Part shown: one piece after another, positions 1 through 64,000 of the stretch
Position numbering within the stretch: the first letter of the stretch is position 1
How the letters are laid out: every line of letters starts with the position of its first letter
Notes under the pieces: generated by a model
Told to the model about the DNA's origin: nothing
What the model saw: the letters and a program-made list of their open reading frames with translations, nothing else
Database searches by the model: none
Assembly (NCBI RefSeq): GCF_025995175.1
Contig: NZ_BAPV01000043.1
Coordinates: forward strand, 1 to 64,000
DNA from: Asaia krungthepensis NRIC 0535
GTDB taxonomy: Bacteria > Pseudomonadota > Alphaproteobacteria > Acetobacterales > Acetobacteraceae
Direction: 5' to 3'
Length of the DNA stretch: 64,000 nt
Program-made: the position numbers and the translations under genes

Positions 1-96
1 CTGCCCGTCCGTCAGCCAATACAGGTCTCTCATCTTCAGTCTCCTTGAGGGAGCCTGAATCATATCATGCCGCTTAAATCAATGGGTCCTGAGCCT
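1..96 (-). mobile_element. IS5-family element, end fragment cut by window edge
   Basis: Reverse-strand reading from an ATG at 33 gives the N-terminus MRDLYWLTDGQ, which matches the start of the degraded transposase at 29816 (MSDLEWLTDEQ). The terminal segment at about 82-96 (reverse complement begins GGCTCAGGACCC) matches the IS end at 29866-29880. This is therefore the start-proximal end of a related IS lying mostly outside the window. Family assignment (IS5, probably the IS1031-like group of acetic acid bacteria) is from remembered transposase sequence and is inferred. Confidence 0.75.
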
Positions 97-226
97 AAGC
101 CGCCCCCGGAGATTCATCAGAAACCTGCTTCTCTAGCATAGCTGACCAAGGCGATCGCAACGCCAGCCCGCGTCTCTCTCAATATTGCGATATACAGTAG
201 GCGCGCCAAACGGCGGCATCTCGCTT

Positions 227-1102
227 TCATTCCATCAAGCCCTGAACAAAATCTGCAAATTGCCTTGCCTTTGCGGTCGTCATTCTCCCCGTAGGGAAGA
301 CAGCCCAAAGGTCGATATCAGGCAAAGACCACGCCGGAAGCAGGCGCGTTACGGCGCCGCTCTCCAGTTCAGGGGCAAACATCCAGTCCGAGGTGATGGT
401 CAGGCCCATATCAGCGAGTATGGCTGCCCGCAGGCCTTCGGCAGCGCTGACCCTGAGACGCCCCGCAACGGACACCGAGACGGCCGAGCCATCCCTGTGA
501 AATGACCAGACATTGGGGAGCTGACTGTAAACGATCGCGTTGTGATCAGCCAGATCGGCAGGAACCAACGGCATGCCCGCACGCGCCAGATAGGCCGGTG
601 TGGCGAGCACCGAACGTTTTCCTGTCGCCAGCTTGCGTGCGACCGCCGAGGAGTCGGCCAAAGCCCCCATACGCAACGAGATATCGACCCCCTCGGCCAC
701 GAGATCGATCATCCGGTCATCAAGCAGAATATCCACATCGAGCTGCGGATGCGCATCGAGAAATGCCGGTAGCCGCGGTATGATGTGCAATCGTGCAAAT
801 GTCGTCGCCGCCGATACACGCAAACGCCCGGACAGACCGCTCCCCGCACCACGCGCGGCCAGCTCCGCTTCGTCGGCTTCCTGAAGCGCATTGCGTGCGC
901 GTTCATAATATGCCTGCCCTGCTTCGGTGGGTGTAAGGCCATGAGTGGAGCGTATGAGCAGGCTGACCTGCAGCCTCGCTTCGAGCTGTGCCACGATTTT
1001 CGACACAGCGGGCTGACCAACATGAAGCTGCCGTGCCGCTGCTGAGAATGAACCCGTTTCGACCACACGTACGAACGTGGTCATCGCCTGATATCGGTCC
1101 AT
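227..1102 (-). CDS. LysR-family transcriptional regulator
   Basis: A 291-residue protein of normal LysR length. The N-terminal winged helix-turn-helix occupies about residues 1-60 (FSAAARQLHVGQPAVSKIVAQLE), followed by a linker helix and a periplasmic-binding-like effector domain from about residue 90. A good Shine-Dalgarno (GGAGGA) lies seven to eight bases before the ATG. It is divergent from the GST-OYE detoxification cluster starting at 1375, with a 272-bp shared upstream region, so control of that cluster is the natural inference. The effector is unknown, possibly an electrophile or quinone-like compound. Confidence 0.9.
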   Translation of the reverse strand: MDRYQAMTTFVRVVETGSFSAAARQLHVGQPAVSKIVAQLEARLQVSLLIRSTHGLTPTEAGQAYYERARNALQEADEAELAARGAGSGLSGRLRVSAATTFARLHIIPRLPAFLDAHPQLDVDILLDDRMIDLVAEGVDISLRMGALADSSAVARKLATGKRSVLATPAYLARAGMPLVPADLADHNAIVYSQLPNVWSFHRDGSAVSVSVAGRLRVSAAEGLRAAILADMGLTITSDWMFAPELESGAVTRLLPAWSLPDIDLWAVFPTGRMTTAKARQFADFVQGLME

Positions 1103-1374
1103 CCTATTCCTCCCGGGAATGATGCTTATCGCATTGAGCCATCTGCCATGCCCAGTGAAACAGAGGCAAACCAGACCTGCAACCCGGTCAGCGTCGGGGA
1201 AAGATGGAGCAGGCTTCAGGATGATCGTTCATTTCACCAACGCCGTATCAACACGACCGGTGTCGCATTTCATCTCGGCCTATCAGCTCACGGGTGACCT
1301 GCCACAAGCCATGGTCGCCGCCCTCCTCCCGGCGCTCTCCGCTCTCCTTGCAAAACCTGATGGAGGAACCGCTC

Positions 1375-2010
1375 ATGATTGAGGTCTACGCTTTCGCGAC
1401 GCCCAACAGCGTCAAGGTCACCATCGCGCTGGAAGAGCTCGATCTCGCCTATAGGCTACACGGCATCAATATCCGGCAAGGCGAACAGGGTACCACGGCC
1501 TTTACGACGCTTAATCCCAACCAGAAGGTTCCGGTACTGGTCGATCACGACGCGAGGGATGAGAAGCTCGTCCTCACAGAGTCTGCAGCCATACTCGTGT
1601 ACCTGGCTGAAAAAACCGGCCGACTTCTCCCTGCAACCGGGGCCGAACGGGCGCGCGTTTTCGAGCAGCTTTTCTTTCACGCCTCTGCCCTGAGCCCCGC
1701 CTTCGGCCAATCGGGTTTCTTCCAGCGTTTCGCCAGCGAGAAACTGCCTCTCGCGATCGAGCGCTTCGACAAAGAGGCAAAACGCGTCCTGCATGTGCTC
1801 GACACCTTGCTGGCGCACCGGGATTTCGTGGCAGGCGATCATTTTACTATCGCCGATATTGCCCATTTCGGTTGGCTCTGGCGGCGCAGTTTTCCCGGCC
1901 TCACCCTCGATGACACCCCTTATATCGCCCGCTGGTACGAGCGGATTGCGGCCAGACCTGGCGTTCAGCGCGGTATCGCCCGGGTTGAGACGCTCGCCGC
2001 CCCAAACTGA
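1375..2010 (+). CDS. Glutathione S-transferase family protein
   Basis: A 211-residue GST. The thioredoxin-like N-terminal domain (MIEVYAFATPNSVKVTIALEE) carries the cis-proline region NPNQKVPVLVD and the glutathione-binding E-S pair in LTESAAILVYLAE; an all-helical C-terminal domain contains the N-capping motif FTIADIAHFGW. The start was set at 1375 because GGAGG lies eight bases upstream; the open frame extends upstream without an RBS. First gene of a same-strand cluster divergent from the LysR gene, 30 bp before the ene-reductase. Likely conjugates or reduces electrophiles with glutathione; substrate unknown. Confidence 0.9.
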   Translation: MIEVYAFATPNSVKVTIALEELDLAYRLHGINIRQGEQGTTAFTTLNPNQKVPVLVDHDARDEKLVLTESAAILVYLAEKTGRLLPATGAERARVFEQLFFHASALSPAFGQSGFFQRFASEKLPLAIERFDKEAKRVLHVLDTLLAHRDFVAGDHFTIADIAHFGWLWRRSFPGLTLDDTPYIARWYERIAARPGVQRGIARVETLAAPN

Positions 2011-2040
2011 TCCTTTGCTGATCGCTCTGAGGTTATTCCC

Positions 2041-3144
2041 ATGAACAAACTCTTCACGCCCTTCAATGCCGGGGCGCTGTCGCTCGGCCACAGAATCGTC
2101 ATGGCACCCCTCACGCGCATGCGGTCGGACCATACTGGCAAGGCCAATGCCCTCATGGCGCTGTATTACAGCCAGCGCAGCTCACCCGGCGGTCTTATCA
2201 TCTCAGAGGCAACTCCCGTTGCGCTCGAAGGATACGGCTATGCCGGCGCGCCGGGCATCTATGACGACTCCCAGATAGACGGGTGGCGCAAGGTGACCGA
2301 AGCCGTTCATGCACGCGGTGCGAAAATTATCATGCAGTTGTGGCACGTTGGGCGACAGTCGCATCCTGATCTGCAGCCAGGTGGTGCAGCCCCGGTCGCG
2401 CCCTCTGCTATCCAGGCGGAAGGCGACGCCTACACGCTCGGTGGCCCTGCCCCGTTTTCCATGCCGCGTGCCCTTTCGCTGAAGGAAATTCCTGCGGTGA
2501 TCGAGCAGTTCAGGGAAGGTGCCGCAAGGGCAAAGCAGGCAGGTTTTGATGGCGTGGAAATTCATGGCGCCAATGGCTATCTGCCAGACCAATTCCTGCA
2601 GGACGGTACCAACCACCGCACCGATGAGTATGGTGGCCCGATCGAGAACCGCGCTCGCTTTCTGTTGGAAGTGACCCAGGCAGTCATATCCGTCTGGGGG
2701 GCAGACCGCGTGGGTGTTCGCCTGAGCCCAAGTGGCACCTACGGCTCGATGTCAGACAGCAACCCCCAAGAAACCTTCGGTTATGTGGCGGAGCAGCTGG
2801 ACAGGCTCGGCATCGCCTATCTGCATGTGGTTGAACCCCGCATCAAGGGCACGGAACTCATCGCCGAAAGCGAGCCCGTGGCCGCGCGTAATCTGCGTGA
2901 GAGATTTCAGGGCACGCTGATCGCGGCAGGTGGGTTCGACAAAAACAGTGCCGCAGCCGTGCTCGCATCCGGTGATGCCGATGCCGTCGCCTTCGGCCGG
3001 CATTTCATCAGCAATCCCGATCTGCCTCAGCGCCTGCGCGAGGACCTTGCTTTGACAGATTACGACCGCTCGACCTTCTACGGCGGCGATGCTCGTGGCT
3101 ACACCGATTATCCCTTCTTCGACGCTTCGACAGCAGAGCGATAA
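2041..3144 (+). CDS. Old Yellow Enzyme family alkene reductase (FMN)
   Basis: A 367-residue TIM-barrel flavoprotein of normal length. HGANGYL contains the substrate-binding His175 and Asn178 and the proton-donor Tyr180 typical of OYE/NemA/xenobiotic reductases. Other family segments are MAPLTRMRS at the flavin site, QLWHVGR, and the C-terminal phosphate-binding region around FGRHFISNPDLP. Such enzymes reduce activated C=C bonds, nitro compounds and quinones with NAD(P)H. It lies between a GST and a peroxiredoxin-like gene, which fits electrophile detoxification. The exact subfamily (NemA versus XenA/B) was not determined. Confidence 0.93.
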   Translation: MNKLFTPFNAGALSLGHRIVMAPLTRMRSDHTGKANALMALYYSQRSSPGGLIISEATPVALEGYGYAGAPGIYDDSQIDGWRKVTEAVHARGAKIIMQLWHVGRQSHPDLQPGGAAPVAPSAIQAEGDAYTLGGPAPFSMPRALSLKEIPAVIEQFREGAARAKQAGFDGVEIHGANGYLPDQFLQDGTNHRTDEYGGPIENRARFLLEVTQAVISVWGADRVGVRLSPSGTYGSMSDSNPQETFGYVAEQLDRLGIAYLHVVEPRIKGTELIAESEPVAARNLRERFQGTLIAAGGFDKNSAAAVLASGDADAVAFGRHFISNPDLPQRLREDLALTDYDRSTFYGGDARGYTDYPFFDASTAER

Positions 3145-3256
3145 CCACCGCGGTTATTCCACCAGGGAATGACCATTAGTCGCCCCTGCCATCATCCCCC
3201 AGGTACGGCGACCTCCTATCGTCAGATCCGTCACCAGATTTCAAGGAAACGAACCC

Positions 3257-3931
3257 ATGACACTTCAGGCAAAGCTCGACGCCTTCAAGACCGATTTCGA
3301 AGCCGGAAAGCCCCCCTATAACGTTCCGCATAGCGTCATCGAAACCATGCACCGTGCCACCGCCGAGCTGGTTGCGTCCGGCGCTGCGGAAAAAGCCCTC
3401 AAAGCCGGAGACAAGGCACCCGTTTTTACGCTGAACGACCCCGAGGGTGACCCTGTCTCTTCTGCTGATCTTCTGGCCAAGGGGCCTTTGGTCATCAGCT
3501 TTTATCGCGGTGTGTGGTGCCCTTACTGCAACATGGAATTGCAGGCCCTCGAAGCGGCACTTCCCTCATTTCGTGAGCTTGGCGCCCATCTGATCGCGAT
3601 CTCCCCGCAAACTGCGGTGAACAGCCGAAAATCAGTCCGCCAGAATGAACTGCAATTTCCGATCCTGTCTGACACACATAATGACGTTGCCGCGCAGTTT
3701 GGCCTTCGCTTCACCCTGCCTGATTATCTGATTGAGCTTTACAAGAATCTCAAGAACGATCTGCCCGGTTTCAATGGTGACGACAGCTGGACGCTGCCTA
3801 TGCCTGGCCGCTTCGTCATTGGTCAGGACGGCGTCATTCTCTATGCCGAGGTCAACCCGGATTATACGCGTCGCCCGGAACCTGCCGACATGCTTCCTGC
3901 CCTGCGCCACGCGACCCAGTCGGCCGACTGA
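3257..3931 (+). CDS. Peroxiredoxin-like AhpC/TSA family protein
   Basis: A 224-residue thioredoxin-fold protein. An N-terminal helical extension of about 50 residues precedes the AhpC/TSA domain. The active site FYRGVWCPYCNMEL places two cysteines at 88 and 91 (CPYC), a redoxin-type variant rather than the classical peroxiredoxin PxxxTxxC, so thiol peroxidase or disulfide-reductase activity is inferred. No signal peptide, so cytosolic. It sits in the LysR-linked cluster between the ene-reductase and a CMD-family gene, consistent with organic hydroperoxide defence. Confidence 0.85.
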   Translation: MTLQAKLDAFKTDFEAGKPPYNVPHSVIETMHRATAELVASGAAEKALKAGDKAPVFTLNDPEGDPVSSADLLAKGPLVISFYRGVWCPYCNMELQALEAALPSFRELGAHLIAISPQTAVNSRKSVRQNELQFPILSDTHNDVAAQFGLRFTLPDYLIELYKNLKNDLPGFNGDDSWTLPMPGRFVIGQDGVILYAEVNPDYTRRPEPADMLPALRHATQSAD

Positions 3932-3998
3932 TCGCTCCATCCATACCGCCCCGGCTCGCGCAGGGGCGGAGTTTTTCACTGAGGATACGGAGAGAGAT

Positions 3999-4415
3999 AT
4001 GCGCTCCAATGACATGGGCAGTAGCTTCACACGCCATTTGATGGGTTACGAACAATCCGCCAAGCTCATCGCGGCATCACAGTCAGGAACTTTCGGCGCA
4101 GCCATAGCCGGGTATGCAGTCGATCATGTTTTCGAGGACATCTGGACACGTGAAGGGCTCGATCAGGCGCGTCGAAGTCTCATCACCATGACCGTCATGG
4201 TTGCGCTGCGCCAGCCCCACGAATTCGGCCTCCATATGGGTTTTGCGCTCGATCACGGTATGAAGCTGAAGGAAATAGAGGAGGCTCTGATACAGATGCT
4301 CCCTTATGTCGGCTTCCCCGCCATTTCCGGTGTCATGCCTGTCGCTGCGAAGATCATTGCTGAGCGTGGACTCGACAAAAGCGAAGAGTATGAAGGCCAT
4401 CGCGGTCTGCTCTGA
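3999..4415 (+). CDS. Carboxymuconolactone decarboxylase (CMD) family protein
   Basis: A 138-residue helical protein of the CMD/AhpD-like superfamily, with segments ARRSLITMTVMVAL, EFGLHMGFALDHGMKLKEIEEALIQ and YVGFPAISG typical of CMD proteins. No CxxC is present where AhpD has its catalytic pair, so it is closer to gamma-carboxymuconolactone decarboxylase or the small uncharacterised homologues found in stress clusters. The open frame begins far upstream, inside the preceding gene in another frame; ATG 3999 was chosen for its GGAGAGAG ribosome site. Its role in the cluster is not known. Confidence 0.85.
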   Translation: MRSNDMGSSFTRHLMGYEQSAKLIAASQSGTFGAAIAGYAVDHVFEDIWTREGLDQARRSLITMTVMVALRQPHEFGLHMGFALDHGMKLKEIEEALIQMLPYVGFPAISGVMPVAAKIIAERGLDKSEEYEGHRGLL

Positions 4416-4565
4416 GTCCTCACCCAAGTACTGTACCCTGCCGGTAGAACGGGCCTCGTCTCGCGCTCCCGATGACATCCAGCCTGCGGCGTTCACGAAC
4501 CTCTCTGCGCCCCTCTCGCGCTTCGTGAGTACTTCACGGCAATCTGCCTTCGAAAAGGAACAGTT

Positions 4566-5315
4566 ATGACGAAACTGCATCGAAAAACGGCCCTTGTGAC
4601 CGGAGGAAGCAGCGGGCTCGGGCTTGCCATCGCAACGCGTTTCATCGCTGAAGGCGCATTTGTCTATATCACCGGTCGGCGACAGGCCGAGCTTGAGCGG
4701 GCTGTAGCGGCATTGGGCAGTCAGGCCGCCTCTATACAGGCAGATGTCAGTCTTTCCGGCGATATCGAACGCATGGTGGAAAGGATACGGCGTGAACGTG
4801 GGGCTATCGATATCCTGGTCGCCAATGCCGGTATCGTTCTGCCTCAAACACTCGAACAGGCAACACAAGCCAATTACGATCGGACGTTCGATATCAACGT
4901 GAAAGGCCTGTATTTCACGATCAGCAAGGCACTTGGCCTGTTGCGGTCTGGCAGCTCAGTCATCCTTGTCTCATCCATCGCTGCCAATAAGGGTGTGCCT
5001 GGCTATGGCACATACAGCGCAAGCAAGGCTGCAATACGCAGCCTGTCCAGAACCTGGACGGCCGAACTGGTCGAACGCGGCATACGGATCAATACCCTCA
5101 GCCCCGGGCCGTTCGACACACCAATCATGGACAGTCAGGCCGATACGCCGGAAGGTGCCGAAGCCGTCAAGCGTCAATGGGCTGCAGCCGTGCCCATGAA
5201 GCGATTGGGGCGGCCAGAGGAACTTGCTGCGGCCGCGCTCTTTCTGGCTTCTGATGAAAGCAGTTATGTTGCAGGCATTGACCTCATTGTCGACGGAGGA
5301 GCGGCCGCGGTCTAG
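4566..5315 (+). CDS. Short-chain dehydrogenase/reductase (SDR)
   Basis: A 249-residue classical SDR. The Rossmann glycine motif TGGSSGLGLA starts near residue 12, NAG (ANAGIV) is near 90, the catalytic Ser lies in VSSIAA and the YxxxK motif in YGTYSASKA near 153. The C-terminus (SYVAGIDLIVDGGAAAV) is typical of the family. It probably reduces a carbonyl with NAD(P)H. It is part of the detoxification cluster, following the CMD gene after a 150-bp gap that could hold its own promoter. Substrate is not predictable. Confidence 0.92.
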   Translation: MTKLHRKTALVTGGSSGLGLAIATRFIAEGAFVYITGRRQAELERAVAALGSQAASIQADVSLSGDIERMVERIRRERGAIDILVANAGIVLPQTLEQATQANYDRTFDINVKGLYFTISKALGLLRSGSSVILVSSIAANKGVPGYGTYSASKAAIRSLSRTWTAELVERGIRINTLSPGPFDTPIMDSQADTPEGAEAVKRQWAAAVPMKRLGRPEELAAAALFLASDESSYVAGIDLIVDGGAAAV

Positions 5316-5421
5316 GGCTCCGTGATCACCACAGGATTGCGATCACCAGTACGGTGGAGCGTCAGCAGGACCCGCCCATACTGCCAATCAGACTGACATG
5401 GTTTCGCAAGGGTGAGCTATC

Positions 5422-6138
5422 ATGATCCGTTTTTATTTCCATCCCACGCCCAACCCGGCGAAAATCGCCCTCACGCTCGAGGAAACCGGTTTGCCCTACG
5501 AGGCCATACCGGTCGATACCCGCAAGGGTGATCAGCATGACCCGGCGTTTCTCGCGATCAACCCCAATGGCAAGGTGCCTGCCATTATCGACACCAAAGG
5601 TCCTGCGGGCCCGGCAACACGCGTGTTCGATTCCAATGCAATATTGATCTATCTTGCTGAAAAAACCGGGCAATATCTCGGAACCCCCGCGGACCGGCCT
5701 GAATTGCTGTCATGGTTGATGTTTATCGCATCCGGGCTTGGGCCTTTTTCCGGTCAGGCCGTGCATTTTCAGCATGCAGCGCCCGCCGGGCTGGACTACG
5801 CCGTCAATCGGTACAGGCGCGAGGTCGAACGACATTACACAGTTCTCGACCAGCACCTCACGGACCGCCGTTACATCGTGGGTGATACTTTCACGATTGC
5901 CGATATGTCTGCCTGGGGCTGGCTGGAGCGTGCGCCCCGTGTGCTCAAGGAAGATTATCCGCTCGAGCGCTGGCCTGCACTTGCTCGCTTCATGCACGAC
6001 ATCAATGCCCGCCCGGCCGTGTCGCGCGTACAGGCGCTCATGAAGAGGCACGCATTCAAGACAGATATGGACGATCAGGCACAACGAGCCCTCTTCCCAT
6101 CCAATTTCCCTATCCACAATCGGGAGCAGCGCTCATGA
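5422..6138 (+). CDS. Glutathione S-transferase family protein
   Basis: A 238-residue GST with N-terminal thioredoxin fold (MIRFYFHPTPNPAKIALTLEETG), cis-Pro region NPNGKVPAIID and glutathione-contact segment FDSNAILIYLAEKTG. The C-terminal helical domain carries FTIADMSAWGW. It has a C-terminal extension of roughly 25 residues relative to the GST at 1375. RBS-like AAGGGTGAG precedes the ATG. Its stop overlaps the yghU start by four bases, so the two are translationally coupled and probably act on related substrates. Confidence 0.9.
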   Translation: MIRFYFHPTPNPAKIALTLEETGLPYEAIPVDTRKGDQHDPAFLAINPNGKVPAIIDTKGPAGPATRVFDSNAILIYLAEKTGQYLGTPADRPELLSWLMFIASGLGPFSGQAVHFQHAAPAGLDYAVNRYRREVERHYTVLDQHLTDRRYIVGDTFTIADMSAWGWLERAPRVLKEDYPLERWPALARFMHDINARPAVSRVQALMKRHAFKTDMDDQAQRALFPSNFPIHNREQRS

Positions 6139-7019
6139 CCGCTTCGGAAAACTATACACCGCCCAGCGTCTGGACATGGGACAAACAGAATGGCGGCAAA
6201 TTTGCCAGCACCAATCGCCCTGTCGCCGGGCCGACGCATGAAAAGAACCTCCCCGTAGGGCATCACCCGCTCCAGCTGTACTCACTGGGTACGCCCAATG
6301 GGGTAAAGGTGACGATCATGTTGGAGGAACTCCTGGCCCTGGGACATGAGGGGGCGGAATATGATGCCTGGCTGATCAATATAGGGGATGGCGATCAGTT
6401 CGGATCGGGCTTTACAGCCATCAACCCGAATTCCAAGATCCCGGCGCTGGTCGACCAAAGCGGGGGCACTCCCCTGCCCGTCTTCGAATCAGGATCGATC
6501 CTGCTTTATCTCGCCGAGAAATTCGCGGCATTTTTGCCTCGGGATGTTCCATCGCGTACGGCCTGTCTGAACTGGCTTTTCTGGCAGGTCGGCAGCGCAC
6601 CCTATCTCGGCGGCGGCTTTGGCCATTTCTATGCCTACGCCCCTGAGAAGATCGAATATGCAATCAACCGGTTTGCCATGGAGACCAAACGCCAGCTGGA
6701 CGTTCTCGACCGGCAGCTTGCCAGGCATAAATATATAGCAGGCGACACCTATACAATCGCCGATATGGCGATCTTTCCCTGGTATGGCGGCCTTGTTGAA
6801 GGCTGGCTCTATAATGATGCTGCACAGTTTCTGAGCGTTCAGGAGTATTCCCATGTGCAGGCGTGGTCAGCCCGGTTGCTCGAACGCCCTGCTGTCCAGC
6901 GGGGCCGAATGGTGAACAGGCTCTCAGGCCCGCTCTCTTTCCAGCTTCGCGAACGCCATGACAGCTCGGATTTCGAGCTTAGAACGCAGGACAAATTGCC
7001 GAAAGACAGCGCGATCTGA
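6135..7019 (+). CDS. yghU: YghU-like glutathione-dependent disulfide-bond oxidoreductase
   Basis: A 294-residue Nu-class GST, close to the 288 residues of E. coli YghU. It shows the family's N-terminal extension (YTPPSVWTWDKQNGGKFASTNRPVAGPTHE, listed here in part), the YSLGTPNGVKVTIMLEE thioredoxin-fold start, and the SGSILLYLAEKF glutathione site. These enzymes bind two glutathiones or GSSG and show disulfide reductase and organic peroxidase activity. It is the last gene of the LysR-linked cluster, coupled by ATGA to the preceding GST. Confidence 0.92.
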   Translation: MTASENYTPPSVWTWDKQNGGKFASTNRPVAGPTHEKNLPVGHHPLQLYSLGTPNGVKVTIMLEELLALGHEGAEYDAWLINIGDGDQFGSGFTAINPNSKIPALVDQSGGTPLPVFESGSILLYLAEKFAAFLPRDVPSRTACLNWLFWQVGSAPYLGGGFGHFYAYAPEKIEYAINRFAMETKRQLDVLDRQLARHKYIAGDTYTIADMAIFPWYGGLVEGWLYNDAAQFLSVQEYSHVQAWSARLLERPAVQRGRMVNRLSGPLSFQLRERHDSSDFELRTQDKLPKDSAI

Positions 7020-7039
7020 TCGCTTCCACCCCGCCGCAT

Positions 7040-7064
7040 CGGGCGATGCACCCCGCATCGCCCG
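7040..7064. terminator. Candidate bidirectional terminator hairpin
   Basis: Perfect 10-bp stem CGGGCGATGC / GCATCGCCCG around a five-base loop, located between the convergent yghU (ends 7019) and nrsF (ends 7068). No T-tract is visible, so efficiency as an intrinsic terminator is uncertain. Confidence 0.6.
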
Positions 7065-7067
7065 GAA

Positions 7068-7712
7068 CTACCAGCGTATCAGCCACGGCAATACCAGACG
7101 CGTGCTGCAGGCCACCAGCGCACAGGCCAATGAATACCAGACGACGAGATAAAGCGGGTCATCAAAGGGGCAGGCAAGAGCAAAGACGAGCGCACCAAAA
7201 GCCGCGCCGGCAATGCCAGTGACCCACGCCGTTCCGCGCACATCAACCGGTGCGCCGCGGCGCACGATAACACCCAGCGCGAGGACAGCCGGCAGAGCTA
7301 GCTCTACGATCTTGCGTGCACAGACCATGCCGTGCGCCGGATCAAGCCTGAGCCATAAAACCTCTGGCCCAGCCTGAAGCGCATCCACAAGCCAGCCAAG
7401 GGCAAAAAGAACAAGAGCGGTCACGCCCAGCCAACGCAGCCCCTGCCGGGGCGAACGCGTTGGATCGAGCGAGACCAGCGCCGAAGCGCCGCCCAGCCCG
7501 ACGATCAGCAGCAGCCCGATTGCCTTCCACCAGAAGCTCATCATGTGCATGGCATGGGGCATGTCAGGGCGCATCAGGCCAAACCCGAGCACTGCACCAA
7601 TCTCGACCCCGGCGAGAACCGCGAGGGTCAAGGCATCGCGCCAGGGCGAGCGCCTCCGGACGGGGCGAAGATCGGTTACAAACTGCTCGATCAGGGGATC
7701 ATTCACCATCAT
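7068..7712 (-). CDS. nrsF: NrsF-family (DUF1109) membrane anti-sigma factor for SigF
   Basis: A 214-residue inner-membrane protein with about six hydrophobic segments and a short cytosolic N-terminus (MVNDPLIEQFVTDLRPVRR), matching the DUF1109/NrsF family that sequesters SigF-type ECF factors. Two well-placed cysteines, Cys131 (MVCARK) and Cys181 (ALACPFDDP), match the conserved pair reported to be needed for signalling in the Caulobacter homologue. The gene overlaps the end of sigF by 14 bp, with GGGAGG inside sigF as its ribosome site. Expected role: release SigF on oxidative or hypochlorite-type stress. Confidence 0.9.
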   Translation of the reverse strand: MMVNDPLIEQFVTDLRPVRRRSPWRDALTLAVLAGVEIGAVLGFGLMRPDMPHAMHMMSFWWKAIGLLLIVGLGGASALVSLDPTRSPRQGLRWLGVTALVLFALGWLVDALQAGPEVLWLRLDPAHGMVCARKIVELALPAVLALGVIVRRGAPVDVRGTAWVTGIAGAAFGALVFALACPFDDPLYLVVWYSLACALVACSTRLVLPWLIRW

Positions 7713-8229
7713 TGCCTCCCATCACCAGAGTGCTCATACGACTCAACCCACGATGGATATTGACCTTCACCAGCGTCGCGGATTGCCCTGTGCGACGTGC
7801 TGCCTCCTCTATGCTCAAACCCTGCAACTTCACCAACCTGATCGCTTCTGCTGGCCCCGGCTTCAACTGCGCCAGAAGCTTTTCCAGTGCATGAGCCGTG
7901 GTCACCTGTTCCTCGTGATCGCCCACAGCCACCGTCTCATCAAGCAGGGTCGTTTGTGTACGTCTCGCGGCCCGGAGGCGATCAATCCATTTGTAACGCG
8001 CAATGGCCGCAATCCACGGGCCGAATTTCTGGGAAGGATCGAAGGTGTGACGCTTCTCATGCACCGCCATAAGGGTGTCCTGCACGGCGTCATCGACCAT
8101 TGAGGGCGGCAGGCGTTTGAGGAAAAAACGGCGCAACCATGCCTGCGCCTCGCCCAGGACCAGGCGATAAGCCTGTGCATCTCCTGCTTGCGCGGCCTCC
8201 ATCCAACGGCTCCAATCCGCTTCTGTCAA
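7699..8229 (-). CDS. sigF: ECF RNA polymerase sigma factor SigF
   Basis: A 176-residue ECF sigma with only regions 2 and 4. Region 2 has DDAVQDTLMAVHEKRHTFDP and the -10-binding WIAAIARYKWIDRLR; region 4 is the helix-turn-helix LQGLSIEEAARRTGQSATLVKVNIHRGL. Pairing with an NrsF anti-sigma identifies the SigF group. The predicted start is TTG at 8229; an in-frame ATG nine codons later is an alternative. It is third in a minus-strand unit msrB-msrA-sigF-nrsF that begins with a SigF-type promoter, so autoregulation is likely. Confidence 0.9.
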   Translation of the reverse strand: MTEADWSRWMEAAQAGDAQAYRLVLGEAQAWLRRFFLKRLPPSMVDDAVQDTLMAVHEKRHTFDPSQKFGPWIAAIARYKWIDRLRAARRTQTTLLDETVAVGDHEEQVTTAHALEKLLAQLKPGPAEAIRLVKLQGLSIEEAARRTGQSATLVKVNIHRGLSRMSTLVMGGNDGE

Positions 8230-8259
8230 AAATCTGCTGCCTTCATGCGTGATCGGAGA

Positions 8260-9051
8260 TCATTTCCTACCGCTATCATTTGACATACGTAAAGACCCAG
8301 GCGCCGTAGAAAGTGCGAGGACTGGCTCTGTCCGCCAGCTTGCCGGAAAGCTGGCACGCAGTGCGTCCAGCCGCGGGGCATCATAGGTCTCGATGTAGAT
8401 ATTATGCGGATAACGCGCGGCAAAATTCTGATGCTCTCTTTCCGCCCCGGTAAACGCCTTGTCAGGCTGAACATGCGTTGCGATGGGCTGGGCAAAGATA
8501 TGGGCGGCATCAAGCTGCGCGATATAGGCCTCTGCCTCGCGCGCCTGTTGCGCTGTGCGCGTGAAGATGACGGATCGGTATTGCGGCCCCGTATCGGGGA
8601 ATTGCTGGTCGATCTGCGTCGGGTCCAGTGCCACGGTGAAGAATATCCGCATCAGCGTGCCAAAGCTGACGAGGGTGGGATCATACTCAACCTCAACCGA
8701 TTCCGCATGACCGGTATCGCCTTCGCTGACGCGTTCATACTGGGCCGTGTCACGCGCACCGCCGTCATATCCGGCTCGGGTGGCTGTGACGCCTCGCACA
8801 TGCTGGAATATGCTCTGCACCCCCCAGAAACACCCTCCCGCAAAAACGACGCTGGATGGGGTCATCCCCGGACGGGAATCATCGGGGGGGGCCGTCATCT
8901 GCCCGATGGGTTTGTCGTTACCGGTCTTTGCCACGATAACGGGCTCAGGCAGGGTCGGATAGGCAGACGCCCTTGAGGTAGCCTCGTGCAGAATTCCATA
9001 AAGGCTGAATGTGGCGAGCGCGACGCCAAGCACGTTTTTTCTGATCATCAT
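8260..9051 (-). CDS. msrA: Peptide methionine-S-sulfoxide reductase MsrA, exported
   Basis: A 263-residue protein. An N-terminal hydrophobic segment (VLGVALATFSLYGILHEA) looks like a signal peptide or anchor, and the MsrA domain starts near residue 65 with the catalytic GGCFWG, Cys74. Family segments GYDGGA, GHAESVEVEYDP and YRSVIF follow. It reduces the S epimer of methionine sulfoxide. The exported location is unusual compared with cytosolic MsrA and fits repair of periplasmic protein. It lies eight bases downstream of msrB and 30 bp before sigF in the same operon. Confidence 0.93.
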   Translation of the reverse strand: MMIRKNVLGVALATFSLYGILHEATSRASAYPTLPEPVIVAKTGNDKPIGQMTAPPDDSRPGMTPSSVVFAGGCFWGVQSIFQHVRGVTATRAGYDGGARDTAQYERVSEGDTGHAESVEVEYDPTLVSFGTLMRIFFTVALDPTQIDQQFPDTGPQYRSVIFTRTAQQAREAEAYIAQLDAAHIFAQPIATHVQPDKAFTGAEREHQNFAARYPHNIYIETYDAPRLDALRASFPASWRTEPVLALSTAPGSLRMSNDSGRK

Positions 9052-9059
9052 GCGAACTT

Positions 9060-9521
9060 TCAGACTGGCCTGAAGGTAAGGGCTGCGCCGTTCATGCAGT
9101 AGCGCAATCCGGTCGGTTGGGGACCGTCATCAAAGACATGGCCAAGATGACCACCGCATGTCGCGCACCGTACCTCCGTGCGCTCCATGCCAAGACTGTC
9201 ATCCCCACGCTCCTGAACAGCATGGGGCAGCGCTGCCGTGAAACTTGGCCAGCCTGTCCCGCTTTCGAACTTGCTGCGTGAGTCAAATGCCGGCGTTGCG
9301 CAGCCTGCGCAGGCAAACCGCCCCTGTCGGTGTTCGTTCAGGAGCGGGCTGGACCAGGGTGCCTCTGTGCCAGCCTCGCGCAGAATCTCGAATTGCTCCG
9401 GTGTGAGCAGGCGCCGCCATTCAGCAGCACTATGCGTCACGGGATAAGGTTCTGCGCCCCAGGCGCGGCCCGACAGAGCCAGACAGACTGAAGCAAGGCA
9501 GAATTGTCGACGCGATGTCAT
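9060..9521 (-). CDS. msrB: Peptide methionine-R-sulfoxide reductase MsrB, exported
   Basis: A 153-residue MsrB. The N-terminus MTSRRQFCLASVCLALSG resembles a Tat/Sec signal. Zinc-binding cysteines are at 71/74 (CAGC) and 119/122 (CATC), and the catalytic Cys142 lies in RYCMNG. The frame is open back to an ATG at 9548, but that start lies only seven bases from the promoter's -10 element, so 9521 with an AAGGG ribosome site was preferred. First gene of msrB-msrA-sigF-nrsF; reduces the R epimer, complementing MsrA. Confidence 0.93.
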   Translation of the reverse strand: MTSRRQFCLASVCLALSGRAWGAEPYPVTHSAAEWRRLLTPEQFEILREAGTEAPWSSPLLNEHRQGRFACAGCATPAFDSRSKFESGTGWPSFTAALPHAVQERGDDSLGMERTEVRCATCGGHLGHVFDDGPQPTGLRYCMNGAALTFRPV

Positions 9522-9555
9522 GAACTTCGCCCTTTTGCTGAATTTCACACCATCC

Positions 9556-9581
9556 TTCGTGCTGCACCGCGCAGAGGTTAC
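9556..9581 (-). promoter_or_regulatory. SigF-type promoter for msrB-msrA-sigF-nrsF
   Basis: Reading the minus strand, GTAACC (9581-9576) is followed after exactly 16 bases by CGAA (9559-9556), 35 bases before the chosen msrB ATG. This matches the GTAACC-N16-CGAA motif known for Caulobacter SigF (from memory). The same spacing occurs in two other promoters of this island. Confidence 0.8.
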
Positions 9582-9615
9582 GGGCAGTCACACCGTTTTT
9601 TTTTCAGCCCGTGCT

Positions 9616-9641
9616 GTAACTTTTAGGGGCCTGCGCACGAA
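9616..9641 (+). promoter_or_regulatory. SigF-type promoter for the YedZ/YedY-like pair
   Basis: GTAACT (9616-9621), 16 bases, CGAA (9638-9641), placed 44 bases before the ATG at 9685. It differs from the msrB promoter by one base in the -35 element and is arranged divergently from it within an 86-bp stretch. Confidence 0.78.
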
Positions 9642-9684
9642 GGAAGCTCTGCCAGCCTCCAGAAGACTCAGGGAACGAACTGCC

Positions 9685-10308
9685 ATGTCACGATCGCGAC
9701 GCGCGCCCGCACCGATCATACGCCTCACCCATTGGGCAGGCGCGCTTGCCATGCTCGTCATGATCGGTAGTGGCTGGCAGATCTACAACGCCTCCCCTAT
9801 CCTGCCTTTCGAATTCCCCGCTGCCATCACTCTTGGAGGCTGGCTTGGCGGCGGCATTGCCTGGCATTTTGCTGCCATGTGGGTGCTGATGGGGGCGGGG
9901 CTGGTTTACGTTGTGTATGGCGCCGCTAGCGGGCATTTTCGCAACGACCTGCGCCCCGCAGGACCGCGATCTGTGGTGAGGGATATTGGGCAGGCCCTGC
10001 GCCTGAAGCTCTCCCACAAGGCCGGGCACTACAACGCCGTGCAACGTGCGCTCTACACGGGCGTGCTTGTGGTGGCTGTGCTGACGGTCACGACGGGCCT
10101 TTCGATCTGGAAGCCCGTGCAACTTGGATGGCTGACCTGGTTGTTCGGAGGCTACGACATTGCCCGGTGCATCCATTTTGCCATGATGAGCCTGATTGTG
10201 GGCTTTCTTCTACTTCATGTCGCGCTTGCCCTGATGGTGCCTGCCACCTTGTGGGGCATGGTGTTCGGGCGACGCATGCCAGATAGCGACAAGGAGAGCG
10301 CATCATGA
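9685..10308 (+). CDS. YedZ-like cytochrome b561-type membrane subunit
   Basis: A 207-residue membrane protein with four main hydrophobic segments and candidate haem-ligating histidines (RLTHWAG, AWHFAAMW, HFAMMSL, LLHVALAL). It resembles the small b-type cytochromes paired with YedY-like molybdoenzymes (YedZ1 type). ATG 9685 was chosen because the upstream open frame crosses the promoter at 9616-9641. The final four bases overlap the following oxidoreductase gene (ATGA), indicating coupling. It probably passes quinol electrons to the periplasmic molybdoenzyme. Confidence 0.85.
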   Translation: MSRSRRAPAPIIRLTHWAGALAMLVMIGSGWQIYNASPILPFEFPAAITLGGWLGGGIAWHFAAMWVLMGAGLVYVVYGAASGHFRNDLRPAGPRSVVRDIGQALRLKLSHKAGHYNAVQRALYTGVLVVAVLTVTTGLSIWKPVQLGWLTWLFGGYDIARCIHFAMMSLIVGFLLLHVALALMVPATLWGMVFGRRMPDSDKESAS

Positions 10309-11054
10309 GCCCGCCGAAAATCGACCGCGCCGGTGTCGCGCCTGAGTTGCGCAAGCTCGAACGCAGGCTCTTCCTGCGGAACAGTCTTTCGCTTGGTGGG
10401 CTTTCCCTGCTGTCAGGCTGCGCACTGGACGATAATGCGTCGGTGGAACACGCCCTCAGCCTGATGTCACGTTTCACCGACCGGGTGCAGGCGCTTCTTT
10501 TCAGCCGTCAGCGCCTCGCAAGGGAATTTGACCCGTCACGCATCACACATCCCTTTCCATTCAATGCCTATTATGACGAGAGCGACGTAAGGCTCGTCGA
10601 GACTTCATCCTGGCGGCTGGAGGTGAGCGGGCTTGTTTCAGACAAGAGCCCCTGGTCGGTCGCCCGGTTTCGTACCCTGCCGCAGAAAAGGCAGATCACG
10701 CGACATATCTGCGTGGAGGGGTGGAGCGCTATCGGAGATTGGTCGGGGGTTCCGCTCTCTGTATTCCTGCAACATGTCGGGGCCGATCTGCGGGCAAAAT
10801 ATGTGAACTTCCGCTGTTTTGATGATTACAGCACGAGTATCGACATGGCGACGGCACTTCATCCGCAGACAATCATGGCGCTGGATTTCGGCGGGAACCC
10901 TCTCCCACCCGCCTATGGCGCCCCGATGAAGATCCGCATCCCTACAAAACTCGGCTATAAAAACCCGAAATATCTCGCCTCCATCGAGGTTACGAATCAT
11001 TTCCCGGGCGGATATTGGGAAGACCAGGGATATGACTGGTTCGGCGGTTCATAA
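10305..11054 (+). CDS. YedY1-like molybdopterin-dependent oxidoreductase, Tat-exported
   Basis: A 249-residue sulfite-oxidase-fold protein. The N-terminal RRLFLRNSLSLGGLSLLSGC looks like a Tat leader, possibly with a lipobox-like Cys39. The molybdenum-ligating cysteine is Cys136 in HICVEGWSAIGDWSG, followed by family segments YSTSIDMATAL, PPAYGAPMKI and GYKNPKYLA. It is shorter than E. coli MsrP (about 334 residues). Coupled to the cytochrome gene. In Azospira the related YedY1 is known to reduce methionine sulfoxide in a periplasmic methionine-rich peptide; the same role is inferred here. Confidence 0.88.
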   Translation: MSPPKIDRAGVAPELRKLERRLFLRNSLSLGGLSLLSGCALDDNASVEHALSLMSRFTDRVQALLFSRQRLAREFDPSRITHPFPFNAYYDESDVRLVETSSWRLEVSGLVSDKSPWSVARFRTLPQKRQITRHICVEGWSAIGDWSGVPLSVFLQHVGADLRAKYVNFRCFDDYSTSIDMATALHPQTIMALDFGGNPLPPAYGAPMKIRIPTKLGYKNPKYLASIEVTNHFPGGYWEDQGYDWFGGS

Positions 11055-11070
11055 AAAAGCACACAGGCAT

Positions 11071-11096
11071 GTAACCTGCGGCAAAGCTGAGGCGAA
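11071..11096 (+). promoter_or_regulatory. SigF-type promoter for the methionine-rich peptide gene
   Basis: GTAACC (11071-11076), 16 bases, CGAA (11093-11096), 65 bases before the ATG at 11162. Exact match to the motif upstream of msrB, giving the third copy within 1.6 kb. Confidence 0.8.
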
Positions 11097-11161
11097 AGAA
11101 AAGATATCGGAAGCTGGCGCGTCCATTTTCCGATCCTTTGAACCGATCCAGGAATGTAATC

Positions 11162-11515
11162 ATGTCTTTTCGTACACTCGCACTTGCCTGTGCCTTTTCT
11201 TCGACAATGCTGCTGGGAGCCCCTGCCTTCGCTCAGGACACCATGTCACAAGGGACGATGTCGCAGGGCGCTATGGCACATGACAGCATGTCCCACGGTG
11301 ACATGTCCTCCGACAGCATGAAGAAGCATGCCATGACGAAGGACGAAATGGCGCCCCACGGGTTGTCGAAGCAGTCCATGAGCAAGCATGGCAGCATGAT
11401 GAAGTCAGAGGGTATGGAAAAGAAGAACAAAATGGGCAGTGCGATGAAACACGACCCGATGGAACATGACGCGATGAGCAATGACTCGAAAGGCGCCATG
11501 GCAAAGCCGAACTGA
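11162..11515 (+). CDS. mrpX: Exported methionine-rich repeat peptide, MrpX-like
   Basis: A 117-residue precursor: a 24-residue Sec signal (MSFRTLALACAFSS... ending APAFA) and a 93-residue mature chain with 17 methionines and 7 histidines. Methionines recur about every five residues (DTM, QGTM, QGAM, HDSM, HGDM, SDSM, KHAM, KDEM). It is hydrophilic and probably disordered. This fits MXKDX-repeat / MrpX proteins, thought to act as sacrificial oxidant sinks recycled by methionine sulfoxide reductases. AGGA eight bases upstream supports the start at 11162 rather than 11138. Confidence 0.88.
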   Translation: MSFRTLALACAFSSTMLLGAPAFAQDTMSQGTMSQGAMAHDSMSHGDMSSDSMKKHAMTKDEMAPHGLSKQSMSKHGSMMKSEGMEKKNKMGSAMKHDPMEHDAMSNDSKGAMAKPN

Positions 11516-11525
11516 GGGCCTTACG

Positions 11526-11546
11526 CCTGTGGTCAAAAGCCACAGG
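11526..11546 (+). terminator. Hairpin after mrpX
   Basis: CCTGTGG (11526-11532), a seven-base loop, CCACAGG (11540-11546), ten bases after the mrpX stop. A perfect 7-bp stem without a strong T-tract. Confidence 0.5.
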
Positions 11547-11685
11547 TCGACCCTTCCGGGGCGTAATCGGGCTCTGATCCTAGCGAAATGTCAAACAGCG
11601 TCGGGGCGACGGTAGGCTAAGATCATGTCAGATAGCGTTCGCATTCGCTGCGGATAAGCTGTGTCCCACGGGAGGATATGGGCGA

Positions 11686-12564
11686 TTATCCTGTCATATG
11701 TGCGCGCAAAGCATCAATAAATACCCGGACCTTGGAGGAGAGGCTCCGATGCGCTGCGTAGACGGCATGTACCTCCACCGTTTCCGCTTCATAGTCGGGG
11801 AGTAGTCTCACAAGCCTCCTCTTCTCGAGTGAGGGGTTTGCCGAGAAGGCAGGCAAACGTCCTACCCCTCCCCCGCTTTCAAGAACCACCTGCAGGACGG
11901 CGGGCTCCGGGATGACGGATCGAACTGCGACGGGTATGCGATGCTCGCACCCCGCGCTATCTTTGAAACGCCAGATCGACGGTTGATCGGTCCACCCAAG
12001 CAACTCGTGATCGGCCAGGTCCTGCGGCGTTTGGGGCGTACCCCTTTCTGAGAGATGGGCCGGGCTGGCACAGGGCCATAATTCGATCCTGCCCAGTTTG
12101 CTGGCGATCAGGTCGGAGTCGGGCATGGCCCCTATCCGGATTGCCACGTCGACATCCTCCTTCGCCAGATCGACGATCCGGTTCTCGGCCTCAAGATGAA
12201 CGCGCAGATCAGGGTAGTCTCGCAGAAAATGCGGCAGCATCGGCGCCACCAGCCCGATTGCGAACGTCGTTGCCGCGCTGATCTTCAGAACGCCTCGAGG
12301 TTGCCCCGTCACTCCATCGAGGGCCGCGGTAGCCTCATTCAGATCGTCCATGACGCGTCTAGCATGGATCAAGAGTATGCGCCCGGCCTCGGTCAGTCTG
12401 AGGGCATGCGCGCCGCGTTCGAACAGTTTCGCCCCGATTTCCCTCTCCAGACGGAACAGAGCCCGGCTGAGCGAAGATTTAGGCGTTCCCGTGACGCGCG
12501 AGGCCGCACTGAGGCTCATGGTCTCTGCGATGCGCAGAAAGCTCCCGAGATCATCTGAGTTCAT
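11686..12564 (-). CDS. LysR-family transcriptional regulator
   Basis: A 292-residue LysR protein when started at 12564 (MNSDDLGSFLRIAETMSLSA). The helix-turn-helix is in residues 1-60 (MSLSAASRVTGTPKSSLSRALFRLE), followed by an effector domain. An in-frame ATG at 12579 would fall inside the palindrome at 12572-12589, so the later start is preferred. Divergent from the NmrA-like gene at 12663, which it probably regulates together with itself. Confidence 0.88.
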   Translation of the reverse strand: MNSDDLGSFLRIAETMSLSAASRVTGTPKSSLSRALFRLEREIGAKLFERGAHALRLTEAGRILLIHARRVMDDLNEATAALDGVTGQPRGVLKISAATTFAIGLVAPMLPHFLRDYPDLRVHLEAENRIVDLAKEDVDVAIRIGAMPDSDLIASKLGRIELWPCASPAHLSERGTPQTPQDLADHELLGWTDQPSIWRFKDSAGCEHRIPVAVRSVIPEPAVLQVVLESGGGVGRLPAFSANPSLEKRRLVRLLPDYEAETVEVHAVYAAHRSLSSKVRVFIDALRAHMTG

Positions 12565-12571
12565 GGGCTCG

Positions 12572-12589
12572 TGTTCCATATATGGAACA
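12572..12589. promoter_or_regulatory. 18-bp perfect palindrome, candidate LysR operator
   Basis: TGTTCCATATATGGAACA is a perfect inverted repeat between the divergent LysR gene (starts 12564) and the NmrA-like gene (starts 12663). It contains a T-N11-A core as expected for a LysR site. No other function was assigned to this interval. Confidence 0.6.
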
Positions 12590-12662
12590 AGACGTCTACG
12601 ATGACGCAGCTGCCCTGTCCAACGGGAACGGCTTATCGTGCCCCTTCAGTAAGGGGGCCGAG

Positions 12663-13532
12663 ATGTCAAAACCAGTCATTCTGATTACGGGCGCGACCGG
12701 ACAACAAGGCGGAGCCACGATCCGAGAGATGCAACGTCGAGGGCATTGGCACATGCGCGCGCTCGTCCGGAGCCCGCAGACGCCAAAAGCAGTCGCTCTG
12801 GCAAAGCACGGGGTTGAGCTCGCCCATGGTGATCTGGACGATGAACATTCCCTGCGATTGGCGCTTGACGGGGCAGAAGGCGTTTTATCTGTCCAGTCGC
12901 CCATGAAGATCGGTCCAGCCGGTGAGGAGCGACAGGGGAAAACGCTCGCCAGCCTCGCCAAGAAGAGTGGCGTGCGGCACTTCGTGCAGTGCTCCGCAGG
13001 CGGGGTTGAGCGACGGAGCGGCGTTCCCCATTTCGAGAGCAAATGGGCGATTGAGCAGCACATTGCGTCACTGAACTTGCCGGCTACGGTTCTGCGTCCA
13101 GCGGCCTTTATGGAAAACTTTTCGAGCCTGATCTTTCGGATCACTATGCTGTCCATGATGAAGACCTATCTGGGGCCGGATCAGGCCATGCAGCTTGTCT
13201 CGGTGCAGGATGTCGCCTGGTTCGCTGCAGAGGCGTTCGAGAAACCCGATGAGTACCTTGGTCGGGCCATGGAGCTTGCAGGCGATAGTGTGACGTGCCG
13301 CTCCGCAGCGTCGTCTCTCAGGCGGACAGGTATCCGCCCTGCCCGCGGCTTTACGATCCCCTCTGTCATGCGAGCGCGCCTGCCCAAAGACTTTCGTCTG
13401 ATGTTCGAGTGGATCGCCCGAGACGGGTTCAAGGCTGATGTCTCCGTTCTGCGGCGTGAGAACCCGGCATTATTGACTGTCGAGGACTGGGCAAAGCAAC
13501 GCGCAAAGGCTAGCCGTCGACGCCTCTCATAG
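12663..13532 (+). CDS. NmrA-like NAD(P)-binding protein
   Basis: A 289-residue atypical SDR. The N-terminal glycine motif ITGATGQQGGAT is the NmrA/HSCARG signature, followed by RALVRS (NADP phosphate contact), HGDLDD, QCSAGGVER and LRPAAFMENF. Members bind NAD(P) and act as redox sensors or quinone/azo-type reductases. The start was set at ATG 12663, where the domain begins; the open frame extends upstream without support. Divergent partner of the LysR gene, sharing the palindromic operator. Confidence 0.88.
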   Translation: MSKPVILITGATGQQGGATIREMQRRGHWHMRALVRSPQTPKAVALAKHGVELAHGDLDDEHSLRLALDGAEGVLSVQSPMKIGPAGEERQGKTLASLAKKSGVRHFVQCSAGGVERRSGVPHFESKWAIEQHIASLNLPATVLRPAAFMENFSSLIFRITMLSMMKTYLGPDQAMQLVSVQDVAWFAAEAFEKPDEYLGRAMELAGDSVTCRSAASSLRRTGIRPARGFTIPSVMRARLPKDFRLMFEWIARDGFKADVSVLRRENPALLTVEDWAKQRAKASRRRLS

Positions 13533-14138
13533 TCTGATGATCGGGTCAGGTCGGGCGACAATGCGCAGCGAGATGAGGTTGCAGATTAGCAAGAATTGGT
13601 GGGCTTACTTGAGCTTTTTCTCTCCGTTCTTCCTTTTTACGAAGGTGGATTTGGTCGGCGCAAAATATCGAATCATGGCCTTATCGTGCAGGTAGGCTCG
13701 GAGGAATTTTAAGCACGCGATTTCGTCAGCAGAACCAGACAGTTTTGCCTATCGGTTTTTTTAAGGGTAGCCCTCTGGTTCAGGTCGCGTGCCGCAAGAA
13801 TTTTCCGTCAAACAGTGGATGTCGGTCCCGAAACGATAAGCGCAGTTGCTCTCAAGACCTGCCCTCGAAATCAATGATACACGTTCGAGACAATCCTCTG
13901 CATCTGTGAGGCGGAAGGATGATCGTACATTTAATCCGACTCTCCTTGAGGGCGGCACAGAGTGGATGCGTTGAGCGAGCAGTCCTGTGAGGGATATGAT
14001 CCACGCTTCTTACACCAGATTGCAGAGTTCCTGCCGCTATCATCGACCGCATCGGCAGGATTGTATGGACAGCAGTCTGATTACTTTTTAGCGCGTGTAT
14101 TCAAAAACTGGATGCTTTCGCGAATTCGGCCGCGGGTC
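13533..14138. other. Intergenic stretch without recognisable gene
   Basis: About 600 bp between the NmrA-like gene and the end of arfB. Somewhat AT-richer than its surroundings, with T-rich tracts near 13610-13640 and 13755. Short open frames on both strands lack ribosome sites or recognisable motifs. No tRNA, CRISPR or IS end was seen. Confidence 0.5.
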
Positions 14139-14561
14139 TCAGTCCTCGCGAGGCGCAGCCCGCCCGCGCTTGATCCCCGCGCGATGGGATTTGCCATCCA
14201 TCCGGCGCGCGCGGGCCGCTCGCCCCGGGCGCGTGGGAACCCGGAACGCCTGACGGTGGGCGGCTTCGCGGATCATTGTGATCAGACGTTCGATTGCGTC
14301 CTCGCGATTGCGGATCTGCGTGCGGAAGCGCCTGGCAGTGATGACGACCATGCCATCTCGCGTCGCCCGGCTCCCAGCAATTTCCAGCAATCGCAGGCGC
14401 ACCCGTTCAGGCAGGGACGCGGAACGCGCGGCATCGAAACGTAGCTGCGCTGCGGTCGCAACCTTGTTGACGCTCTGGCCGCCGGGCCCCGACGCCAGAA
14501 TATAGCTGATCTCAAGTTCATTGTCGGCAAGAGACAGGCCGGGGAGAATGGGGATTGCCAT
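14139..14561 (-). CDS. arfB: ArfB-type alternative ribosome-rescue peptidyl-tRNA hydrolase
   Basis: A 140-residue class I release-factor-like protein of typical ArfB length. The catalytic GGQ is at residues 27-29 (SGPGGQSVNKV), and the basic C-terminal tail (RRMDGKSHRAGIKRGRAA) is the part that enters the empty mRNA channel of stalled ribosomes. It hydrolyses peptidyl-tRNA on non-stop complexes. The open frame continues upstream to 14690, but the conserved N-terminus (MAIPILPGLSL) begins at 14561. Stands alone in its neighbourhood. Confidence 0.93.
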   Translation of the reverse strand: MAIPILPGLSLADNELEISYILASGPGGQSVNKVATAAQLRFDAARSASLPERVRLRLLEIAGSRATRDGMVVITARRFRTQIRNREDAIERLITMIREAAHRQAFRVPTRPGRAARARRMDGKSHRAGIKRGRAAPRED

Positions 14562-15726
14562 GAACCGCCCCATAACATATCGCACCGCGAAATACCCGCC
14601 TTTGCTGCGCGCGAAACCTTCATTGCCCCCTTGGCATGGGCATAGGAAACGGCCCCGCAGCCAGCTTGTCACGGTAGCCGCAAGGGTCATGAGACGCTTC
14701 TCAAGCGCGGTGGCATGCTTGCAAGGCTATCGCTCTAAGAGAAAAGCGGGGCTTCCCCATTTCAACGCCGGATCGGAACGGCGGTCGGAGACAGCTGCTG
14801 ACATCCTGCACCACCCACTGGGTACCCTACTGAGGCATCTGGACCTGCGTGCCACGCTACCCGACCCGCTGCGCCTGACTTCACCGAGCATAAGCGTTGA
14901 AGCCACGGCGCACCTGCGAGAAGACGACAGCGAGTTGCCTCAACAAATCATCTGGCCGGATAACGCTCGGCGCTTACCCAGCCACGTATACCGAGCGTGC
15001 TTCTACTCTAAGGAGCTATACCTCATGCATGAATGGTCTTTTCAGCAAGCTACCGAGCGGAGGCCTATTCCCTTGAAGTAGGCCCCGGTTCGGTACGGCC
15101 TGTACTTGAACTCGCTACCGGGTCGAACGTTTCTGGCCTTACGCAAAAGGAGCTCTCGGTATGGACCGGAATTTAAACCGCGCGATACGAAACTTGGGCA
15201 GGATGCTGGTCAGGTTCATGCACGAGCTTCTCGGCTCGCGCTTTTGAAAACGTGAGCAGTCTACCGTCAGGGTATCGTCGCGGCCCATCCAGACATTCGT
15301 ATGTAATCGGGACGATGACGGTGTGGGGCTCTGGGCGATGTTTCCTCCAGACGCGCCTGTTCACACCAGTGTCGTACTGTGAAAACCCGCCGCAGGTGTG
15401 GTGGCTCAAGCTAGACCGAGATCAAAACCCTATCATCGCATGGGAACCGCATCTGCAGGCTGCGAGAAACTGTGTGATGGCCCAACGAGGTGGGTCGTAG
15501 GCGCGTTTGCGCCCTTGTCGGGCTCATTCTGAGAGCGACACGTAACCTCAGGTCCATCCTCTAGGCTTCAGCGATGGATAAACATGCATGTAATTCATGT
15601 TTAAATAAGATCAAATCATTTGTGTTCATGATGTTGGTTCTTCGATAAGGATGCCTCGCTCGCACCGCGCGGCGGCAAAAATTTCGTGGCGCGGAATACA
15701 GGATCCAGCAGGGGTACCCGCCCATC
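14562..15726. other. Long intergenic region upstream of mesX
   Basis: About 1.16 kb with no gene I can support. A plus-strand open frame at 14521-15081 overlaps arfB antisense, has no RBS and shows no domain-like segment. One clear inverted repeat (15581-15605) lies 120 bp before mesX. It may be decayed sequence or contain an unrecognised RNA. Confidence 0.5.
15581..15605. promoter_or_regulatory. Inverted repeat upstream of mesX, candidate operator
   Basis: TAAACATG and CATGTTTA form perfect 8-bp arms separated by nine bases, in an AT-rich stretch 121 bp before mesX. It could be an operator dyad or a small stem. It does not fit the MetR or MetJ consensus known to me. Confidence 0.45.
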
Positions 15727-16704
15727 ATGTCCAGAGATTTCAGTTTCACGATAAAGACGCTCCGTTTCGATGAGGATTATGCCCCAACTTCGGGCACGCG
15801 TCTGACAACGAATTTTGCCAATCTCGCCCGTGGCGAGGCCCGTCAGAGCAATTTGCGCGCCGCCCTGAGCATGATCGATCGACGATTCAACGATCTCGCG
15901 TGCTGGGATAATCCGGAGGGGCATCGATACGCGGTTGAGCTCGATATCGTCTCGATCGAGCTGGATATCGTGGGCGCGGGAGAGAGCTTCCCGGCAATCG
16001 AACTTCTCAAAACCACGATCAACGACCGCACCACAGCCAGACGCCTTGAGGGCATCGTTGGCAATAATTTCTCGTCCTATGTGCGCGACTATGATTTCAG
16101 CGTTCTCCTGCCGGAACATAACCGTGGCCGTGACGGGTTCTCCGTGCCTGACGATTTCGGCGTGCTCCATGGCCAGATTTTCCAGGCCTTCATCGCCTCC
16201 GATACCTATAGGAACCACTTCTCGAAGCGACCTGTCATCTGTCTGAGCGTGTCGGAGAACAAGATATATACGCGCACAGCCAATCAGCACCCGGTCCTGG
16301 GTGTGGAATACACACCCAATGAGACCTCTTTAACGGAAAGCTATTTCGGAAAGATGGGCATGCAGGTGCGCTATTTCATGCCGTCAGGATGCGTCGCACC
16401 CCTCGCATTCTACTTTTTCGGCGATCTGCTGAACGATTATACGCCACTCGAACTCATCAGCACCATCAGCACGATGGAGACATTCCAGCGCATCTATCGT
16501 CCGGAAATCTACAACGCGAATTCCGCTGCCGCTGGGCGCTACAAACCAAGCCTGCGCCAGAGCGACTACTCGAATACCCGCGTTGTCTATGACCGCGAGG
16601 AGCGCACGCGCCTTGCTGTCGAGCAGGGCCAATTTGCAGCTGAGCACTTCATTGCGCCGCATCAGGACCTTCTCAAGCGGTGGTCGACCCGAAACGCTGC
16701 CTGA
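15727..16704 (+). CDS. mesX: MesX-like DUF1852 protein, partner of MesD methionine synthase
   Basis: A 325-residue protein without signal peptide or membrane segments. It begins MSRDFSFTIKTLRFDEDY and contains conserved-looking blocks RLTTNFANLARG, NDRTTARRLEGI and SFGKMGMQVRYFM-type sequence near residue 215. I recognise it as DUF1852, named MesX after genetic work on Acinetobacter showing it is needed with MesD for folate-independent, oxygen-dependent methionine synthesis. It lies 32 bp upstream of mesD on the same strand, which strongly supports the pairing. An AGGGG ribosome site precedes the ATG. Confidence 0.85.
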   Translation: MSRDFSFTIKTLRFDEDYAPTSGTRLTTNFANLARGEARQSNLRAALSMIDRRFNDLACWDNPEGHRYAVELDIVSIELDIVGAGESFPAIELLKTTINDRTTARRLEGIVGNNFSSYVRDYDFSVLLPEHNRGRDGFSVPDDFGVLHGQIFQAFIASDTYRNHFSKRPVICLSVSENKIYTRTANQHPVLGVEYTPNETSLTESYFGKMGMQVRYFMPSGCVAPLAFYFFGDLLNDYTPLELISTISTMETFQRIYRPEIYNANSAAAGRYKPSLRQSDYSNTRVVYDREERTRLAVEQGQFAAEHFIAPHQDLLKRWSTRNAA

Positions 16705-16736
16705 CCCTGTACCTGAAAGACCGAAAGCAAGATCAC

Positions 16737-17768
16737 ATGACCAAGCTCCTCCCCACGGCCACCGCTGGCAGCCTGCCTAAACCCTCCTGGCTCGCCGAAC
16801 CCGAAAAACTATGGTCCCCCTGGAAGATGGAGGGAGAAGCTCTCGTGGAGGCAAAGCAGGATGCCTTGCGCGTCTCTCTGCTCGAGCAGCAGGTCGCCGG
16901 CGTCGATATCGTGAGCGATGGCGAGCAGACACGACAGCATTTTGTCACAACTTTCATCGAACACCTTGCCGGTGTCGATTTCGCGAAGCGCGAGACGGTC
17001 ACGATCCGCAACCGGTATGAGGCGAGTGTCCCGACCGTCGTGAGTGCCGTGTCGCGCGAAAAGCCGGTTTTCGTCGAGGACGCCAAATTTCTGCGCCAGC
17101 AGACCAAGGCGCCGATCAAATGGGCCCTCCCCGGGCCAATGACCATGATCGATACGCTGTACGACGCCCATTACAAGAGTCGTGAGAAACTGGCTTGGGA
17201 GTTTGCGGCGATCCTCAATGCCGAGGCAAAGGAGCTGGAACAGGCGGGCGTGGATATCATCCAGTTCGACGAACCCGCGTTCAACGTATTTTTCGATGAA
17301 GTCAATGACTGGGGCATCGCGACGCTGGAACGCGCGATCGAAGGGCTGAAATGCCAGACGGCGGTCCATATCTGCTACGGCTATGGTATCAAGGCCAATA
17401 CCGACTGGAAAAAGACGCTTGGCCGCGAATGGCGCCAGTACGAGCGTACCTTCCCAAAGCTCCAGGCTTCCAATATCGATCTCGTATCGCTGGAATGTCA
17501 GAACTCGCATGTGCCGATGGAATTGATCGAGCTCCTGCGCGGGAAGAAGGTCATGGTCGGGGCCATTGACGTTGCCAGCAACCGCATCGAAACACCCGAA
17601 GAGGTTGCCGCCACGTTGCGCAAGGCTCTGCAATACGTCGACGCAGAAAATCTCTGCCCATGTACCAATTGCGGCATGGCCCCGCTCTCGCGCAATGTGG
17701 CCAGAGGCAAGCTGCAGGCGCTCGCTGCTGGCGCAGAGATCGTCCGCAAGGAACTGGTCTGCGCCTGA
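16737..17768 (+). CDS. mesD: MesD-like core methionine synthase (MetE C-terminal type)
   Basis: A 343-residue protein, half the length of MetE: only the catalytic (beta/alpha)8 barrel with zinc site, no N-terminal folate-binding half. Candidate zinc ligands by MetE pattern are His211 and Cys213 (HICYG), Glu253 (LECQNSH) and Cys312 (CTNCG); the QFDEPA motif is at 176-181. It methylates homocysteine without methyltetrahydrofolate, the methyl donor being unknown in the MesD group. The start at 16737 gives the family-like MTKLLPTATAGSLPKPSW. Adjacent MesX decides the MesD assignment over plain MetE-like. Confidence 0.85.
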   Translation: MTKLLPTATAGSLPKPSWLAEPEKLWSPWKMEGEALVEAKQDALRVSLLEQQVAGVDIVSDGEQTRQHFVTTFIEHLAGVDFAKRETVTIRNRYEASVPTVVSAVSREKPVFVEDAKFLRQQTKAPIKWALPGPMTMIDTLYDAHYKSREKLAWEFAAILNAEAKELEQAGVDIIQFDEPAFNVFFDEVNDWGIATLERAIEGLKCQTAVHICYGYGIKANTDWKKTLGREWRQYERTFPKLQASNIDLVSLECQNSHVPMELIELLRGKKVMVGAIDVASNRIETPEEVAATLRKALQYVDAENLCPCTNCGMAPLSRNVARGKLQALAAGAEIVRKELVCA

Positions 17769-18442
17769 CGCGTCCCGATCGGGAAGGAACCTTGTGTGGC
17801 AGCCCTCATGACTGCGGGATCCGTACTGTCACACCGCGCGCCGGCCCCGTCTCCGGCAGGGCTCGTGATGCGGTCCTTTGGAGCTTCTCCTGTCCGGTTG
17901 TCAGCCCGCTCGTTCCACAGAGCCAGGTGATCTACGGAAATGTTGCGGGCGGTTCTCGATTGGGGCGCCGGTTGGGACAATCCGCCCTGTCGGCGAGGGC
18001 CAAGCAGTGGTGAGAGGGACCTTGATTGCAGTCTTCATCCGTTCCCTCACACGCCGTGGCAGCTATGAGGAGGCGAGCGTCCTGTCTTGAGAGGCCATGC
18101 TGCGCAAGAGTGGTCACGGTAAGAATGACGGCCTAAGAAACGAGCGCTCATGTCCTGTATTTCGCGGGTCATCCTGACAACACTCTGAAAAGACCGTTCC
18201 GGGAAAATGAAGGAGTACCGCTACTCGTGGGAGCAGATACCACCCTTGCCACAGAAAAGGGTGAGCCGGTCCTAGCAAAAGTTCGTTTCAACCTCACGGA
18301 TCACGAGTATGCGCTGCGGCATAACCCCGGAATCCTGCCGTTCCCGCATCATGCTTAGATCTCTGGTCGCGTTGCTGCCTGACGTACGCCGTGAGTACGG
18401 TTGATAATGGCGCTCAGGGGACATGAAAACTGTGAGAAAGCG
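17769..18442. other. Intergenic region between mesD and the MTHFR-like gene
   Basis: About 670 bp without a convincing gene. A perfect 12-bp palindrome TCCCGATCGGGA (17773-17784) sits just after the mesD stop and may be part of a terminator. No tRNA or riboswitch pattern was recognised. Confidence 0.45.
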
Positions 18443-19306
18443 ATGAAGCCACGAAACATCGGGAAACAGGCCGCACGCAACCTCCTGCACGGCTACTCGA
18501 TAGAGGTCATGCCGCGCGCCATGGCGGGAAACGGAACGGCGGCACGCGGCTTCGAGGCAGTTTTGCCAGAGGGGCTCGATGCGATGATCCCCCATCTTTC
18601 GACGACCGACGATGAATCACGTCTTGCAACGGCACAAAAACTGCACAGTCTCGGCATCAATCCTGTGCCCCATTTTGCGGCACGTCGCGTTTCCTCCACT
18701 AAGGAGATCACGGTGGCTCTGCATCACCTGGTCACCCAAACACAGATCGATGCCTGTTTTGTCATAGCCGGTGATCCGGCTTTGGTCTCAGGCCCCTTCC
18801 AAAACAGCCTTTCTTTGATTGGCACCGGCGTGTTCGAGCGGGCCGGTATCCGGAAACTCGCGATCGGCGGCTATCCGGAAGGCCACAGACACATGACAGC
18901 CGCAGAGGCCTGGCAGTCGCTCGAAGCAAAATGCCGGGATATCACTGAGCGGGGCATGTCACCCGAGATCATCACACAGTTCTGCTTCGACTCTCGGGCG
19001 GTTCTGACGTGGCTTGCGGCTCTCAGAGAACGCGGCATTACTTGCCCCGTTCGCGTGGGCGTCCCCGGACCGGCCACGATAGGCTCTCTGATACGCTTCG
19101 CCGCAGCCTGCGGCGTCGAAGCTTCGACCTCTGTGCTCGCGCAGTACGGAATTGCCATGGGCAAGCTTCTCGGGACAACAGGACCGGACAGGCTGATCGA
19201 TGATCTGGCAGAGGGGCTTGGCAGCGCGCACGGTGCCGTCAGCCTGCACTTTCATCCATTCGGCGGGATAGAGTGTCTGATGAAATGGCTCGGCCATTAT
19301 CAATAA
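18443..19306 (+). CDS. Methylenetetrahydrofolate reductase-like protein
   Basis: A 287-residue TIM-barrel protein. FVIAGDPALVSGPF resembles the RGDPP-type segment of MetF, AIGGYPEGHRHM matches the GYPEGH motif, and EIITQFCFDSRAVLTWL matches the conserved ITQ(F/L)FFD block. It is divergent from housekeeping MetF, so the substrate could be a different one-carbon folate or flavin reaction. A tiny open frame, MKTVRKR, at 18423-18446 with its own AGGGG overlaps this start by ATGA and might couple translation. Same strand as mesXD, 670 bp away, suggesting a C1/methionine link. Confidence 0.75.
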   Translation: MKPRNIGKQAARNLLHGYSIEVMPRAMAGNGTAARGFEAVLPEGLDAMIPHLSTTDDESRLATAQKLHSLGINPVPHFAARRVSSTKEITVALHHLVTQTQIDACFVIAGDPALVSGPFQNSLSLIGTGVFERAGIRKLAIGGYPEGHRHMTAAEAWQSLEAKCRDITERGMSPEIITQFCFDSRAVLTWLAALRERGITCPVRVGVPGPATIGSLIRFAAACGVEASTSVLAQYGIAMGKLLGTTGPDRLIDDLAEGLGSAHGAVSLHFHPFGGIECLMKWLGHYQ

Positions 19307-19349
19307 CGCCCGAGGGTTCGCCCTGGGTGCGACCCCAAGAGGGAAAAGC

Positions 19350-19541
19350 TCAGCATTCAGAAGTACCCGTCAGCGGGAGCTCGACCGCCTTCTTCTCGAC
19401 GCTCTGGTGGGTATAGTGCGTTGTCCGCTCTCCCTCGCGACATACATGAGGTTCAAGCGTTGCTTCGCCCTTATGCTTCGGCGCGTTTTCGAGGGTTTTT
19501 GTGCGATGCCCTTTGCCCACCACCTGCTTACCGTTTTCCAT
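19350..19541 (-). CDS. Small hypothetical protein, low confidence
   Basis: A 63-residue hydrophilic, Lys/Glu-rich frame (starts MENGKQVVGKGHRTKT) with GC-rich third positions, as in neighbouring genes. AGGAG lies directly before the ATG, which is unusually close. An upstream minus-strand frame (19545-19787) stops two codons before it, hinting at coupling, but that frame is not supported otherwise. The surrounding interval 19307-19871 holds nothing else I recognise. Confidence 0.3.
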   Translation of the reverse strand: MENGKQVVGKGHRTKTLENAPKHKGEATLEPHVCREGERTTHYTHQSVEKKAVELPLTGTSEC

Positions 19542-19871
19542 CTCCTACGCTTCGACCCTCACTAGAATACCTGCCGCGCTCTCCTCTCGCGTCATCGCCA
19601 AGTGGACATTGAGTTCTACGCGGGGGGATTCCTGCCTCTGAGCATTGTCATCAAGAGCACTTTCATGCTGTTCTGAAAACGAAATGATAAACGGATCCGA
19701 CCCGTACGCGAGATACTTGGCTCCCTTGTCGGTCCGCCTGTTTGTTTCCCGGTTTGGACTTAGCGACGGCCGCGCCCTGCTCCGCACCTTCGCTATCTAC
19801 GCAGCGCGGGAGTTCAAAACGTCACTATTAACGGATGGGCGGCATGCAATGCCCAATGAAAGTGCTGCTGC

Positions 19872-21239
19872 ATGATTGATACCGCATCACGCCGGTCCAG
19901 GGCGCATCCTGCGGGCCTGTATTTCATCGCCGCTGCCCAGGGTGCCTGGTATTTCTCCCGCTACAGCACTCAGGCGATCCTGGTGCTCTATCTTGCTCAC
20001 GTCGTTTATACCGCGCCCGCGGAGGCTGCCTTTCCCGGGGTCAATGTCCTGCGGCACCTGCTGTCATGGGAGGCCCAGACCAGCAATCCGCAGGCTTTGG
20101 CCTCAACCACGATCGGGTTGCTGGCACTGTGCATGATCCCCACCCAGATTCTCGGCGGCTTTTTATCCGACCGTTATCTCGGTCGGCGTCGGGGCGCGTT
20201 AACAGGCCTTGTTTTCCTGACTCTCGCGCCTGTTTTCTGGTCATTCGGCACGAGCTTCATTCTCGCCCTTCCCTGCTTCGTCCTCGGTCTCTCGCTCGCC
20301 GTGAACCTGTTTGCCCAGGTGGGAGATCTGTACAGCGACGACGATCCTCGCCGTCCCGACGCCTATCAGCTCATGTCGCTGGTGCAGGAAGCGGCAGTCA
20401 TCATAGGCCCGACCTTTTGCGGTTGGCTGGCTGCGCGCTATGGCTGGCATTACGGGTTTGCTGCGGCAGGCAGCGTCATGCTGACGGGAACGGTCATCTA
20501 TTTTCTGGGGTGGCGCCATTTGCCCTCGCCCACCGCGACTTCTCCTCAAGCAGGAGGGCGTGTTTCCGCAGGGACGCAAGTCAGGGCATACCTTCTCCAT
20601 ACCATGCTCAGGATCGGGGGGCGTATTGCTCTCCTGATCCCCATGCTCGCCATGATTTTTGTCTGTAACGAGCAAATTTATGACACCTATCTCATCTGGG
20701 GCGAGCAGCATTATGATCGCCATCTCTTCGGCTGGGTGTTCCCGGCAAGCTGGCTCATGTCGCTCGACGCGGGAGTCAGCTTCATCACCCAGATCATGGC
20801 GATTGCGTTTTGGCGCTTCTACACGAAACGTCGCGGCGCCCCGAGTGAATGGGGCCAGATTGTCAGTTTTGGCGTGCTCGGACTGCTGGCGCCGCTCGTC
20901 TTGGCTTATGCCTCTGTGCTGCATACAGGATACGGGCAAATCGGCATGCCATGGGGGCTGATCTTTCACTTCATCAACGATCTGGCCATGGCGACGATCA
21001 TGCCGATCAGCCTGGCCCTTTTCATCCGGATGGCACCCGACAGCGCCAAGAGCATGGCCGCAGCCGCCTATGCGCTGGTAGGGCGTCTTGCGGACATCAT
21101 GGCAGGGCAGATAGGCCAAAATCTGCCGGGGTGGGGATCGACGCGTTTCTGGCTGCTCCACACTGCGATCATGGCTGCTGGCGTTGCCCTGCTCATCATC
21201 GCCCGACCGCTCTACGCGGCAAAACGCGAAATTTCGTAG
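19872..21239 (+). CDS. POT/PTR-type major facilitator transporter
   Basis: A 455-residue integral membrane protein with about twelve hydrophobic segments. The N-terminal FIAAAQGAWYFSRYSTQAILVLYL resembles the ExxERFxYY region of proton-dependent oligopeptide transporters but lacks the exact motif; GGFLSDRYLGRRR after TM2 is the MFS signature loop. A di- or tripeptide/proton symporter is the best guess, with a non-peptide substrate possible. The ATG is preceded by no clear ribosome site. Monocistronic. Confidence 0.78.
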   Translation: MIDTASRRSRAHPAGLYFIAAAQGAWYFSRYSTQAILVLYLAHVVYTAPAEAAFPGVNVLRHLLSWEAQTSNPQALASTTIGLLALCMIPTQILGGFLSDRYLGRRRGALTGLVFLTLAPVFWSFGTSFILALPCFVLGLSLAVNLFAQVGDLYSDDDPRRPDAYQLMSLVQEAAVIIGPTFCGWLAARYGWHYGFAAAGSVMLTGTVIYFLGWRHLPSPTATSPQAGGRVSAGTQVRAYLLHTMLRIGGRIALLIPMLAMIFVCNEQIYDTYLIWGEQHYDRHLFGWVFPASWLMSLDAGVSFITQIMAIAFWRFYTKRRGAPSEWGQIVSFGVLGLLAPLVLAYASVLHTGYGQIGMPWGLIFHFINDLAMATIMPISLALFIRMAPDSAKSMAAAAYALVGRLADIMAGQIGQNLPGWGSTRFWLLHTAIMAAGVALLIIARPLYAAKREIS

Positions 21240-21458
21240 CAAGATCGTATGAATTAGGCCTGGAACCGTATGATCAGAGCACGTTACGTCAAAACGACGA
21301 TACCAGTCTTGCGTGCGGTCCCAGCCCGCGGGGTCACGCCAGCACTGCCAGGCGACTTCTCGAGCACAAATTGGCTTCGAATGGTGAGGCGCTTCAACAA
21401 CGGCGTCGACCATACACCGTGACCCATGCAGAATGTGTCAGGCATCAGGCGGGTATCG

Positions 21459-22694
21459 TCATTGCAGGACGGTCTCTGCATCGACCAGTTCGACATCGCG
21501 CATCTGACTCAGATAGGCTTCATCATAGGCTTTGTGCGACGCGCCGACGATAACCAGAAGACGCATCCCCGGTTTACGAGCCAGTACTTCGCGCATATTG
21601 GCGACCATCCGCAGGTTGCGCGTCTCCCAATAACCCACATAGTGGCGCCCATAGCCCTCGGGTGAAGGGTCCTTCAGCGCCGCGCCCCAGTCAGACTGAT
21701 AGGCGATCTTCCCATAATCCGGCCGGTTATACGCACGATAGACATTGAGCAATCCGTCGGGCGTATCGAGCGCAGCGTACAACTTCTTGTCTTGGTCCAT
21801 GCGCACTCTCGTTGCCGGATTATCCCAGGCATGTTGAAGCGCAGCCCCATAGGCTTTGTCATCCATAGGGATCACGAGGTCCCGCTGGTCGTCGATACTC
21901 CATAATCGCTCCAGCCCTTCTCGTGCCGCAAGACGGGCTGCGAGCAGTCCGGTCTCATTCCTGCGCGAGGCAAGGCCATTCAACTGGCTGACGAGCGCTT
22001 GGGTAAGGCCGTCCAGCGCAACCTGCTCGTTGCGAGGTAGTTGAAACCACTGCACAAGCGCCGAGCCAGGCTCCCCTGCCGCAAGAAAAAGCAGTGCAAG
22101 ATGACGTCGCTGGGATGCATTAGGCTCGCGCGGCCACGAAGCCAGAACACGATCTATCGCTCGTGTCGCCGCGATCACATCGAGCCCTGCGGCCTTCCCT
22201 GCAAGGACCGGGTCAGGACAGTAATGCGCCACGGCATCGGCCTGGCGCTCCAATTCGTGACGCATCGCCTCGCAAAGAAGACCGGGACTGGTCTCGGTAG
22301 CGATCGCGTCAGGATGCCAGTGCGCGAGCCGCGTTAACAGAGGCTCCAGCATCTCCGGATGGAAGGATTGAGGCAAGGTGGAGAGATGCGGCGACCCGAG
22401 GACAAGGACCTGACCCGGCATGCCCAAGGGGCGGTCCGTCATGGCACCGGGATGAAAAGCTGGGATGTAGGGCTCGGCGTTGCAGGGCCTGTTCGAGGCG
22501 GCGAGTACCGCCAAGCTAATCAACGCAAACTTGAAACACTGCGCTGGATTACCTTTGAAAACCGCCGAGGCGTCCTTCACCGCTATCGCAGTCTGGCTGC
22601 AACGTTTGTCGCTGTCGGAGACAACCGACCGAACGACCGAGCTTGAATCCCCGCGTGCAGCCTTGAAAGCTGTCAACTTGCCGCACAGCCTCAT
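21459..22694 (-). CDS. DUF5694 domain-containing protein, probably exported
   Basis: A 411-residue protein if started at 22694, where ATGA overlaps the stop of the upstream MAPEG gene. A hydrophobic stretch FKFALISLAVLAA followed by CNA near residue 70 looks like a signal segment, so the true start may be a later GTG or TTG. The domain begins VLVLGSPHLSTLP, continues PDAIATETSPG and ends LLVIVGASHKAYDEAYLSQ, a pattern resembling DUF5694 and distantly TraB/ChaN-like folds. Function is unknown. Confidence 0.7.
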   Translation of the reverse strand: MRLCGKLTAFKAARGDSSSVVRSVVSDSDKRCSQTAIAVKDASAVFKGNPAQCFKFALISLAVLAASNRPCNAEPYIPAFHPGAMTDRPLGMPGQVLVLGSPHLSTLPQSFHPEMLEPLLTRLAHWHPDAIATETSPGLLCEAMRHELERQADAVAHYCPDPVLAGKAAGLDVIAATRAIDRVLASWPREPNASQRRHLALLFLAAGEPGSALVQWFQLPRNEQVALDGLTQALVSQLNGLASRRNETGLLAARLAAREGLERLWSIDDQRDLVIPMDDKAYGAALQHAWDNPATRVRMDQDKKLYAALDTPDGLLNVYRAYNRPDYGKIAYQSDWGAALKDPSPEGYGRHYVGYWETRNLRMVANMREVLARKPGMRLLVIVGASHKAYDEAYLSQMRDVELVDAETVLQ

Positions 22695-23086
22695 CCCGAT
22701 ACGAGGGCCCAGCTTGTCAGGAGCAGCCCGGCGAGCGAAACCATGAAAACAAGCGTCCGGACCACTGGTACACCGGCGGCATAAAGCGGCAGGTAGAGGA
22801 TGCGAGCGGCAAGATAGATATAGCCTCCCCACTCGGTCTTCCATCCCTGATGACCGGCTACGAGCGCGCCAAGCATGGCGGTCACGAAAAGGGGCAATGT
22901 CTCAAAGAGGTTCGACTGAGCCCGTGAGAGGCGCGCTGGAAACGGAGCGAGGGGCGGCATCTCGCCGTCGCGCGCGCCCATGTTCCACTTCGTACCGTAT
23001 TGCCGCGTCTTGGCGGCTCCTGCCCAGAAGATGTTGATGAGGGCAAGAAGGATTAAACCTGCGAGAACATAGAATTCCGGGTGCAT
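22691..23086 (-). CDS. MAPEG-family membrane protein
   Basis: A 131-residue protein with four hydrophobic helices. RLSRAQSNLFETLPLFVTAML carries the MAPEG pattern (N-x-x-E-x-x-P) and ILYLPLYAAGVPVVRTLVF matches the conserved last helices. The family includes microsomal GST-like enzymes, but bacterial members of this length are mostly uncharacterised. Coupled by ATGA to the DUF5694 gene. Inner membrane. Confidence 0.85.
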   Translation of the reverse strand: MHPEFYVLAGLILLALINIFWAGAAKTRQYGTKWNMGARDGEMPPLAPFPARLSRAQSNLFETLPLFVTAMLGALVAGHQGWKTEWGGYIYLAARILYLPLYAAGVPVVRTLVFMVSLAGLLLTSWALVSG

Positions 23087-23534
23087 CGCTTACCTCAGGA
23101 TGAGTGAAATCGGCCAGTCCGTGCCGGGTTGCTGCGATCATTCGCCATGGCGTAACGTCGCAACGGGCGGGTCGTATGGCCAGGCGTCATCGATTTTCCA
23201 ACGCGACATCAATTCAGGCGCGACCGAAACTTACGGGCCATCGTCATCACCCCGGTTCGATCCGCAACCGAAAACAGGTCCTTGCATTCACCCTATGCCT
23301 CGATCAAGGCCGTACGCAAGAACTGCGTGACCGTGCCCCTCGGGTGCCCGGAGAGTCCTCTCCAACGTCAAGGATCGCGCGTCGACCCCTCATCCGCCAG
23401 TCTCGCCCCTTTTGCGCGTCACATTAGGCGCTCAGGTGAGGCTGGCCGGAAAGGCGCCTTCCCCAAAGCTCTCATGCGGAAGCCCCTTTTCCCACGAGAG
23501 CATGGCTCATATTTTTTGCATGCGGTTGTCGCGC
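23087..23534. other. Intergenic region, nothing recognised
   Basis: About 450 bp between the SnoaL-like gene end and the MAPEG gene start. It must hold the MAPEG promoter near its left side. Short open frames here lack ribosome sites and family-like sequence. Confidence 0.45.
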
Positions 23535-24071
23535 TCATGGAGCGGCTTTGACCAGGCCCATCTCGCTCAAGAGCGTGAGATTGTCCTCCAGATGCCAGTT
23601 ATCCGTGATCCTTCCCTTCACGATCTTCAGAAGGTCCGTCGCAATGAAATGGACGGGCTGGCCGTGGCCAGGATGTCCATTCATCGTGCCGGTAAAATGC
23701 CCATCGAAATGCATATGCACCGTCACATAGGGCCCAGCGACGATCATATGGGTTACCGTGACCTGCAGATCGGGAATAGCTCCGAGAAACTGACGGGCGG
23801 CAAGGGCCGGGCCTCGTGGCCCTGCGACACGTCCCGGCGGGGGCGTGTGGTCCACGAAATCATGGGCAATGGCGCGGTCCAGAATCGCCTGATCTCCGGT
23901 ATTCCAGAAATCGTAGAACGCGCGGGCGGCCTCGAGCGTAGCGCTCGCAGTTATCGGATCCTGCGCAGCAGGGGTTTCAATACCGCCAATCTTTGCCGGA
24001 GTGCCGGGAGGCGCTGCCATGACGACCGGGACGGTCATGACGAGCGCAAATGCCATGAGAAAACAGCGCAT
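23535..24071 (-). CDS. Exported SnoaL-like/NTF2-fold protein
   Basis: A 178-residue protein with a Sec signal (MRCFLMAFALVMTVPVVMAA) and a SnoaL-like domain: FYDFWNTGDQAILDRAIAHDFVDHTP, followed by GPALAARQFLGAIPDLQVTV and the C-terminal ITDNWHLEDNLTLLSEMG. Related proteins are called ester cyclases or predicted polyketide cyclase-like, but most are functionally unknown. Its start is three bases from the end of the upstream SDR gene, so the two form an operon with the deacetylase-like gene. Confidence 0.85.
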   Translation of the reverse strand: MRCFLMAFALVMTVPVVMAAPPGTPAKIGGIETPAAQDPITASATLEAARAFYDFWNTGDQAILDRAIAHDFVDHTPPPGRVAGPRGPALAARQFLGAIPDLQVTVTHMIVAGPYVTVHMHFDGHFTGTMNGHPGHGQPVHFIATDLLKIVKGRITDNWHLEDNLTLLSEMGLVKAAP

Positions 24072-24073
24072 GA

Positions 24074-24808
24074 TCAGCCAATCGCCCCGCCACCATCGAC
24101 CCGCACCGACGAACCGGTGGCAAAGCCATTGCTCATGAGAAAGATGATCGCCTGGGCGATATCCTGTGCAGTACCGATACGGCGCGCCGGCAATTGGGCC
24201 GATACTCTCTCAAACATGCCGTGACGCTTCGCCTCGTCCATCGCCTGCCACAGGGGCGTGTCGATAAGCCCCGGCGAGACCGTGTTGACGCGCGCAGGCG
24301 CAAGCTCGAGAGCGAGGCCGCGCGCAAGCCCCTCAAGTGCCGCATTGATCCCGCCCTGCAGAACCGATGACGCGGAGGGACGTACGCTCAGAAAACCCGA
24401 TACGAATGTGAGACTGCCTTTTTCGGCCAGTTTCGCCGCTCTTGCCACGTGATAGGCGCCCCAGAACTTGCTCTCAACGGCGCTGCGCGCCTGATCGAGC
24501 GGCAAATCACGTACTGGGCCGCCGGGCGTCTGGGCTGCGGAGACCACAACGTGATCCCATTCCTCCTGACCCGTAAAAAATTTTTCCACGGCCCCAGCGT
24601 CCCTCGTGTCCAGAACGGCCGACCCGGCCTGCCCCTCAAGCGTTTCCATTGCAGATGCGAGCCGCGTCGCGCTTCGGGAGGCAATCGTGACACGAGCCCC
24701 AAGTGCCTGCGCCGAGAGGGCGGTTGCGAGACCGATCCCCGAGCTGCCGCCGACTATCAGAACGCGAGCGCCCTTCAGGGCATGAGCATCGTTCGTATTG
24801 GTGGTCAT
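24074..24808 (-). CDS. Short-chain dehydrogenase/reductase (SDR)
   Basis: A 244-residue SDR with the Rossmann motif VGGSSGIGLATA and SRSAT. The NAG position reads VSAAQ (VVVSAAQTPGG), and the expected YxxxK is replaced in FVSGFLSVRPSASSVLQGGINAALEG, where neither Tyr nor Lys is in the classical position. This is a divergent, possibly non-classical SDR. The C-terminus SVRVDGGGAIG is typical. Lies between the deacetylase-like gene and the SnoaL-like gene, same strand. Confidence 0.85.
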   Translation of the reverse strand: MTTNTNDAHALKGARVLIVGGSSGIGLATALSAQALGARVTIASRSATRLASAMETLEGQAGSAVLDTRDAGAVEKFFTGQEEWDHVVVSAAQTPGGPVRDLPLDQARSAVESKFWGAYHVARAAKLAEKGSLTFVSGFLSVRPSASSVLQGGINAALEGLARGLALELAPARVNTVSPGLIDTPLWQAMDEAKRHGMFERVSAQLPARRIGTAQDIAQAIIFLMSNGFATGSSVRVDGGGAIG

Positions 24809-24835
24809 TATGTAATCTCCTGCTGATCTGCCAGG

Positions 24836-25867
24836 TCAGGCCAGGGGGCCTGGAAGTCCTGTTTCGAGGGGGGAGCCACGCTGAAGCACCGGGGTCTGGC
24901 CGGTGGTCGCGAGGGCATGACGGGCGATATCGTCCTTGCGGGCAAACCAGACACCCGGCTTGCTTCGCGCATAGGTGAGGAAGCGATCGAGCGCCCGCAC
25001 ACGGCCTGCATGACCGGAAATGCGGTCATGCAGACTGACCACCATCATGCGTCGACGTGTTGCGCCCTCTTCGTAGAGCTGGTCGAACTCATCCCTGAGA
25101 GCCTGCTCGTACGCGCTCGGGTTCCATCCCTGGAACGGGAAGGACACAATGTCATTCATATGAAACGTGTAGGGAACAGTGACGAAGTCACGTCCGCGCA
25201 CGGGGATAATGAAGGGCTCGTCATGACTTGGCTCGTCGATGTGATAGACGAAGCCCAGATCCTGGAGCGTCTCCAGAATATGAACGGAATTACGCATCCA
25301 GTAGGCGTTCCAGCCTACGGGTTGTTGCCCGGTGATCCGGTGAATGGTCTCGACGCTGCTGGCGATGAAACGCTTTTCCTGATCGGGTGGCAGGAGATAC
25401 GAGTTCTGCCAACTCCGGCCATGCGCTGCAGCTTCATGCCCACGCCTGACAATCTCCCGGGCGAGGTCGGGCGCGTTCTTGACGGCATCGCCGATCATGA
25501 ATGCGCTGAGCTTGATCCCGTGCCGGTCCATGAGGTCCAGAAGCCGCGGAATGCCCTCGTAATGGCCATAGGCAAAAAAGGCGTTTGTCGGGAGGTCAGG
25601 CACGCCTGCGGCCACCGCCTCTGGAATGACGCCACCAGCGCCCGAAATCGGCTGCCCACCGCCCTCGTACATGAGTGACAGGCTGATCGCGAGACGCGCA
25701 TCGCCCGGCCAAAACGCTTTCTCACCATCTGCGGCCCGAGCGGGGCTTGCCGATGTGCTTGACGCCGCAAAGGCTGCGCCGGCAGCTACGCCGCCTGCCA
25801 TCATCAGCCCGCGGCGCGAGAGCATGGGTGTGGCAGGCATGTGCGATACTGGGTGAAACTCAGCCAT
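24836..25867 (-). CDS. Exported polysaccharide deacetylase-like (NodB/PuuE-type) protein
   Basis: A 343-residue protein. LSRRGLMMAGGVAAGAAFAA is a Tat-type leader, and the mature part is a NodB-like barrel: ISLSLMYEGGGQ at the first strand, then KLSAFMIGDAVKNAPDLAREIVRRGHEAAAHG, matching the FxxgxxxxxxpxlxxxixxxGHexxxHg block. The order of motifs resembles PuuE-type allantoinase/cyclic imidase relatives more than chitin deacetylases. Substrate is unknown. First gene of a three-gene unit, divergent from the LysR gene at 25965. Confidence 0.82.
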   Translation of the reverse strand: MAEFHPVSHMPATPMLSRRGLMMAGGVAAGAAFAASSTSASPARAADGEKAFWPGDARLAISLSLMYEGGGQPISGAGGVIPEAVAAGVPDLPTNAFFAYGHYEGIPRLLDLMDRHGIKLSAFMIGDAVKNAPDLAREIVRRGHEAAAHGRSWQNSYLLPPDQEKRFIASSVETIHRITGQQPVGWNAYWMRNSVHILETLQDLGFVYHIDEPSHDEPFIIPVRGRDFVTVPYTFHMNDIVSFPFQGWNPSAYEQALRDEFDQLYEEGATRRRMMVVSLHDRISGHAGRVRALDRFLTYARSKPGVWFARKDDIARHALATTGQTPVLQRGSPLETGLPGPLA

Positions 25868-25936
25868 GCTATCTCCTCTCTCTGGCTCTACGGTAAATTT
25901 GTATTTTCCGATCTAAGAGGAGTAGCGACCGAAGGA

Positions 25937-25951
25937 GAGAATGATATTCTC
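25937..25951. promoter_or_regulatory. Inverted repeat between deacetylase-like and LysR genes
   Basis: GAGAATGATATTCTC has perfect 5-bp arms around TGATA and lies in the 97-bp divergent promoter region. It is a candidate binding site for the adjacent LysR regulator. It also covers the upstream ATG at 25941, which argues for the later start of that gene. Confidence 0.45.
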
Positions 25952-25964
25952 CATCGGGGAGATA

Positions 25965-26864
25965 ATGATGATCGACGATCTTAATGACCTGCGTCTCTTC
26001 ACCAGGATTGCCCTTCACGGCAGTATCACCGCAGCCGCACGTGATATGGGGCTCGCGATCAATGTCGCGAGCAAGAGACTGGCGGCCCTCGAGAGGCGTC
26101 TCGGGGTCTCCCTGCTCCTGCGCACCACCAGACGTTCAACGCTGACCGAGGAAGGACTGCTCCTGCTCGAACGCGCACGTGGCATCCTTGACGAGGTCGA
26201 TGAAATCGAGGCCCGGTTTGCAGAACGGCATCATGAACCGAGAGGGTTACTGCGCATCGGCGCGCCCGCGGCTTTGGGCAGACGCGTCATTGCACCGCTC
26301 TGCGCCGAGTTGATGACACGTTGGCCAGGGTTGCGGCTCGACCTGTTGCTGAGCGACCGGATCAGTCTACTGGTAGATGAATCGCTCGATGTGGTGATCC
26401 GGATTGGAGCCATGGCCGATTCAAGCCTCATGATACGCAAGCTGACCGATAGCCGTCGCATCATTGCCGCCTCTCCCGCTTATCTGGAACGCTGCGGGAT
26501 ACCTACTACTCCCGAGGCTATTGCCGGGCATGAAGTTCTGCGTTTCGGCAATCTGAAGAGCTGGGATCTTGCGGGTCCGCATGGGCGGAAGATCAAGCTG
26601 TGTCCTGATGGTCGCCTTTACACCGACAGCGGCGATGTGGCGCATGACTGGGCACGCCTTGGCCTCGGCCTCGTCTTCAAGTCCGAAATCGATATCGCGC
26701 AGGATCTCGCAGACGGCACGCTTGTTCGGGTGCTTCCTGATTGGGAGGGCGAACCGGCTCCTGTCTCAGCAATCTATCCCGCCGGGCGTCATGTGCCCCA
26801 TCGTCTGCGCGTCTTCCTCGATAGGGTCATCGAGCGGCTTCGCACCGGTAGTGCAACGAAGTGA
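25965..26864 (+). CDS. LysR-family transcriptional regulator
   Basis: A 299-residue LysR protein. The helix-turn-helix is near residues 17-50 (GSITAAARDMGLAINVASKRLAALERRLG) and the effector domain follows from about residue 90 (RGLLRIGAPAALGRRVIAPL). GGGGAG just before ATG 25965 supports this start; an in-frame ATG at 25941 is possible. Divergent from the deacetylase-SDR-SnoaL unit, its likely target. Confidence 0.9.
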   Translation: MMIDDLNDLRLFTRIALHGSITAAARDMGLAINVASKRLAALERRLGVSLLLRTTRRSTLTEEGLLLLERARGILDEVDEIEARFAERHHEPRGLLRIGAPAALGRRVIAPLCAELMTRWPGLRLDLLLSDRISLLVDESLDVVIRIGAMADSSLMIRKLTDSRRIIAASPAYLERCGIPTTPEAIAGHEVLRFGNLKSWDLAGPHGRKIKLCPDGRLYTDSGDVAHDWARLGLGLVFKSEIDIAQDLADGTLVRVLPDWEGEPAPVSAIYPAGRHVPHRLRVFLDRVIERLRTGSATK

Positions 26865-27102
26865 AAGCGTAACGTCGTGCGTCGGCAAGAAAAACATGCA
26901 TAGCGCCGGGCATCGGCCTGGGGGTTTCTCCGTCCAGCGGTCGATCGTCGTATCTCCGGGGCCGGTCCCCCGGTCGGAGAGGTGCCCGCTGAAGGGAACG
27001 CCCGATGATTATCGGCGTCCCTGCGGTGAAGATGAGCCGGGTCTTCGACGACCCGTGTCCCACTTGCGTTGACGGGCATCATGACTGGTGTATTTCCCCG
27101 AA

Positions 27103-27939
27103 TTATGCCTCAAAGTTGCTGATGAGCGCTTTGACACGCTCGAGATCGTTCTCGGTGGCAGGGTTGTAGATTACGAGGCCGAGGTCCGGGCGCCCCTCGA
27201 CAGAGAACCCGGAATATTCAAGTTCGATAAGCCCGAGAGTGGGATGCATGAGGCGCTTCGTCCCCTCACCATTGACCTGAACGTCGTTTTCACCCCACAG
27301 AGTGGCAAATTCGGCGCTTCGGGTACTCAATTCCCTGACGAGCTCATCGATCTCGTTCGAGGCTCCGGCGCGCACGGCATCGGCCCTGAACGCAGCGACG
27401 ACGGATCTTGCAAGACTTTGCCAGTCCATCTGCATATCCCGTATGTGCGGCGTGCAGAAAACGATCTTGAGGATATTCCTCTGATCTGCCGGCAACTGGC
27501 TGTAATCGGTCAGCACGGCAGACGCAGCACGATTCCACGCAACGACGTCCCAGAGAGGGGTTTTGACGATAGCCGGACTGTGATGGAGCGCGTCGAGCAC
27601 ACGCTGCAACCGGGGCGTGATGCCCTGCGCGCCTTGATATCGGGTCTCGGGAGGATGACCGAGCGCCAGCATGAAAAGATGCTCGCGTTCGGGGTCCGTC
27701 AGTAGCATCCCCTTGGCCAGACGATGCAGAACATCTTGAGACGGCGCCCCACCTCGCCCCTGTTCCAGCCATGTGTACCAGGTTGGGCTGATATTGGCGC
27801 ATTGAGCCACCTCCTCACGGCGCAGTCCCGGTGTGCGGCGACGCGACGCGGAAAATCCGAACGCCGCAGGATCGAGACGCGCGCGTTTATCCCGCAGATA
27901 GACGCCAAGCTTGTTCTGCTGAGGAGATGAACCTGTCAT
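27103..27939 (-). CDS. XRE-type regulator with MmyB-like ligand domain
   Basis: A 278-residue protein. The N-terminal helix-turn-helix (TPGLRREEVAQCANISPTWYTWLEQGR) is followed from about residue 105 by a PAS-like MmyB domain (LDALHHSPAIVKTPLWDVVAWNRAASAVLTDY). The GLRREEVA and WYTWLEQG blocks are diagnostic for this group, common next to SDR genes. Divergent from the epimerase-like gene at 28024 with an 84-bp shared promoter region, so it probably represses that gene. Confidence 0.9.
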   Translation of the reverse strand: MTGSSPQQNKLGVYLRDKRARLDPAAFGFSASRRRTPGLRREEVAQCANISPTWYTWLEQGRGGAPSQDVLHRLAKGMLLTDPEREHLFMLALGHPPETRYQGAQGITPRLQRVLDALHHSPAIVKTPLWDVVAWNRAASAVLTDYSQLPADQRNILKIVFCTPHIRDMQMDWQSLARSVVAAFRADAVRAGASNEIDELVRELSTRSAEFATLWGENDVQVNGEGTKRLMHPTLGLIELEYSGFSVEGRPDLGLVIYNPATENDLERVKALISNFEA

Positions 27940-28023
27940 GATCTATACTACGATAAAGTCACTACTATAACACCATCAGATATCGGCGCACGGTGAGGAA
28001 ACAACAAGCGCAGGATTTCCACC

Positions 28024-28932
28024 ATGAAAGTCTTTCTCACAGGGGCCAACGGGTTCATCGGATCAAGGCTGGTCACGACCTTGCTGGCGGCTGGCCATGA
28101 CGTGCTCGGGCTGACCCGAAGCGATGCGGGTGCCCTTCGCCTGAGGGCAAGCGGAGCCGAACCCTATCATGGAACAATCGAGGACACCGATGGCCTCACA
28201 GAGGCTGCTGCGCGCTGCGATGCGGTGATTCACACGGCATTCGACCATGATTTCTCCCGCTATGTCGAGAATTGCCGCAAGGACGAACGCGTGATCCGAG
28301 CCCTTTATGAGACGTATGAGGGCTCCCGCAAACCTATAATTATCACCTCCACAACCCTTTTCGGCGAGCCCGTACCTGGCGCTCTCGCAGATGAGGATGT
28401 TTTCAATCCTGAGCACGCCAATCCTCGCGTGATCTCGGAAAGTGCCATTCAGGACGGGATAGCGCGTGGTTGTAATATATCCGTGGTCCGGCTTGCCCAG
28501 ATTCACGACACGCACAAGCAGGGGCTCGTCACGTTTCTGATCGATCTGGCACGCAGAACCGGGGTCTCAGCGTATGTTGGAGAAGGCGTAAACCGCTGGT
28601 GCGCAGCCCATCTGGATGACACAGCGAACCTCTATCGGTTGGCGCTCGAGGAAGCCAGCGCTGGGGCCCGTTACCACGCGAGCGCAGAAGAAGGGGTTAC
28701 ATTGCGCGAAATAGCGGAAGCCATCGGGCGAAAGCTGGATCTACCTGTGAAGCAACTGACGGATCAGGAGGCGCCGCCTCATTTCGGTTGGCTCGTCCCG
28801 TTCGTGTCGAAAGACATGATTGCCTCAAGCGCTAAAACCCGGTCACGTCTGCTCTGGCAACCAGAAGGCCCGACGTTACTGGAAGATCTGCGAAGGCATG
28901 ATCAGGGCGGTATGGCTTCTCATTTATGCTGA
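28024..28932 (+). CDS. NAD-dependent epimerase/dehydratase-like extended SDR
   Basis: A 302-residue extended SDR with N-terminal TGANGFIGSRL (GxxGxxG), acidic/NAD contact segments, ITSTTLFGEP in place of the usual serine/tyrosine region, and ESAIQDGIARG where YxxxK normally sits. The classical Tyr and Lys are not obvious, so it may be a divergent reductase. Preceded by an XRE/MmyB regulator in divergent orientation, a common arrangement for stress-linked reductases. The IS scar begins about 130 bp downstream. Confidence 0.85.
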   Translation: MKVFLTGANGFIGSRLVTTLLAAGHDVLGLTRSDAGALRLRASGAEPYHGTIEDTDGLTEAAARCDAVIHTAFDHDFSRYVENCRKDERVIRALYETYEGSRKPIIITSTTLFGEPVPGALADEDVFNPEHANPRVISESAIQDGIARGCNISVVRLAQIHDTHKQGLVTFLIDLARRTGVSAYVGEGVNRWCAAHLDDTANLYRLALEEASAGARYHASAEEGVTLREIAEAIGRKLDLPVKQLTDQEAPPHFGWLVPFVSKDMIASSAKTRSRLLWQPEGPTLLEDLRRHDQGGMASHLC

Positions 28933-29060
28933 GCAGCCTCAAGCGTCATGGTTGGAAAGGTCACGGGTGCGCGTTGGGTGAGGAGTTCCTATCAAGGCTT
29001 ACCGAGGGGATACCCGGGTTTTTCTGGAGTTGTAGAGGTCTCGGAGGCGCTAACTGTTAA

Positions 29061-29880
29061 GCTCAGGACTCCTAACCAGAATACGACGATAGCGGCGAGG
29101 CAGATGGCTGAGAAGAAGACGGCCGGACATCTGTCGCAGGGTGTGGCGATACGCCTCCAGTCCTTGAGCCGGCCGAACACAATCTCGATATGATTGCGGT
29201 GCCGGTATTTGCGCCTATCGCAGCTCGCGGGCGTCGTGCGGGATTGCCGGCCCGGAATGCAGAATTTGATCCCGTTATCCTCCAACCCGTCCCTGAACCA
29301 GTCGGCATCAAAGCCGCGATCAGCCAAGAGCCACCTTGCGGCGGGCAGATCATCCACAAGAGCAGCGGCCCCGGTGTGATCGCGGAGCTGGCCTGCCGTC
29401 ATGAAGATCCTGATCGGGCGGCCATTTCTGCCTGTCACCGCGTGCAGCTTCGTGTTCATGCCGCCTTTGGTCCGCCCGATCAGGCGGCCTGGGCCCCCTT
29501 TTTTTCCGCAGGCTCGAGGCCGTACTGTGTGCCTTCAGGTAGGTCGCGCCCATCATGATCGTCTGATGGTCCGCCCTGCCAGCCGCTAGGCGGTCTATCA
29601 GGCAGACAAAAATCCCCGCAGCGCTTTCATTCCCTACAGCGATTGTAGAGCGTCTTATTCGGCCCATATTCCCGCGGAGCATCCCGCCAGCGCAGCCCAT
29701 TGCGGTTCCCCGCTCAAAGTAAGCCGGTCATCAACCCGCAGTCTGCCATGACTCCTTGGGAAAAATGGCTCCAGATGCGCCACCTGCTCGTCCGTCAGCC
29801 ATTCTAGGTCGCTCATCTCCAGTCTCTTTGAAGAGACTGAATCAGATATATCTACCCAAATCAATGGATCCTGAGCCTGA
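29061..29880 (-). mobile_element. Decayed IS5-family (IS1031-like) element
   Basis: Imperfect terminal repeats: left AGCTCAGGACTCC (from about 29060), right reverse complement GGCTCAGGATCC (ending about 29877). Bases flanking the two ends do not form a matching duplication (TTA left, TGA right), consistent with age or rearrangement. About 820 bp, usual for the family. Same orientation as the IS fragment at 1-96. Confidence 0.8.
29085..29816 (-). pseudogene. Frameshifted IS5-family transposase
   Basis: The frame starts MSDLEWLTDEQVAHLEPFFP at 29816 and continues to DDRLTLSG. The coding sense then jumps frames: an internal part is readable as MMGATYLKAHSTASS and later as MNTKLHAVTGRNGRPIRIF, LLADRGFDADWF and HIEIVFGRLKDWRR in a different frame. 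The expected stop after VVFWL reads GGA, so the last frame runs out of the element to 28992. At least two frameshifts make it non-functional. DDE residues remain recognisable in pieces. Confidence 0.85.
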
Positions 29881-30085
29881 GGGGGCTTCTGATCCAGCTT
29901 TGATGAGGCGCTGGAGGATAGTATACGGGATCGCGCGAAAAAACGGGCGGGTAGCAGGCCCTCTAAAGACCACTATATAAGCATAAATACGGTACCCTAG
30001 CGTAATGCCTTGGCGAAATGCAGCCCGCATAGGCCTCTCTATAATTTTCGCAAGAGTTGCGAGGCAGCGAGTAAGAGTGTTCCAA

Positions 30086-30969
30086 GAGCCTGTTTGGAAA
30101 CTCACGGATGGGCATTTCTGCGTGTGAGATTGGCGCCCATGGCGAAGAGGATCATGGCCTGTGAGACGTCGATACGACGCTCATAGTCACGCACGAGACG
30201 TCGCCAGCGGGTCATCCAGCCAAAGGTCCGCTCCACGACCCATCGATGGGGCAGTATCTTGAAGCCCTTCGCTCCATCCCGGCGTCGGATGACTTCGACG
30301 ACGAAGTGCAGATAAGCCGCCTTGTCCATCAGCTGGAGCCGGTCGTAAGCCCCGTCGGCGAACAGGTGCTTCACCCAGGGCCAGCGCTTGCGGATCGCGT
30401 CCAGGATCATCTGCGCGCCCGCGCTGTCGGAGATGTCGGCCGGGGTCAGATTGACCATCAGCAGACGTCCGTCTGTATCCACGGCAATATGCCGCTTGCG
30501 CCCGACGACCTTCTTGCCGGCGTCATAACCTCTTGTTTGCGCATGCGGTGCCTTGATGCTCTGGCTGTCGATCACCCCAGCGGTCGGGCTCGTCTCGCGA
30601 CCTGACCTCTCCCGATCGAGCATCAGTTCGACGTCATGAATAGTCTGAAACAGAAACCGCCGGGCCAACTCTCGAAACCAGCCATAGACCGTGCGTCAGT
30701 GGCCGGGATGGATCGGCAACATCCGCCAGCCACAGCCCGAGCGGACCAGGTAGCGCACCGCGTTGATCACCTCGCGAAATTCGATCTCGCGTGGACGGCC
30801 CATGCGCCCCGGTTCGGGCATCAGCGGCGCGATCCGCTCCCATTCCTCGTCCGTCATGTCCGACGGATAGCGCTTTGTCTTGCGGGCAATCCCGGCCATT
30901 CGGGCCCTCTGCTCTGGTGTCCACATCCAGAGCTTGAATCACATCTGCTCCAACTTCCTAAACAGGCTC
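30086..30969 (-). mobile_element. IS5-family element with GAGCCTGTTT ends
   Basis: Terminal inverted repeats: left GAGCCTGTTTGGAAACT from 30086, right reverse complement GAGCCTGTTTAGGAAGTT ending at 30969. About 884 bp. No clear target duplication is visible (CAA left, TAT right). It lies 205 bp from the other IS5-family remnant and directly beside the beta-helix gene. Confidence 0.85.
30102..30926 (-). pseudogene. IS5-family transposase with one internal stop
   Basis: One continuous minus-strand frame from MWTPEQRARMAG (30926) to LTRRNAHP (30102) is interrupted only by TGA at 30698-30696, in a place where relatives have HW (HPGH-stop-RTVYGWFRELARRF). A TGG-to-TGA change explains it. The downstream part has VIDSQSIKAP, GADGAYD-like LFADGAYDR and WVVERTFGWMTRWRRLVRDYE, the DDE catalytic blocks. 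Full length would be about 274 residues. The upstream 76 residues and downstream 188 residues could be separate products only if a restart occurs. Confidence 0.85.
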
Positions 30970-30995
30970 TATGACGCGTAGTGCAGGCCACAAGA

Positions 30996-32333
30996 TCACT
31001 GTACGTCTATTGACGACGCCCCATACCTGGATCCTGAAACGCGCTGCACGCCCGCCTCGGACGGGGCGAAATTCGTGCCATTGGCTAGCATTCGTGCAAA
31101 CGTGTCAAAAAGTACCACGTTCCCTTGATGGATCGCTTGGATACCAAACTGCTTACTGTGCATGATTGTGACCGATGAGCCCGTCACTCTTCCTCCATCA
31201 GCGACGATCCCCGTCGCGCCACTCCCATCGATGGTGCAGTGACTAACATCGACGAAACCGTATTGCGCATTGACACCGATATAATAGCCAAAGATCTTGG
31301 TGCCGCCCAGATTTACTGAGGAGAAGCCGGATATCAAGGCTCCGGGGCCTCGACCCAATGGCTTACTAATGGTCATGTTTTGGGCCCAGGCCGCTCCTCC
31401 GGAGAGCGCCAACACGCCGGCTTCAAGAGTCTTCTCTGAGGTTGATCCGTCTATATACAATGTTCCGCCGCGTTCGGCATCGAAACTTGACCCTAATATA
31501 GCAGCCTTGGGATCAGTATAATCCGAAGCCCCTGAGGCATGACACTTCAAGCATACAATCGTACCACCACCTCGCGCCATAGCGTTGACATCGCCCGCAT
31601 CATGAAGAAATACCCCGTTCCCGTTCGGAACATCTATGAAACCGTTGTTATCTGCCACAATGCTATAATAAAAATTGCGAATTACGATACTTTTACCAAG
31701 TACGACGACGCCACCACCATATGCACCCACGCCCGCTCCGTAGGACTGCGGGTTCCACAGATGACGTCCTGCAAGATCTGTTGACGCCATGGCGCCCGAG
31801 CCATCTGCCGGCTGGGTAATCGTGACGCCAGTGATCAATCCGAAGATACCGCCGCTCGTCGCCAGGAACGCTGTGAGATTTTTGCCTTTTGTATTTGTAA
31901 AGTTGAGCACAACCCGTGTCGGGTCGTCCTGGTTCCCGACGATATGTACGCGGGAAGTAGCTGCGTCGCTCGTCACAAAATTATGGTTTAAATTATATGA
32001 CCCATCGCCAATCTTAACCTCGACATGATTATTGCCGTACATCATATGCGCTTGTAGGACTGCAGCATTATAAGCAGAAGTAGGCTCAGTGTAGTCACAT
32101 CCGACACGACAAACACTTATCACCCGGGAGTAGACTGCCTGATAACCTATTAGTGAGGGATCTTTTTTTATCGCGGCAAGCGCAGGGGGCACCGTTCGAT
32201 CGATATAGGAGCGGCCGGGTGTATCATCGATACCAGATAGAATACTCCTATGACCAGCGTGCTCGTCACCACCCCACGCCGTTTTCACGAGCATTAAAGG
32301 AAGGATAAAACAGAGTTGCTTCACATAACCCAT
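30996..32333 (-). CDS. Secreted right-handed beta-helix repeat protein, unknown function
   Basis: A 445-residue protein with a signal peptide (KQLCFILPLMLVKTAWG) and a series of short beta-strand repeats (VHIVGNQDD, FGLITGVTI, IVIRNFYYSIVADNNGFIDV, LYIDGSTS, VDVSHCTIDGSGATGIVADGGRVTGSSV), typical of pectate-lyase-like parallel beta-helices. No catalytic family could be assigned. The gene is visibly AT-richer than its neighbours (many lines near 40-45% GC by eye) and its end lies 27 bp from an IS border, suggesting acquisition. Same strand as ureC, whose stop lies 248 bp upstream of its start. Confidence 0.75.
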   Translation of the reverse strand: MGYVKQLCFILPLMLVKTAWGGDEHAGHRSILSGIDDTPGRSYIDRTVPPALAAIKKDPSLIGYQAVYSRVISVCRVGCDYTEPTSAYNAAVLQAHMMYGNNHVEVKIGDGSYNLNHNFVTSDAATSRVHIVGNQDDPTRVVLNFTNTKGKNLTAFLATSGGIFGLITGVTITQPADGSGAMASTDLAGRHLWNPQSYGAGVGAYGGGVVVLGKSIVIRNFYYSIVADNNGFIDVPNGNGVFLHDAGDVNAMARGGGTIVCLKCHASGASDYTDPKAAILGSSFDAERGGTLYIDGSTSEKTLEAGVLALSGGAAWAQNMTISKPLGRGPGALISGFSSVNLGGTKIFGYYIGVNAQYGFVDVSHCTIDGSGATGIVADGGRVTGSSVTIMHSKQFGIQAIHQGNVVLFDTFARMLANGTNFAPSEAGVQRVSGSRYGASSIDVQ

Positions 32334-32581
32334 TTTCGAACACGCCTTCGGTTTACCGCGTCGCTGAATGACAGGATCTTATGACCCATGTGACGACACA
32401 TGCGTCGGTTCGTCCTGACAAATGTGACAGTCCAAATTCTGGACATAGTGCCTTCGAAAACACCATGCCCTATCACTTCTATCACGACATCGCTTGACCT
32501 TACTAAGTCCCTCACTCGCCTGGTCGTTGATCTTTTCTTATTTGCACCTTTTCTGAGATGGAAATTGTGTCCTAAACCCTG

Positions 32582-34297
32582 TCAGAACAGGTTGAACTTG
32601 CGGGCCAAGGGAAGAGTCTCAGCGGGCTGAATGCCGATAGCCTCGCCGTCGATGCGGACCTCGTAAGTTTTGGGGTCTACCGTGACTTTTGGCGTTGCAT
32701 CGTTCAGTTTCATATCGGCCTTGCCGATACCCCGGCACTTGCGCACGGCCTCGATACGCTTGCCCAGACCGTAGGACAGCACGCCCTGTTCGGTCATCGA
32801 CGCCTCGCTGACGAACAGGATCGAGGTTCCCGCCGTTCCCTTGGCCTTGGCGGCGAACATCGGGCGCATAATAACGGGCTGAGGCGTCGGGATCGATGCG
32901 TTGGCATCCCCAATCTGCGCAAAGGCAATGAAGCCGCTCTTGAGAACCAGCTCAGGCCGTGTTCCGAAAAAGGCCGGGCTCCACAGGACAAGATCGGCAA
33001 TCTTGCCTTTCTCAACAGAGCCGATCAGATGACCCATCCCGTGGGCGATTGCGCCGTTGATCGTATACTTCGCCACGTAACGCTTGATACGGAAATTGTC
33101 GTTGCGCGCGGAATCCTCAGGTAGCTTGCCGCGCTGGCGCTTCATTTGATCGGCAATCTGCCAGGTACGGGTGATCACCTCTCCCGCACGGCCCATCGCC
33201 TGGCTGTCAGACGTCATCATGGAGATGGCGCCGATGTCGTGCATCACACCCTCAGCCGCTATGGTGTTCGGACGGATCCGGCTTGCAGCAAAAGCGACGT
33301 CTTCGGGGATATGCTTGTCGAGGTGATGGCAGACCATGAGCATGTCGAGATGCTCTGCCACGGTATTGACCGTGTAAGGATTGGTCGGGCTGGTCGAACT
33401 TGTCAGGATATTGGGTTCGCCACAGACACGCATCAGATCGGGGGCATGGCCACCCCCCGCGCCTTCAGCGTGGTAGGTGTGGATTGTGCGTCCGGCGAAT
33501 GCCTTGATCGAGTCCTCGACAGTGCAGCTTTCATTGATCGTGTCTGTGTGAATCGTGACCTGCACATCGTAGTGATCGGCCATGGACAGGCAGGTATCGA
33601 TGGCGCTTGGCGTCGTGCCCCAGTCTTCGTGAAGCTTCAGCCCCCCTGCCCCGGCAAGGATCTGCTCCTTCATACCGTCGGGTTTCGATGAGTTGCCACG
33701 ACCTGTAAACACCAGATTGACGGGGATATCGTCCGTCGCCTGCATCATCAGCTTGAGGTAGGCAGGGTTGGGAGTACAGGTGGTCGCAAGGGAGCCTGTG
33801 GCCGGTCCTGTTCCACCACCGACCAGGGTCGTGATCCCGCTCGAAGCCGCGGTGAAGGGCTGGTCGGGGCAGATATAGTGGAAATGCGTATCCACACCTC
33901 CGGCGGTCAGGATCTTGCCCTCGCCTGAAATGACCTCCGTGTTTACTCCGATGATCAGATCGGGATCGACCCCCGTCATGACATCCGGATTGCCAGCCTT
34001 GCCTATCCCGGCAATCCGGCCGTTCTTGATACCCACATCGGCTTTCACAATCCCGGTATAGTCGATGACGACAGTGTTGGTGATGACGCAATCCAGGGCT
34101 CGGCTTGAATCGACGCCGGTCATCTGCCCCATGCCGTCGCGGATGACCTTGCCCGCGCCGAACATGCATTCATCGCCATAGCTGATGAAGTCTTTTTCGA
34201 TCTCGGCGTAGAGGCACGTGTCGCCCAGACGGATACGGTCACCCGTGGTGGGGCCGAACAGGGCAGCATAATCGGCGCGCGTGATTTGATAGGCCAT
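32582..34297 (-). CDS. ureC: Urease subunit alpha UreC
   Basis: A 571-residue urease catalytic subunit. Nickel ligands by pattern are His138 and His140 (THFH), carbamylated Lys221 ([10 protein letters not shown]), His250, His276 and Asp364; flap Cys323-His324 lies in MVCHHLD. Variants from common ureases include FHYICPDQ and NESCTVED. Hydrolyses urea to ammonia and carbamate in the cytosol. The start at 34297 ([15 protein letters not shown]) fits the family; the frame extends upstream into ureAB. Lies 16 bp after the fused ureAB, downstream of the urea transporter. Confidence 0.96.
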
Positions 34298-34313
34298 TGG
34301 AGAGCTCCCTGTT

Positions 34314-35069
34314 TCAGGTGTTGTTTGCGAAGGCGCGGGCGTCGATCCGCTCAAGCGTCGAGCGTCGATTGGCCGCACCGACCTGCCCGTCTGCCAGGGC
34401 ATTGCCTCCGCGAATGACACGATTGCCTGCAATATCGATTAGTGTGACGGTTTTGGTCTCGCCCGGCTCGAAGCGTATTGCCGCACCAGCGGGCACATCC
34501 AGGCGCTTGCCGTAGGCAGCATCGCGATCGAACTGCAGTCGTGGATTGGCCTCGACGAAATGGAAATGGCTGCCGATCTGGATGGGGCGCAAATCCGTAT
34601 TGGTCACGGCGATTTCGATGGTCGGGCGGCCTTCATTGAGCGTCAGAACACCCTCCTCGGCCTCGACCATACCGGAAACATCTTCACCCCCCTCGCCGAA
34701 AAGCGCAGAATCCGGCAGCGGAAGGAAGCTGCCAAACAGGGCCAGAGCGAGATCGCCCTCTGAGCGGGTGATGGGCGACTGGACGGCAACCAGCTTCGTT
34801 CCGTCCGGGAAGGTTCCCTCGATATGCACCTGTCCGACAAGATCGGCGACGCCGGGCTGAACCTCGCGCTTGCCGAGGATAGTGCCCCCCATGGTCATGA
34901 GTTCTGCCACAGAATGCCGTCCGTCGCGGATCAACTCCAGCAGAACGGTCGAAATCAGGGCGACCGCTTCGGGGTAGTTCAGTCTGAGCCCGCGCGCCAA
35001 TCGGCGCTGAGCGAGGAGCCCGGTTGTTACCAGAGTGAGTTTATCGACCTCATATGGCGCGAGATGCAT
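34314..35069 (-). CDS. ureAB: Fused urease gamma-beta subunit UreAB
   Basis: A 251-residue fusion: residues 1-100 are the gamma subunit ([39 protein letters not shown]..., listed here in part as [10 protein letters not shown]) and the rest is the beta subunit with [18 protein letters not shown] and [18 protein letters not shown]. The same gamma-beta fusion is known from Helicobacter UreA. The chosen start is the conserved MHLAPYE at 35069; upstream codons to 35138 are unsupported. Precedes ureC by 16 bp. Confidence 0.95.
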
Positions 35070-35193
35070 GGTGCTGCCCTTTCGTCCCTGCCGGTTCGTG
35101 ACCGCGTTGTTCCCTCTAGGATTAGGGAAAACCGTCACAAACCGGGCTACGCATTTCTACGTAGCGAGACAGTCGAGCGAAGCCCGTGGTGGT

Positions 35194-35889
35194 TCAGATA
35201 GCCACGTAGCGCCGGACCTCTTCGGCTTCGAGTGTCTCTGCGTCACCGGACACGACCACGCGCCCGCGATCGAGCACCACAATCTGCTGCGCGAGTTCGA
35301 AGGCGAAATCGAAATACTGCTCCACGAGCAGGATCGCCATATCGCCCCGCCGGCGCAGGGCGTCGATCACCCTGCCGATATCCTTGATGATGCTGGGTTG
35401 AATACCCTCGGTAGGCTCATCCAGCACCAGAAGACGGGGCTTGATGACGAGTGCGCGCGCAATTGCAAGCTGCTGTTGCTGACCGCCCGAGAGATCGCCG
35501 CCACGCCGTGTCATCATCTTTCCCAGCACTGGAAAGAGATCGAAAATCTCCTCCGGCAGGCGTCTTTCGCCGCGTGGCAGCAAGGCAAGCCCGGTTTCAA
35601 GGTTTTCACGTACTGTCATGAGCGGGAAGATCTCCCGTCCCTGTGGAACGGTCGCAATTCCCCGTCGTGCCCGCTCATAGGCAGGCAGCGCGGTGATGTC
35701 CTCGCCCTCCCAGGTGATGCAACCGGAGGAGACCGCATGCATGCCGGTCACGGCGCGCAGGGTGCTCGTCTTGCCCACGCCGTTGCGCCCCAACAGACAG
35801 GTGACCGATCCGGGCTCGGCCTTGAGCGAGACACCGCGCAGGGCGATCGCAGCACCATAATGCAATTCGATCTGATCGACATTCAGCAT
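35194..35889 (-). CDS. urtE: Urea ABC transporter ATP-binding protein UrtE
   Basis: A 231-residue LivF-like ATPase. Walker A GRNGVGKTS, signature LSGGQQQQLAIARAL, Walker B RLLVLDEPTEGIQPSI and switch His (LLVEQYFD). The IQPSII variant after the Walker B is typical of UrtE. ATG 35889 (MLNVDQIELHYG) was chosen over 35937, which lies inside urtD. Fifth gene of urtABCDE, ten bases after urtD, and 125 bp before ureAB. Confidence 0.94.
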   Translation of the reverse strand: MLNVDQIELHYGAAIALRGVSLKAEPGSVTCLLGRNGVGKTSTLRAVTGMHAVSSGCITWEGEDITALPAYERARRGIATVPQGREIFPLMTVRENLETGLALLPRGERRLPEEIFDLFPVLGKMMTRRGGDLSGGQQQQLAIARALVIKPRLLVLDEPTEGIQPSIIKDIGRVIDALRRRGDMAILLVEQYFDFAFELAQQIVVLDRGRVVVSGDAETLEAEEVRRYVAI

Positions 35890-35899
35890 GACTGATCCC

Positions 35900-36640
35900 T
35901 CACCGTCCAAGATAGACTTCAATGACGCGCGGATCATTGCTGACCGTATCGAGCGGCCCTTCCGCCAGAACCGCGCCTTCGTGAAGCACCGTCACGGTCA
36001 CATCCAGCGCCCGCACGAAATCCATGTCATGCTCCACCACCACAACGCTGCGCGTACGATTGATCTCGCGCAGCAACCCGGCGGTTTCGGCGGTCTCTGC
36101 ATCGGTCATACCGGCGACAGGCTCGTCCACAAGCAGCAGATCGGGCTCCTGTGCCAGCAGCATGCCGATCTCGAGCCATTGCTTCTGGCCGTGACTGAGC
36201 CCACCCGCAGCGCGCGTACTTTCGGCACCGAGGCGGATGGTGGCGAGAAGCCCTTCGATACGCCGGATCTCATCGGGGGTTAGCCGGGCGAAAAGCAGCC
36301 TGTGCGGGCGTCGGAGGCCCTTGAGGGCGAGCAGAAGATTATCCCAGACGCTCAGGGCCTCGAACACGGTCGGTTTCTGGAACTTGCGTCCGATCCCCAG
36401 TTCGGCAATGGCAGGTTCGTCCAGACGGGTCAGGTCATGACCCCGAAAGGTGACGCTCCCCGTATCAGGACGGGTCTTGCCGGTGATGATATCCATCATT
36501 GTCGTTTTGCCAGCGCCATTAGGGCCGACGATCGCGCGCATTTCACCCGGTGCAAGGGTGAGCGAGAGGCCGTTGATGGCCCTGAACCCATCGAAGCTGA
36601 CGGAAACATCCCGCAAATCGAGAAGAGCGGCGGTCGTCAT
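35900..36640 (-). CDS. urtD: Urea ABC transporter ATP-binding protein UrtD
   Basis: A 246-residue LivG-like ATPase. Walker A GPNGAGKTTMMD, signature region GGLSHGQKQWLEIGMLL with the SHGQKQWLE variant characteristic of UrtD, Walker B LLLVDEPVAGMTDAE and switch His in VVEHDMDFV. Energises urea import with UrtE. Its start overlaps the urtC stop by four bases. Confidence 0.95.
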   Translation of the reverse strand: MTTAALLDLRDVSVSFDGFRAINGLSLTLAPGEMRAIVGPNGAGKTTMMDIITGKTRPDTGSVTFRGHDLTRLDEPAIAELGIGRKFQKPTVFEALSVWDNLLLALKGLRRPHRLLFARLTPDEIRRIEGLLATIRLGAESTRAAGGLSHGQKQWLEIGMLLAQEPDLLLVDEPVAGMTDAETAETAGLLREINRTRSVVVVEHDMDFVRALDVTVTVLHEGAVLAEGPLDTVSNDPRVIEVYLGR

Positions 36641-37761
36641 GCATTCGATCCTTCAGGATTGGTGATTTCAGGCGTTACCTCCTCGTCGCGCTTGCGCGGC
36701 ACATGGCGCAAAAGCCCCATGACGCCATTCGGCAGGAAAAGTGTGGTGGCGAGAAACAGCGCGCCCAGCCCGTAGAGCCAGAATTCGGGCAGGATGGCGG
36801 TGAAGAGGGTCTTGCCGAAATTGACCAGAACTGCCCCGATCACAGCGCCCGTCAGCGTGCCACGTCCCCCGACCGCTACCCAGATCACGGCCTCGATCGA
36901 GTTGGCCGGAGCGAACTCGCCCGGATTGACGATCCCGATCTGAAGCACGTAGAGCGCGCCACCCAGTGCTGCTATGAGGGCCGAGACGATCCAGACCACA
37001 AGCTTGACCTGCTCCGGGCGATAGCCAAGAAAGCGCGTGCGCGATTCAGTGTCGCGCACCGCCACCAGAACCCGGCCGTAGCGTCCTCCCATCAGAGCGC
37101 GTGCACCCATCAACACGGCGCCGAGAATCACGCCGGTCAGCGCCAGAAGCACGGCCCGCGTGCTTGGCGCGGTGAGGTCGAAACCCAGCACATCCTTGAA
37201 TCCGGTCAAACCGTTATTGCCGCCGAAGCCAAGCCCGTTCTGGAAGAAAGCGAGCATCAGCGCATAGGTCAGCGCCTGGGTGATGATCGAGAGATACACC
37301 CCTGAGACTCGCGAGCGGAAGGCGAGCCAGCCGAACAGCCCCGCCAGCACAGCCGGGACACCCAGCATGAGCACCACGCCAACCAGAAAATGGTCCGATC
37401 CCCACCAATACCAGGGGAGGCGATGCCAGGAGAGGAACACCATGAAATCGGGCAGGTCCGCATTGCCATAGACCCCGCGTGCGCCGATGGCGCGCGTCAG
37501 GTACATGCCCATGCCGTAGGCCCCGAGGGCGAAGAACGCAGCGTGGCCGAGGGTGAGAATACCCGCAAAACCCCACACCAGATCGACCGCAAGGGCAAGC
37601 AGGGCATAGGAGAGATATTTTCCGCAAAGCGTCACGACGAAAGGTGAGACGCTCAATGCGCTGCCCTGGGGCAGCAGGCTGGCCAGCGCCAGAACGAGGG
37701 CGAGCACGACGACGAGGAGCGCCGTCCAGCGCGCGCTGCGGAAGCTGAAATGGGTGCTCAT
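36637..37761 (-). CDS. urtC: Urea ABC transporter permease UrtC
   Basis: A 374-residue LivM-like inner-membrane permease with about ten hydrophobic segments. The blocks GFAGILTLGHAAFFALGAYGMGMYLTR, GFGGNNGLTGFKDVLGFDL and AVRDTESRTRFLGY match UrtC; the PNGVMGLLR motif lies near the end. ATGA overlaps at both ends tie it to urtB and urtD. Confidence 0.95.
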   Translation of the reverse strand: MSTHFSFRSARWTALLVVVLALVLALASLLPQGSALSVSPFVVTLCGKYLSYALLALAVDLVWGFAGILTLGHAAFFALGAYGMGMYLTRAIGARGVYGNADLPDFMVFLSWHRLPWYWWGSDHFLVGVVLMLGVPAVLAGLFGWLAFRSRVSGVYLSIITQALTYALMLAFFQNGLGFGGNNGLTGFKDVLGFDLTAPSTRAVLLALTGVILGAVLMGARALMGGRYGRVLVAVRDTESRTRFLGYRPEQVKLVVWIVSALIAALGGALYVLQIGIVNPGEFAPANSIEAVIWVAVGGRGTLTGAVIGAVLVNFGKTLFTAILPEFWLYGLGALFLATTLFLPNGVMGLLRHVPRKRDEEVTPEITNPEGSNA

Positions 37762-39371
37762 GATTCGATCCCCCGACCGCGCATCGGGAACATGCCGCGC
37801 GGATGGCGCTGAATGAACAGGATGACGAGGACCAGCAGCAGGATCTTGCCCGAGACCGCACCGATCAGCGGTTCGAGGCCCTTGCCGCCAAGTCCGAGTG
37901 CGAGCGCCGCCGCCAGACTGCCCCAGAGATTGCCAACCCCGCCGAAGACGACGACGAGAAAGCTGTCGATGATATAACCCTGCCCGAGATTGGGGCTGAC
38001 ATTATCAATCTGACTGACCGCGACACCGGCCAGACCGGCAATGCCCGAGCCCAGACCGAAAGTCAGCGCGTCGATACGCGCCGTGCGGATCCCCATCAGG
38101 GCGGCCATGCGTCGGTTCTGGGTGACGGCACGCATATGCAGTCCGAGCGGGGTGCGTCGAAGCACCAGCATCAGGGCGGCCATGACAGCTATCGCGAACA
38201 GGAAGATGGCGAGGCGCACCGTGGTGATTTCAAGCCCGCCCAGTGCGAAGGCACCCCCGAGCCAGCCCGGTGTGGTGACGGCCACATTACTCGGTCCGAA
38301 AACGGAGCGCACAGCCTGCTGCAGGATGAGTGAAACGCCCCAGCTTGCGAGGAGCGTCTCGAGCGGTCGCCCGTACAGGAAGCGGATCACGCCGCGCTCG
38401 ATCAGGATACCCAGCCCGCCGCTGACGACGAAGGCAGCGGGCAGAGCGAGAATCAGACTGAACGGCGAGAGCGCCGGGATATAAGAGGCAATCAGACGCT
38501 CGACGACGAAGGTGGTATAGGCGCCCACCATCATCAACTCACCATGGGCCATGTTGATGACGCCCATCACCCCGAAGGTGATGGCGAGCCCCATGGCCGA
38601 GAGCAGCAGGACGGAGCTCAGGCTCACCCCGTAGAACAGATCCTGGGCGTAACTCCAGAGCCTGAGCCGGAAGTCGATGGAGGCAACGGCTTTCTTTGCG
38701 GCTTCGCGCGTTTGTGGCGCCAGAGCCTCAAGGGCTGCGGCCCGCGTCAGCAGCGACCTCGCGCCCAGTCCGCCTGTTTTCTTTATGGCGGAGACGGCGG
38801 TAAGCTGCTCGTTCAGGGCGACGGGCGGTGCGCCAGGGCTCAGCAGGATAGCCGCGCGCGCAGCCTCGAATTCCGAGCGCAGGGATTTGTTGGCCGGGTC
38901 GGCGCTGGCGTGATCCAGGGCGGGCAGCATCGAGGCATCGGGATGGGTGAGCATGCGCGACAGGGCGTCGTGCTTCTCGGCCCGGCTGCCCTGCGCCAGA
39001 AGGAGTTCGGCCCGCGCCGTGGCGAGAACCAGACGCACGCGGTTATTGACACGAACCGGATGGAGGGAGGCGGGGTCGATGTCCGCATTCTGCTGGCCCG
39101 TACGTGCATCGACCAGACCCGTTCCTGCATGGATGTACACGCCCTCTGATCCGGCCATGAGCTTATGGGCGCCAAGTGCCTGCAGTGTCGCGAGGGCCTT
39201 GTCATCGCCGGATCGGCCGAGCGCCTCGATCCCGGCGATGATAGCGTCGAAATGCGGGGAGGCCAGCTGGGCGTAGGGATCGGGTGTTGCCTCCTGAGCC
39301 CCGGCGGGGGCACAAGGCGAGCCGAGGACCAGCGCGAGGCACAGGGTGAAAGCGAGACCTGCCTTACGCAT
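37758..39371 (-). CDS. urtB: Urea ABC transporter permease UrtB
   Basis: A 537-residue protein. A Sec signal (GLAFTLCLALVLGSPCAPAGA) and about 230 residues of periplasmic helical domain precede a LivH-like permease with about eight membrane segments (LAITFGVMGVINMAHGELMMVGAYTTFVVE). The long periplasmic extension is normal for UrtB and longer than LivH. Its start overlaps the end of urtA by eight bases. Confidence 0.95.
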   Translation of the reverse strand: MRKAGLAFTLCLALVLGSPCAPAGAQEATPDPYAQLASPHFDAIIAGIEALGRSGDDKALATLQALGAHKLMAGSEGVYIHAGTGLVDARTGQQNADIDPASLHPVRVNNRVRLVLATARAELLLAQGSRAEKHDALSRMLTHPDASMLPALDHASADPANKSLRSEFEAARAAILLSPGAPPVALNEQLTAVSAIKKTGGLGARSLLTRAAALEALAPQTREAAKKAVASIDFRLRLWSYAQDLFYGVSLSSVLLLSAMGLAITFGVMGVINMAHGELMMVGAYTTFVVERLIASYIPALSPFSLILALPAAFVVSGGLGILIERGVIRFLYGRPLETLLASWGVSLILQQAVRSVFGPSNVAVTTPGWLGGAFALGGLEITTVRLAIFLFAIAVMAALMLVLRRTPLGLHMRAVTQNRRMAALMGIRTARIDALTFGLGSGIAGLAGVAVSQIDNVSPNLGQGYIIDSFLVVVFGGVGNLWGSLAAALALGLGGKGLEPLIGAVSGKILLLVLVILFIQRHPRGMFPMRGRGIES

Positions 39372-40692
39372 GACGCGATCCGAGGCAGGCCTTTTTCTGG
39401 GTGTCGTAATTCCCGCAATTGATGGGAGCGGTCCAGTCGCCTGTCAGATGCGCGGTTTCCGGCACATAAGGCGACCAGGCCTGGCCCGGCACCTCGTGGG
39501 GCGTCTGCCACACCACATTGAACTGCCCGTCATCCTGGATCTCGCCAATATAGACCGGCTTGGTGATGTGATGATTGGGCAGGACCTGCGCGATCCCACC
39601 TGTGAGGTTGGGCTGGCGCAGCCCCACCATGGCGGCAATGACCTTGTCATGATCGGTCGTGCCCGCCTTTTCCACGGCCTGCACCCAGAGATTGAATCCG
39701 ATGTAATGGGCTTCCATCGGGTCGTTAGTCGTCCGTTTCGGGTTCCTGGTGAATTTATGCCAGTCAGCGATGAACGCCTTGTTGGCGGGCGTATCGATGC
39801 TCTCGAAGTAATTCCAGGCCGCAAGCTGCCCGACCAGGGGCTTGGTATCCATGCCTGCCAGCTCCTCCTCACCGACGCTGAAGGCCATGACCGGAATATC
39901 GGTGGCAGTGATGCCCTGGGCCCCAAGCTCCTTGTAAAAGGGCACATTGGCATCGCCATTGATGGTCGAGATGACAGCGGTCTTCTTTCCGGCTGAACCG
40001 AAGGCCTTGACCTGCGAAACGATGGTCTGCCAGTCGGACTGACCGAAGGGCGTGTAATTCACCATGATATCGGAATCCGCCACGCCCTTGGATTTGAGAT
40101 AGGCCTGCAGGATCTGATTCGTGGTACGCGGATAGACGTAGTCCGTCCCGATCAGGGCAAAGCGCCTGGCGCCGCCGCCATCCTCGCTCATGAGATAATC
40201 GACCGCCGGAATGGCCTGCTGATTGGGGGCCGCTCCCGTGTAGAACACGTTGCGGCTGCATTCCTGCCCCTCATATTGCACGGGATAGAACAGGATGCCG
40301 TTCAGCTCCTCGAAGACAGGCAGTACCGATTTGCGTGAGACGCTGGTCCAGCAGCCGAAGACCGAGGCCACCTTGTCCACACTCAGAAGCTGACGGGCCT
40401 TTTCGGCAAAAAGCGGCCAGTTAGAGGCGGGATCGACCACCACGGGCTCGATGGGACGCCCCAGCAGCCCGCCCTTGCGATTCTGGATATCCACCAGCAT
40501 CAGCATGACATCCTTGAGCGTCGCTTCGCTGATTGCGAGTGTGCCTGAAAGCGAGTGCAGAATGCCGATCTTGATGGGCTCGCCCGAAGGCGCGGCGGCA
40601 CGCGCGCGGCCGGTTCCGGCCAGCATCGCAGCAGAAGCGGCGAGGGTGAAACGGGCAAAGGCGCGGCGTGAGACGGGCGGGAGGGAGGTCAT
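39364..40692 (-). CDS. urtA: Urea ABC transporter substrate-binding protein UrtA
   Basis: A 442-residue periplasmic binding protein. SRRAFARFTLAASAAMLAGTGRARA is a Tat-like leader. The mature domain has IKIGILHSLSGTLAISEATLKD, GLLGRPIEPVVVDPASNW and FGCWTSVSRKSVLPVFEELNGILFYPVQYEGQECS, typical UrtA blocks. ATG 40692 was preferred because the leader follows directly. First gene of the operon, divergent from the NCS1-kinase gene across a 116-bp control region. Confidence 0.95.
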   Translation of the reverse strand: MTSLPPVSRRAFARFTLAASAAMLAGTGRARAAAPSGEPIKIGILHSLSGTLAISEATLKDVMLMLVDIQNRKGGLLGRPIEPVVVDPASNWPLFAEKARQLLSVDKVASVFGCWTSVSRKSVLPVFEELNGILFYPVQYEGQECSRNVFYTGAAPNQQAIPAVDYLMSEDGGGARRFALIGTDYVYPRTTNQILQAYLKSKGVADSDIMVNYTPFGQSDWQTIVSQVKAFGSAGKKTAVISTINGDANVPFYKELGAQGITATDIPVMAFSVGEEELAGMDTKPLVGQLAAWNYFESIDTPANKAFIADWHKFTRNPKRTTNDPMEAHYIGFNLWVQAVEKAGTTDHDKVIAAMVGLRQPNLTGGIAQVLPNHHITKPVYIGEIQDDGQFNVVWQTPHEVPGQAWSPYVPETAHLTGDWTAPINCGNYDTQKKACLGSRHA

Positions 40693-40808
40693 GGCGATCG
40701 GGTTCCTTCTCGGAGAATGCCCGATTTGGTCCCGAAACCATGGTTCCAGCCTATACGCAGTCTTGCGTATCGCCGCTATGTATCCCGCGTTGTCTAGTCG
40801 ATGGTGGA

Positions 40809-43800
40809 ATGAAAATGCCGCAACACACCAGTCTGCGTGGTCATGCAAGCCGCCTGCGTATCGTACGCACGCGGCGCGACTACAATGTGTGGGTTGCCGA
40901 CCAGTCGACCGAGGATTTCGCGCTCAGGTTCACGGCAACAACGGCGCGCGCCGCGACGCCGTGGCGGGCTGCACTGGCTGCGCTCGGCTCCATCTCCTTC
41001 ATGGCGCTGGAGGCCATAGGGGCAACACTTACCCTCGCTTTTGGCTTCGGGAATGTCGCGCTCGCTGTCTGTCTTGTCTGCGCGGTCATTTTTCTGGTCA
41101 GTCTGCCGATCACGGTTGCAGCGTCACGCAGTGGCCTCGACATCGATCTTCTCACCCGCGGGACGGGGTTTGGATATATCGGATCGACGCTGACTTCCCT
41201 GATCTATGCAAGCTTCACGTTCATCTTCTTCGGCATCGAGACGGCAATCCTCGCCGCAATGCTGTCACGCATCGACTCCCTCCCCCCCTGGCTCACCAAT
41301 ATCATCGCGGCTCTGATCGTGATCCCGCTTGCCACCGGCGGCTTCAAAGTCATCGCCCGGTTTCAGGTCCTCACAGCGCCTCTCTGGCTCGCGCTCAATA
41401 CCATACCCTTGATCGCCGTTCTGGCGGTGCATCCTGACTGGGCAGGTGAATGGACAGGATTCACAGGACTGGGCGATCGTACCGGGCTGAACCTTCTCTC
41501 GGTCGGAAGTGCAGCCTCTGTGATGATGGTTCTGATCTGCCAGAGTGCAGAACAGGTCGATTTTCTTCGTTTTCTCCCTGAGCGAAACGAGGCAAACCGC
41601 CTTGCCTGGTGGCTCTCGGCGCTGATCGGAGGGCCGGGCTGGGTGATCCTCGATGCCGTGAAGATCATGGCAGGGTCATTTCTTGTCTGGGTAGCCCTGC
41701 ATCTCGGTCTTTCCCCTCAGGAAGCGGCACAACCTCAGGCCATGTACAGGCTCGCCTGGGAGACGCTTCTTTCGCCTCCCTTAGCCATCATGGCGACGCT
41801 GCTCCTGATCGTGATCGCGCAGACACGGATCAATTTGACCAATGCCTATGCCGGGTCGCTCGCCTGGTCCAATTTCTTCTCGCGGCTGACCCATAGTCAT
41901 CCGGGACGCGTCTTCTATATCTTCTTCACGATCGGTCTGGCCCTTGTCCTGCTTGAGGCGGGCATCGTCAGCACCATAGAGACGGGGCTCGTTCTCTATG
42001 CAGTGCTTGCTACCTCGTGGATGGGTGCGATCGTGAGCGACCTTGTCCTGTGCAAGCCGCTTGGGTTCAGCCCGAAATCCATAGAATTCAGGCGCGCCAT
42101 GCTGCCAGACCTGAACGTTGTCGGCCTCGGAGCGATGGTGGCAGGAGCCTTGGTGGGCCTGCTTGCCCAGGGCGGCGTGCTCGGTGACATTCCGCAGGCC
42201 TTTGCGCCGTTCCTGTCCCTCCTTGTCTCTATCGCTCTGGCGCCCCCCCTCGCATTCATCACGGGGGGCAGGACCTATCTGGCGCGCCGTCCGCCCCGTG
42301 CGACAACGGCCGATCCCCATCGCGCGATACACTGTGTTCAGTGCGAAAGACATTACGAAGCCCCCGACATGGCATTCTGCCCGGCTTATGGGGGCATGAT
42401 CTGTTCTCTCTGTTGCTCTCTCGACGCGAGATGTCATGACCGGTGCAAGCCGCCCGCGACACGACTCATCCAGCAGCTTTCCCGGCCATTACGACTGCTG
42501 CCGAGAGTGATATCCCGATGGGTTAAACATCCTGTAGGTCAGTTCCTAGCGATCTTTCTCATCGTGCTGACCTGCGCGATGTTCATCTCGATATCAGAGT
42601 TTTCTAGGCTGCATCCCTATCTGCTGCTCTGCATCGTATCGGCCATCGGGTCACTTATGGTCGTGTTGGCCCGGCAGAGCCAGCAGATCGCCACAACCGA
42701 GACGGAGCGACAAACCCATCTGCTCCTGAATGAAATCTCGGCCCATAAGCGCACAGACGCAGCCTTGATCCGGGCACGCGAGAAAGCCGAGGCGGCGAGC
42801 CATGCCAAGACGCGTTTCCTGAGCGGGATCAGCCATGAAATCAGGGCTCCCCTCAATACGATCATGGGGTACGCTCAGATACTCGAAGCCGATGAGCGCA
42901 TGCCTCTTGATCGGCTCAATGCCTTGCGCACTATACGTGAGAGCGGCGATCATATGACGGCACTCCTGACCGGGCTTCTCGACATCTCGCGCATTGAGGC
43001 AGGTCGCATCGAGATCTACCGGGACCGGATCCCGTTCTTGGCTTTTCTTGACTCCGTAGTGCAGATGGTGCGCCCCCAGGCAGCCGCAAAAGGGCTGGAC
43101 TTCATTTACCGGCCCGGCATGCTCCCGAAGATGGTGAACGGGGATGCGCATCGTCTCCGACAGATACTACTCAACCTGCTGTCGAACGCGATCAAGTTCA
43201 CGCCCAGCGGTACGGTGCAGTTTCGCGTCAACTGGCGGAGCCAGATCGCGGAATTCCTCGTCGAGGATACCGGACCGGGTATTGCCCCGCGGCATCACGA
43301 GCGCATATTCGAGCCTTTCGAGCGCGCTGCGGGAGATTCCATCCCGGGCACGGGGCTCGGTCTGACGATCACCCGCCTTCTTACCGACGTACTTGGGGGG
43401 GAACTGACATTCACCTCATCCGAAGACGCACAGGATCACGGGACACGGTTCCGGGTCCGGCTTTTTCTTTCCGATCGGGAGGAGAGCGCGCCACAACGTC
43501 TGATGCAACTCCCTATTGCCTATCACGGCCCTGCACGTCGGGTTTTGGTGGTCGATGATAATCCGGGCCATCGGGGTCTGCTCCGCGACATGCTGGCCCC
43601 GCGCGGCTTCACGGTCGAGACCTCTGAGGACGCCCGGCAATGCCTGGATATGCTTTCCAGCTTCAACCCCGAGCTGCTGCTTCTGGATCTTTCCATGCCA
43701 GGGATGAATGGGCGTGAACTGGCTCTGCACATACGCGAGACCGGCAGCAATGCTGTCCCGATCATCTTCATCACAGGGAATATGACCGAACTCGCCGCAC

Positions 43801-44210
43801 AGCGTGTTGCCTCGCTGGAGGATTGCCCCGTGCTCGGAAAGCCAGTCGATTTCGTTCTGTTGTTCGAGGCCATGGGGCGGCTTCTCGGCCTCGAATGGAC
43901 ATTGCGCGGCAACTCTGCCCTCGCCGCAGAAATCGACACATCATCTCCCGCTCTGGCGGAAAATACGGCCTTCGAGGGCAGCAAAGCGCCGGTTTCAGAG
44001 CATCTCCCAGATACGACGCTCTCCGCTGAAGACCGGCAGAGACTATCTGGTTTCGTTCAGCGCGGCGATCTGCGCGGCTTTCGCGCCGCTCTTGAGGATA
44101 TCGCTACGGCCCATCCGGCGCTCGAGAACACGCTCTCTCCGATGCGGCAAGCGGCAGCGAGCTACCGACTGCAGGATCTTGCGGCTCTGGTAAAGGGAGA
44201 TCAGCCATGA
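40809..44210 (+). CDS. NCS1 permease-fused hybrid histidine kinase
   Basis: About 1133 residues. Residues 40-520 are a twelve-helix NCS1-type permease domain (ALGSISFMALEAIGATLTLAFG). Next is a Cys-rich, probably zinc-binding linker (HCVQCERHYEAPDMAFCPAY, then CSLCCSLDARCHDRC), two membrane helices, a kinase core with phosphoacceptor FLSGISHEIRAPLNTIMGYAQ, ATPase N-box NLLSNAIKF and G-boxes DTGPGIAP and GTGLGLT, then a receiver domain (VLVVDDN, LLLDLSMPGMNG). The start could be 40809 or 40815 (better RBS spacing). Divergent from urtA, so it probably senses urea or a related nitrogen compound. ATGA-coupled to the response regulator. Confidence 0.88.
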   Translation: MKMPQHTSLRGHASRLRIVRTRRDYNVWVADQSTEDFALRFTATTARAATPWRAALAALGSISFMALEAIGATLTLAFGFGNVALAVCLVCAVIFLVSLPITVAASRSGLDIDLLTRGTGFGYIGSTLTSLIYASFTFIFFGIETAILAAMLSRIDSLPPWLTNIIAALIVIPLATGGFKVIARFQVLTAPLWLALNTIPLIAVLAVHPDWAGEWTGFTGLGDRTGLNLLSVGSAASVMMVLICQSAEQVDFLRFLPERNEANRLAWWLSALIGGPGWVILDAVKIMAGSFLVWVALHLGLSPQEAAQPQAMYRLAWETLLSPPLAIMATLLLIVIAQTRINLTNAYAGSLAWSNFFSRLTHSHPGRVFYIFFTIGLALVLLEAGIVSTIETGLVLYAVLATSWMGAIVSDLVLCKPLGFSPKSIEFRRAMLPDLNVVGLGAMVAGALVGLLAQGGVLGDIPQAFAPFLSLLVSIALAPPLAFITGGRTYLARRPPRATTADPHRAIHCVQCERHYEAPDMAFCPAYGGMICSLCCSLDARCHDRCKPPATRLIQQLSRPLRLLPRVISRWVKHPVGQFLAIFLIVLTCAMFISISEFSRLHPYLLLCIVSAIGSLMVVLARQSQQIATTETERQTHLLLNEISAHKRTDAALIRAREKAEAASHAKTRFLSGISHEIRAPLNTIMGYAQILEADERMPLDRLNALRTIRESGDHMTALLTGLLDISRIEAGRIEIYRDRIPFLAFLDSVVQMVRPQAAAKGLDFIYRPGMLPKMVNGDAHRLRQILLNLLSNAIKFTPSGTVQFRVNWRSQIAEFLVEDTGPGIAPRHHERIFEPFERAAGDSIPGTGLGLTITRLLTDVLGGELTFTSSEDAQDHGTRFRVRLFLSDREESAPQRLMQLPIAYHGPARRVLVVDDNPGHRGLLRDMLAPRGFTVETSEDARQCLDMLSSFNPELLLLDLSMPGMNGRELALHIRETGSNAVPIIFITGNMTELAAQRVASLEDCPVLGKPVDFVLLFEAMGRLLGLEWTLRGNSALAAEIDTSSPALAENTAFEGSKAPVSEHLPDTTLSAEDRQRLSGFVQRGDLRGFRAALEDIATAHPALENTLSPMRQAAASYRLQDLAALVKGDQP

Positions 44211-45094
44211 ACGCCGACCGACCTGTCATTCTTGTCATCGATGACGACCCTGCCGCCCTCGGGATGATGGATGTGGCGCTCGATGCTGCCGGGTTCACTG
44301 TGCTTCTGGCGCAATCAGGGCAGGCAGGTTTCGCGATCATGGAACATACGCGACCTGATCTGGCCCTGGTCGATGCCATGATGCCGGGCATGAATGGCTG
44401 GGAGGTCTGCGCGCGGATGGCGTCAGACCCTGAATTGTCGATCGTGCCTGTCATATTCATGACGGGTCTGAGCGAGATCGAGCATGTCTTGCGGGCTTTC
44501 GAGGTCGGCGCCCAGGATTACGTCACAAAGCCTTTCGCAGTGGATGAGGTGCTGGCGCGTATCCGTGTGCGCGTTGCCGCTAGCCAGCGGGTGCGCGCAG
44601 CACATGCGGCACTCGACCGCGCAGGACGTTTCCTTTTCGGGCTGGATATCGAGCGGGGCCATATTGCCTGGAGCACGCCTCAGGCTGCAGAGCTCCTGAA
44701 TCGCTTGCCCGCTGATCTCATCGGAGAACTGGTCATCCCTGCCCAAGAAGGGCTCGATCCAGGATCTTTGCTTGGACACTGGCTGATCGGGGAAACACCG
44801 CACAAGGTTCTGTATGTCGGACGCGAAGGCCCTGAGGTCGCAGTTTTCAAGATCGCGGCGGTACCAGCGGCCCCGGAAATTATCCTGCAGCGCGAACTTG
44901 GCCTCAGTGCGCGCGAAGCCGAAGTCCTTCTTTGGATCAGCCGGGGTAAATCCAGCCGCGACATTGCTGATATACTGGGCGTCAGCTCAAGAACCATCGA
45001 TAAGCATACTGAGCAGATATATAACAAGGCAGGTCTCAGCGGCAGAGCCGCCGCCGCGTCGACCGCATCACGTCTGCTTCGGGAAGCAGACTAG
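44207..45094 (+). CDS. Response regulator, receiver plus LuxR-type DNA-binding domain
   Basis: A 295-residue protein. Receiver domain in residues 1-120 with phospho-Asp in LALVDAMMPGMNGWE and Lys in VTKPF, a middle segment of about 100 residues without clear family, then a LuxR/GerE helix-turn-helix (GLSAREAEVLLWISRGKSSRDIADILGVS..., given in part). Coupled by ATGA to the NCS1-kinase gene, so it is the cognate output. Likely target: the divergent urt-ure genes. Confidence 0.9.
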   Translation: MNADRPVILVIDDDPAALGMMDVALDAAGFTVLLAQSGQAGFAIMEHTRPDLALVDAMMPGMNGWEVCARMASDPELSIVPVIFMTGLSEIEHVLRAFEVGAQDYVTKPFAVDEVLARIRVRVAASQRVRAAHAALDRAGRFLFGLDIERGHIAWSTPQAAELLNRLPADLIGELVIPAQEGLDPGSLLGHWLIGETPHKVLYVGREGPEVAVFKIAAVPAAPEIILQRELGLSAREAEVLLWISRGKSSRDIADILGVSSRTIDKHTEQIYNKAGLSGRAAAASTASRLLREAD

Positions 45095-45119
45095 GCAGCG
45101 CGCGGTTCCGGAACGCTGC
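45072..45119 (+). terminator. Paired hairpins at the end of the two-component operon
   Basis: GTCTGCTT/AAGCAGAC (45072-45091) forms an 8-bp stem with a CGGG loop ending at the stop codon, followed by GCAGCG (45095-45100) and CGCTGC (45114-45119) with a short T/C-rich tail. Together these look like a transcription end. Confidence 0.5.
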
Positions 45120-45205
45120 TTCCTCAGCTTGATCTGGTAGCCGAATTGTGTTCCTGAAATGGCTCATGAGCATCTCAGCGTTACCTTTCGGCGGATAAAC
45201 CTTCC

Positions 45206-46819
45206 ATGCCCAGACCGATCCTGACGCCACAGCAGCGCGATGTCTGCAACCGCGCGCCAGATGCAGCAGATGACATCACATTGGGTTATGTGAAGGGTGA
45301 TCTCTGGCAATCACGAGGGTCAGTCTGGCGCGCGGAAGAAACCGGCCCCGGCGAAGCAGTATGGCGATTGATCGCCCAGGCGGACCACCCTCGATCCCTC
45401 AGGGATGACGCCGACAGCAACCTTGCCGCGGCCTGGGGAAGCCAGCAGATCATTTCCGGCTATGCAGGTCCCTTGATGGACGTGGCCTTCGAGCAGGACG
45501 CGAAGCTCAGCTTCGTCACGATCCGGATCGATGAGCATGGCGCCCTCTGCAAGGATGGCGCGGATCTATTCATCGCAGGACATGGAAAGCGGTTGAGCGT
45601 TACCCGTCTGTACGATCAGAGTGGACATGGCGCCCATGCTGTCGCGCAGGGATACGACCCTGCAACACAGGCGCTCGATCGCTCGCGATGCCCGGAAATC
45701 GGCTCACGGTTTATTGGGGATGTCCCTGTGATCTCATGGACCGGGGAGCCTCGTCTGGCCCAGGGTATGCAGTTTACCCTGCCCCAGCAGCTCGATGCAA
45801 CAAAGGCGACAGTGCTGTTCGAAGGTGCATTCTCCGCGGCTAACACCGCGAGGCCAGAAGGCAACTCGTTACTCTGGCTCGATGCAGCCTCGGGAAACAG
45901 CATTGCCTGGTCTGTTGGCGGCCATGACTGCGGCGGCGGCATTCGCTTCTCGGACCCCAACTTGACGGGCGAGGAGGCACGCCGGAGCCTGGTCCCGGAT
46001 GTTGGACCATCCTTGCTGACACTTCGTCCGACCGAACAGGGCATCGCGGTCATGGATGGCACCGGTCAGCTGACAACACAGATCTCTCTGTCCTCGTGCA
46101 CGCAGCGCAGTCTGAAGGCTATAACGGGCGGTGCAATCGGGGGGAACCGGAGAAACGGTGGTTGCAGCGCTGCTCTCCAGATGCGTGGCCTTAAGATTTT
46201 CACTCGGACCATGGATGATCCGGATGTGGCCAGCGCCATGGTCCAGGCCATTTCGGATCTCGGTATCTTCCCGCAGCGACGGGAACGCCTTGATTGCATT
46301 GGATCGAGCACGACCCAGGGTTTTGGTGCGGAGGATGGCTGGAGCTGGCCACAAATTCTGGCTCAGAAACTTCCCTCTCATCTCTCTATACACAACTGGG
46401 GTGTACCAGGTGCCACAGCTCAGGACTGCCTGACGAACACGCTCAACGCCATTGTCGCCGACCAGCGACGCTTTCGTTCGGCTCTGGGCATCACGTGGCT
46501 GGGGAACAACGATATCGGCAAGGGTCACAGTATCGACCAGATCGTTGCGAACAATATCGCTATTCACAGACAGCTCAAGCGCGCAGGATACCGGCGCCTT
46601 TTCATGATCGCGCAGTATAATGAAACCCTGCGCGCTGCCATGAAACGTGCGGCCGACAACCGAGAGATCATTGCCGATATGGTAATCGATCCCTGGTCCG
46701 AAGGACCGTTATCGGACCGGGGGGATCGCTCGCTTTTCTACGACGGCACCCACCTCACGAGGAAAGCAAATCAGCTTCTCGCCGCAGCGATCTCGACAGC
46801 AATATCGTCGTTCCTTTGA
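45206..46819 (+). CDS. SGNH/GDSL hydrolase with N-terminal arabinofuranosidase-like domain
   Basis: A 537-residue two-domain protein. The N-terminal 340 residues carry SGYAGPLMDVAF and TRLYDQSGHGAHAVAQ, hallmarks of the concanavalin-like catalytic domain of alpha-L-arabinofuranosidase B. The C-terminal part is an SGNH hydrolase: CIGSSTTQGFG (block I), GVPGATAQD (block II), TWLGNNDIG (block III) and DGTHLT (block V, Asp-x-x-His). No signal peptide is evident, odd for a glycan enzyme. Convergent with the cellulose operon; any link to polymer modification is inference. Confidence 0.78.
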   Translation: MPRPILTPQQRDVCNRAPDAADDITLGYVKGDLWQSRGSVWRAEETGPGEAVWRLIAQADHPRSLRDDADSNLAAAWGSQQIISGYAGPLMDVAFEQDAKLSFVTIRIDEHGALCKDGADLFIAGHGKRLSVTRLYDQSGHGAHAVAQGYDPATQALDRSRCPEIGSRFIGDVPVISWTGEPRLAQGMQFTLPQQLDATKATVLFEGAFSAANTARPEGNSLLWLDAASGNSIAWSVGGHDCGGGIRFSDPNLTGEEARRSLVPDVGPSLLTLRPTEQGIAVMDGTGQLTTQISLSSCTQRSLKAITGGAIGGNRRNGGCSAALQMRGLKIFTRTMDDPDVASAMVQAISDLGIFPQRRERLDCIGSSTTQGFGAEDGWSWPQILAQKLPSHLSIHNWGVPGATAQDCLTNTLNAIVADQRRFRSALGITWLGNNDIGKGHSIDQIVANNIAIHRQLKRAGYRRLFMIAQYNETLRAAMKRAADNREIIADMVIDPWSEGPLSDRGDRSLFYDGTHLTRKANQLLAAAISTAISSFL

Positions 46820-46841
46820 GCCAGACGAGAAAGGGCGGCAT

Positions 46842-46888
46842 CTCCGGATGACATTCCCCCACCCGCACGGGCGGGAGGAATGCCGGAG
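46842..46888. terminator. Bidirectional terminator hairpin between SGNH gene and bcsD
   Basis: A long interrupted stem: CTCCGG/CCGGAG, CATTCC/GGAATG and CCCGC/GCGGG pairing inward around a short loop. Lies in the 100-bp gap between two convergent genes. Confidence 0.65.
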
Positions 46889-46919
46889 AGTCGGCGCTGT
46901 GCCTGTCTGAAGGAGCCTC

Positions 46920-47351
46920 TCAGGGAGTGCCGCCTGCATCGATCGAAAGCAGAAGCCCTGCCTTAACCGGCGCATTGCGAACGGGCTGGATGGTGACCTT
47001 CTCGCCCATCTGGGCAAACCATCCCGTGAACAGCCCCGCAAAGACTGAGGCAAACCAATAACCCGACGGGCTTCCCAGTGACCCTACCCGCGGCACATCG
47101 GTAAGCCTGATCTGGAAGAGTCGTCTCTCCTGGTCAAGCACGAGTTCGGCAGTCCCCCACCCGATCAGAGCGAGGGCCGCGTTACACTCAAGTTCGAAGC
47201 ATTCTGTTGTCTTGCACTCCGGGAGTGGCAGGCGCGCAGCCATGCGGCTGCCGACGCTATACAGCAACGCATTACTCTCGTCTTCACCGGCCTGGTGATC
47301 CAGTTCGGTTGCGAGAGCGTGGATAAAAATAGTGTATTCAGGCGAGATCAT
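46920..47351 (-). CDS. bcsD: Cellulose synthase subunit D (crystallisation protein)
   Basis: A 143-residue protein, slightly shorter than the 156 residues of Komagataeibacter BcsD. Segments CNAALALIGWGTAELVLDQERRLFQI and GSPSGYWFASVFAGLFTGWFAQM fit the family. BcsD forms a periplasmic octameric ring guiding glucan chains into crystalline ribbons and is typical of acetic acid bacteria. ATGA overlap with the bcsC stop sets the start at 47351. Last gene of the operon; no bglX follows. Confidence 0.93.
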   Translation of the reverse strand: MISPEYTIFIHALATELDHQAGEDESNALLYSVGSRMAARLPLPECKTTECFELECNAALALIGWGTAELVLDQERRLFQIRLTDVPRVGSLGSPSGYWFASVFAGLFTGWFAQMGEKVTIQPVRNAPVKAGLLLSIDAGGTP

Positions 47352-50300
47352 TTCGTCCCCAGAAAGCTGTATTTGGCAGCGACAAAAGCTCTGACTTCGT
47401 TCCAAGGCCCTGCGCGTTGATAATCCGCGTTGAGGCTGAGTTTGAGATTTGGCGTCATGCGATAATCGATGGCACCATAGACACCGCCCGTCAGACCATT
47501 GGCGGAGTTTCCGTCCTGATAGGCATAAAGCGGCGCCACATTCGCGAGCAATGCCTGGCTATCAGAATTATTGGGAAATGTTTCGGACCGACTGGAATGG
47601 TAGGTCTGGTAACCCGCGCGACCGATCACGCGCCAGTCAATCTGCTTGTACGTTCCGGCGTAAGTGACCGGAAAGGTGAAGGCCAGGAAGTTCTGCGGCG
47701 AGAAATAGCCACCATTGCCAAAGCTGAAAGCATATTCGTTGCGATCATACCCGAACCAGGTGAGATCCATTCCGATATGGACGTTTTGCTTGCCCTGCTC
47801 CCAGATTTTCGTCTGGCCCCCTGCCCCCGCCTCATAGCCGGTGTTGCTGCGCGTGTTGCGCCCTGTGAGATAGGAGCCACCGCCGCGTACGTAGAAGGAG
47901 GCATTGGCGTCGCCATAGGCAAGCTGAGCGAAAATGCGGTTCCGCACGACGCCACCCCATGTCGCACCGGATGCGTCACGCAAACCGGAGTAGGACACGA
48001 GTGAATCCTGCACCGAACGGCGCTCGGCCCCGATCGACAGGATCGTGTTCCGGGCGATCTTGGGATCGAAGCGTACCCCACCCAGCATATTCGTGACGGC
48101 AAATCCCAATGGTGAGGTGCCGGCATCGAGGGCAAGCCAGTTCCAGTCATAGCGTGCCGCGAGTGCAACACCGGTTGCGTTGAAGGAGCTGCTCTGATTG
48201 AGCGCCCCTCCCTCCACTGTCGTGAGCGGGTTGTAGCCGATATTGCGCGGCCCATTCACATCGCCGCTGTTATACGAGCGACTGCTGATGAAGGTCGGTG
48301 TCGCGGAAAGCTGGATATGCCCCCCCCCTACCGGCACCCTGCCCGTCACCTCTGTGGTGACGTTGTTCAGACCATTGAGTCCTGAGCCGGACCGACTATC
48401 GATACCGGGCGAGATATTGACCGAGGCCGCCATGGCATCACTGATCTGCTTGAGCTCGTCATCCATTTGCACGATCAGGGGATCCGTCTCGTTGCTGGCC
48501 AGTGTCAGATCTTCCGACGCGAACGGATTGGCCCTGCTCATCGCAGATCCCCGGTTCGGGGCGATCTGCTCCACGCGCAGCAGACGCGCCTGAGCGAGTT
48601 CGCGCACCGCCGCGCGAATATTTCCTCGCGCCCGATCAAGCTGGGCAGCCGCGTACCAGCTGCGCGGATCCGTAGGGGCCATGGCATTCATCTGCTGAAG
48701 ATAACCGCTGGCCTCGGCGTAACGGTGCATGGCGATCGTCGTCTGGATCAGGGCGAGACGCGCATCGAGATCGGTCGGATCGTGCTGAACCGCTCGGAGA
48801 TTGATCTGGTAGGCCTGAGCATACTGCCCCCCTGCATTATAAAGACGGGCCAGAGCCAGATTGGCAGCGACGGGCGGATTGGCTCGGTCGAGCGCAGGCG
48901 CCAGGGCCTCATAAGCCCGTGCGCGATTCCCCTTCTCATTGAAATGATCCGAGGTCGCGACGGCCAGAGCCGTATCGATCTGGCTGAGCTCGTTGGACTG
49001 CTCCGGGGTGAGATCGACACCCTTGAGCGATGCCGATAGGCGGCGTGCGCGCTCCAAGTCACGCATGTGCAGAAATGAACCCGCATAGGCCAGACGCTGC
49101 GAAGGTGTCAGGCGCCCCCCGGCATGGGCAATCTGGATATCGAGGAGCTGGGAGGCGCCTGCCACATCGCCCCGGTCGTAAAGCGCGTTGGCAGCCGCCT
49201 GCCCCAGGCTCCCGTCAGGATCGCCAAGGTCAAGGAGATGGGCAAAGTAGAACCGGGCAGAATCCCGGTCAGTGGGAGCATTGGCCAGTTCCTGCCTGAA
49301 TGCAGCCTTGCGCAGGACGGCGCGCAGTTCCGGCGTCATGGCGCGCTCCGGAACCAGACCACGTAGCCTCGAGACCGTCTCATCGTCGCCAGTCTGCGCA
49401 GCGTAGTAGAGTGCCGCCTCCAGCCCCGGCAGGTCGCGGGGTGAAGCAGTCTCCATGAGGGGTGCCATGACCTGGTTCGCATCACTGCGCCGGTTTTCGT
49501 TCAGCAATGCCTGCGCGTAGTGCAGGCGTGACCAGGGCGAGAGGGCGTTGTCCTGATCGGCCTTTTGCAGGATCGCCAGGCGGTCGGTCTGGGTCGGCGC
49601 AAGGCTGGCCTGGTTGTCGTAGATCATCGCCTTGAGCTGAGGATTGGGGACCGGGCTCTGCGACAATACCGCATTAGCCTCGCCATACTGACGATCCTCG
49701 ATCAGCGCCCGCACGAGGCGTTCACGATAGGAGACGCTCCGTGGCTCGCTGGTCAGGAGCGAGCGATAGATGGCAATTGCCTCATCGCGCCTCCCGGTTC
49801 GCTCGAGAATATCGGCACGCATCGCCTTCAGCCAGGTCTGACCGGGAGAACGAGCGATGAGCGGATTGATCAGGGCCAATGTCTCGGCATAGCGCTCATG
49901 AGCGAACAGATAATTGGCGCGCGCATAGGTATCATTCATCACGGCACCGCTGGCCGCCGCCCGCCACCGGTCTGCCGAGGCCGGATCGGCCTGCATGGCG
50001 CGATCAAGATAGGTCCGTGCCTCGGCATCGCGCTTCTGACGCAACAGGGTGACACCGAGCCCGCCGAGCGTGTCCGCATCGTTGGGCGCGAGGGTGAGGG
50101 CCTGCCTGAAAGACACGATCGCCCCCTGCAGATTATTGCTCCGCAGAGCATCCCAGCCTTTCTGGCGCTCAATCTCAAAGGGCTTAAGCGTCCCGCCTAG
50201 CGCCCTTCCTCTCAAGGCCTGGATATCCTTGTCCTCTGGATGAGATGCCAGATAGGAGGTGATGACAGGGTCCGACGCCGCAGTCGCGGGAAGCCATAGA

Positions 50301-51043
50301 ACGGATTGACGGGTGGTGCTGCTGATCTGCTGCCGCTGTGATTCAGTGAGGCCGGGCATCTTGCCGAGCGCCTCAAGTCTCTGGATGCCCGAGACGCGGG
50401 TCTTCTCATCCCAGACGAGCGACTGGGCATAGGCGATCTGGTATTCCACATTATCGGGCGAGCCGGAAACCAGCTTTGCCAGACCCTGCTGCGCCTTTCC
50501 GCGTTGGTCGGGAACGCCCGCAAGTGTGCGGTAATACTCCAGGGCATAGAGCGAAGGCGGTCTGTCCGGAAACGCCTTGATATAGGCTGCGGCGGCCTGC
50601 GCCGTCGCGCCCCTTCTGGCGAGAGCCCGGGCGTTTTCGATGTCTGCGCCGGGTGCCGAGCGCGCCTGCAGATCCATATCGAGCAGGCGGCCCGCGTCGG
50701 GATCGTTGCTATGGTCGCGAATTTGCTTGAGCAGACGATGCGCGGTTGCGATATCGCCTTCCTGCAGGCTCATCTGCCCTTCCAGGACCAGCACATCCGG
50801 ATCGCTCGGCGCGAGCTGTTTGGCCTGGTTCAGCGCAATGCGGGCATCATCGATACGCCCATGCTCAAACCAGTAACGCGCGCGCTTGATCACACCCGGC
50901 AGGATGCGGCTCGTATCCGAGGACTGCAAACCGGGGGACGTGACGGTCGCGGGTCCGTCGGCGAATGCCTGACCGGGCAGGATGCTAGCGTAAATCGCGG
51001 TGCGCAGGGCAGCGCGGCACAATTTGCGTCGATTATCGGTCAC
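47348..51043 (-). CDS. bcsC: Cellulose synthase outer-membrane subunit BcsC
   Basis: A 1231-residue protein with GTG start: a signal peptide (AALRTAIYASILPGQAFA), a long series of TPR repeats to about residue 800 (ARYWFEHGRIDDARIALNQAKQLAPSDPDVLVLEG, given in part as RIALNQAKQLAPSDP), and a C-terminal beta-barrel ending DYQRAGPWNEVRAFVAAKY. It forms the periplasmic scaffold and export pore for the glucan. Overlaps the end of bcsAB by 11 bp. Confidence 0.95.
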   Translation of the reverse strand: MTDNRRKLCRAALRTAIYASILPGQAFADGPATVTSPGLQSSDTSRILPGVIKRARYWFEHGRIDDARIALNQAKQLAPSDPDVLVLEGQMSLQEGDIATAHRLLKQIRDHSNDPDAGRLLDMDLQARSAPGADIENARALARRGATAQAAAAYIKAFPDRPPSLYALEYYRTLAGVPDQRGKAQQGLAKLVSGSPDNVEYQIAYAQSLVWDEKTRVSGIQRLEALGKMPGLTESQRQQISSTTRQSVLWLPATAASDPVITSYLASHPEDKDIQALRGRALGGTLKPFEIERQKGWDALRSNNLQGAIVSFRQALTLAPNDADTLGGLGVTLLRQKRDAEARTYLDRAMQADPASADRWRAAASGAVMNDTYARANYLFAHERYAETLALINPLIARSPGQTWLKAMRADILERTGRRDEAIAIYRSLLTSEPRSVSYRERLVRALIEDRQYGEANAVLSQSPVPNPQLKAMIYDNQASLAPTQTDRLAILQKADQDNALSPWSRLHYAQALLNENRRSDANQVMAPLMETASPRDLPGLEAALYYAAQTGDDETVSRLRGLVPERAMTPELRAVLRKAAFRQELANAPTDRDSARFYFAHLLDLGDPDGSLGQAAANALYDRGDVAGASQLLDIQIAHAGGRLTPSQRLAYAGSFLHMRDLERARRLSASLKGVDLTPEQSNELSQIDTALAVATSDHFNEKGNRARAYEALAPALDRANPPVAANLALARLYNAGGQYAQAYQINLRAVQHDPTDLDARLALIQTTIAMHRYAEASGYLQQMNAMAPTDPRSWYAAAQLDRARGNIRAAVRELAQARLLRVEQIAPNRGSAMSRANPFASEDLTLASNETDPLIVQMDDELKQISDAMAASVNISPGIDSRSGSGLNGLNNVTTEVTGRVPVGGGHIQLSATPTFISSRSYNSGDVNGPRNIGYNPLTTVEGGALNQSSSFNATGVALAARYDWNWLALDAGTSPLGFAVTNMLGGVRFDPKIARNTILSIGAERRSVQDSLVSYSGLRDASGATWGGVVRNRIFAQLAYGDANASFYVRGGGSYLTGRNTRSNTGYEAGAGGQTKIWEQGKQNVHIGMDLTWFGYDRNEYAFSFGNGGYFSPQNFLAFTFPVTYAGTYKQIDWRVIGRAGYQTYHSSRSETFPNNSDSQALLANVAPLYAYQDGNSANGLTGGVYGAIDYRMTPNLKLSLNADYQRAGPWNEVRAFVAAKYSFLGTK

Positions 51044-54000
51044 GATGGATTTCCTGAGCGCGCCGTCTGGCGTGAGAAGTCAGAACACGGAAAAGGATGA
51101 GCACACCCAGCCCGACACCGAAAACGGCCAGCAATATGACCCGGAAAGGATGATCGCCCAGATAAAGGTCAGGCCAGAACCAGAATGGAAGGGACCCGAC
51201 CGCATAGGTCGGAAGGTTGCGGGTCGCGAGGATATGACTGGCGTTGATGAGCGTCAGGTCACCCTGAATCATGGGCTGGGTCTTGGGATCACGCATGGTC
51301 TGCACCAGACGTTCGAGCCCCTGCGGATTCTCGCTCAGCATCAGCAGCATGGTTGCGCTTGATGAAAATGGAGAACGGCGCTCGATCAGCGCACCGCCAT
51401 CGCCCATCGACGTGGCAGCACTCAGGGACTGGAGCGTGCTCTCGCGACCGTCTTCCGTGCTATTGCTCAGGGCACGGGTCAACAATCTGAACGGCTCAAG
51501 GACAGAGGATCGGGTGTAGTTCAGCGTCGTCCCGGTAAAGCTGTAAGGCGTCCCGCGCAGAAAACGCTCGACCGCAGGGGAACTGACATTGGTGTCCATG
51601 ACGATCAGGTTGCGTGTCTCGGTGTCGGTCACCGCGTCAGCATGAAGAACGGTCAGACCTGAAACCGGGAAATGGGTGGAGGCTCCGATCATGCCCATCA
51701 GATCGAGGAAGGCGGTCTCAGTGCCCTCGGAATGGCTGGCGGGCAGGACGACCGCCGTGTCGGAAAGATCGGCCATGCGGGTAAATGGGAAGCCCGAGTT
51801 CGCGAAATAGGCGAGATTCGGAAGCTGGGTATAGTGATAGGCCCTCGTAAGGTCGATGGTGGAATCAGGGTCGATGCTCATGCGCAGGTCCTGCGTCATG
51901 CCGCTGCAGTCGCGTCGCCCGATGGGACGGCTCTCGAGATAGAAGCCAAGCGTGTTTGCACCATAAATCGCCCAAGGCGGAATCGAGACATGAGCTGTCT
52001 GAGCCTTGGACGCATCTGGCCACAAGCGACGGAGCCAGTTCGGAAGATCGGAGGGCGGGTCGAGAGACACACTCTTGAGGTAGATACCATTCACACTCAC
52101 GTCGACGTGTGAACGCCTGCGGTCGATCTCGGTACCAAGCGGGCCGCGCACTGTAAAATGCATGCTCAAAGGATGATCGCGCCAGGTATAGATGTCCGGC
52201 GTGGTGCGGAATGGCACCGAGATCGTGCCCGGAACGTAGCCGTAACCCTGAAGGCTCGAGAGCGCCACGAGATCGCCAATGCGGATCGGCTGGCTGCGTG
52301 TCACGAAACCGGGCGCGTCATAAGGTTTGCGTGGTTCGATTGATACGGTCGGTGTCAGGATACGCGATTCATGGGGGAAGCCTTTGCTGCCAAAGGCAAC
52401 CGAGCGGGCAGCGGCCAGAACCTCCTCATCCGTGCGACCGGTGACGACAAGCACCGCGCCGAAGGCATCATTCGTATTGACGGTCTCCAACACCGTCGGG
52501 CCCGTGATCTGGGCCTGCCCCCCGAGATACTGGCCGATTGCCGAAGCGGGACCGACGACGACCGCCCCCCCTGAGGGTGGGAGCTGAGACATTACCGGGA
52601 AACTCGCTCCGCGGTAATCGCTCAGTGACCCGAACCACGAGGCCAGTACTGCAGAGGCCTCGAGCGTACGAGGCGAGCTCTGCCTCATGAGCACGAAGGG
52701 AACACGGGCCGGCGTAAGAACGGCCTCGTTGAAGAATGGCGCCGGGAGTGCGGCCAGATCCCTCGAGGGTGGCAGCGGCGCCGACGTAATCGAGAGGCTC
52801 GATTGACCGAGGATCTTGGCCCAGAGGAGCGGACTTGTCTGATCCCCGCAGCTGAGCGTGTACTGACCAGCAAAATGGAATGTCAGAACGTTGTGTTCAC
52901 GAAAGAACAGCGGATTGACCGTGAAGGACAATGGCCCGAACTGAGGTTTGCTCTTATCGGGATGGATGACGCCGATGAACTGATCATTGAGGAAGATCGT
53001 CACACCGCTACCGGCTGGCAACATGTCCGGGGACAGGGATCCATGCAGGGTGAGTGTGGCGGCCGTCACAACCTCCGAGGCCGGGACGCCGAAATTCAGG
53101 CCCTGAATCGGGATCCATGGCGTCATGATCAGCGTGTCGGCGCTGCCGAGCTGCGTGAAGCTCCACGATGTGGTGCGGGCGTTCTCGAGTTCTTCTCTCG
53201 CAGGGGCAACCGGTTCGGAAGGGTTGTTGTCGGTGAGCGACGCGGGAGGGATAATTGCCGCGGAAGCACCGCTCTGTGTTGGGCTGGTTGGAGCTGCCTG
53301 CGGTAGCGCCGATGCCGATGCGGCAGGCGCGGGCTGCGAGGGCACAGCGGAGGCGGGAAGAGCCCCAGCGCTGCCCGGAAGGGGGAGGTCCGCCGGCATC
53401 TGCTGCGCGCGTGCTTCCGGGGCGATGCTCCAAAGGCCAATACCTGCCACCAGAACGCGTAACAGACCCGATTTCGGGCGAACAATGACTGCGGTTTTGG
53501 GGGGGACGGCCTGCGTCACCCGAGGCTTGAGAGCAACACCTCTCTTCTGCTTGCGAAACGTTGCGGGTTTGAACAAGTCGATGATGCTGCGAAAAATGAG
53601 CAGGATGGAGCGAGGGAGGCTGTCAGGCTTGTAATCGGCCCATGATGACCATGCGTCGAGACGCCCGAAGATGACGCGCACAATCTGTGCCTCCTGGATG
53701 ATGGTTGTGGCGGCCCAGCTGAGGGCGAGGCTACCCGAGTTCGTGGCACGGATGACTTTGGCTGGCAGGGCGTATGTTTCAGCCATGTCGGGGACGAGCA
53801 CATTGATGAGGCTGCCTGACGGCAAAGCCTCGACCGGAGCTGAACCATGCAACATGCAGCCACCATACGACATGTTCTCGCTCGTATACTGGAACATACG
53901 GCCATCAGCGGTACGAACCGTCACGGGGATCACCATATCGACGCGCGGACTATGACGGATCTGCATTGACTCGCGCCCAATCGATATGGCGGCCAGCACG

Positions 54001-55676
54001 ATGACAATACTGATGGTGACCCACAGGATATTCATCATCAGAGCGTTCGAGACGATATAGTCGTTGTGGTTATGCGCGAGACGAAAGATCCCGACGCCGA
54101 GACCGATCAACAAGACAACCGCAATATATACATTCGGATAGACGGCGCTCCAGTCCAGATAGGAACGATCGAGCAGCCCCCCCTTCTCGGTCACGTTGAA
54201 CTTGCCGCGACGCGGAAAGATCAGGGTCATGACGCTCACCCGGGCGAGGAACGGGGCAAGCGTTGTCTCGTAGACTTCACTCCAGAGCGAGTAGCGCCAG
54301 TTCCTGTTGGTGCGCGCAGATGTGAGAACGCTATGGACGAGGTGCGGAAGCGCATAGATGGCGATTGCAAATGGCGAAGCGTCAATCAGGGTCTGATTGA
54401 AAAGGAGGTAAGCCATCGGCGCGGTGAGGAAGATGAGACGCGGAATGGCAAAGAGAAAGCTGGCAATAGCCGCGAAATAGCACAGCCTTTGCGCAAAATT
54501 CAGCCCAGGCCCGGAAAGCGGATTATCCAGTCTCAGGATCTGCAACATGCCACGCGCCCAGCGCATACGCTGCCCCACATGCAGGATCAGACGCTCGGTA
54601 GACAGACCCGCGGCGAGCGGCTTGGCGAGATAGGCCGTCGACCAGCCAAGGCGCTGCAGCTTGAGCGCGGTGTGCATATCTTCCGTAACGGTTTCAACAG
54701 CGACACCGCCAATTTCCTGCAAGGCTGCGCGCCGGATGACGGCGCAGGACCCGCAGAAAAATGTGGCGTTCCAGAAGTCGTTTCCGTCCTGAATCAATCC
54801 GTAAAAAAGATTGCCTTCGGGTGGAACAACGGCCCCGTGGGAAAAATTGCGCTGGAACGGGTCCGGTGAATAGAAGTGATGCGGCGTCTGGATCAGTGCC
54901 AGACGCGGCTTGGTCATGAAAGGGCCGACCGTTTCCTGCAGAAAACTGCGTTTCGCGATATGATCGCAGTCGAAGATCGCGATAAGCTCGCCTTTCGTCA
55001 TCTGCATCGCGTGATTGAGATTTCCAGCCTTGGCATGATTATGCTCTGATCGCGCGATATAACCGGCGCCACAGGATTCCGCGAACTCGCGGAATTCCTC
55101 ACGATGCCCGTCATCCAGCAGATAGACATTGATCCGGTCGCTCGGCCAATCAATCCCCATGGCTGCAAGCACCGTTTGCCGAACGATACGCAGTTCCTCG
55201 TTATAGGTCGGGATATAGATGTCTACCGAAGGCCAGATCGACACGTCTTTGGGCATTGGAGCGACTTCGCGGCCCAGCGGATGCAAGGACTGGAAATAGC
55301 TCAATATGAGCATGACGAATGCGTAGATTTCCGCCAGCACGAGAACCGTTCCGAGAACGGATTGCGTCCAGGAACTGAAATTCAGCGTTTCCGTAAGGCG
55401 CCAACTTAGGTAGCGCAAAGACACGATGATAGAGAGGCCTTTGAGCACGAGCGTCGCTCTGGGGCCGCTATGCCGATTGATCAGGAAAAACAGACCAATA
55501 CCGACGAAACAGACAATCGTCTGACCGGCCAGATTGAGATGAACGAAAGCGGCGATAACCATGCAGAACACGGCCACGACAACGAGGCTAGTGCGGATCG
55601 CTGCGCGCGTCCGTGAATGGGCCGCATCATCGATCCAGGTGTCGAGGATCGATATGCCGCGTCTGACGTGCTTCAT
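51033..55676 (-). CDS. bcsAB: Fused cellulose synthase catalytic and regulatory subunits BcsAB
   Basis: A 1547-residue fusion, matching the length of acetobacterial AcsAB. The BcsA half has GT2 motifs YIPTYNE, FDCDH, TEDMH and QRMRW, then a PilZ domain with RHSPR and NMSYGG for cyclic-di-GMP. After a membrane helix, residues from about 760 are the periplasmic BcsB domain (proline/alanine-rich linker, LNDQFIG, carbohydrate-binding and flavodoxin-like parts) ending in a membrane anchor (VILLAVFGVGLGVLILFRVL). Synthesises beta-1,4-glucan from UDP-glucose. Confidence 0.97.
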   Translation of the reverse strand: MKHVRRGISILDTWIDDAAHSRTRAAIRTSLVVVAVFCMVIAAFVHLNLAGQTIVCFVGIGLFFLINRHSGPRATLVLKGLSIIVSLRYLSWRLTETLNFSSWTQSVLGTVLVLAEIYAFVMLILSYFQSLHPLGREVAPMPKDVSIWPSVDIYIPTYNEELRIVRQTVLAAMGIDWPSDRINVYLLDDGHREEFREFAESCGAGYIARSEHNHAKAGNLNHAMQMTKGELIAIFDCDHIAKRSFLQETVGPFMTKPRLALIQTPHHFYSPDPFQRNFSHGAVVPPEGNLFYGLIQDGNDFWNATFFCGSCAVIRRAALQEIGGVAVETVTEDMHTALKLQRLGWSTAYLAKPLAAGLSTERLILHVGQRMRWARGMLQILRLDNPLSGPGLNFAQRLCYFAAIASFLFAIPRLIFLTAPMAYLLFNQTLIDASPFAIAIYALPHLVHSVLTSARTNRNWRYSLWSEVYETTLAPFLARVSVMTLIFPRRGKFNVTEKGGLLDRSYLDWSAVYPNVYIAVVLLIGLGVGIFRLAHNHNDYIVSNALMMNILWVTISIVIVLAAISIGRESMQIRHSPRVDMVIPVTVRTADGRMFQYTSENMSYGGCMLHGSAPVEALPSGSLINVLVPDMAETYALPAKVIRATNSGSLALSWAATTIIQEAQIVRVIFGRLDAWSSWADYKPDSLPRSILLIFRSIIDLFKPATFRKQKRGVALKPRVTQAVPPKTAVIVRPKSGLLRVLVAGIGLWSIAPEARAQQMPADLPLPGSAGALPASAVPSQPAPAASASALPQAAPTSPTQSGASAAIIPPASLTDNNPSEPVAPAREELENARTTSWSFTQLGSADTLIMTPWIPIQGLNFGVPASEVVTAATLTLHGSLSPDMLPAGSGVTIFLNDQFIGVIHPDKSKPQFGPLSFTVNPLFFREHNVLTFHFAGQYTLSCGDQTSPLLWAKILGQSSLSITSAPLPPSRDLAALPAPFFNEAVLTPARVPFVLMRQSSPRTLEASAVLASWFGSLSDYRGASFPVMSQLPPSGGAVVVGPASAIGQYLGGQAQITGPTVLETVNTNDAFGAVLVVTGRTDEEVLAAARSVAFGSKGFPHESRILTPTVSIEPRKPYDAPGFVTRSQPIRIGDLVALSSLQGYGYVPGTISVPFRTTPDIYTWRDHPLSMHFTVRGPLGTEIDRRRSHVDVSVNGIYLKSVSLDPPSDLPNWLRRLWPDASKAQTAHVSIPPWAIYGANTLGFYLESRPIGRRDCSGMTQDLRMSIDPDSTIDLTRAYHYTQLPNLAYFANSGFPFTRMADLSDTAVVLPASHSEGTETAFLDLMGMIGASTHFPVSGLTVLHADAVTDTETRNLIVMDTNVSSPAVERFLRGTPYSFTGTTLNYTRSSVLEPFRLLTRALSNSTEDGRESTLQSLSAATSMGDGGALIERRSPFSSSATMLLMLSENPQGLERLVQTMRDPKTQPMIQGDLTLINASHILATRNLPTYAVGSLPFWFWPDLYLGDHPFRVILLAVFGVGLGVLILFRVLTSHARRRAQEIHRDR

Positions 55677-55689
55677 CTGTCCCCTCGCC

Positions 55690-56460
55690 TCAATGCAGGC
55701 TGTTAATCGTCTGGACTAGCCTTGAGCCGACCTGTTCGAGATCGGCCGCAGCGCGGGAATACGGGGCATAATGTTGAACAAGTTTCTGGCTGGCGAAGGC
55801 CTCGCCCACGTGTTCGTCACGGCAGATCGTTCCCAGATGCATGGGCCCGAAGCGACGCAGAATTTGCGGCATAGCCATCGAACTGACACGGCTGAGCGGG
55901 TCGAAGCGGTTGACGATGATACGATGCGCGAAGCGTGCCGCCTCACGCTCCTCAATTCCATAGCAACTGGCAGAGTGTATTTCAGGAACCAGCGAAATGC
56001 AGGACGCTTCCGCCGTCATGACTGAGATCACGAGGTCTGCGTAGGGAAGAATTGATGAAAAGGCGATTGAATAACCCGGGGAGGTATCGACGATCACGAC
56101 AGTATCCGCCTGTTTCGCAAGGGCGGCAATTTCCGACACGATCAGGCTGGGATCGTCCCTGATCACCTGTTCGAAGGCGGCCTGGGCGTGAAGGGGCTGA
56201 GACCCGTGCGGATAGAGGTAGATATCATTCGATGTATGAATCGCCGCGCCGGCCCAGGATTGTCGTGAAGCAATACAGGCGGAGAGACCGTAACGGTGCG
56301 ACATAGGCACACCGAAGTGAAGCCTCAGCGCATTTTGAGGATCGAGGTCTATCGCGATCACCCGCGAGGCCCCTGCCCTGCGGATCTCATCGGCCAGATG
56401 GGCCGTAACCATTGTCTTTCCGACACCGCCCTTGGGGGACGCAACACAGATCAATGTCAT
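55690..56460 (-). CDS. bcsQ: BcsQ-type MinD/ParA ATPase of the cellulose operon
   Basis: A 256-residue SIMIBI ATPase with deviant Walker A KGGVGKTM at residues 10-17 and switch segments AIDLDPQNALRLHFG and VVIVDTSPGYS. BcsQ helps position or assemble the cellulose machine at the cell pole in enterobacteria. It lies 13 bp upstream of bcsAB and 42 bp after the proline-rich gene. Its presence differs from the well-known Komagataeibacter operon, which I recall as lacking it. Confidence 0.9.
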   Translation of the reverse strand: MTLICVASPKGGVGKTMVTAHLADEIRRAGASRVIAIDLDPQNALRLHFGVPMSHRYGLSACIASRQSWAGAAIHTSNDIYLYPHGSQPLHAQAAFEQVIRDDPSLIVSEIAALAKQADTVVIVDTSPGYSIAFSSILPYADLVISVMTAEASCISLVPEIHSASCYGIEEREAARFAHRIIVNRFDPLSRVSSMAMPQILRRFGPMHLGTICRDEHVGEAFASQKLVQHYAPYSRAAADLEQVGSRLVQTINSLH

Positions 56461-56502
56461 CTTACTTTTTCTTGTTCCAGTCTGGTGCAGAAAGGGCGCA
56501 GC

Positions 56503-57192
56503 TCAACGACGGAAAATTCCATGGAGCCGCCTTTGGACCTCGGGCTTGGCAATCGGGGCCGCGCGGAGACGGGCTAGAAGCTCGGAGACTGGGAGTGCGC
56601 GCCATGCCTCATCGGTTTCCCCGGCCATCGCTTGAGGCGTCACTGTCACGCCGTCATCGGCTTGTTTTTGCACGAACACGCGTGATGTCGGGGTAGTTTC
56701 AGGTATCTCAGCGCGTGATGGTCTCGTTGGCGCAGAGGCCATGAAATCAGGTGATGCTGGACGCTGAGCGCCGAGGTTCAGCATACCAGCCTGGCGGGCA
56801 TCAGGTACCTGCGCTCCGAAATGAACTGAACCAGCAGGAGCGTTGACCGAAGGTGCCACGGGGGGCGCAGGGGTTGGCGCGCTGGCGACTGGAACGGACA
56901 TATGGGCTGGCGTGGCGACCGACGTGTCTGCCATTCGAGGTTGCGCGCCTGCTCCCGCCTCATCAGGTGCGATACGACCAGACTTCGCTTCTCCTGAAGA
57001 AGGGTCAATCCGCACACCTGAGACGGCCTGTACGTGCGCTTGAGTGGCACGCGTGTCCTCCCCCTCATCAGGCGTCACAAGGGGGGGCGCTATGCGTGAC
57101 AGCGCATTGAAATCATGGAACCCCTCCTGCTCAGGAAGAGGAGGCTGATCGCCGAAGGATTCCTGCAGGATTTTGAAACTATCGGGCATCAT
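56503..57192 (-). CDS. Proline/alanine-rich cellulose-operon protein (CcpAx/BcsP-like)
   Basis: A 229-residue, largely disordered protein rich in Pro, Ala and Ser between residues 75 and 190. The N-terminus DSFKILQESFGDQ resembles the start of CcpAx (DFQRVLRSFG) and BcsP (xxFGG), and the C-terminus ends in a basic helix (LLARLRAAPIAKPEVQRRLH). Its place between the endoglucanase and bcsQ is that of ccpAx. ATGA-coupled to the endoglucanase gene. Probably an accessory scaffold for the synthase; exact family is uncertain. Confidence 0.65.
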   Translation of the reverse strand: MMPDSFKILQESFGDQPPLPEQEGFHDFNALSRIAPPLVTPDEGEDTRATQAHVQAVSGVRIDPSSGEAKSGRIAPDEAGAGAQPRMADTSVATPAHMSVPVASAPTPAPPVAPSVNAPAGSVHFGAQVPDARQAGMLNLGAQRPASPDFMASAPTRPSRAEIPETTPTSRVFVQKQADDGVTVTPQAMAGETDEAWRALPVSELLARLRAAPIAKPEVQRRLHGIFRR

Positions 57193-58238
57193 ACCAACTC
57201 CATCGACGCAATCCTGGCCAGCAAGGTCAGTGATGCGGAATAATAATCATCGCTCTCGGCCAACCCTGGCAGATCAGGCAGCGCGTCGGCGCCATTGAGA
57301 GCAAGCAGGTAAACGGCCCGGAATCCTGGGGGCGCATTGTAGGCAGATCGCTCCCCGGTCATCAGATCTATCCACCCCGGCAGGGCCGTCATCGAGTAGT
57401 TCTGGCTGACCGCGTATAGGGACTGCTTCAGGCTCGCCGGCATGACCTTCCCCCATTTGAAGTAAAGGGGGATACGAATAGCGTCATAGGAAAACCGGGG
57501 CGCAAAGCTCGCAGCGGGATAGATACGCTCCGACTTGCGATCGATTGCGAGCCAGTCGGGCGGCAAACCCCAGAGCCCGAAGCGACTTGCAAGGAGAAGC
57601 TGCTGCCCATGATCCATCACAGTCTTCCACGGTCCAGACGGGTCTAGGGAGGCTGCACGACCGAGAGCAGGCATCAGATAATAGGACAGGTTGACGATCG
57701 CCGCTTTGGGTCTGTCAAAACCCTTCATACCAGGCAGCAACACAAGACGGCTCCCGATCTTGCGTACGCATTTTTCGCCGAGGTCCCGGATGATCGCCTT
57801 TGCCTGGTCGAGATAGGCTTCTACACGCCATAGCAAGGCGCCGCGACGGAGCGCCCACGCGATCATGAGATCCCCATCGCTCGCATTATTCGTGTCAGGC
57901 ACGTGCGGAGCATTGGGAGACCAGCGCCAGCTATGCAGATTCCCATCGCGATGCTTCAGATTATTCCGGGTCCACTCCAGAATTTTGTCGAAAGCTGTGC
58001 GGTCGTTGAATGTCGAGGCAAAGAAAAGACCGTAACCCTGACCTTCAGAGTGCGAAACATCATGATTGCCCGTATCGACGATGCGACCGTCGGGCTTCAT
58101 GAAACGTTTTTTGTACAATTCCCAGTCTGGATCACCCAATCCCTGGGTCTGCGCGAGCGCCACACCATGGAGACCAAGCGTTCCCGCTACAGAAAGCGTA
58201 TTACGGCAAAATTGTCGTCTGACAATTGAACGAAACAT
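57189..58238 (-). CDS. cmcAx: GH8 endo-beta-1,4-glucanase (CMCax/BcsZ)
   Basis: A 349-residue GH8 protein. The signal region FCRNTLSVAGTLGLHGVALA is followed by the catalytic domain with general acid Glu65 in HSEGQGYGL and Asp121/Asp123 in NASDGDLMIAWAL. It trims periplasmic glucan and is needed for normal ribbon formation in acetic acid bacteria. Start at 58238 (MFRSIVRRQF) gives a sensible leader; upstream codons to 58307 run into the AT-rich promoter. First gene of the cellulose operon. Confidence 0.94.
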   Translation of the reverse strand: MFRSIVRRQFCRNTLSVAGTLGLHGVALAQTQGLGDPDWELYKKRFMKPDGRIVDTGNHDVSHSEGQGYGLFFASTFNDRTAFDKILEWTRNNLKHRDGNLHSWRWSPNAPHVPDTNNASDGDLMIAWALRRGALLWRVEAYLDQAKAIIRDLGEKCVRKIGSRLVLLPGMKGFDRPKAAIVNLSYYLMPALGRAASLDPSGPWKTVMDHGQQLLLASRFGLWGLPPDWLAIDRKSERIYPAASFAPRFSYDAIRIPLYFKWGKVMPASLKQSLYAVSQNYSMTALPGWIDLMTGERSAYNAPPGFRAVYLLALNGADALPDLPGLAESDDYYSASLTLLARIASMELV

Positions 58239-59414
58239 TAACGATCTTTCGACATCGCGCAGCATTGAATCCATGGTCTGGAAACAGACTGTGCTATTTT
58301 CGAGCACATGCCGTCAATAGTCTACCAAAAACGTTAACAATCATCGTTAATCCTGGAAATTTCCAAAACTTCCAGAAAAATTTAACGTCTTCATTCCTCG
58401 TTTTCAGTCTCGACGAAAAAGAATAGTCGTTCCCTTTGCATTTTCACAATTTTGATCACGAAACAGAGTGGGATCACTCGGAAATTCTTTAGCCTGTGCG
58501 GACCATAGTCTCCGAGGCGGGAATGCATACGCTACGGTTACGCCCGATTTGGTTCCTGGACTTCGGTATCACTCGCATTTATGTGAATTTTTCCCCAGGC
58601 ACGCTCATCACACCCCGTTCCAACCCGTTACTTGTGTGCAACACCAAGGTCCAATTCAGCCTCCCGTTTGTGTAATGCGAAAGTTGGTCAGCCGTGATTG
58701 CGGTTTCAGAGGACTGCCGGAAGACGATTTCGTGAACCAACAGACGGGGAGGCCTGATAGTTCATAGTGAACTGCCGGGCCTTGCCTGGACTGATGCGGC
58801 TGATCGACCCGGGGTCGTGCTAATCGCTGGTGAGGGCCTCGCCTCGACTAACATCCGGATAACAAACTACTCCTCGGCAATACGCGCCCAACGGCGCCTA
58901 GAAGATGCTTGATTATTTTACAGCGCCCGAAATCATGCAGACTGCGTCGCAAGAGCGAAGACGCACGCGATGGCCCAATCCCAAGGGCGAAAGGCGTGGT
59001 ACCGTTGATGCGTCCATCCAGCACCGATGGCAACGCTTGAAGGCGGAGCAGACACGCCCGTGCATGGCTGAGCGCTCAACCCGTCATCAGTCAGTTCGCT
59101 TCTCGCTAAGGGCGCTCGGGTATACATGCAGTAGTCTATGCATCAGGCAGAGCGTGTTCCCTTATGAGTTATGAGACGCTTCTGATGCCGACAGTGTGGT
59201 CCGCCGGAAAGACATGAGACTCCGGAGTGCGCAGGTTTCCTGCCGCGTTACTGCCTCACTGCTTTCAGGATCAAAGACACGCAGGGTCAGTTGTGTGGGT
59301 GAGCGCATTCCGAAACACGAATGAACGGGTGTGTGCTCAGGTCGGCAGAACCGTGCCTCACAACTCTGAAGCGGCTCTCCAATGATGAAGACAGCTCGCG
59401 GCGCCCGGCGACGT
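58239..59414. other. Long intergenic region upstream of the cellulose operon
   Basis: About 1.18 kb. The part next to cmcAx (58300-58460) is strikingly AT-rich with short repeats and should contain the operon promoter. The rest (58500-59400) is of normal GC, with no supported gene; its short open frames lack ribosome sites. The end of the downstream sensor kinase gene marks its right side. Confidence 0.55.
58331..58375. promoter_or_regulatory. Repeat-bearing AT-rich segment, candidate cellulose-operon control site
   Basis: CGTTAA occurs twice (near 58332 and 58345), the palindrome TGGAAATTTCCA spans 58354-58365, and CTGGAA/TTCCAG arms lie at 58353-58358 and 58370-58375. The cluster is about 95-115 bp upstream of cmcAx. 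No specific regulator is identified. Confidence 0.4.
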
Positions 59415-61202
59415 TTAAGCCAGATGACGCCGTAGAGTCTGAATAGGGAATTCCAGACGATATATCGTCCCCGCCTCCGACGAAATATCGAGTTTTGCCC
59501 CGAGTTGACGCGCGAACCCCCGAACCAGTTGCAGTCCTATGCCCTCCCGCTTGTCCTCGTTTGTGTCACCCTGAAAAGCGAGCCCTACCCCGTCATCCTC
59601 AATGCTGAGGACCGCCATATCGCCCTGACGTGCCAATCTGATGCGCACAGTGCCGCTCCTTTCGTCGGGAAAGGCATACCGAAGGGCGTTGGTGACAATT
59701 TCAGTGACGATGAGCGACAGGGGAACAGCTTGGTCAGGTGTTACCGGCAGGCTCTGCAGATCAAGCGAAAGGCTGATGCGAGACCCGTTCAGTCGGCTAT
59801 TTGCAGTGAAGATCTGGCTGGCCAGTTCCTCGAGGAAGGCGCGGATATCGAGGCTCGACAAGCCGCCCTCAGGATAAAGGTAACGATGGAGGGTCGCCAA
59901 CGTCCTGACCCGGTCCCGCACGAGGTGGAATTCCTGCCGTGCTTCGGGAAGCTTGATTCTGTTCGCCTGCAGGTTCAGCAGCGATGCCACGATCTGCAGG
60001 TTATTTTTGACGCGGTGGTGAATTTCGCGAATGAGCACGTCCTGCTGCTTGGTAGCGCGTTGCAGTCGCGCCTCATGACGATCGAGACGCTTCGTTGCCC
60101 GGCTGAAAGCCCTCTCCATCTGCCTGATCTCGAATGGAAGCGCATGCGGGAGATCGGGTTGGAACGTGCCGTGACGCCGCCAGTCAGCTACACTGGCAGC
60201 CAGTTTTTCCAGCGGCTCAACAAGATAGCGTTGTGCCGCGAGGGCCACGAGCAAAAGCTCGACGACCAGAATGAGTACGATGAGCATTACTCGGGCGAGG
60301 AAGAGCTGGAGGGCGCGGGCTTCGGCAGGGCTACGTACTGAAACGGCAACAATGCTCGTCGGACCGTATCCCGGGATCAGAGTGTAGTAGACGCTGCCTA
60401 CTCGGAAATGATCCTGTACCCGCGCCGTCTTCATGTCGGCCTCGAGACGGTCCAGGGCCTCTTTTACCCAGGGCGACGAAACCAGTTGTCTGGGAGTGAG
60501 CGGTAGAGGTACGCCAGAGCCGGAGTATAACCAGAGATCCGTCTCACCACTCTGTGAATCGCTAGGAGGCCGGGCATATTGTCGGTTGGCCACAAGTTCC
60601 TCGTTGATAAGTGGCCGATACGCAACCAACATTCCTGGAACTATCGCGCCGGAGCGGTCGACATACTCTAGCTTGATATGTGATCGCACCAGCGGGACCG
60701 CGTCCGCTAGAAACACCGCGCCACCCCCGTCACCCTGCAATTTACTGAGGCCGTCTGGAGCGACATCGCTATCGAATCGTGCCAAAGGAAGCAGATCACG
60801 CTGGCACGGGTTGCCGTCGCGTTCACTTCCAAGGCTTGAGGCGACCACCTTGCCGTTGTCATTAATCAGCTCAAGTGAACAATAATGCTGCTGGCTGATT
60901 GACTGCACGAGCTGGAACGCGCGCGGCGCAATCTCCTCATGCAAAGTGATCTGTGAGAGCGTTTCCAAGGCACCCTGAGCACGACCAAGATCGGCTGCAA
61001 TTTCATGCCGGGCGCTGATTGCGTCTGCCCTTGTACGATCGAAGCTGTTGTCCGATGTCGCCTGGTACGTGTGCCATGCCAAAACGCCAGCCACGCACGC
61101 CAGAGGCAGAGAAGTGCAGATAATGAGGGTCATGACACGTGAGCCAACAGTGTCAAAGAGGCCCGACCGTCGCCTGATCTTTATAATGGCAGACAACCTC
61201 AA
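59415..61202 (-). CDS. HisKA_2-type membrane sensor histidine kinase of the general stress response
   Basis: A 595-residue protein: membrane helix at 22-45, a periplasmic sensor region of about 250 residues, a second helix at 300-322, HAMP-like linker, and a HisKA_2/HWE kinase with phosphoacceptor REIHHRVKNNLQIVASLLNLQ-type motif (His395/396) and ATPase motifs EIVTNALRYAF and DDGVGL. This kinase class phosphorylates PhyR-type proteins (PhyK/PhyT). The predicted start is TTG; an ATG 23 codons later is possible. Lies 62 bp downstream of nepR. Confidence 0.88.
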   Translation of the reverse strand: MRLSAIIKIRRRSGLFDTVGSRVMTLIICTSLPLACVAGVLAWHTYQATSDNSFDRTRADAISARHEIAADLGRAQGALETLSQITLHEEIAPRAFQLVQSISQQHYCSLELINDNGKVVASSLGSERDGNPCQRDLLPLARFDSDVAPDGLSKLQGDGGGAVFLADAVPLVRSHIKLEYVDRSGAIVPGMLVAYRPLINEELVANRQYARPPSDSQSGETDLWLYSGSGVPLPLTPRQLVSSPWVKEALDRLEADMKTARVQDHFRVGSVYYTLIPGYGPTSIVAVSVRSPAEARALQLFLARVMLIVLILVVELLLVALAAQRYLVEPLEKLAASVADWRRHGTFQPDLPHALPFEIRQMERAFSRATKRLDRHEARLQRATKQQDVLIREIHHRVKNNLQIVASLLNLQANRIKLPEARQEFHLVRDRVRTLATLHRYLYPEGGLSSLDIRAFLEELASQIFTANSRLNGSRISLSLDLQSLPVTPDQAVPLSLIVTEIVTNALRYAFPDERSGTVRIRLARQGDMAVLSIEDDGVGLAFQGDTNEDKREGIGLQLVRGFARQLGAKLDISSEAGTIYRLEFPIQTLRRHLA

Positions 61203-61264
61203 TGCTCGCAGCTGCTCATATGGGACCCTGCCCGTACCACTAGCCTCATTCCTAGCCCGGACGC

Positions 61265-61450
61265 CTATTTCTGCTCGCTGCGATCATCCTCAATGAGCCG
61301 CAACAGCTCTTCAGGGATCGGCTCATTTGCGACGTCGTCAAAGAGCTGGTGCAAGCCACGCTTGAGCCAGATATCGAAGGGGTTCTCCGCTTCGCCCGGT
61401 GACATGGTCTGGCGGGGCTTCTCGGGCACGCCGTCCTCTCCCCCAGTCAT
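61265..61450 (-). CDS. nepR: NepR anti-sigma factor
   Basis: A 61-residue acidic protein. The core FDIWLKRGLHQLFDDVANEPIPEELLRLIE, abbreviated here to LKRGLHQLFDDVANEPIPEE, is the two-helix NepR fold that holds EcfG-type sigma factors until phosphorylated PhyR takes it away. Located between ecfG and the sensor kinase gene, as in other alphaproteobacteria. Confidence 0.93.
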   Translation of the reverse strand: MTGGEDGVPEKPRQTMSPGEAENPFDIWLKRGLHQLFDDVANEPIPEELLRLIEDDRSEQK

Positions 61451-61571
61451 GTTCTCACCTCAACGAAAGAAACCAACCCATGCAATCTTAACAATGGGCC
61501 GGCGAACGAGTTGCACTAACGAATTTTAATCAACTCATTTTGAAAGAAAAGAAAGATGCAATCACAAAGAA

Positions 61572-61596
61572 GGGGAACGAGCCACGCTCATTCCCC
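61572..61596 (-). terminator. Intrinsic terminator after ecfG
   Basis: Read on the minus strand: GGGGAA, one base, GAGC, GTG loop, GCTC, one base, TTCCCC, then TTCTTTG. A strong stem with a T-rich tail, 60 bp beyond the ecfG stop, separating ecfG from nepR transcription. Confidence 0.75.
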
Positions 61597-61655
61597 TCCC
61601 ATGTATGCAAAGATGTCGCATCGGACGATCAGAGATCCGCGAAGCGTGGCATAGC

Positions 61656-62234
61656 TCAGAACGAAAACAGATCGTCGGACTTCAGACCCTTGCGGCGGCG
61701 ATCGTCGAGGGTGGAACGCAGAGCCGCAACCTTGATCCGAAGCTTGTCGTTCGCAGGCAGGTCCCCGGTCATCCAGGCCTCCAACTGGCGGCGCGCACGG
61801 AACACACGGCTTTTTGCCGTACCCACCGCGCATCCGGTTGCTTCTGCCAGGGCTTCGTAGCTCATGCCCTGTACGACAACCATGACCAAGGCTTCACGCT
61901 GATCCGCCGGAAGGCGCGAGAGGGCAAGGGAGAGGTCCTTGAGGGCAAGACTATCTTCGTGGGTCGCATTGCTTGCGAAGGAGGAAGCGGGCACATCCTC
62001 GATGTCCGTCGTCTCGCGGCGCTTGCGCAGGTCGGAGATGAAACGGTTACGCAGAATACGATGCATCCAGGCAGAGAAATTCGTGCCGGGGATGAAGCTG
62101 TCCTGAGCGGCCAGGGCGTTGCAGACCGCATCCTGAACCAGATCTTCTGCGGCGGAACGGTTGCGGGTCAGCGAGAGAGCCTGAACACGCAGTTTGGGAA
62201 GGATCTGGATAACTTGGTCATGGAAGCTGGTCAT
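61656..62234 (-). CDS. ecfG: EcfG-type general stress response sigma factor
   Basis: A 192-residue ECF sigma. Region 2 has AAEDLVQDAVCNALAAQDSF and NFSAWMHRILRNRFISDLRKR; region 4 has VQGMSYEALAEATGCAVGTAKSRVFRARR. AGAGGA precedes the ATG. Position next to nepR and phyR supports the EcfG assignment. A second related ECF gene lies 124 bp upstream on the same strand. Confidence 0.88.
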   Translation of the reverse strand: MTSFHDQVIQILPKLRVQALSLTRNRSAAEDLVQDAVCNALAAQDSFIPGTNFSAWMHRILRNRFISDLRKRRETTDIEDVPASSFASNATHEDSLALKDLSLALSRLPADQREALVMVVVQGMSYEALAEATGCAVGTAKSRVFRARRQLEAWMTGDLPANDKLRIKVAALRSTLDDRRRKGLKSDDLFSF

Positions 62235-62358
62235 GCGAAAATCCTCTTCGCTCGGTGCTTTTCATGTGAGGAATGAACGGCATTCCAGATCGGTTGCATC
62301 GCCTCGCAATTTTCTAAATTTTTTTCTCGCGGCCTGAAAGCGTCCGGATGCGTCACCT

Positions 62359-63003
62359 TCAGCTCTCCGTCATGGGCGTAGACGGAACGCTCGAGGCCAG
62401 CTCTGCCAGCTTGGCGCGGGCTCGGGAAACACGCGCCTTCATTGTTCCGACCGGACAGTCACAGATCGCTGCCGCCTCCTCATAACTGAGCTCCTGAGCG
62501 CCAACCAGGATGAGAGCTTCACGAAGCACTTGCGGAAGTCTCCAAAGGAGTACAGAGAGATCGAGCACATGATCCTGAAGGGCGGCGCCCCTGTCAGACA
62601 TCTCGTCGCTCTCCCGCGAGATACCGGAGAGAATTTCGGTTTCCTTCGCTTTTCTGCGACGCTGCTCCAGGAAAACATTCCTCAGGATGGTGAAGAGCCA
62701 GGCCTTGATGTTGGTCCCCTCCTGGAACTGGTGACGCGCGCCGAGCGCACGAAGAACAGTATCCTGCACGAGATCATCCGCTGCGGCCACGTCACGCGTA
62801 AGGTACCGCGCAAAGCCGCGCAGATCGCCAAGATGGACGGCAATTCCCTTGCGCACGGGGTCAGCCGCAGCCCCCTCAAGCTTTCCGCTCTCCTGATTGT
62901 GCGGGCTCAGTGCCCCTGCTCCCCACCGTCGCTCAAAGCATTCCTCTTTGCTGCTCTCTGAAAAAGTGCCATCCTGACGCAACAGAACGCGTTTTGTTCG
63001 CAC
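62359..63003 (-). CDS. Second ECF sigma factor of the stress locus
   Basis: A 214-residue ECF sigma with region 2 (AAADDLVQDTVLRALGARHQF, NIKAWLFTILRNVFLEQRRR) and region 4 (ELSYEEAAAICDCPVGTMKARVSRARAKL). It closely parallels the EcfG at 61656 in organisation, and its ILRNVF and GTNIKAWLFTI blocks are also EcfG-like. The start is GTG 63003; an N-terminal extension of about 50 residues is unusual, so translation may begin later. Head-to-head with phyR, only 24 bp apart. Confidence 0.85.
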   Translation of the reverse strand: MRTKRVLLRQDGTFSESSKEECFERRWGAGALSPHNQESGKLEGAAADPVRKGIAVHLGDLRGFARYLTRDVAAADDLVQDTVLRALGARHQFQEGTNIKAWLFTILRNVFLEQRRRKAKETEILSGISRESDEMSDRGAALQDHVLDLSVLLWRLPQVLREALILVGAQELSYEEAAAICDCPVGTMKARVSRARAKLAELASSVPSTPMTES

Positions 63004-63027
63004 ATCTTTCCGGAGCTTCGTTAATCA

Positions 63028-63771
63028 ATGGTCGATGCAGAGCGCCAAGACCTGATGCAAGCCTTGCCCTTTGCACGCCGTTTTGCAAGGGCTCTTGAAG
63101 GCAGCCAGAAACAGGGCGACCAGCTTGTCGCTCTGGCGATCAAGGATATGATGACCCGCAAGGGAGGGCATGATCTGGGAGTCAGGTACCGGCTCTACCG
63201 CTCCATCATCACCTGTTTCGGGATGGAAAGCGAGAGCCTCCACGCCTCGTCTTCTCTTACTTTGACACAGCGTTACGTCCTTCTGCTGACCTCGCTTGAG
63301 GAAGTGCCCCTGAGCGCGGTCGCGCTCATTCTCGATCGGTCGGAGGCGGATATCCTCGCCGACATCTCGAAGGCCAATGACGGATTGCGATCTGTTGCCG
63401 AGACCAGCGTGCTCATTATCGAGGATGAGCCGATCATCGCCATGGATATCCAGGACGTCGTTCAGCAATGCGGTCACCGTATCGCAGGAGTGGCCTATAC
63501 CGAGGCTGATGCCGTGAGGATCGCCAAAGAGACGCGACCCGGGCTCATTCTGGCCGATATCAACCTCGGTGGCGGTGGCGACGGCATGCACGCGGTCGGG
63601 CGTATCATGAAAGATCATCAGGCACCGGTGATTTTTGTCACCGCGTATCCTGAGCGCCTCCTCACGGGAGAGCAGGAGGAACCCTCCTTCATCATCACGA
63701 AGCCCTTCGAACCGACAACGCTGGCCATTACCACCTATCAGGCCGTGACGGGCGGGCTCAAAGCGATCTGA
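63028..63771 (+). CDS. phyR: PhyR general stress response regulator
   Basis: A 247-residue protein with the PhyR architecture: an N-terminal sigma-like domain (residues 1-120, SLEEVPLSAVALILDRSEADI mimics region 4) and a C-terminal receiver with acidic pocket IIEDEP, phospho-Asp177 in LILADINLGG and Lys in IITKPFEP. When phosphorylated it binds NepR and frees the sigma factor. Shares a very short divergent promoter region with the second ECF gene. Confidence 0.95.
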   Translation: MVDAERQDLMQALPFARRFARALEGSQKQGDQLVALAIKDMMTRKGGHDLGVRYRLYRSIITCFGMESESLHASSSLTLTQRYVLLLTSLEEVPLSAVALILDRSEADILADISKANDGLRSVAETSVLIIEDEPIIAMDIQDVVQQCGHRIAGVAYTEADAVRIAKETRPGLILADINLGGGGDGMHAVGRIMKDHQAPVIFVTAYPERLLTGEQEEPSFIITKPFEPTTLAITTYQAVTGGLKAI

Positions 63772-63806
63772 CTTGCATCACCGGGGCCTGTGCGACACAT
63801 AGGGGC

Positions 63807-64000
63807 ATGGCCGCACCGATCCTTCATCTCCGTGATATTGTTTATACTCTGGGCGGACGCCCTCTGCTCGACGGAGCCGAAATCGGCGTCGCACCAGGCG
63901 AGAAGCTCTGCCTCGTGGGCCGCAATGGCTCCGGGAAATCAACGCTTCTGCGCATCGCAGCCGGTGAGATCACACCCGATTCAGGGCAGTGCTTCGTGCA
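63807..64000 (+). CDS. ABC-F family ATPase, 3' part outside window
   Basis: The 64 codons present read MAAPILHLRDIVYTLGGRPLLDG, followed by Walker A VGRNGSGKSTLL and AAGEITPDSGQ. This matches the first nucleotide-binding domain of ABC-F proteins, possibly Uup. An AGGGG is only one base from the ATG, so the start is slightly uncertain. Truncated by the window end. Confidence 0.8.
   Translation, partial: MAAPILHLRDIVYTLGGRPLLDGAEIGVAPGEKLCLVGRNGSGKSTLLRIAAGEITPDSGQCFV

Follow-up and report, generated by a model that had tools for sequence, protein, structure and literature searches.

A SigF/NrsF-type island in Asaia krungthepensis that combines predicted exported one-cysteine methionine sulfoxide reductases with a molybdoenzyme and a methionine-rich peptide

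The occurrence of two predicted exported, thiol-dependent methionine sulfoxide reductases (Msr) in the operon of a sigma factor raises two questions: which stress they would counter, and what recharges them in the periplasm. The locus occupies positions 7068-11515 of the window, the stretch of 64,000 nucleotides from Asaia krungthepensis NRIC 0535 that was analyzed here. One strand harbors msrB-msrA-sigF-nrsF in this order; divergent from these, the opposite strand carries the genes of a cytochrome b561 and an MsrP-like molybdoenzyme (cytb-msrP), followed by mrpX. Families were assigned with Pfam and NCBIfam profiles, which matched all seven genes that a preliminary description had placed here, and export signals were judged by eye from the N-termini, not by a signal predictor.

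The regulatory pair consists of nrsF (7068-7712, minus strand) and the ECF sigma factor gene sigF (7699-8229, minus strand; PF04542 and PF08281), which overlap by 14 bp; the TTG start of sigF stems from mechanical ORF calling. The anti-sigma factor NrsF exceeds the Pfam DUF1109/NrsF cut-off (PF06532, 127.5 versus 26.8 bits) and its gene adjoins an ECF sigma gene, as is typical of ECF16-type SigF/NrsF pairs. It belongs to the same family as the NCBIfam equivalog NF042994 (anti-sigma-F NrsF), at 61.9 bits against an equivalog cut-off of 300. NrsF is described in the literature as a protein with six transmembrane segments, and the Asaia protein contains Cys131 and Cys181, numbered as the conserved cysteine pair of Caulobacter NrsF. 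The SigF consensus of Caulobacter is GTAACC-N16-CGAA, supported by promoter-deletion tests (PMC3511200; cited, as are all publications given here by PMC number, from an extract). Exact GTAACY-N16-CGAA sites occur six times in the 3.5-Mb genome, three of them inside a 1.54-kb segment of the island and three elsewhere. Those of the island precede msrB (9556-9581, minus strand, for msrB-msrA-sigF-nrsF), the cytochrome gene (9616-9641, plus strand, for cytb-msrP) and mrpX (11071-11096, plus strand); the second reads GTAACT, the others GTAACC. A fourth SigF promoter lies before the gene of an exported DUF5666-like protein, and the strict sites C1:130583 and C61:32937 were rejected as promoters, both being located inside ORFs on the other strand. 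Only the strict form of the motif is informative, because a looser pattern was not enriched genome-wide (43 matches versus 112 for a reversed control).

The same gene set recurs in the family. The full seven-gene island was found in 11 of the 150 family genomes examined, and NrsF in 72 of them. Counts given here include near-duplicates: L071 equals L226, L206 has two copies, and L078, L080 and L081 share 93-97% identity with the window. All 11 island genomes keep the three SigF promoters, and in 10 of 10 relatives with the full island the motifs lie at the same three places as in the window and the gene order is conserved. The motifs also occupy these places in Gluconacetobacter dulcium (L146), and a plasmid of Kozakia baliensis carries the seven-gene island. 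For the other 61 NrsF-bearing genomes no full island was present in the stretch inspected, some of these being on short contigs; G049, below the Pfam cut-off, was left out of the NrsF locus comparison. At two loci (L072 and L073), a pair of nrsF genes flanks msrA, msrB, cytb and msrP, and nothing there matches the promoter pattern. The conserved promoters point to the SigF control that had been proposed earlier. They also bear on the idea that unrelated genes have come to lie together by chance: at a background of three sites per 3.5 Mb, the probability of at least three strict sites in 4.4 kb is about 9e-9, and the conservation of order and promoters across genera rules out a chance neighbourhood for practical purposes.

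The cytochrome b561-type membrane subunit (9685-10308, plus strand; PF01292, 75.7 bits) was assigned a revised ATG start at 9685; a longer ORF from 9520 would cross the promoter. The adjacent MsrP-like protein (10305-11054, plus strand) contains a PF00174 molybdopterin oxidoreductase domain (103.1 bits) with the Moco cysteine and is the sole PF00174 protein found in the genome. Its best match among solved structures is 1xdq (62.2 bits), which we take to be E. coli YedY. By eye, its N-terminus combines RRLFLRN with the lipobox LLSGC, suggesting a Tat lipoprotein. The lipobox cysteine and the Moco cysteine, the latter presumably the Moco ligand, are invariant in all 15 aligned sequences. The two proteins had been described as a YedZ/YedY-like pair. 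E. coli MsrP/MsrQ has the molybdopterin fold family in common with the island, but the island enzyme stays below the MsrP equivalog cut-off (NF003767, 89.1 versus 207 bits), is a lipoprotein by eye and is partnered by a PF01292 protein instead of one with PF01794. This ferric-reductase-like haem membrane domain, that of MsrQ (YedZ), was not matched by the membrane subunit. Judged by these profiles, the pair is not MsrPQ proper, and its membrane partner is a cytochrome b561, not MsrQ.

Downstream, mrpX (11162-11515, plus strand) encodes a predicted exported MXKDX peptide with 19 methionines in 117 amino acids, a Sec-type N-terminus and a TIGR02953 (penta_MxKDx) score of 63.8 bits at a cut-off of 41; it appears to be a peptide that would act as an oxidant sink. 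Beside other cytb-msrP pairs its place is occupied by relatives of the DUF5666-like protein, which has an invariant MTNG loop (L308, L318 and L171 represent one DUF5666-like sequence). A Foldseek search of a model of this protein against the PDB gave no match at an E-value of 0.001 or better, and a literature search for DUF5666 and molybdopterin gave none. The preliminary description had seen thiol and molybdoenzyme repair directed at one methionine-rich peptide, and the families for both predicted chemistries do lie beside MrpX. They could still have different clients, with the thiol enzymes serving envelope proteins generally and the molybdoenzyme alone recycling MrpX. Several cytb-msrP-mrpX loci (e.g. 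L149, L151 and L158) have no msrA or msrB in the stretch covered, so the molybdoenzyme may suffice there; in genome G001, however, msrB-msrA-sigF-nrsF lies opposite the gene of a methionine-rich exported peptide, with paired SigF motifs between them and cytb-msrP not adjacent. Such a division of labour is considered rather less likely than not. G001 was also considered as a thiol-only sink system, which was rejected as its cytb-msrP lies at a separate locus, beside a DUF5666-like gene.

A SigF/NrsF-MrpX-YedY1-YedZ1 system was reportedly described for Azospira suillum PS by Melnyk in mBio in 2015, and the likeness to it that had been pointed out holds. In Azospira, sigF, nrsF, mrpX and yedY1 were linked experimentally to reactive-chlorine resistance (PMC5748585), and the perchlorate islands of P. 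militaris MP and D. hydrogenophilus LT-1 combine sigF/nrsF/yedYZ/mrpX with predicted exported MsrA and MsrB (PMC4623255). An ECF sigma factor with NrsF, a methionine-rich peptide and a molybdoenzyme-type Msr with membrane subunit are common to these systems and the Asaia island; as a difference, msrB and msrA lead the sigF operon here. EcfF/OsrA of Bradyrhizobium, which controls Msr genes including one predicted to be periplasmic, shares the anti-sigma family, a GTAAC-type promoter and Msr genes in the regulon, but its genes are scattered, a DsbD-core protein and a thioredoxin are co-regulated, and MrpX and MsrP-like proteins go unmentioned in the extract (PMC3420878). In Brucella, BcrS/AbcS with BcrXQP is HOCl-inducible and was linked experimentally to HOCl resistance; an ECF sigma factor and an NrsF-type anti-sigma factor likewise stand beside a methionine-rich peptide and an MsrQP-like pair, but exported MsrA and MsrB are absent from the extracted description (PMC8315932). 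Neighbourhoods of chlorite dismutase are linked to DUF1109 anti-sigma, RCS-sensing sigma, MsrA, MsrB, GST, SDR, peroxiredoxin and LysR subfamilies, the point of resemblance to the present case (PMC9751292). OrhKR-controlled genes of UPEC share the cytochrome, the MsrP-like enzyme and the methionine-rich peptide, but are under two-component control, and thiol Msr are not mentioned in the extract (PMC8550376). The combination of exported Msr with a sigF set had been regarded as an addition of the present locus. This novelty is lost to the two perchlorate islands, to the exported Msr under EcfF and to the chlorite dismutase neighbourhoods, which list both Msr and SigF/NrsF-type regulators. A literature search for acetic acid bacteria with Msr and sigma factor did not return the island among the matches listed.

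These parallels do not all point to the same inducer. Caulobacter SigF responds to chromate and cadmium and its targets are not induced by generators of reactive oxygen (PMC3511200), so the inducer may differ from reactive chlorine, and in Bradyrhizobium both H2O2 and singlet oxygen induce ecfF (PMC3420878). The regulon could accordingly respond above all to metals or to thiol stress in general, but this is unlikely given that the msrA homologues of Caulobacter were unchanged in a sigF mutant (PMC3511200) and that regulons with MrpX and MsrP-like proteins are tied to HOCl in Azospira (PMC5748585) and Brucella (PMC8315932). From gene content and promoters, the island very probably represents a SigF/NrsF-switched periplasmic defence against methionine-attacking oxidants, with reactive chlorine as the most likely one. 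In such a system the NrsF cysteines would sense the oxidant, SigF would be released and the three promoters would fire. Exported MrpX would take the oxidation in place of vital proteins, and methionine sulfoxide in MrpX and envelope proteins would be reduced via two routes. The first would be the membrane-tethered MsrP-like molybdoenzyme, supplied with quinol electrons through the cytochrome b561; the second would be a stereospecific thiol pair, MsrA acting on S- and zinc MsrB on R-methionine sulfoxide.

The new element here is the absence of a resolving cysteine from the two exported Msr, the Msr of the perchlorate islands being compared by description. MsrA (8260-9051, minus strand; PF01625, 172.7 bits, above cut-off) has a Sec-type N-terminus and the catalytic cysteine of the GCFWG motif (C74 in GGCFWG), which is the only cysteine in all 263 amino acids; it is thus not a classical multi-cysteine MsrA, and the cytosolic MsrA of the same genome has four cysteines. 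MsrB (9060-9521, minus strand; PF01641, 159.6 bits), with a revised ATG start at 9521, begins with the Tat-type sequence MTSRRQF and shows the two CxxC motifs and the catalytic RYCMN (RYC[IM]N) of zinc MsrB. With C63 of Neisseria PilB as reference, its recycling position lies in SGTGWPSF and its mature part contains no additional cysteine, which separates it from two-cysteine MsrB. These N-termini support the earlier claim that both enzymes are exported. After removal of matches below 90 bits, the resolving cysteine was absent from 32 of 35 MsrA and 25 of 27 MsrB entries. Export of MsrA was surveyed in 48 alphaproteobacterial genomes with 57 loci, giving 58 entries as the window was entered twice. 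One-cysteine MsrA were confined to the window (twice), L287, L292 and L296; 25 of the 58 entries were judged on cysteine count only, after failure of the motif search, and all 25 have at least two. The SigF motif is absent at L287, and L292 has a CGTA variant only. The idea that export per se selects for one-cysteine MsrA was rejected, as 10 entries with a hydrophobic N-terminus hold at least two cysteines.

Since neither enzyme has a resolving cysteine, the sulfenic acid must meet an outside thiol directly. The reductant had been called unexplained by any gene seen; the question is a real one for these one-cysteine enzymes, but candidate donors are encoded elsewhere in the genome. They comprise glutathione synthesis (gshB; one cydC-type gene is also above cut-off), a full-length DsbD on contig C2 with N-terminal, transmembrane and thioredoxin domains, and three exported CxxC thioredoxin-fold proteins (L272, L273 and L274). 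The catalytic sulfenic acid would be reduced directly by periplasmic glutathione or by a DsbD-recharged thioredoxin-fold protein. Beside nrsF, and convergent with it, are genes for a YfcG-like GST-family protein (5422-6138, plus strand; NF010579, 168.9 bits at a cut-off of 332) and a YghU-type glutathione-dependent disulfide-bond oxidoreductase (6135-7019, plus strand; NF008731, 508.7 bits at a cut-off of 325). YfcG/YghU-type genes form conserved flanks beside nrsF or lie directly behind msrP; the strict SigF motif is absent at this neighbouring operon. Its CMD protein was rejected as an RcsA/AhpD enzyme, the CMD part being without cysteine by eye.

Recharging by DsbD-fed thioredoxin-fold proteins rather than glutathione, with the GST neighbours forming a separate electrophile-detoxification operon, has only slightly less than an even chance. 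Besides the DsbD and the CxxC proteins, it draws on Bradyrhizobium, where EcfF co-regulates the DsbD-core/thioredoxin pair with exported Msr and electron transfer by this route was proposed by the authors (PMC3420878), and on the reduction of the Neisseria PilB N-terminal domain by nDsbD in vitro (PMC6210582). The Msr domains of PilB, however, have two cysteines and pass on a disulfide, not a sulfenic acid (PMC6210582); no SigF motif was found within 19 kb around dsbD (L140); and the position of GST genes immediately after msrP in L176, L192 and L316, which represent three lineages, argues against an unrelated GST operon. A more far-reaching reading, put forward tentatively and on balance improbable, is that paired one-cysteine MsrA and Tat-exported one-cysteine zinc MsrB under SigF form a distinct exported class. 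Their sulfenic acid would pass to glutathione in the periplasm, YfcG/YghU-type glutathione oxidoreductases would close the cycle in the cytoplasm, and cytb-MsrP would work with exchangeable partners, MrpX or the DUF5666-like protein, possibly a dedicated substrate or oxidation sensor. Among the matches listed, the literature contained no periplasmic MsrA recycled by glutathione.

The reactive-chlorine methionine defence of perchlorate reducers and Brucella would thus be represented in acetic acid bacteria by a conserved and partly plasmid-borne island. The exchange of MrpX and DUF5666-like proteins beside cytb-msrP offers a concrete partner for an uncharacterised exported protein. The formerly vague question of how periplasmic thiol Msr are recharged becomes a sharp one, as both enzymes would leave a bare sulfenic acid.

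The gene island proposed in the preliminary description at window positions 7068-11515 was confirmed. It comprises closely spaced msrB, msrA, sigF and nrsF genes on the minus strand, with the msrB ATG at 9521. Divergent from them, the plus strand encodes a cytochrome b561 of 207 aa (cytb), an MsrP-like molybdoenzyme of 249 aa, whose gene overlaps that of the cytochrome, and, 107 bp past the molybdoenzyme gene, the Met-rich peptide MrpX (117 aa). NrsF retains Cys131 and Cys181, the two residues reported as important in Caulobacter in the section of PMC3511200 consulted. The strict SigF motif GTAACY-N16-CGAA stands upstream of msrB, the cytochrome gene and mrpX, with 34, 43 and 65 bp, respectively, between the end of the motif and the gene. 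Six exact sites occur in the whole genome: these three, one before the gene of an exported protein, and two inside ORFs of the opposite strand. The preliminary description had also proposed a search for this gene set in other Acetobacteraceae. Of 150 family genomes, 72 possess NrsF, and the neighbourhoods of all these except G049 were examined; the full seven-gene set was present in 11 of the 150, the Asaia krungthepensis genome included. The other full islands are loci L066, L067, L068, L070 (counted although its msrB and msrP frames are split), L071, L078, L080, L081, L084 and L110. All 11 islands, and likewise Gluconacetobacter dulcium (L146), share the positions of the three promoters and their N16 spacing; the letters within N16 vary between lineages. 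No match to the promoter pattern was found in L072 and L073, although msrB-msrA-cytb-msrP are present there between two nrsF genes. The island is real and conserved, and it is most likely a defence of methionine against reactive chlorine.

The whole island, together with yghU, GST and SDR genes, is also located on the Kozakia baliensis plasmid pKB14400_3 (L226), which suggests that it may have moved; the plasmid is typed as non-mobilizable. In Bordetella genomosp. 2 (L206:3367-11375), cytb-msrP-mrpX-msrB-msrA occurs twice in tandem with identical scores; the repeat is either genuine or due to the assembly. On an IncF conjugative plasmid of E. coli (L227, CP056274.1), two-component genes are accompanied by cytb and by an MsrP-like gene, whose product shares 62.9% identity with the window's molybdoenzyme over the matched part. 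The same kind of match was seen in 56 more plasmid records from E. coli, Shigella and Klebsiella among the matches listed.

The cytochrome and the molybdoenzyme had been described as a YedZ/YedY-like pair. However, the membrane subunit belongs to PF01292 and not to the MsrQ family, and with 89 bits the molybdoenzyme stays below the cut-off of 207 for the MsrP equivalog. The latter, the sole protein found in a genome search for PF00174, has an N-terminal twin-arginine motif and a lipobox, the cysteine of which is conserved in all 15 sequences aligned. Based on these features the pair is a sister type of MsrPQ, which may work in a similar way.

As the preliminary description had claimed, both MsrA and MsrB harbor export signals, judged by eye. 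The signal peptides of MsrB (9060-9521) and its relatives appear by eye to be of the twin-arginine type, fitting export after zinc loading, and each of the 22 rows of exported MsrB with a listed N-terminus has an RR pair in its signal region. MsrA contains a single cysteine in the whole protein, and mature MsrB contains four zinc cysteines, the catalytic one and no others; both are 1-Cys enzymes, lacking a resolving cysteine. The same pattern occurs in 32 of 35 MsrA and 25 of 27 MsrB rows of a wide set, the rows not being independent. Outside this pattern are the cytosolic MsrA of the Asaia krungthepensis genome (L141), an MsrA/MsrB pair that looks cytosolic (L091) and Desulfobulbus (L202), where MsrA and MsrB match within one frame. 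Among 48 alphaproteobacterial genomes, 44 of them with MsrA, 1-Cys MsrA was restricted to proteins with an export-like N-terminus. However, exported multi-Cys MsrA also occur (10 rows). This indicates that the 1-Cys trait is not a rule of export; it marks this subtype.

After catalysis a 1-Cys Msr would be left as a sulfenic acid and would therefore require reduction by an outside thiol. The preliminary description had seen no gene that explains this re-reduction, but candidate donors are encoded elsewhere in the genome: gshB, one CydC-type transporter gene over the cut-off, a full DsbD and exported CxxC thioredoxin-fold proteins (L272, L273, L274). CydDC exports glutathione. The genome-wide motif search found no strict SigF motif at the contig places of gshB, the CydC-type gene, dsbD or the CxxC proteins. 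Gene neighbourhoods are suggestive of recharging by glutathione, as YghU-type and/or YfcG-type GST genes lie beside nrsF in 10 of 11 full islands (all but L084; G009 is counted with its GST on a second contig piece, L139), and a GST gene immediately follows msrP in Methylobacterium (L192), a Beijerinckiaceae MAG (L176) and G001 (L316). However, none of these GSTs carries an export signal as judged by eye, and a strict SigF motif is lacking at the GST operon of the window, which makes the link indirect. Recharging through DsbD is at least as likely, because Bradyrhizobium co-regulates a DsbD-core/thioredoxin pair with an exported Msr, according to the part of PMC3420878 consulted. Window positions 227-5315 encode LysR, a GST, an old-yellow-enzyme (PF00724), an AhpC-type peroxiredoxin, a CMD protein and an SDR; with the GST and YghU genes that follow, these genes resemble an operon for electrophile/oxidant detoxification. 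Collinearity with L078, L080 and L081 at 93-97% extends over roughly the first 13.4 kb of the window.

The strict motif at G000:C5:107,502 on the minus strand ends 53 bp before the gene of an exported DUF5666-like protein of 229 aa with three MTNG motifs (L143:8735-9424, contig C5 of the same genome). This protein itself has no Pfam match; its Lichenicoccus relative (L162) matches DUF5666 over the cut-off and three other scanned relatives below it. Partners were surveyed in the best 80 of 585 confirmed cytb-msrP-type loci (L146-L225). A DUF5666-like relative is encoded directly upstream of cytb in 26 of these 80, a Met-rich peptide behind msrP in 42 by script, and neither by script in 13, some of which are contig ends or misses. 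Of these 13, L170, L175, L190, L192, L206, L209 and L217 do have an mrpX match. Both partners occur together only in L211, which has two cytb-msrP copies, one adjoined by the DUF5666-like gene and the other followed by the peptide. The mutual exclusion among these 80 loci gives a Fisher P of 5e-10, without correction for kinship of rows. All 31 rows have the MTNG motif, which in an AlphaFold model with a mean pLDDT of 80.4 lies within or next to a linker of low confidence joining two beta-rich halves. The DUF5666-like gene follows a strict SigF motif in the own genome, in Acidisoma (L171, also L318) and in G001 (L316), and a CGTA variant stands before it in Lichenicoccus (L162). None was found in 21 other loci tested, in L211, or in the short upstream stretches of L156, L207 and L307. 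L307, like the three genomes with the strict motif and like Lichenicoccus, belongs to the Acetobacteraceae, so the SigF link does not show in all cases. Judged from sequence, the DUF5666-like protein is a putative exchangeable partner of cytb-msrP in place of MrpX.

Among the matches listed from open-licence PMC, no paper dealt with the island in acetic acid bacteria or with the 1-Cys character of Msr enzymes linked to SigF. Asaia bogorensis is an acetic acid bacterium. Its released proteins include an MXKDX protein and an MsrB, as stated in an excerpt of PMC12502724. Exported MsrA and MsrB are not a new addition to the SigF system as had been proposed, since the part of PMC4623255 consulted already describes two perchlorate islands with additional msrA and msrB genes, whose products have predicted export signals and which are grouped functionally with sigF/nrsF/yedYZ/mrpX. 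Excerpts of two further papers report control by an ECF16 factor of Msr genes, one of them with a predicted periplasmic product (PMC3420878), and the same families around chlorite dismutase (PMC9751292). The parts that deserve a bench test are the 1-Cys MsrA/MsrB pair and the exchange between MrpX and the DUF5666-like protein.
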